From Bacillota bacterium (GTDB lineage Bacteria > Bacillota > DTU030), in NCBI GenBank assembly GCA_012841005.1, contig DUVO01000212.1, positions 1 to 10,831 of the forward strand: a DNA stretch of 10,831 bases. Reading direction: 5' to 3'. The position numbers and the translations under genes are program-made. Below the pieces are notes generated by a model that saw only the letters and a list, made by a program, of their open reading frames with translations, was not told the origin of the DNA and made no database searches. Below are positions 1-10,831 of the stretch, in pieces. Each line of letters starts with the position of its first letter. Positions within the stretch are counted from its first letter, which is position 1.

Positions 1-93
1 CGGTGACGCCCTTGCTTACGGGTTGTCTTCCCGCTGGTTAGGTGACAGGACTTCTTTCAGCCCATCGGCTCAGCAGGCATGCCGGGCGAACAC
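1..93 (-). other. Unassigned structured sequence at window edge
   Basis: No open frame of note was found downstream of the ATPase terminator. Read on the minus strand, the segment folds easily: GCCC-GGC pairs with GCC-GAT-GGGC, and a CGGG/CCCG hairpin closes a short AAGACAA loop. It could be the leader RNA of the next minus-strand gene or the edge of a structured element such as an intron. I do not recognise a family, and the window ends before it can be judged. Confidence 0.2.
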
Positions 94-121
94 AAAACCA
101 GGACCCCGCCGGGATCCTGGT
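94..121 (-). terminator. Intrinsic terminator of the tandem P-loop ATPase gene
   Basis: On the minus strand ACCAGGA-T-CCC pairs with GGGG-TCCTGGT around a short GC loop and is followed by TTTTGTG. It lies 33 bases past the TGA of the ATPase gene and fits an intrinsic terminator, although the U tract is short. Confidence 0.7.
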
Positions 122-153
122 CTTAAATAAACCGCCTGAAGCGAAAAATAATA

Positions 154-1269
154 TCAGCAACCGGCCGCCGCTACTTGTTCAGCATAGGTCAAGATCTCCC
201 GTAAAATCTCCTCCCGCCTGCGAGCGATGGCGGCAAAATCCATGTAGGGTGTATAGTAGGTTTCGAGCCGATCGTGGTGTTCCTTGGCCCGTCCGATGAA
301 CTTGATAGCCTGGTTGAAAAGGGTGAAAAACATCTCCCGGTTCTCATTAATCAGAGTAGTATACTTGGCCACTACCTTCTGGTTAAGGCCCTCATTCAGG
401 TTTATCACTTTATCACCGGAACCATAACAATAACGATGGGGTTCGATGGACTTTGTTAGGGCAACGTCCAATTCTTTAATCACAATGTGTTCCACCTTTT
501 CCGGATTCAGGGGACAATGGTATAATTCAATGGTGTACCCCCGCTCCAGAGCGGCTGTGGCTATTTTTTCAATTAAGGTCGATTTGCCGGTGCCCGGCTC
601 ACCCTCTATGACATATTTAACAGAGCAGGGTCCTATTATTGTATCGACATAGTTTAACATTCCCTCCGGGGTGATAGCCCGGGCAAAGAGATGCCGCTTA
701 TAACCGGTATGGGACGAAACGGGAATATCCGCAAAAAGCTCCCGGAAAACCTGCTCCGTCTGCTGATTTGCATAGGCAAAATCCATGGCTTCCATATTGG
801 CTTCCTCCCAATCCCGGTAAACCAACTGGGCCGCTTTCAAAAACCGATACCCCCGCTTGTACATCCGGCTCGATTCCCGGCTGATCTCCATTATTTTCTC
901 TTTATATGGTTTAATGCGAGAACTATCCCAGTATTCCCCCAAATACACAATCTCCTCCAGGGCTCCGGGGTATTTGGGATCCATAATATGGGGAGCCGTA
1001 CCGTCCATAATGGCCACACCCAACTTGGGGATCAAAATCCCGTCCAGGGAGCCGACATCTGACGCACAGCAGTGCATCTCAATATCGTAACCACGGTTTA
1101 GCATTTCCTCGGCAATCTTGCTCATAAAGGTCGATTTGCCAACACCCGGGCCTCCCTTGATTATCAGCACCCGCGTCGCATCGGGGGGAATGATATAATC
1201 GTAGAAGGATTTGAATCCCTGGGAAGTATTATTACCGGGAAACACCTTTTTTACATAACCCCTGGCCAT
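154..1269 (-). CDS. Tandem P-loop ATPase, PRK06851-type
   Basis: The 371-residue product has two P-loop NTPase modules that resemble each other. The first Walker A is GGPGVGKST at residues 39-47 and the second is GEPGTGKST at 223-231. Each is followed by a matching KIA...RGY.IE block ending in a cysteine pair or HC (CC at 67-68, HC at 251-252), so the protein looks like an internal duplication. There is no signal peptide or membrane segment, and it is probably cytoplasmic. The N-terminal stretch FPGNNTSQGFKSFYDYI and the overall length fit the PRK06851 family of spore-former ATPases, whose substrate is, to my knowledge, unknown. The ATG is preceded by AAGGAGG at a rather long spacing of about 10 bases, and the nearer GTG runs straight into a stop. 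The gene sits alone between two terminators. Confidence 0.85.
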   Translation of the reverse strand: MARGYVKKVFPGNNTSQGFKSFYDYIIPPDATRVLIIKGGPGVGKSTFMSKIAEEMLNRGYDIEMHCCASDVGSLDGILIPKLGVAIMDGTAPHIMDPKYPGALEEIVYLGEYWDSSRIKPYKEKIMEISRESSRMYKRGYRFLKAAQLVYRDWEEANMEAMDFAYANQQTEQVFRELFADIPVSSHTGYKRHLFARAITPEGMLNYVDTIIGPCSVKYVIEGEPGTGKSTLIEKIATAALERGYTIELYHCPLNPEKVEHIVIKELDVALTKSIEPHRYCYGSGDKVINLNEGLNQKVVAKYTTLINENREMFFTLFNQAIKFIGRAKEHHDRLETYYTPYMDFAAIARRREEILREILTYAEQVAAAGC

Positions 1270-1351
1270 TAAGCCACAACCTCCTTTTCGCCATAATTCA
1301 CTTCCTACATATTACTCTTGTTGCCTCATAGGTGTGCTTGTCCCAGGGTTA

Positions 1352-1395
1352 GAAAAAAAGAAGGAAACCAGTCCGTGCAAAGGATGGTACTTTCC
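1352..1395 (-). terminator. Intrinsic terminator after the ECF S-component gene
   Basis: On the minus strand GGAAA pairs with TTTCC and, inside it, CCATCC pairs with GGACTGG (one bulged base). The hairpin is followed by TTCTTTTTTTC. It begins 18 bases after the stop of the upstream membrane-protein gene and separates it from the ATPase gene. Confidence 0.65.
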
Positions 1396-1413
1396 CGGGA
1401 AAAAACCTTCCCT

Positions 1414-1938
1414 TCAGCGGCCTGTCTTCTTTCCGGCAGCCAGGCGAAATACCAAACCGGCCAAGAATAAATTAACGGCCGCTGCGATGGCCAGGGGCAA
1501 TAATAGGCCGCTGAACATTACCATATTCCAAATGGGCAAGGTATAGACAACAGACACCAGTGAATGAAGGATTGTTATGGCTATTATCCCCGTAAGCAGT
1601 CCCACCCTGTCGTTAATATACCAAAAACAGGCCGCCCAGAGGGCCATTTGTAGTGCAGCCAAAAGGTGCAACCAAACACCCAGGGGGAATCCGCCGACAG
1701 CGGCAACCAAAAGATGGCTTAGACCGGCAACCAGACCGCCATCGAGCCATCCATAAACCAACGCCGCCAGGTAACCGGGGAAAGTCTCCAGTGCCACAGG
1801 TCCAGTCGGTAAAGGCAATCTGAGCATAGAACCACCGAGACTGAGGAGAATAAAAAATGCTATCCTGACACTTCGCTTCAGGGCCAATCCTTCCCGTAGC
1901 TGTGGCAGCCTCCGTGCCTGCAGTTTAGGTTCACTCAT
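1414..1938 (-). CDS. ECF transporter S component (substrate-binding membrane subunit)
   Basis: The 174-residue protein is very hydrophobic, with about five or six membrane segments between residues 24 and 165 after a basic N-terminus (RRLPQLREGLALKRS). The stretch LRLPLPTGPVALETFPGYLA, followed by glycine- and alanine-rich helices and a HLLVAAVGGFPLGVWLHL block, is typical of S components of energy-coupling factor vitamin transporters. It looks closest to the branch that includes alpha-ribazole (CblT-like) and related carriers, but substrate cannot be read from sequence. No EcfA or EcfT gene lies nearby, so it would share a general energising module encoded elsewhere (group II arrangement). 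The ATG has GGGAGG seven bases upstream. Its short leader (about 60 bases) contains no recognisable cobalamin, thiamine or other riboswitch. Confidence 0.8.
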   Translation of the reverse strand: MSEPKLQARRLPQLREGLALKRSVRIAFFILLSLGGSMLRLPLPTGPVALETFPGYLAALVYGWLDGGLVAGLSHLLVAAVGGFPLGVWLHLLAALQMALWAACFWYINDRVGLLTGIIAITILHSLVSVVYTLPIWNMVMFSGLLLPLAIAAAVNLFLAGLVFRLAAGKKTGR

Positions 1939-2001
1939 AATTCCACCTCCCTGTAACCAGCTGCTTTATAATCCCCTTACCTGCTAATTATTCAGAACAA
2001 C

Positions 2002-2033
2002 AAAAAAATATGCCCTCTTCTGTGAGGGCATAT
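2002..2033 (-). terminator. Intrinsic terminator of the PPC-domain gene
   Basis: A perfect 10-base-pair stem (ATATGCCCTC with GAGGGCATAT, six-base loop) is followed on the minus strand by a run of T. It lies 32 bases past the stop of the PPC/DUF296 gene. This is one of the clearest terminators in the window. Confidence 0.92.
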
Positions 2034-2065
2034 ATGTCAATTTTGGCCTCTTTTGGTTAAATAAT

Positions 2066-2494
2066 CTATTTTTGCCAGAGAGAAAGGGAAGTAACGGCAT
2101 TATATTCTCGTTCCAAATGAATTCCCTCTATCTCTTCGATAACAAATTCCGCCGCAAAAACCTTGGTCCCCGGCAGAAGATGTCCGCCCCAAGCCTTTCC
2201 CTCTCTATCTCCAAAAACGATATGGACATGGACAAAGGGTTTACCATCTTTCAAAGAAATATTCCCGGTACAAAATAAAATCTCCATGTTTTCCGGGAAA
2301 TCAATAGTTTTGTATTCTTTCGTAGCCTGGTTAAAATATCCCACACTTGCTTCCTGCACGGCACCGATGAGAGAAATAGTCCCCACTTTGATTCCCTCTT
2401 TTTCCACCATCTCTTCCAGTGCTTGCAACAGATCGGCACCATACTCAAAGCGGCCCATAAGCTTACGCCCACCTGTACCTTTTTTGCTTAACAT
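2066..2494 (-). CDS. PPC/DUF296-domain protein
   Basis: A 142-residue protein consisting of one PPC (plants and prokaryotes conserved, DUF296) domain. Family marks include GRFEYGADLLQALEEM near the N-terminus, the HVH motif at residues 89-91, and GGHLLPGTKVFAAEFVI from about 103, with H105. The three histidines are the likely metal site of bacterial PPC proteins. Bacterial members have been described as putative DNA-binding or PD1-like proteins, but no reaction is established, so the job is open. I chose the ATG at 2494 because AGGAGG lies six bases upstream; a TTG 36 bases further out has no such site. Flanked by the SASP terminator and its own terminator, it appears monocistronic. Confidence 0.85.
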   Translation of the reverse strand: MLSKKGTGGRKLMGRFEYGADLLQALEEMVEKEGIKVGTISLIGAVQEASVGYFNQATKEYKTIDFPENMEILFCTGNISLKDGKPFVHVHIVFGDREGKAWGGHLLPGTKVFAAEFVIEEIEGIHLEREYNAVTSLSLWQK

Positions 2495-2610
2495 CCTATT
2501 CCTCCTTTGGCCGGTAGTAAGTTTTTCCAACCTACAGCTATACTACGACATGTCTCCCTTATTCCTTTTTTAGCTCAGAAGGGAAATTCCATCTTCACCA
2601 ACTGTGTTCC

Positions 2611-2627
2611 CCGGTAAAATGTACCGG
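2611..2627. repeat. Short perfect inverted repeat (possible operator)
   Basis: CCGGTA and TACCGG flank a five-base spacer. On the minus strand it is preceded, not followed, by a T run, so it is not a terminator for the minus-strand genes. It lies between the SASP unit and the PPC gene, and could be an operator or chance. Confidence 0.3.
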
Positions 2628-2643
2628 CAAAAAACTACATTTC

Positions 2644-2672
2644 AAAAGGGATGTACCTTGACGGTACATCCC
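2644..2672 (-). terminator. Intrinsic terminator of the SASP gene
   Basis: GGGATGTACC pairs perfectly over 10 bases with GGTACATCCC around a GTCAA loop and is followed by TTTTGAAA on the minus strand, 14 bases after the SASP stop codon. The position is typical for a monocistronic spore-protein gene. Confidence 0.9.
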
Positions 2673-2686
2673 CCACACCACTATTG

Positions 2687-2857
2687 CTACTTCAGGGACT
2701 GTTCAGCCCGCTGAATGGCCAACTTGACCAAGTTACCACAATCGCGAGAGGTAACCCCACCAAAGCCCTCTCTTCGAACAATGTCGGCAACTCCGAGTTC
2801 TTCGGCTAATTCGTATTTCAGCTTCTCGGACATTACACCGTTTCGCCGTCTACTCAT
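2687..2857 (-). CDS. Alpha/beta-type small acid-soluble spore protein (SASP)
   Basis: A 56-residue protein beginning [16 protein letters not shown] and carrying the alpha/beta SASP signature: the [10 protein letters not shown] segment (residues 14-23), whose E-L-A is the likely GPR protease cleavage site, and the DNA-binding block [19 protein letters not shown] (31-49). These proteins coat DNA in the developing forespore, give resistance to UV, heat and peroxide, and are degraded at germination. The sequence is slightly shorter than Bacillus SASPs and belongs to the clostridial [13 protein letters not shown] form. AAGGAG lies about nine bases before the ATG. A sigma-G-like promoter and a perfect terminator bracket the gene. 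It is direct evidence that the organism makes endospores. Confidence 0.95.
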
Positions 2858-2863
2858 TAGCCC

Positions 2864-2968
2864 TCACTCCTTTTTTTGTTGGCCGCAATAGCGGTAGCAA
2901 TAGTATTCTCCTTCCGGTTCAATTCTATGCCGGTAATTGCATCCAACTTGAATAGATTCAATGCACAA
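2864..2968 (-). CDS. Possible 34-residue four-cysteine peptide
   Basis: A TTG-initiated frame with GAGGA about five bases upstream overlaps the end of the phasin-like gene. Its TGA falls at the ribosome-binding site of the SASP gene. The product has cysteines at 2, 10, 24 and 28 (last pair C-x3-C in EYYCYRYCGQ) and many aromatic and charged residues, which would suit a small metal-binding peptide. Against it: a TTG start, no internal Met, and a sigma-G-like promoter for the SASP gene inside the frame. I do not recognise it, and chance remains quite possible. Confidence 0.3.
   Translation of the reverse strand: MCIESIQVGCNYRHRIEPEGEYYCYRYCGQQKKE
2901..2930 (-). promoter_or_regulatory. Sigma-G-like promoter of the SASP gene
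   Basis: GCATA at 2926-2930 and AATACTA at 2901-2907 (minus strand) are 18 bases apart. They match the Bacillus sigma-G pattern GHATR - N17/18 - CATNHTA at every position except the first base of the -10 box. A start around 2894 would give a leader of about 37 bases. Forespore control by sigma-G is expected for this gene family. Confidence 0.55.
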
Positions 2969-3253
2969 GTTTTTCCTCTAGGGCAGCGATCCGGACTTCC
3001 AAAAGGGGCAGATCCCTTTTGGTAGTAACATCTGCCTGGTTCAGCAATCTCTCCAGTTCCCTATGCACCATTCTATTAAATTCCTGGCGCCTTTCACCCC
3101 TTGTCAGTAATTCCCCCAAGAGTTTTTGCCCCTTCTTCCGCTGGAGTTCACCCTTTGTTATCAATTCTTCCACTATCTGTTCTGCCTTTTCCCTTGTGTA
3201 AGATTGAGCACCCCTAAACCCAGGAGTATTCCTGTATGGAGAAGATTTGCCAT
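2958..3253 (-). pseudogene. Phasin-like coiled-coil protein, apparently frameshifted
   Basis: The main frame (open from 3260 to 2958) encodes, from about 3200 on, a helical charged protein, YTREKAEQIVEELITKG ... RDLPLLEVRIAALEEKL, typical of the small phasin-like (polyhydroxyalkanoate granule-associated-like) proteins of Firmicutes. Residues upstream of that point in this frame do not look like the family, and its first ATG is only one base from the AGGAGG. In the next frame an ATG at 3253, eight bases from AGGAGG, encodes MANLLHTGILLGLGVLNLT, which is what family N-termini look like, but it hits a stop soon after. The two parts join if two bases are removed at ACACA (3195-3199). I infer either a real frameshift or a sequencing error. 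If intact, the product is about 98 residues, helical, probably coiled-coil, and of unknown role here. Confidence 0.75.
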
Positions 3254-3330
3254 CCCGCATACCTCCTTACTTTAGTGTGGCTTTAAGAAAAATAATTAGC
3301 CAGGTGGCGAGACAGCAAATATTCCCTATT

Positions 3331-4125
3331 TTATTTATTTCCCCCCGCTGGTGACTTTGGATGCTGAATACCGGTATGGGGGCTAATATAATAATTATCC
3401 CACAGGATCAGTTGGGAGATAGGCACTATCTCATAGCCATCGGCCTGCAATTGCTCCAGGATTGGCCCCAGTGCGGCAGGAGTGTGCTGAGCATTATTGT
3501 GGAACAAAACGATGGCACCAGGTTCGATCTGCTCCAATACCAGTGTGGTTATTTCCCGGGCACTGAGGTCCCGCCAGTCGAGGGAATCAACACTCCACTG
3601 GATGGTTTTCATCCCCAGTTCTTCCACCACCCTTATGAGGGTATTATTGTATTCACCAAAGGGAGGCCGGAAGAGTTTCGGTTTTTGCCCAGTTAACCGT
3701 TCCAAGAGGTTATTGGTATCTTCGAGTTCCTGGTAGATTTCCTCCTCTGAGAGGGCATTCATATGGGGGTGGGTCGCTGAATGATTGCCCAATTCATGCC
3801 CGGCAGCTACAATCTGCTTGGTCACATTAGGATACTTCTCCACCCAAAATTTGACCAGGAAAAAGGTGGTCTTGACCTTATATCTGTCCAAGATTTCCAG
3901 CAGTTGTGGTGTATATTCGGCACCCCAGGCAGCATCAAAGGATATGGAAACCTTTTTTTCGTCAGTTGCGACCGCATAAATGGGGACCAAGCGCTCCTGG
4001 GAAGAGAACACCGGCCAAACTGCCGGCATATACTCACCAAGCAAAGTAAAGAATCCGGTAAATAAAAACAGCAATATGACAACACCAAGGGCAACCTTTC
4101 CCCGGGGCATATAGAAGACCTGCAT
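3331..4125 (-). CDS. pdaB: Sporulation polysaccharide deacetylase, PdaB family
   Basis: A 264-residue protein with an N-terminal membrane anchor (about residues 9-30) and a NodB-homology carbohydrate esterase family 4 domain from about 57 to 240. Motifs visible in order: SFDAAWG (D64), the metal site HSATH (H115, H119), RPPFGEY (R153), DSLDW (D180, D183) and LFHN (H209). The first motif has one aspartate where classical deacetylases have two, as in other PdaB/PdaA-like proteins. PdaB acts during sporulation and is needed for stable cortex/spore dormancy in Bacillus. The frame stays open to 4299, but I chose the ATG at 4125: GGAGGAGG lies eight bases upstream, the product starts MQVFYMPRGK like family members, and a sigma-E-like promoter sits just outside it. 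Confidence 0.88.
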   Translation of the reverse strand: MQVFYMPRGKVALGVVILLFLFTGFFTLLGEYMPAVWPVFSSQERLVPIYAVATDEKKVSISFDAAWGAEYTPQLLEILDRYKVKTTFFLVKFWVEKYPNVTKQIVAAGHELGNHSATHPHMNALSEEEIYQELEDTNNLLERLTGQKPKLFRPPFGEYNNTLIRVVEELGMKTIQWSVDSLDWRDLSAREITTLVLEQIEPGAIVLFHNNAQHTPAALGPILEQLQADGYEIVPISQLILWDNYYISPHTGIQHPKSPAGGNK

Positions 4126-4160
4126 GCCCCAACCCTCCTCCCAAGGATGGCGTTTACTGA

Positions 4161-4189
4161 ACTCTATGTTCTCTGGGGAGGGAATATGC
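4161..4189 (-). promoter_or_regulatory. Sigma-E-like promoter of pdaB
   Basis: On the minus strand GCATATT (4183-4189) and CATAGAGT (4161-4168) are 14 bases apart. The -35 box is a perfect match to the sporulation sigma-E pattern GHATATT, and the -10 agrees at six of eight positions with CATACAHT. Initiation near 4154 would give a leader of about 28 bases to the ATG at 4125. Mother-cell expression is consistent with the PdaB family. Confidence 0.6.
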
Positions 4190-4384
4190 CTGGTACCGGC
4201 AGGGAAACCTCGGCATGATAGATTAATTTTTATCTCGCCGTCCTTTACCAGGGCAATTTCGGCAAAAGCATGCCCCAGCAATTCATATCCAACTAGCACC
4301 CCCCTAAAATCCTACTGGTAATGGTCCTCTCCCACTCGAGGAGTTCCCTGGTAATCAGAAGGCTGAGGCATTAGCAGCACCGGC

Positions 4385-4493
4385 CTGGGGCAGGGGGCAA
4401 AGCCGAGATATTTATTCATTGCCGCAGGGGATGGCCCCGGGTATAGTGCGCAGGTTTAGTTTCCATCTGACCGGGGATTCCCGGTTGCCCCAG
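4385..4493 (-). ncRNA. Candidate structured RNA in the comEA-pdaB gap
   Basis: The gap from 4190 to 4597 has no convincing gene. Within it, minus-strand CTGGGGCA (4486-4493) pairs perfectly with TGCCCCAG (4385-4392). The enclosed sequence forms three abutting hairpins: ACCGGG/CCCGGT (4470-4485), CAG-ATGG with CCAT-CCC-CTG (about 4425-4469) and GGCAA/TTGCC (4396-4423). Almost no unpaired bases separate the helices, so it resembles a four-way junction. Outside the closing stem GGCC can pair with GGCC. A second hairpin (TGCC..TGT with ACA..GGCA, about 4506-4537) precedes it. A weak sigma-A-like pair, TTTTCA and TAGCAT 17 bases apart, lies at about 4546-4574. I tried common riboswitches, 6S, SRP and RNase P RNA from memory and none fits. 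It may be a new RNA, a regulatory leader or chance GC-rich folding. Confidence 0.35.
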
Positions 4494-4597
4494 TAAAACC
4501 GGCCCTTTTGCCACCTGTTACTTTAACGACAAGGGGCACAGCCAGATGCTAGCCACCCTACCACTACATGAAAATTTTGCGTTTCTTCCTCCTGATT

Positions 4598-4876
4598 TTA
4601 TTTGATCAGGTAATAACAATAATCCAGCTTTTCCTCATCGGCCCTGCTCAACCTTTCCTCCAATTGCTCCCTGGTCCCACCGGCAAAGGGAACATAATAT
4701 TCGCCCAGCATTTCCTTACATACGATCCGGCTGGCATGGGATTCCCGGTTTCTCGCAACAAAATCAAGGATTTCGCCTATTTTCTCTTCCCTGCTTTCCG
4801 GCACAACCTTCACCTCCCGACTTCTTTTCCCCTTAGGATGGCTGTACCGGAAAAGCAGTATTCCCTCAGGGAGCAT
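4598..4876 (-). CDS. Unknown 92-residue protein translationally linked to comEA
   Basis: I do not recognise this protein. It is a soluble, charged product: a beta-like N-terminus (PEGILLFRYS), a basic patch KGKRSREVKVV, then two probable helices (EEKIGEILDFVARNRE and TREQLEERLSRADEEKL), ending in an aromatic YCYYLIK. No membrane segment or catalytic motif is apparent. Its ATG overlaps the last 11 bases of comEA in another frame, and AAGGA lies eight bases upstream within comEA, so it is likely translated by coupling with comEA. The stop codon overlaps a CCTGAT/ATCAGG inverted repeat without a U tract. In classical competence operons comEB/comEC follow comEA; this gene is neither. Confidence 0.65.
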   Translation of the reverse strand: MLPEGILLFRYSHPKGKRSREVKVVPESREEKIGEILDFVARNRESHASRIVCKEMLGEYYVPFAGGTREQLEERLSRADEEKLDYCYYLIK

Positions 4877-5444
4877 AAATCCGGTCCTTCAAATTGTCGT
4901 AAATCTTATCACCAATACCTGATACATTTTTCAAGTCTTCAGGGCGCCGGAAGGGGCCCTGCTGCTCCCGGTAAGAAATAATCCTCTCGGCCAGGGTGGG
5001 ACCGATCCCCGGCAGGGTCTCCAGCTCAGCCTTGGTCGCCCGGTTCAGGTTAATTTTTCCGGTGCCGGAACCTGAATATGTTCCTCCTGCGCTTGTTGTC
5101 TCCTCTACTGTAGGAACATAATAACGCTGCCCATCAATGAGAATATCGGCCAAATTGAGGGCATGGATATCTGCATCTTCTGTTCCACCCCCGGCCGCTT
5201 CCACGGCATCGACCACCCGGGAGCCTTCGGGAAGCCGGTAGACCCCGCTCCTTTTCACCGCCCCGGCCACATGGACAACCACTTCCCCGGGCTCCAATTG
5301 GGGTTCTTCTTCAGCGAGCACCGGTTGCAGCCCCTCTACTGCAGGGGGCTGATGATACTGGCGCCAGAGGGTCACACCACCTCCCACCAGCAGGGCTCCG
5401 ACCAGTAAGATAATAATATATTGCTGTTTCGGGAGATTGAGCAC
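4866..5444 (-). CDS. comEA: ComEA-type DNA-uptake/binding protein
   Basis: A 192-residue protein with a short cytoplasmic start, one membrane anchor (residues 9-26), an acidic linker, an SLBB-type domain (about 54-111, VVVHVAGAVKRSGVY ... NLADILIDGQRYYVP), a Gly/Ser/Thr linker and a C-terminal double helix-hairpin-helix (130-190: INLNRATKAELETLPGIG and VSGIGDKIYDNL). ComEA is the membrane-anchored double-stranded-DNA receptor of transformation, with its DNA-binding domain outside the cytoplasmic membrane. The start is the GTG at 5444, seven bases after AGAGGGG; a TTG 21 bases upstream lacks a site. ComEC, the channel, is not in the window. A ComEA gene is common in Clostridia with no demonstrated competence, so uptake function is inferred only. 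No clear promoter was found between leuS and this gene. Confidence 0.9.
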   Translation of the reverse strand: MLNLPKQQYIIILLVGALLVGGGVTLWRQYHQPPAVEGLQPVLAEEEPQLEPGEVVVHVAGAVKRSGVYRLPEGSRVVDAVEAAGGGTEDADIHALNLADILIDGQRYYVPTVEETTSAGGTYSGSGTGKINLNRATKAELETLPGIGPTLAERIISYREQQGPFRRPEDLKNVSGIGDKIYDNLKDRIYAP

Positions 5445-5506
5445 CGTTTTTCCCCTCTCGTACAATAGAAGCTTTTCAGGAAAGGTAAAGGTTTAATCCT
5501 TGCAGA

Positions 5507-5523
5507 TGGAGGTGTCCCCTCCA
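5507..5523 (-). repeat. Small inverted repeat upstream of comEA
   Basis: TGGAGG and CCTCCA flank a GGACA loop, about 60 bases upstream of the comEA start. There is no U tract, so it is not a terminator. It could be an operator or leader hairpin, or chance in this 166-base gap, which otherwise shows only purine-rich stretches. Confidence 0.25.
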
Positions 5524-5610
5524 CAGCTTACTTTTCCCTGTTATAAACCTGGAAATATATTCTCCCTTCTGCTACCTTTTTCCTCCTTTCTTCGACTTCT
5601 GCTTACAAAG

Positions 5611-5633
5611 GAAAAGGGCGGCAGAATGCCGCC
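5611..5633 (-). terminator. Intrinsic terminator of leuS
   Basis: GGCGGCA pairs perfectly with TGCCGCC around a TTC loop, followed by C and TTTTCC on the minus strand. The stem starts on the base right after the leuS stop codon, so the end of the gene and its terminator abut. Confidence 0.8.
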
Positions 5634-8114
5634 TTATTTGACCACAATATTAATTAGCTTTCCGGGCACATTAATCACCTTTACAATCTCCTTGCCGGCC
5701 GTTAATGCCCGGATCCGCTCCAAGCTCAAGACCTTTTCTTCCAATTCCGCCTGGGCAATACCCACCGGAACCTGCAGGCGCTCCCGCAGTTTCCCGTTCA
5801 CCTGGATTACTATTTTCGTCTCCTCCTGGACAAGGGCCTCGGGATCATAAGCGGGCCACTCCTGTTGGTGCACACTGTCTTCATGGCCCAAGACATGCCA
5901 CAATTCCTCCATCAGGTGGGGGGCAAAGGGAGCCAGAAGCAAGACGGTTTTTTCCAGGGCTTCCCGTACTATTTGCGGGTTTTGTTCCCCTATTTCCAGT
6001 TTGTCCTGGTATCTATAGATACCATTGACCAGTTCCATAATCGCACTTATGGCCGTATTAAAATTAAACCTTTCTTCAATATCCTCGGTAACCTTCTTAA
6101 TGGTTTCATGTAACTGGCGTCTGAGGTCTGTGTCTGCCTGCGAAAGTGCTTCTTTACCCCCCGCTGCTGTTTTTATATAGTCGGCATTATTGTTCACGAG
6201 CCGCCAGACACGGTTGAGAAAGCGCCATGCCCCCTCGACTCCCTGGTCACTCCAGTCCAAATCCCGCTCCGGCGGGGAAGCAAAGAGAATAAAGAGACGG
6301 GCAGTATCAGCACCGTATTTGGTAAAGATTTCTTCCGGTGTCACCACATTTCCCTTGGACTTGGACATCTTGGCCCCGTCCTTGATTACCATCCCCTGGG
6401 TCAGAAGGTTGGTAAAGGGTTCCTGGCAGTCGATGAGCCCGACATCGTACAGTACCTTGGTAAAAAAGCGGGAATAAAGGAGATGCAGCACCGCATGTTC
6501 AATTCCGCCGATATACTGGTCCACAGGCATCCAGTAGTCGACAGCTTCTTTCCCGAAGGGAGCTTCTGCGTTTCTGGCATCGGTGTACCGGAAGTAATAC
6601 CAGGAAGAACAGATAAAGGTGTCCATGGTATCGGTCTCTCGCCGGGCCGGCCCTCCACACCTGGGACAGGTGGTATGGACAAATTCCTCCACCTGGGCCA
6701 GGGGGGAGACTGTTCCGGGCTTAAAGACCACATTTTCCGGCAGCAGTACCGGGAGCTGGTCCTCGGGGACGGGGACCGCTCCGCACTGATCGCAGTACAC
6801 AATCGGTATGGGCACACCCCAATACCGCTGCCGGGATACCAGCCAATCCCTCAGTTTATAACTGACAGCCCTCCGGCCAATACCCTTCTCCTCCAGATAG
6901 TCGGCAATGGCCTCCTGGGCCTCTTCCACCGGCAAGCCATTAAAGGGACCGGAATTAACCAGGAAACCATCGGCAGCATATGCCTCCGTAAGTTGTTCCG
7001 GCACCGGTGCATCCTTCTCCGGTATGACAACGATCCGTTTGGGGATCCCATATTTTTCCGTAAAGGCAAAGTCCCTGGTATCATGGGCTGGTACACCCAT
7101 TACGGCACCGGTTCCGTATTCCATCAAGACATAATCAGAAACCCAGATGGATATTTCTTCACCGTTGATGGGGTTGACGGCATAGGCCCCCAGGAAGATT
7201 CCTTCTTTACCCGGTTCTTCCCCGTTCCTGGTTTCGGCCCGCCTGCTGATAGCCTTCTGCACAAAATCCCGGACAGTCTCTTCACGTTCCGTTCCCCGCA
7301 CCAGGTCCATAACCAGGGGATGTTCCGGCGCCAGGACCATGAAGGTAACACCGTAGAGGGTATCATGGCGGGTGGTAAAAACGGTAATCTTTTCTTCCCG
7401 GTCCTTGATAGGAAAGATAACCTCGGCACCTTCACTGCGGCCTATCCAATTTTCCTGCATGGTCTTAACAGAATCCGGCCACCCCTGCAAAAGCTCCCAG
7501 TCTTTTAAAAGACGGTCGGCATAATCTGTAATCCGCAGGAACCATTGTTCCAGTTCCTTCTTTCCTACCTGGGTGTCACAGCGCCAGCAATTCCCGTTTA
7601 TTACCTGTTCATTGGCAAGAACCGTTTGACAGGAAGGACACCAGTTCACCGCCGCTTTGCGCCTATAGGCCAGGCCCCGGTGGTAAAAAAGGAGGAATAA
7701 CCATTGGGTCCACCGGTAATAATCGGGGAGGCAGGTAGTAACCTCCCGGTCCCAATCATAGCTTGTGCCCAGTTGCTGCTGCTGCCGACGCATGTTGGCT
7801 ATATTGGCAGCGGTCCATTGGGCAGGATGGGTGCCATGTTTAATAGCAGCATTCTCAGCCGGCATCCCAAAGGCATCCCAGCCCATGGGATGCAATACAT
7901 TGTATCCTTTCATTGTTTTGAAACGGGCTACAACGTCACCAATAGAATAGTTGCGAATATGACCCATATGCAGGGCTCCGGAAGGATAGGGAAACATCTC
8001 CAGCACGTAATATTTTGGTTTATCGGCAGTCAGGGTAACTTTATGCTGGTTCCTGCTTTCCCAATATTTTTGCCACTTCTCCTCTATCCTTTTAAAATCA
8101 TAGTGACCTTCCAT
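5634..8114 (-). CDS. leuS: Leucyl-tRNA synthetase
   Basis: An 826-residue class I synthetase of normal bacterial length that charges tRNA-Leu in the cytoplasm. Visible marks: the HIGH motif as HMGH at residues 49-52 within [15 protein letters not shown]; paired zinc-knuckle cysteines CPSC...CWRC after it; an inserted CP1 editing domain with the threonine-rich [12 protein letters not shown] and the [18 protein letters not shown] block containing the conserved aspartate needed to hydrolyse mischarged tRNA; a second CDQC...CPRC zinc pair; KMSKS at 582-586; and a C-terminal anticodon-binding helical domain with the final VNGKLRERL...[14 protein letters not shown] tail. The ATG at 8114 has AGGAGG about nine (or GAGG six) bases upstream; the in-frame TTG six bases earlier touches that site and is unlikely. 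Expression is controlled by the T-box leader upstream. Confidence 0.98.
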
Positions 8115-8147
8115 ACTCAACCTCCTCCTTTTTTACCACAAATATAT

Positions 8148-8189
8148 AAAAACCTCTCGACACCCGACATTTGCCAGGGACGAGAGGTT
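8148..8189 (-). terminator. T-box-controlled intrinsic terminator
   Basis: AACCTCTCG pairs with CGAGAGGTT and is followed by TTTTTA on the minus strand. Its 5' arm includes the TCGTCCC segment that would alternatively pair with the AGGG of the antiterminator, the mutually exclusive arrangement expected for a T-box. It also serves as the 3' end of the tRNA-Ala transcript when leuS is off. Confidence 0.92.
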
Positions 8190-8231
8190 ATTTTCCACCC
8201 GCGGTACCACCCTGTTTGGTAAGAAACAAAT

Positions 8232-8307
8232 TGGTGGAGCTGAGGGGGCTCGAACCCCTGACCTCCTGAATGCCATTCAGGCGCTCTCCCAGCTGAGCTA
8301 CAGCCCC
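8232..8307 (-). tRNA. tRNA-Ala (anticodon GGC)
   Basis: A full 76-base cloverleaf: acceptor GGGGCUG with CAGCUCC, including the G3-U70 wobble pair that is the main alanine identity element; D arm GCUC/GAGC; anticodon arm CCUGA/UCAGG with loop AUGGCAU and anticodon GGC; T arm AGGGG/CCCCU with loop UUCGAGC. Discriminator A73 and an encoded CCA complete the 3' end. It would read GCC and GCU codons. All features look functional. The gene lies inside the leuS T-box leader, upstream of its terminator, so it should be transcribed from the leuS promoter whether or not leuS is read. Flanking AAG-ACAA and TTGT-TT-CTT can extend the acceptor stem by seven pairs in the precursor. Confidence 0.97.
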
Positions 8308-8465
8308 ATCTTGTCTTTACCCGCTTATTATCTTCCATAACTCCGAGGCGAGTTCGGCACATCCTCTCTACCGGTTCCCAGCTACCACCGGCTCTCTGGC
8401 AAGGAGCATCTGCCTACTACTCCCCTTCATCGCCCGGGAACACATTTTCTATTATTACAGACCTT

Positions 8466-8494
8466 ATTATAAAAGAAGCCCCGGGAAAAGTCAA
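8466..8494 (-). promoter_or_regulatory. Sigma-A promoter of the leuS leader/tRNA-Ala
   Basis: On the minus strand TTGACT (8489-8494) and TATAAT (8466-8471) are exactly 17 bases apart, a near-consensus housekeeping promoter starting just 10 bases after the rsfS stop codon. Initiation near 8459 would give about 28 bases before Stem I. It is strong enough for a tRNA gene, and I found no comparable promoter between Stem I and the tRNA. Confidence 0.88.
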
Positions 8495-8504
8495 GTATCG
8501 ACTC

Positions 8505-8852
8505 TCAGGCAAGCTTAATCTCTACCCTTTTGGCATCGCCCCAGAGCCTTTCCAGGTCGTAAAAAACACGCTTTTCTTCAATAAACACATGAATTACTAC
8601 ATCCCCATAATCCAGCAGGATCCAGCCTGAATCATTCTGCCCTTCCCGGTGGTCCAGGGAAAAACCTGCTTCCGAAAGCCTTCCTTCGACAACTTCGGCA
8701 ATGGCCTTTACCTGTATCCCACTGCTGCCGCTGGCAATTACAAAGTAATCGCAAAAGGGTGAGAGGTGCTGGATATCAAGAATTATAACATCCTTGGCCT
8801 TTTTCTCCCCGGCAGCGCGGGCAGCCAGTAACGCCTTTGCCCTACTGTCCAT
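8505..8852 (-). CDS. rsfS: Ribosome silencing factor RsfS
   Basis: A 115-residue single-domain protein of the RsfS/Iojap (DUF143) family. The block AKDVIILDIQHLSPFCDYFVIASGSS and the later GWILLDYGDVVIHVFIEEKRVFYDLERLWGDA are the family core. RsfS binds ribosomal protein uL14 on the large subunit and prevents joining of the 30S subunit, lowering translation in stationary phase or starvation. I start it at the ATG at 8852, seven bases after AGGAGG, rather than the TTG three bases upstream. It follows the LCP gene by about 110 bases with a possible promoter in between, and leads straight into the leuS promoter, the usual Firmicute order. Confidence 0.96.
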   Translation of the reverse strand: MDSRAKALLAARAAGEKKAKDVIILDIQHLSPFCDYFVIASGSSGIQVKAIAEVVEGRLSEAGFSLDHREGQNDSGWILLDYGDVVIHVFIEEKRVFYDLERLWGDAKRVEIKLA

Positions 8853-8893
8853 CAACTTCCCTCCTATTGCCCTTTTTCCATAAGAATGTCTGT

Positions 8894-8922
8894 ATTATAT
8901 TAATATTCCTTTGTCCCTCCAA
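8894..8922 (-). promoter_or_regulatory. Possible sigma-A promoter of rsfS
   Basis: TATAAT (8894-8899) is preceded at a 17-base spacing by TTGGAG (8917-8922) on the minus strand. The -10 box is perfect; the -35 box keeps only TTG. It lies in the 109-base gap between the LCP gene and rsfS, so rsfS may be expressed separately from the upstream operon. Confidence 0.45.
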
Positions 8923-8961
8923 GGAAAATGAACCTCGGCATCGGTATCAATACTTCTTCGA

Positions 8962-10215
8962 TTATTGGTTTTTGCCGATAATGACAGTTATATCCACTTC
9001 ATTATCTTGATCCACAACCGGGTTATCACCCTGACTGATCCGGAATATCCCCGTTGCCCGTGCCACTTTCCGGGCCGGCAGGATATCCTCGCCATGGTTA
9101 ATAATCAAGCTTTCTTCATACTCAAAGTGGTCGGCATTGGCAACGGCGACTACATTGAAACCATAGCGGCGCATTTCTGCCGCCAGTTTGCTGGCATCGC
9201 CACTTTTCCCATTGCCGTTTAAAATCTGCACCTTGATATCCCTATTTTCCTCACGATTGATGCCCTTCAAAACTCGACCAACCTGTTCCCGCATTACTTC
9301 CTCATCGACCAGCCAGTAACTTATATCGTTTACATACTGATCAATGCCGGCCAGGGTCTCAATCTCCAGATCTTCCAGATTCATTTTCCGGGCCTTCTCT
9401 GCATATTGGACAATTTGCAGTACATCCATATCTGTTTCCACATTCTTAGTAAATATACTTACCAGTTCTGGAATTTTCCACACGGCACTCATACTAAGCA
9501 GCTTGTCCGCCAAAACACGGAGAAACTTCTGCTGGCGGGGAATGCGGCCGATATCTCCACCGCCGTCACCCCTATAGCGGACATAACCCAGGGCATCGTG
9601 CCCGTTTAGCAGCTGGGGCTCGGGAGAAGCCTTTAAATCAATGCGCAGATCCTGAACGGGATCCCAGTATTTCATATCCTCTTCCACGACTAACTCTATC
9701 CCACCCAGGGCATCCACAATCTGTTCAAAACCCTCCAGATTAACCTTGACATAATAATGAATCGGGATATCAAGCAGCCCTTCTACTGTTTTCTTTGCCA
9801 GCAGGGGACCACCAAAGGCATGGGCAGCATTAATCTTGTTTGTGCCCTTCCCGGGGATATCGACCCTGGTATCCCGGGGGATAGATATTACCCCTCCCTC
9901 CAGGGTTTCGGGATCAAAACTAACTACCATCATGGTATCGGTGCGGGTCGGCCCCAGTTTGTGAGTGCCTTCAATCACACCGGCATCAACACCCAGGAGC
10001 AAAACGTTAACCCGTTCACCAATTTTCGGCGGCAATATTTCCTCTCCCTGGGCGGTGCCCGGTGATCGATTATTTCCCGTTATACCGAGCAAAATCGTAT
10101 ATATACTTGAACCCACCATGAGAACAATAAAAAGTAAGCTACCGGTGAGAAAAATACCGAAACGTTTCCAGTTTATACGCTTGCGGACCCGTCTTTGCCG
10201 AACTGTCACTGTCAT
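8962..10215 (-). CDS. LytR-CpsA-Psr (LCP) family cell-wall polymer ligase
   Basis: A 417-residue protein with a basic cytoplasmic start, one membrane segment (about 18-42) and an extracellular LCP domain (about 68-240). Conserved LCP elements include LLLGVDAG, the TRTDTMMV motif (91-94 RTDT), SIPRDTRV (R114, D115), KINAAHAFGG and RYRGDGGGDIGRIPRQQ (arginines around 213-229), which bind the polyprenyl-pyrophosphate substrate. The C-terminal part (about 325-415, VQILNGNGKSGDASKLAAEM...) is a LytR_C domain. LCP enzymes transfer wall polymers such as teichoic acid or other glycans from lipid carrier to peptidoglycan. Which polymer is attached here is not shown. The ATG has GAGGGG eight bases upstream and lies 19 bases after yqeK, so the two are probably cotranscribed. 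Confidence 0.93.
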   Translation of the reverse strand: MTVTVRQRRVRKRINWKRFGIFLTGSLLFIVLMVGSSIYTILLGITGNNRSPGTAQGEEILPPKIGERVNVLLLGVDAGVIEGTHKLGPTRTDTMMVVSFDPETLEGGVISIPRDTRVDIPGKGTNKINAAHAFGGPLLAKKTVEGLLDIPIHYYVKVNLEGFEQIVDALGGIELVVEEDMKYWDPVQDLRIDLKASPEPQLLNGHDALGYVRYRGDGGGDIGRIPRQQKFLRVLADKLLSMSAVWKIPELVSIFTKNVETDMDVLQIVQYAEKARKMNLEDLEIETLAGIDQYVNDISYWLVDEEVMREQVGRVLKGINREENRDIKVQILNGNGKSGDASKLAAEMRRYGFNVVAVANADHFEYEESLIINHGEDILPARKVARATGIFRISQGDNPVVDQDNEVDITVIIGKNQ

Positions 10216-10234
10216 TGTTTGTACCCCTCTTTCT

Positions 10235-10819
10235 TTAAACCAGGGTATAATCTTCAGCCGCCAAGATATAATTACGGGCCGCTATCATCCGGGGATGAAT
10301 GAAATCCCCCCGCTGTAGCAAGTAAAGCAGGGTCTGCTCCATACAAGCCAGTACTGCCCCATTAAGCTCCTTTTTCGCCAGGAGGCGAAGTTTTTCTACG
10401 CCCGGGAAAGAACGCCCCGGTTCAATATAATCTGCCACAAAAATTATTTTGGCCAAGGGTGACATCCTGGGGCCTCCGGTAGTATGTAAAGCAACAGCTT
10501 GGATAATATCTGCATCTACTATACCAAATTCATGCTGTACTATCCCTGCACCAACCCGGCCATGTAAAGTCTTGGGGCAAAGTAGATCTGAACTAGTTAA
10601 TACTATACCAAAGTAACCCGCCTTTTTCAACTGTTCACCCAAAGGTAAATCCTTGGCACAATCATGTAAAAGGGCAGCAGTCTCGACCTTATTTGCCTCT
10701 ATTTCAATCTGGAGGCAAGAGATCAATTCAAAAGACGCACTGACTACCCTCAAGGTATGTTCCCAGCGTTTCTGGGATAAAAGTCCTTTTATCTCCTTTT
10801 TCAACTCCCCGAGCACCAC
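10235..10819 (-). CDS. yqeK: HD-domain bis(5'-nucleosyl)-tetraphosphatase YqeK
   Basis: A 194-residue HD-superfamily phosphohydrolase. Metal ligands are visible in family order: H21 (RWEHTLRV), H52-D53 (LLHDCAKDL), H86 (TLHGRVGA), H112 (ALHTTGGP) and D130 (FVADYIEPGR). YqeK proteins split diadenosine tetraphosphate symmetrically into two ADP, limiting this stress alarmone. The start is a GTG at 10819, about six bases after GGGAGG; a second GTG follows immediately and cannot be ruled out. In Firmicutes yqeK normally follows nadD, which should lie just beyond the window edge. The gene is complete here and reads into the LCP gene. Confidence 0.93.
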   Translation of the reverse strand: MVLGELKKEIKGLLSQKRWEHTLRVVSASFELISCLQIEIEANKVETAALLHDCAKDLPLGEQLKKAGYFGIVLTSSDLLCPKTLHGRVGAGIVQHEFGIVDADIIQAVALHTTGGPRMSPLAKIIFVADYIEPGRSFPGVEKLRLLAKKELNGAVLACMEQTLLYLLQRGDFIHPRMIAARNYILAAEDYTLV

Positions 10820-10831
10820 ACCAATCCTCCC

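Follow-up and report, generated by a model that had tools for sequence, protein, structure and literature searches.

A tRNA-Ala(GGC) gene carried within Stem III of leucine T-box leaders upstream of leuS

A leucine T-box leader that encloses a complete tRNA-Ala(GGC) gene was found upstream of leuS in a Bacillota bacterium (GenBank assembly GCA_012841005.1, contig DUVO01000212.1; the whole stretch analysed, 10,831 nucleotides, is referred to as the window). It is very probable that this locus represents a composite leader, in which a leucine-responsive, transcriptional leuS T-box carries a working tRNA-Ala(GGC) gene at the apex of its Stem III. The evidence lies at the sequence level and comprises the anatomy of the leader, its conservation, the identity of the tRNA, covariation in Stem III, the presence of a single gene copy as judged by pattern, and the retention of the tRNA in loci whose T-box has decayed.

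Anatomy of the leader

The leader specifies leucine (CUC) and lies on the minus strand of the window between rsfS (8855-8505; NCBIfam TIGR00090, 112.3 bits against a cutoff of 56.9), an upstream neighbour that gives context and stands outside the element, and leuS (8120-5634; NCBIfam TIGR00396, 1139.7 bits against a cutoff of 548.4), the regulated gene. The Rfam T-box model RF00230 matches this strand at 8439-8173 over all 219 model positions (83.5 bits, E 2.3e-17, which is below the gathering score of 93), and a tRNA match (RF00005, 8307-8235, 64.5 bits) is nested within it. ARAGORN places an intact tRNA-Ala(GGC) at 8307-8232, in which G3-U70, A73 and an encoded CCA can be read. A complete tRNA-Ala inside the leuS T-box had been proposed in a preliminary description of this DNA, and both programs bear it out. 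All of the parts named there are also present on the minus strand and in the order given: Stem I (8439-8341; it opens the RF00230 match and contains AGUA and the conserved GAACUC region), with the specifier codon CUC at 8352-8350 within GAACUCGCC; the cloverleaf with G3-U70 and CCA; the antiterminator (8213-8176, from the RF00230 alignment), which includes the T-box sequence AGGGUGGUACCGCG at 8213-8200; and an intrinsic terminator (8189-8147) composed of a hairpin at 8189-8151 (dG -24.6 kcal/mol, z -7.9) and a T run.

A single strong promoter had also been claimed, of which there remains a promoter-like site, TTGACT-17-TATAAT at 8494-8466 on the minus strand, that agrees with 11 of 12 consensus positions and is a consensus match only. 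A promoter or terminator between Stem I and the tRNA, which would place them on separate transcripts, is not among the minus-strand promoter-like and terminator-like sites listed by the scan between 8494-8466 and the tRNA, a scan that also misses the real terminator because the loop of the latter exceeds its loop limit. When the whole leader or the Stem III segment was folded by energy, the canonical acceptor stem was not recovered; the antiterminator segment, folded alone, was no better than shuffled sequences (z +0.70). Elsewhere in the window's own genome, tandem T-boxes were observed on one strand (G000:C248:728-938 and 1017-1253; L001 and L003).

Stem III and Stem II

Stem III of T-boxes is bracketed as 5'-RRRxG-Stem III-AA-3', according to the available part of a review (PMC7583486). 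The bracket is kept in the window, with the purine string AAGCG (8326-8322) on the 5' side and AA (8217-8216) on the 3' side, followed by AGGGUGGUACCGCG from 8213. By folding, a Stem III of 12 pairs with one bulge is formed between a 5' arm (8321-8310) and a 3' arm (8230-8218), closing over the tRNA. Stem III is present, not substituted, with the tRNA forming its apical part; the earlier view that the tRNA takes the place of Stem III is refuted by this enclosing helix, whose basal pairs covary across loci. Among 104 distinct loci, the AA is found in 91 and a loose match to RRRxG in 102.

Covariation was assessed in 75 of 99 distinct loci, which were anchored on AG[UC]GG without using pairing, 24 being left out. 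The observed count of standard pairs was not reached in any of 2000 column shuffles for pairs 2, 3, 4, 6, 7 and 8, and was reached in one of 2000 for pair 5; pair 1 is uninformative because the anchor fixes its 5' side, and covariation of pairs 9-12 is not significant. Pairs 2 and 3 show mainly G-C/A-U and U-A/C-G alternation. In register, 466 of 597 cells (78.1%) are paired, compared with 29-49% when the arms are slid by 1-3 positions, and the first pair fails in the chosen register at nine of the 75 loci. In a duplex test of the two arms, a mean of -11.3 kcal/mol was obtained for arms of the same locus versus -7.5 for arms of different loci; as the loci are related, this test and the covariation test are supportive and do not give formal probabilities.

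The absence of Stem II, also noted in the preliminary description, holds for the window, where it is judged by the distance of 48 nt between specifier and tRNA, and does not hold elsewhere: of the 91 loci measured, 11, from the window's genus and class, have a distance of 41-48 nt and the other 80 one of at least 74 nt. The window (at 8327-8340) and its class relatives (L018-L025) represent leucine T-boxes without Stem II and IIA/B, elements that most other carriers measured have, as judged by distance. Glycine T-boxes without these elements are described in the available text of PMC4919913, and they are not required. By each sequence feature tested, the locus is a T-box, save for Stem II.

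Using a regular expression, leuS T-boxes that contain no tRNA were identified in 13 of 30 examined genomes of the same phylum; for the 17 X rows, the lack of a T-box is as scored by a regular expression over 600 bases. In the tRNA-free leaders, a short hairpin fills the interval bounded by the same landmarks, as in GAGUG-GGUAAUUUAUUACC-AA of L213. In one of them (L230, genome G028), the Stem III insert is longer than in the other tRNA-free ones printed.

Conservation of the arrangement and of the tRNA

Two genomes of the same genus match the 296-base element at 92-93%, and one genome of the same family does so at 84% (a second one matches partly, where its contig ends); for eight genomes of the same class, the figure is 76-80%. 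A pattern scan of species genomes, which looks for the T-box sequence after a tRNA T arm and is not specific for alanine, found at least 119 loci. Among the 119 matches listed, 95 have an intact tRNA-Ala(GGC) located 12-31 bases 5' of the T-box sequence (ARAGORN), every nested tRNA in an intact arrangement is tRNA-Ala(GGC), and one locus (L056) is cut by the locus end. Downstream leuS is present in 109 of 112 Ala rows, some of the rows being duplicates; as to the other three, the sequence of L136 and L141 ends no more than 160 bases past the T-box and that of L101 after 1150 bases. According to record titles, the carriers belong to at least six phyla, including Bacillota, Chloroflexota (with Thermomicrobiales), Armatimonadota, Coprothermobacterota, Caldisericota and Actinomycetota, and two taxon labels (one Proteobacteria and one Desulfovibrio bin) may be wrong.

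Several candidates from the scan were rejected. Four loci considered as T-boxes with other tRNAs (L086 Ser, L092 Gln, L102 Gly and L125 Pro) appear to have a tRNA beside unrelated sequence in which no T-box was seen. ARAGORN calls no tRNA at the motif in another 19 of the pattern loci, one of which, L063, is truncated by the edge of its locus; three of the 19 (L051, L123 and L143) resemble ordinary T-boxes, and the rest look like chance.

When 18 related loci were searched with Rfam, a full-length T-box match spanned the tRNA in all of them (four above and 14 below the gathering score), upholding in relatives the nested order described for the window. The best tRNA-clan match at the nested position is RF00005 in 16 of the 18 loci; it is a sub-threshold tmRNA in L061 and L065, and ARAGORN calls tRNA-Ala in both. 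A GAACUC-like specifier motif lies 5' of the tRNA in 94 of the 98 loci having enough sequence. An even draw of 199 genomes from the window's phylum, the window genome included, contained the strict pattern in at least 30 genomes. In 31 genomes that were hand-picked, some for a tRNA resembling the embedded ones, and are not a random sample, the nested tRNA was found together with a variant T-box sequence at L184, L190, L195 and L201 (leuS being absent from the fetched 1.5 kb at L190), and the nested arrangement was found at a contig end in G003.

Additional genes were observed between the T-box and leuS at some loci. They include ilvE (branched-chain aminotransferase) at L068 and L118, above the NCBIfam cutoff, and at L129, by resemblance only. 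A gene of approximately 555 codons resembling acyl-CoA ligases is located there at L053, L071, L124, L139 and L162; the L124 gene, the sole one searched, scored 760.3 bits against a cutoff of 832 for the fatty acid CoA ligase family NF009233.

With respect to the tRNA itself, G3:U70, A73 and a mismatch-free acceptor stem are present in all 104 distinct embedded copies, an encoded CCA in 78 and U at position -1 in 77. Each of the 30 phylum-sample genomes with the strict pattern contains a single match, no more, to the pattern for tRNA-Ala(GGC). By coordinates, this sole match is the embedded tRNA in 23 genomes among the matches listed and in G027, G059 and G104; in the remaining four genomes, it agrees with the embedded tRNA by count and strand only. 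Among 26 genomes from elsewhere, reached via named loci, 21 have one match, always at the embedded place, and the other five have none, their embedded tRNA being missed; therefore, the pattern misses some variants. In the single-contig complete genome G005, 46 tRNA matches were found with Rfam, and 43 genes were read by ARAGORN in 30 loci, including one tRNA-Ala(GGC), one tRNA-Ala(CGC), and one tRNA-Leu(GAG), which is cognate to CUC. In the window genome, which is incomplete, none of the 20 tRNA matches is tRNA-Leu(GAG). Single-copy status, as determined by pattern, argues for a tRNA-Ala that is processed, charged and used in translation.

Decayed forms of the leader were recognised by eye at three loci. 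The T-box sequence is lost in L188, and neither Stem I nor an antiterminator is recognisable in L200 and L202; all three retain the tRNA-Ala(GGC) and a terminator-like hairpin before leuS. A promoter-like TTGACA, read by eye and given with L200 and L202, lies upstream of the tRNA, and each of the three genomes has one tRNA-Ala(GGC) by pattern. The tRNA appears to outlive the switch, as expected if the tRNA were the indispensable part. Its invariant identity elements and its survival in the decayed loci indicate that it is preserved in its capacity as a tRNA and not simply as an arm of the RNA.

A tree built from 131 LeuS N-terminal fragments was used to examine the history of the arrangement. 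On it, the embedded label requires 13 changes, of which eight are forced by supported branches, versus 29.6 for shuffled labels; the label is found to either side of the midpoint root. Given these changes, the tree does not support a single gain followed by neither loss nor transfer. An old origin with subsequent losses and transfers would fit the LeuS tree, and the constancy of tRNA identity and site would speak against several independent gains.

Proposed mechanism, alternatives and significance

In the proposed composite leader, one promoter would drive both tRNA-Ala and leuS, and the polymerase would pass through Stem I, the tRNA, and then the antiterminator/terminator. Because the tRNA is upstream of the decision point, every full transcript would contain it, whether leuS is read or not; tRNA-Ala would be produced irrespective of leuS readthrough, and the T-box terminator would double as the end of the tRNA transcript. 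The folded tRNA may draw the two arms of Stem III together, so that the discriminator (RRRxG-Stem III-AA and the antiterminator) would form as in ordinary T-boxes and test uncharged tRNA-Leu(GAG). Excision of the tRNA, probably by RNase P at the 5' end and by an endonuclease or RNase Z with trimming at the 3' end, would sever Stem I from the leuS mRNA and leave only the pairs of Stem III joining the halves. Constitutive tRNA production, excision and working leucine sensing are the parts of this model that we infer.

Several other explanations were weighed against a working tRNA within a working T-box. An assembly error or a chance neighbourhood of tRNA and T-box has a negligible probability: the window assembly is fragmented (339 contigs), but the arrangement is repeated in many independent assemblies, including the single-contig G005, and recurs in close as well as distant relatives, a conservation by which chance is excluded. 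The absence from relatives and the signs of misassembly that would have counted against the preliminary description were not encountered. It is highly improbable that the tRNA is only a structural arm that does not work as a tRNA. It does cap Stem III where tRNA-free relatives carry a short hairpin; however, every embedded copy found has the anticodon GGC, G3:U70 and A73 are invariant (104/104), the gene is single copy by pattern in 30/30 genomes, and the tRNA is retained in the three loci where the T-box has decayed. The converse, in which the T-box no longer works, the tRNA and terminator alone matter and leuS is expressed by plain readthrough, is improbable to a lesser degree. Such a state is suggested by the decayed forms L188, L200 and L202, but the CUC specifier motif (94/98) and the conserved AA (91/104) persist, the T-box model matches at full length in 18/18 loci, Stem III covaries, and ilvE, a gene of the leucine pathway, stands behind the T-box in the two loci tested.

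A more far-reaching, though doubtful, possibility is regulatory coupling, with processing of the nested tRNA being part of the switch. Two forms share this doubtful standing jointly: cleavage by RNase P could part the sensor from the mRNA and fix the decision, or docking of tRNA-Leu could change how accessible the tRNA-Ala precursor is to RNase P, whereby the leucine state would tune maturation of tRNA-Ala. Judging from the coordinates, excision of the tRNA necessarily cuts between sensor and antiterminator; moreover, carriers over a wide range have the same tRNA identity and the same site in the Stem III loop, and Stem III is retained as a helix adjoining the tRNA. RNase P is inhibited when a 5' leader pairs with the 3' RCCA, as reported in the available part of PMC9433436, and flanking helices could therefore matter. 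On the other hand, the decision point lies only some tens of bases 3' of the tRNA and may precede the action of RNase P, and common descent by itself might preserve the site. It may tentatively be imagined that this is an old, multi-phylum composite RNA that physically couples the maturation of an essential tRNA to an amino-acid riboswitch, in which RNase P excision divides the T-box, Stem III holds together a two-piece switch, and tRNA-Leu binding affects the timing of tRNA-Ala release.

The composite leader resembles known systems in part. It shares with ordinary leuS T-boxes (RF00230) the CUC Stem I, RRRxG-Stem III-AA, the T-box sequence, the antiterminator, the terminator and the downstream leuS, and differs in that Stem III holds a complete tRNA-Ala gene and, in the window's lineage, in the lack of Stem II. 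In mixed tRNA-mRNA operons, a tRNA gene is co-transcribed with a protein gene. There too, the tRNA must be excised from a transcript that also bears the protein gene, whereas here it lies within a regulatory structure, before a conditional terminator, and its excision would split the switch. Alphaproteobacteria offer another case of a tRNA gene lying inside a functional genetic element: according to the available text of PMC8124441, their tRNA-Sec gene is nested in selB; the host in that case is a protein-coding gene, and here it is a tRNA-sensing riboswitch. No report of a T-box with a nested tRNA was found in the literature searched, although a mention in Vitreschak 2008 or Gutierrez-Preciado 2009 is possible; the available parts of the TBDB paper (PMC7778990) and of a 2008 T-box survey (PMC2494555) do not mention one.

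Insertions in T-boxes are called unexplained in the available part of the review cited above (PMC7583486), and the nested tRNA may give a function to one of them. The carriers named as strains in record titles, which include Syntrophomonas wolfei subsp. methylbutyratica, S. palmitatica, Thermosyntropha lipolytica and two Desulfofundulus species, make the arrangement open to experiment. A T-box senses one tRNA and here encodes another, often the sole tRNA-Ala(GGC) found in the genome. The riboswitch would thus host an essential RNA gene in its sensing domain, which raises the question of how a switch that is cut survives.
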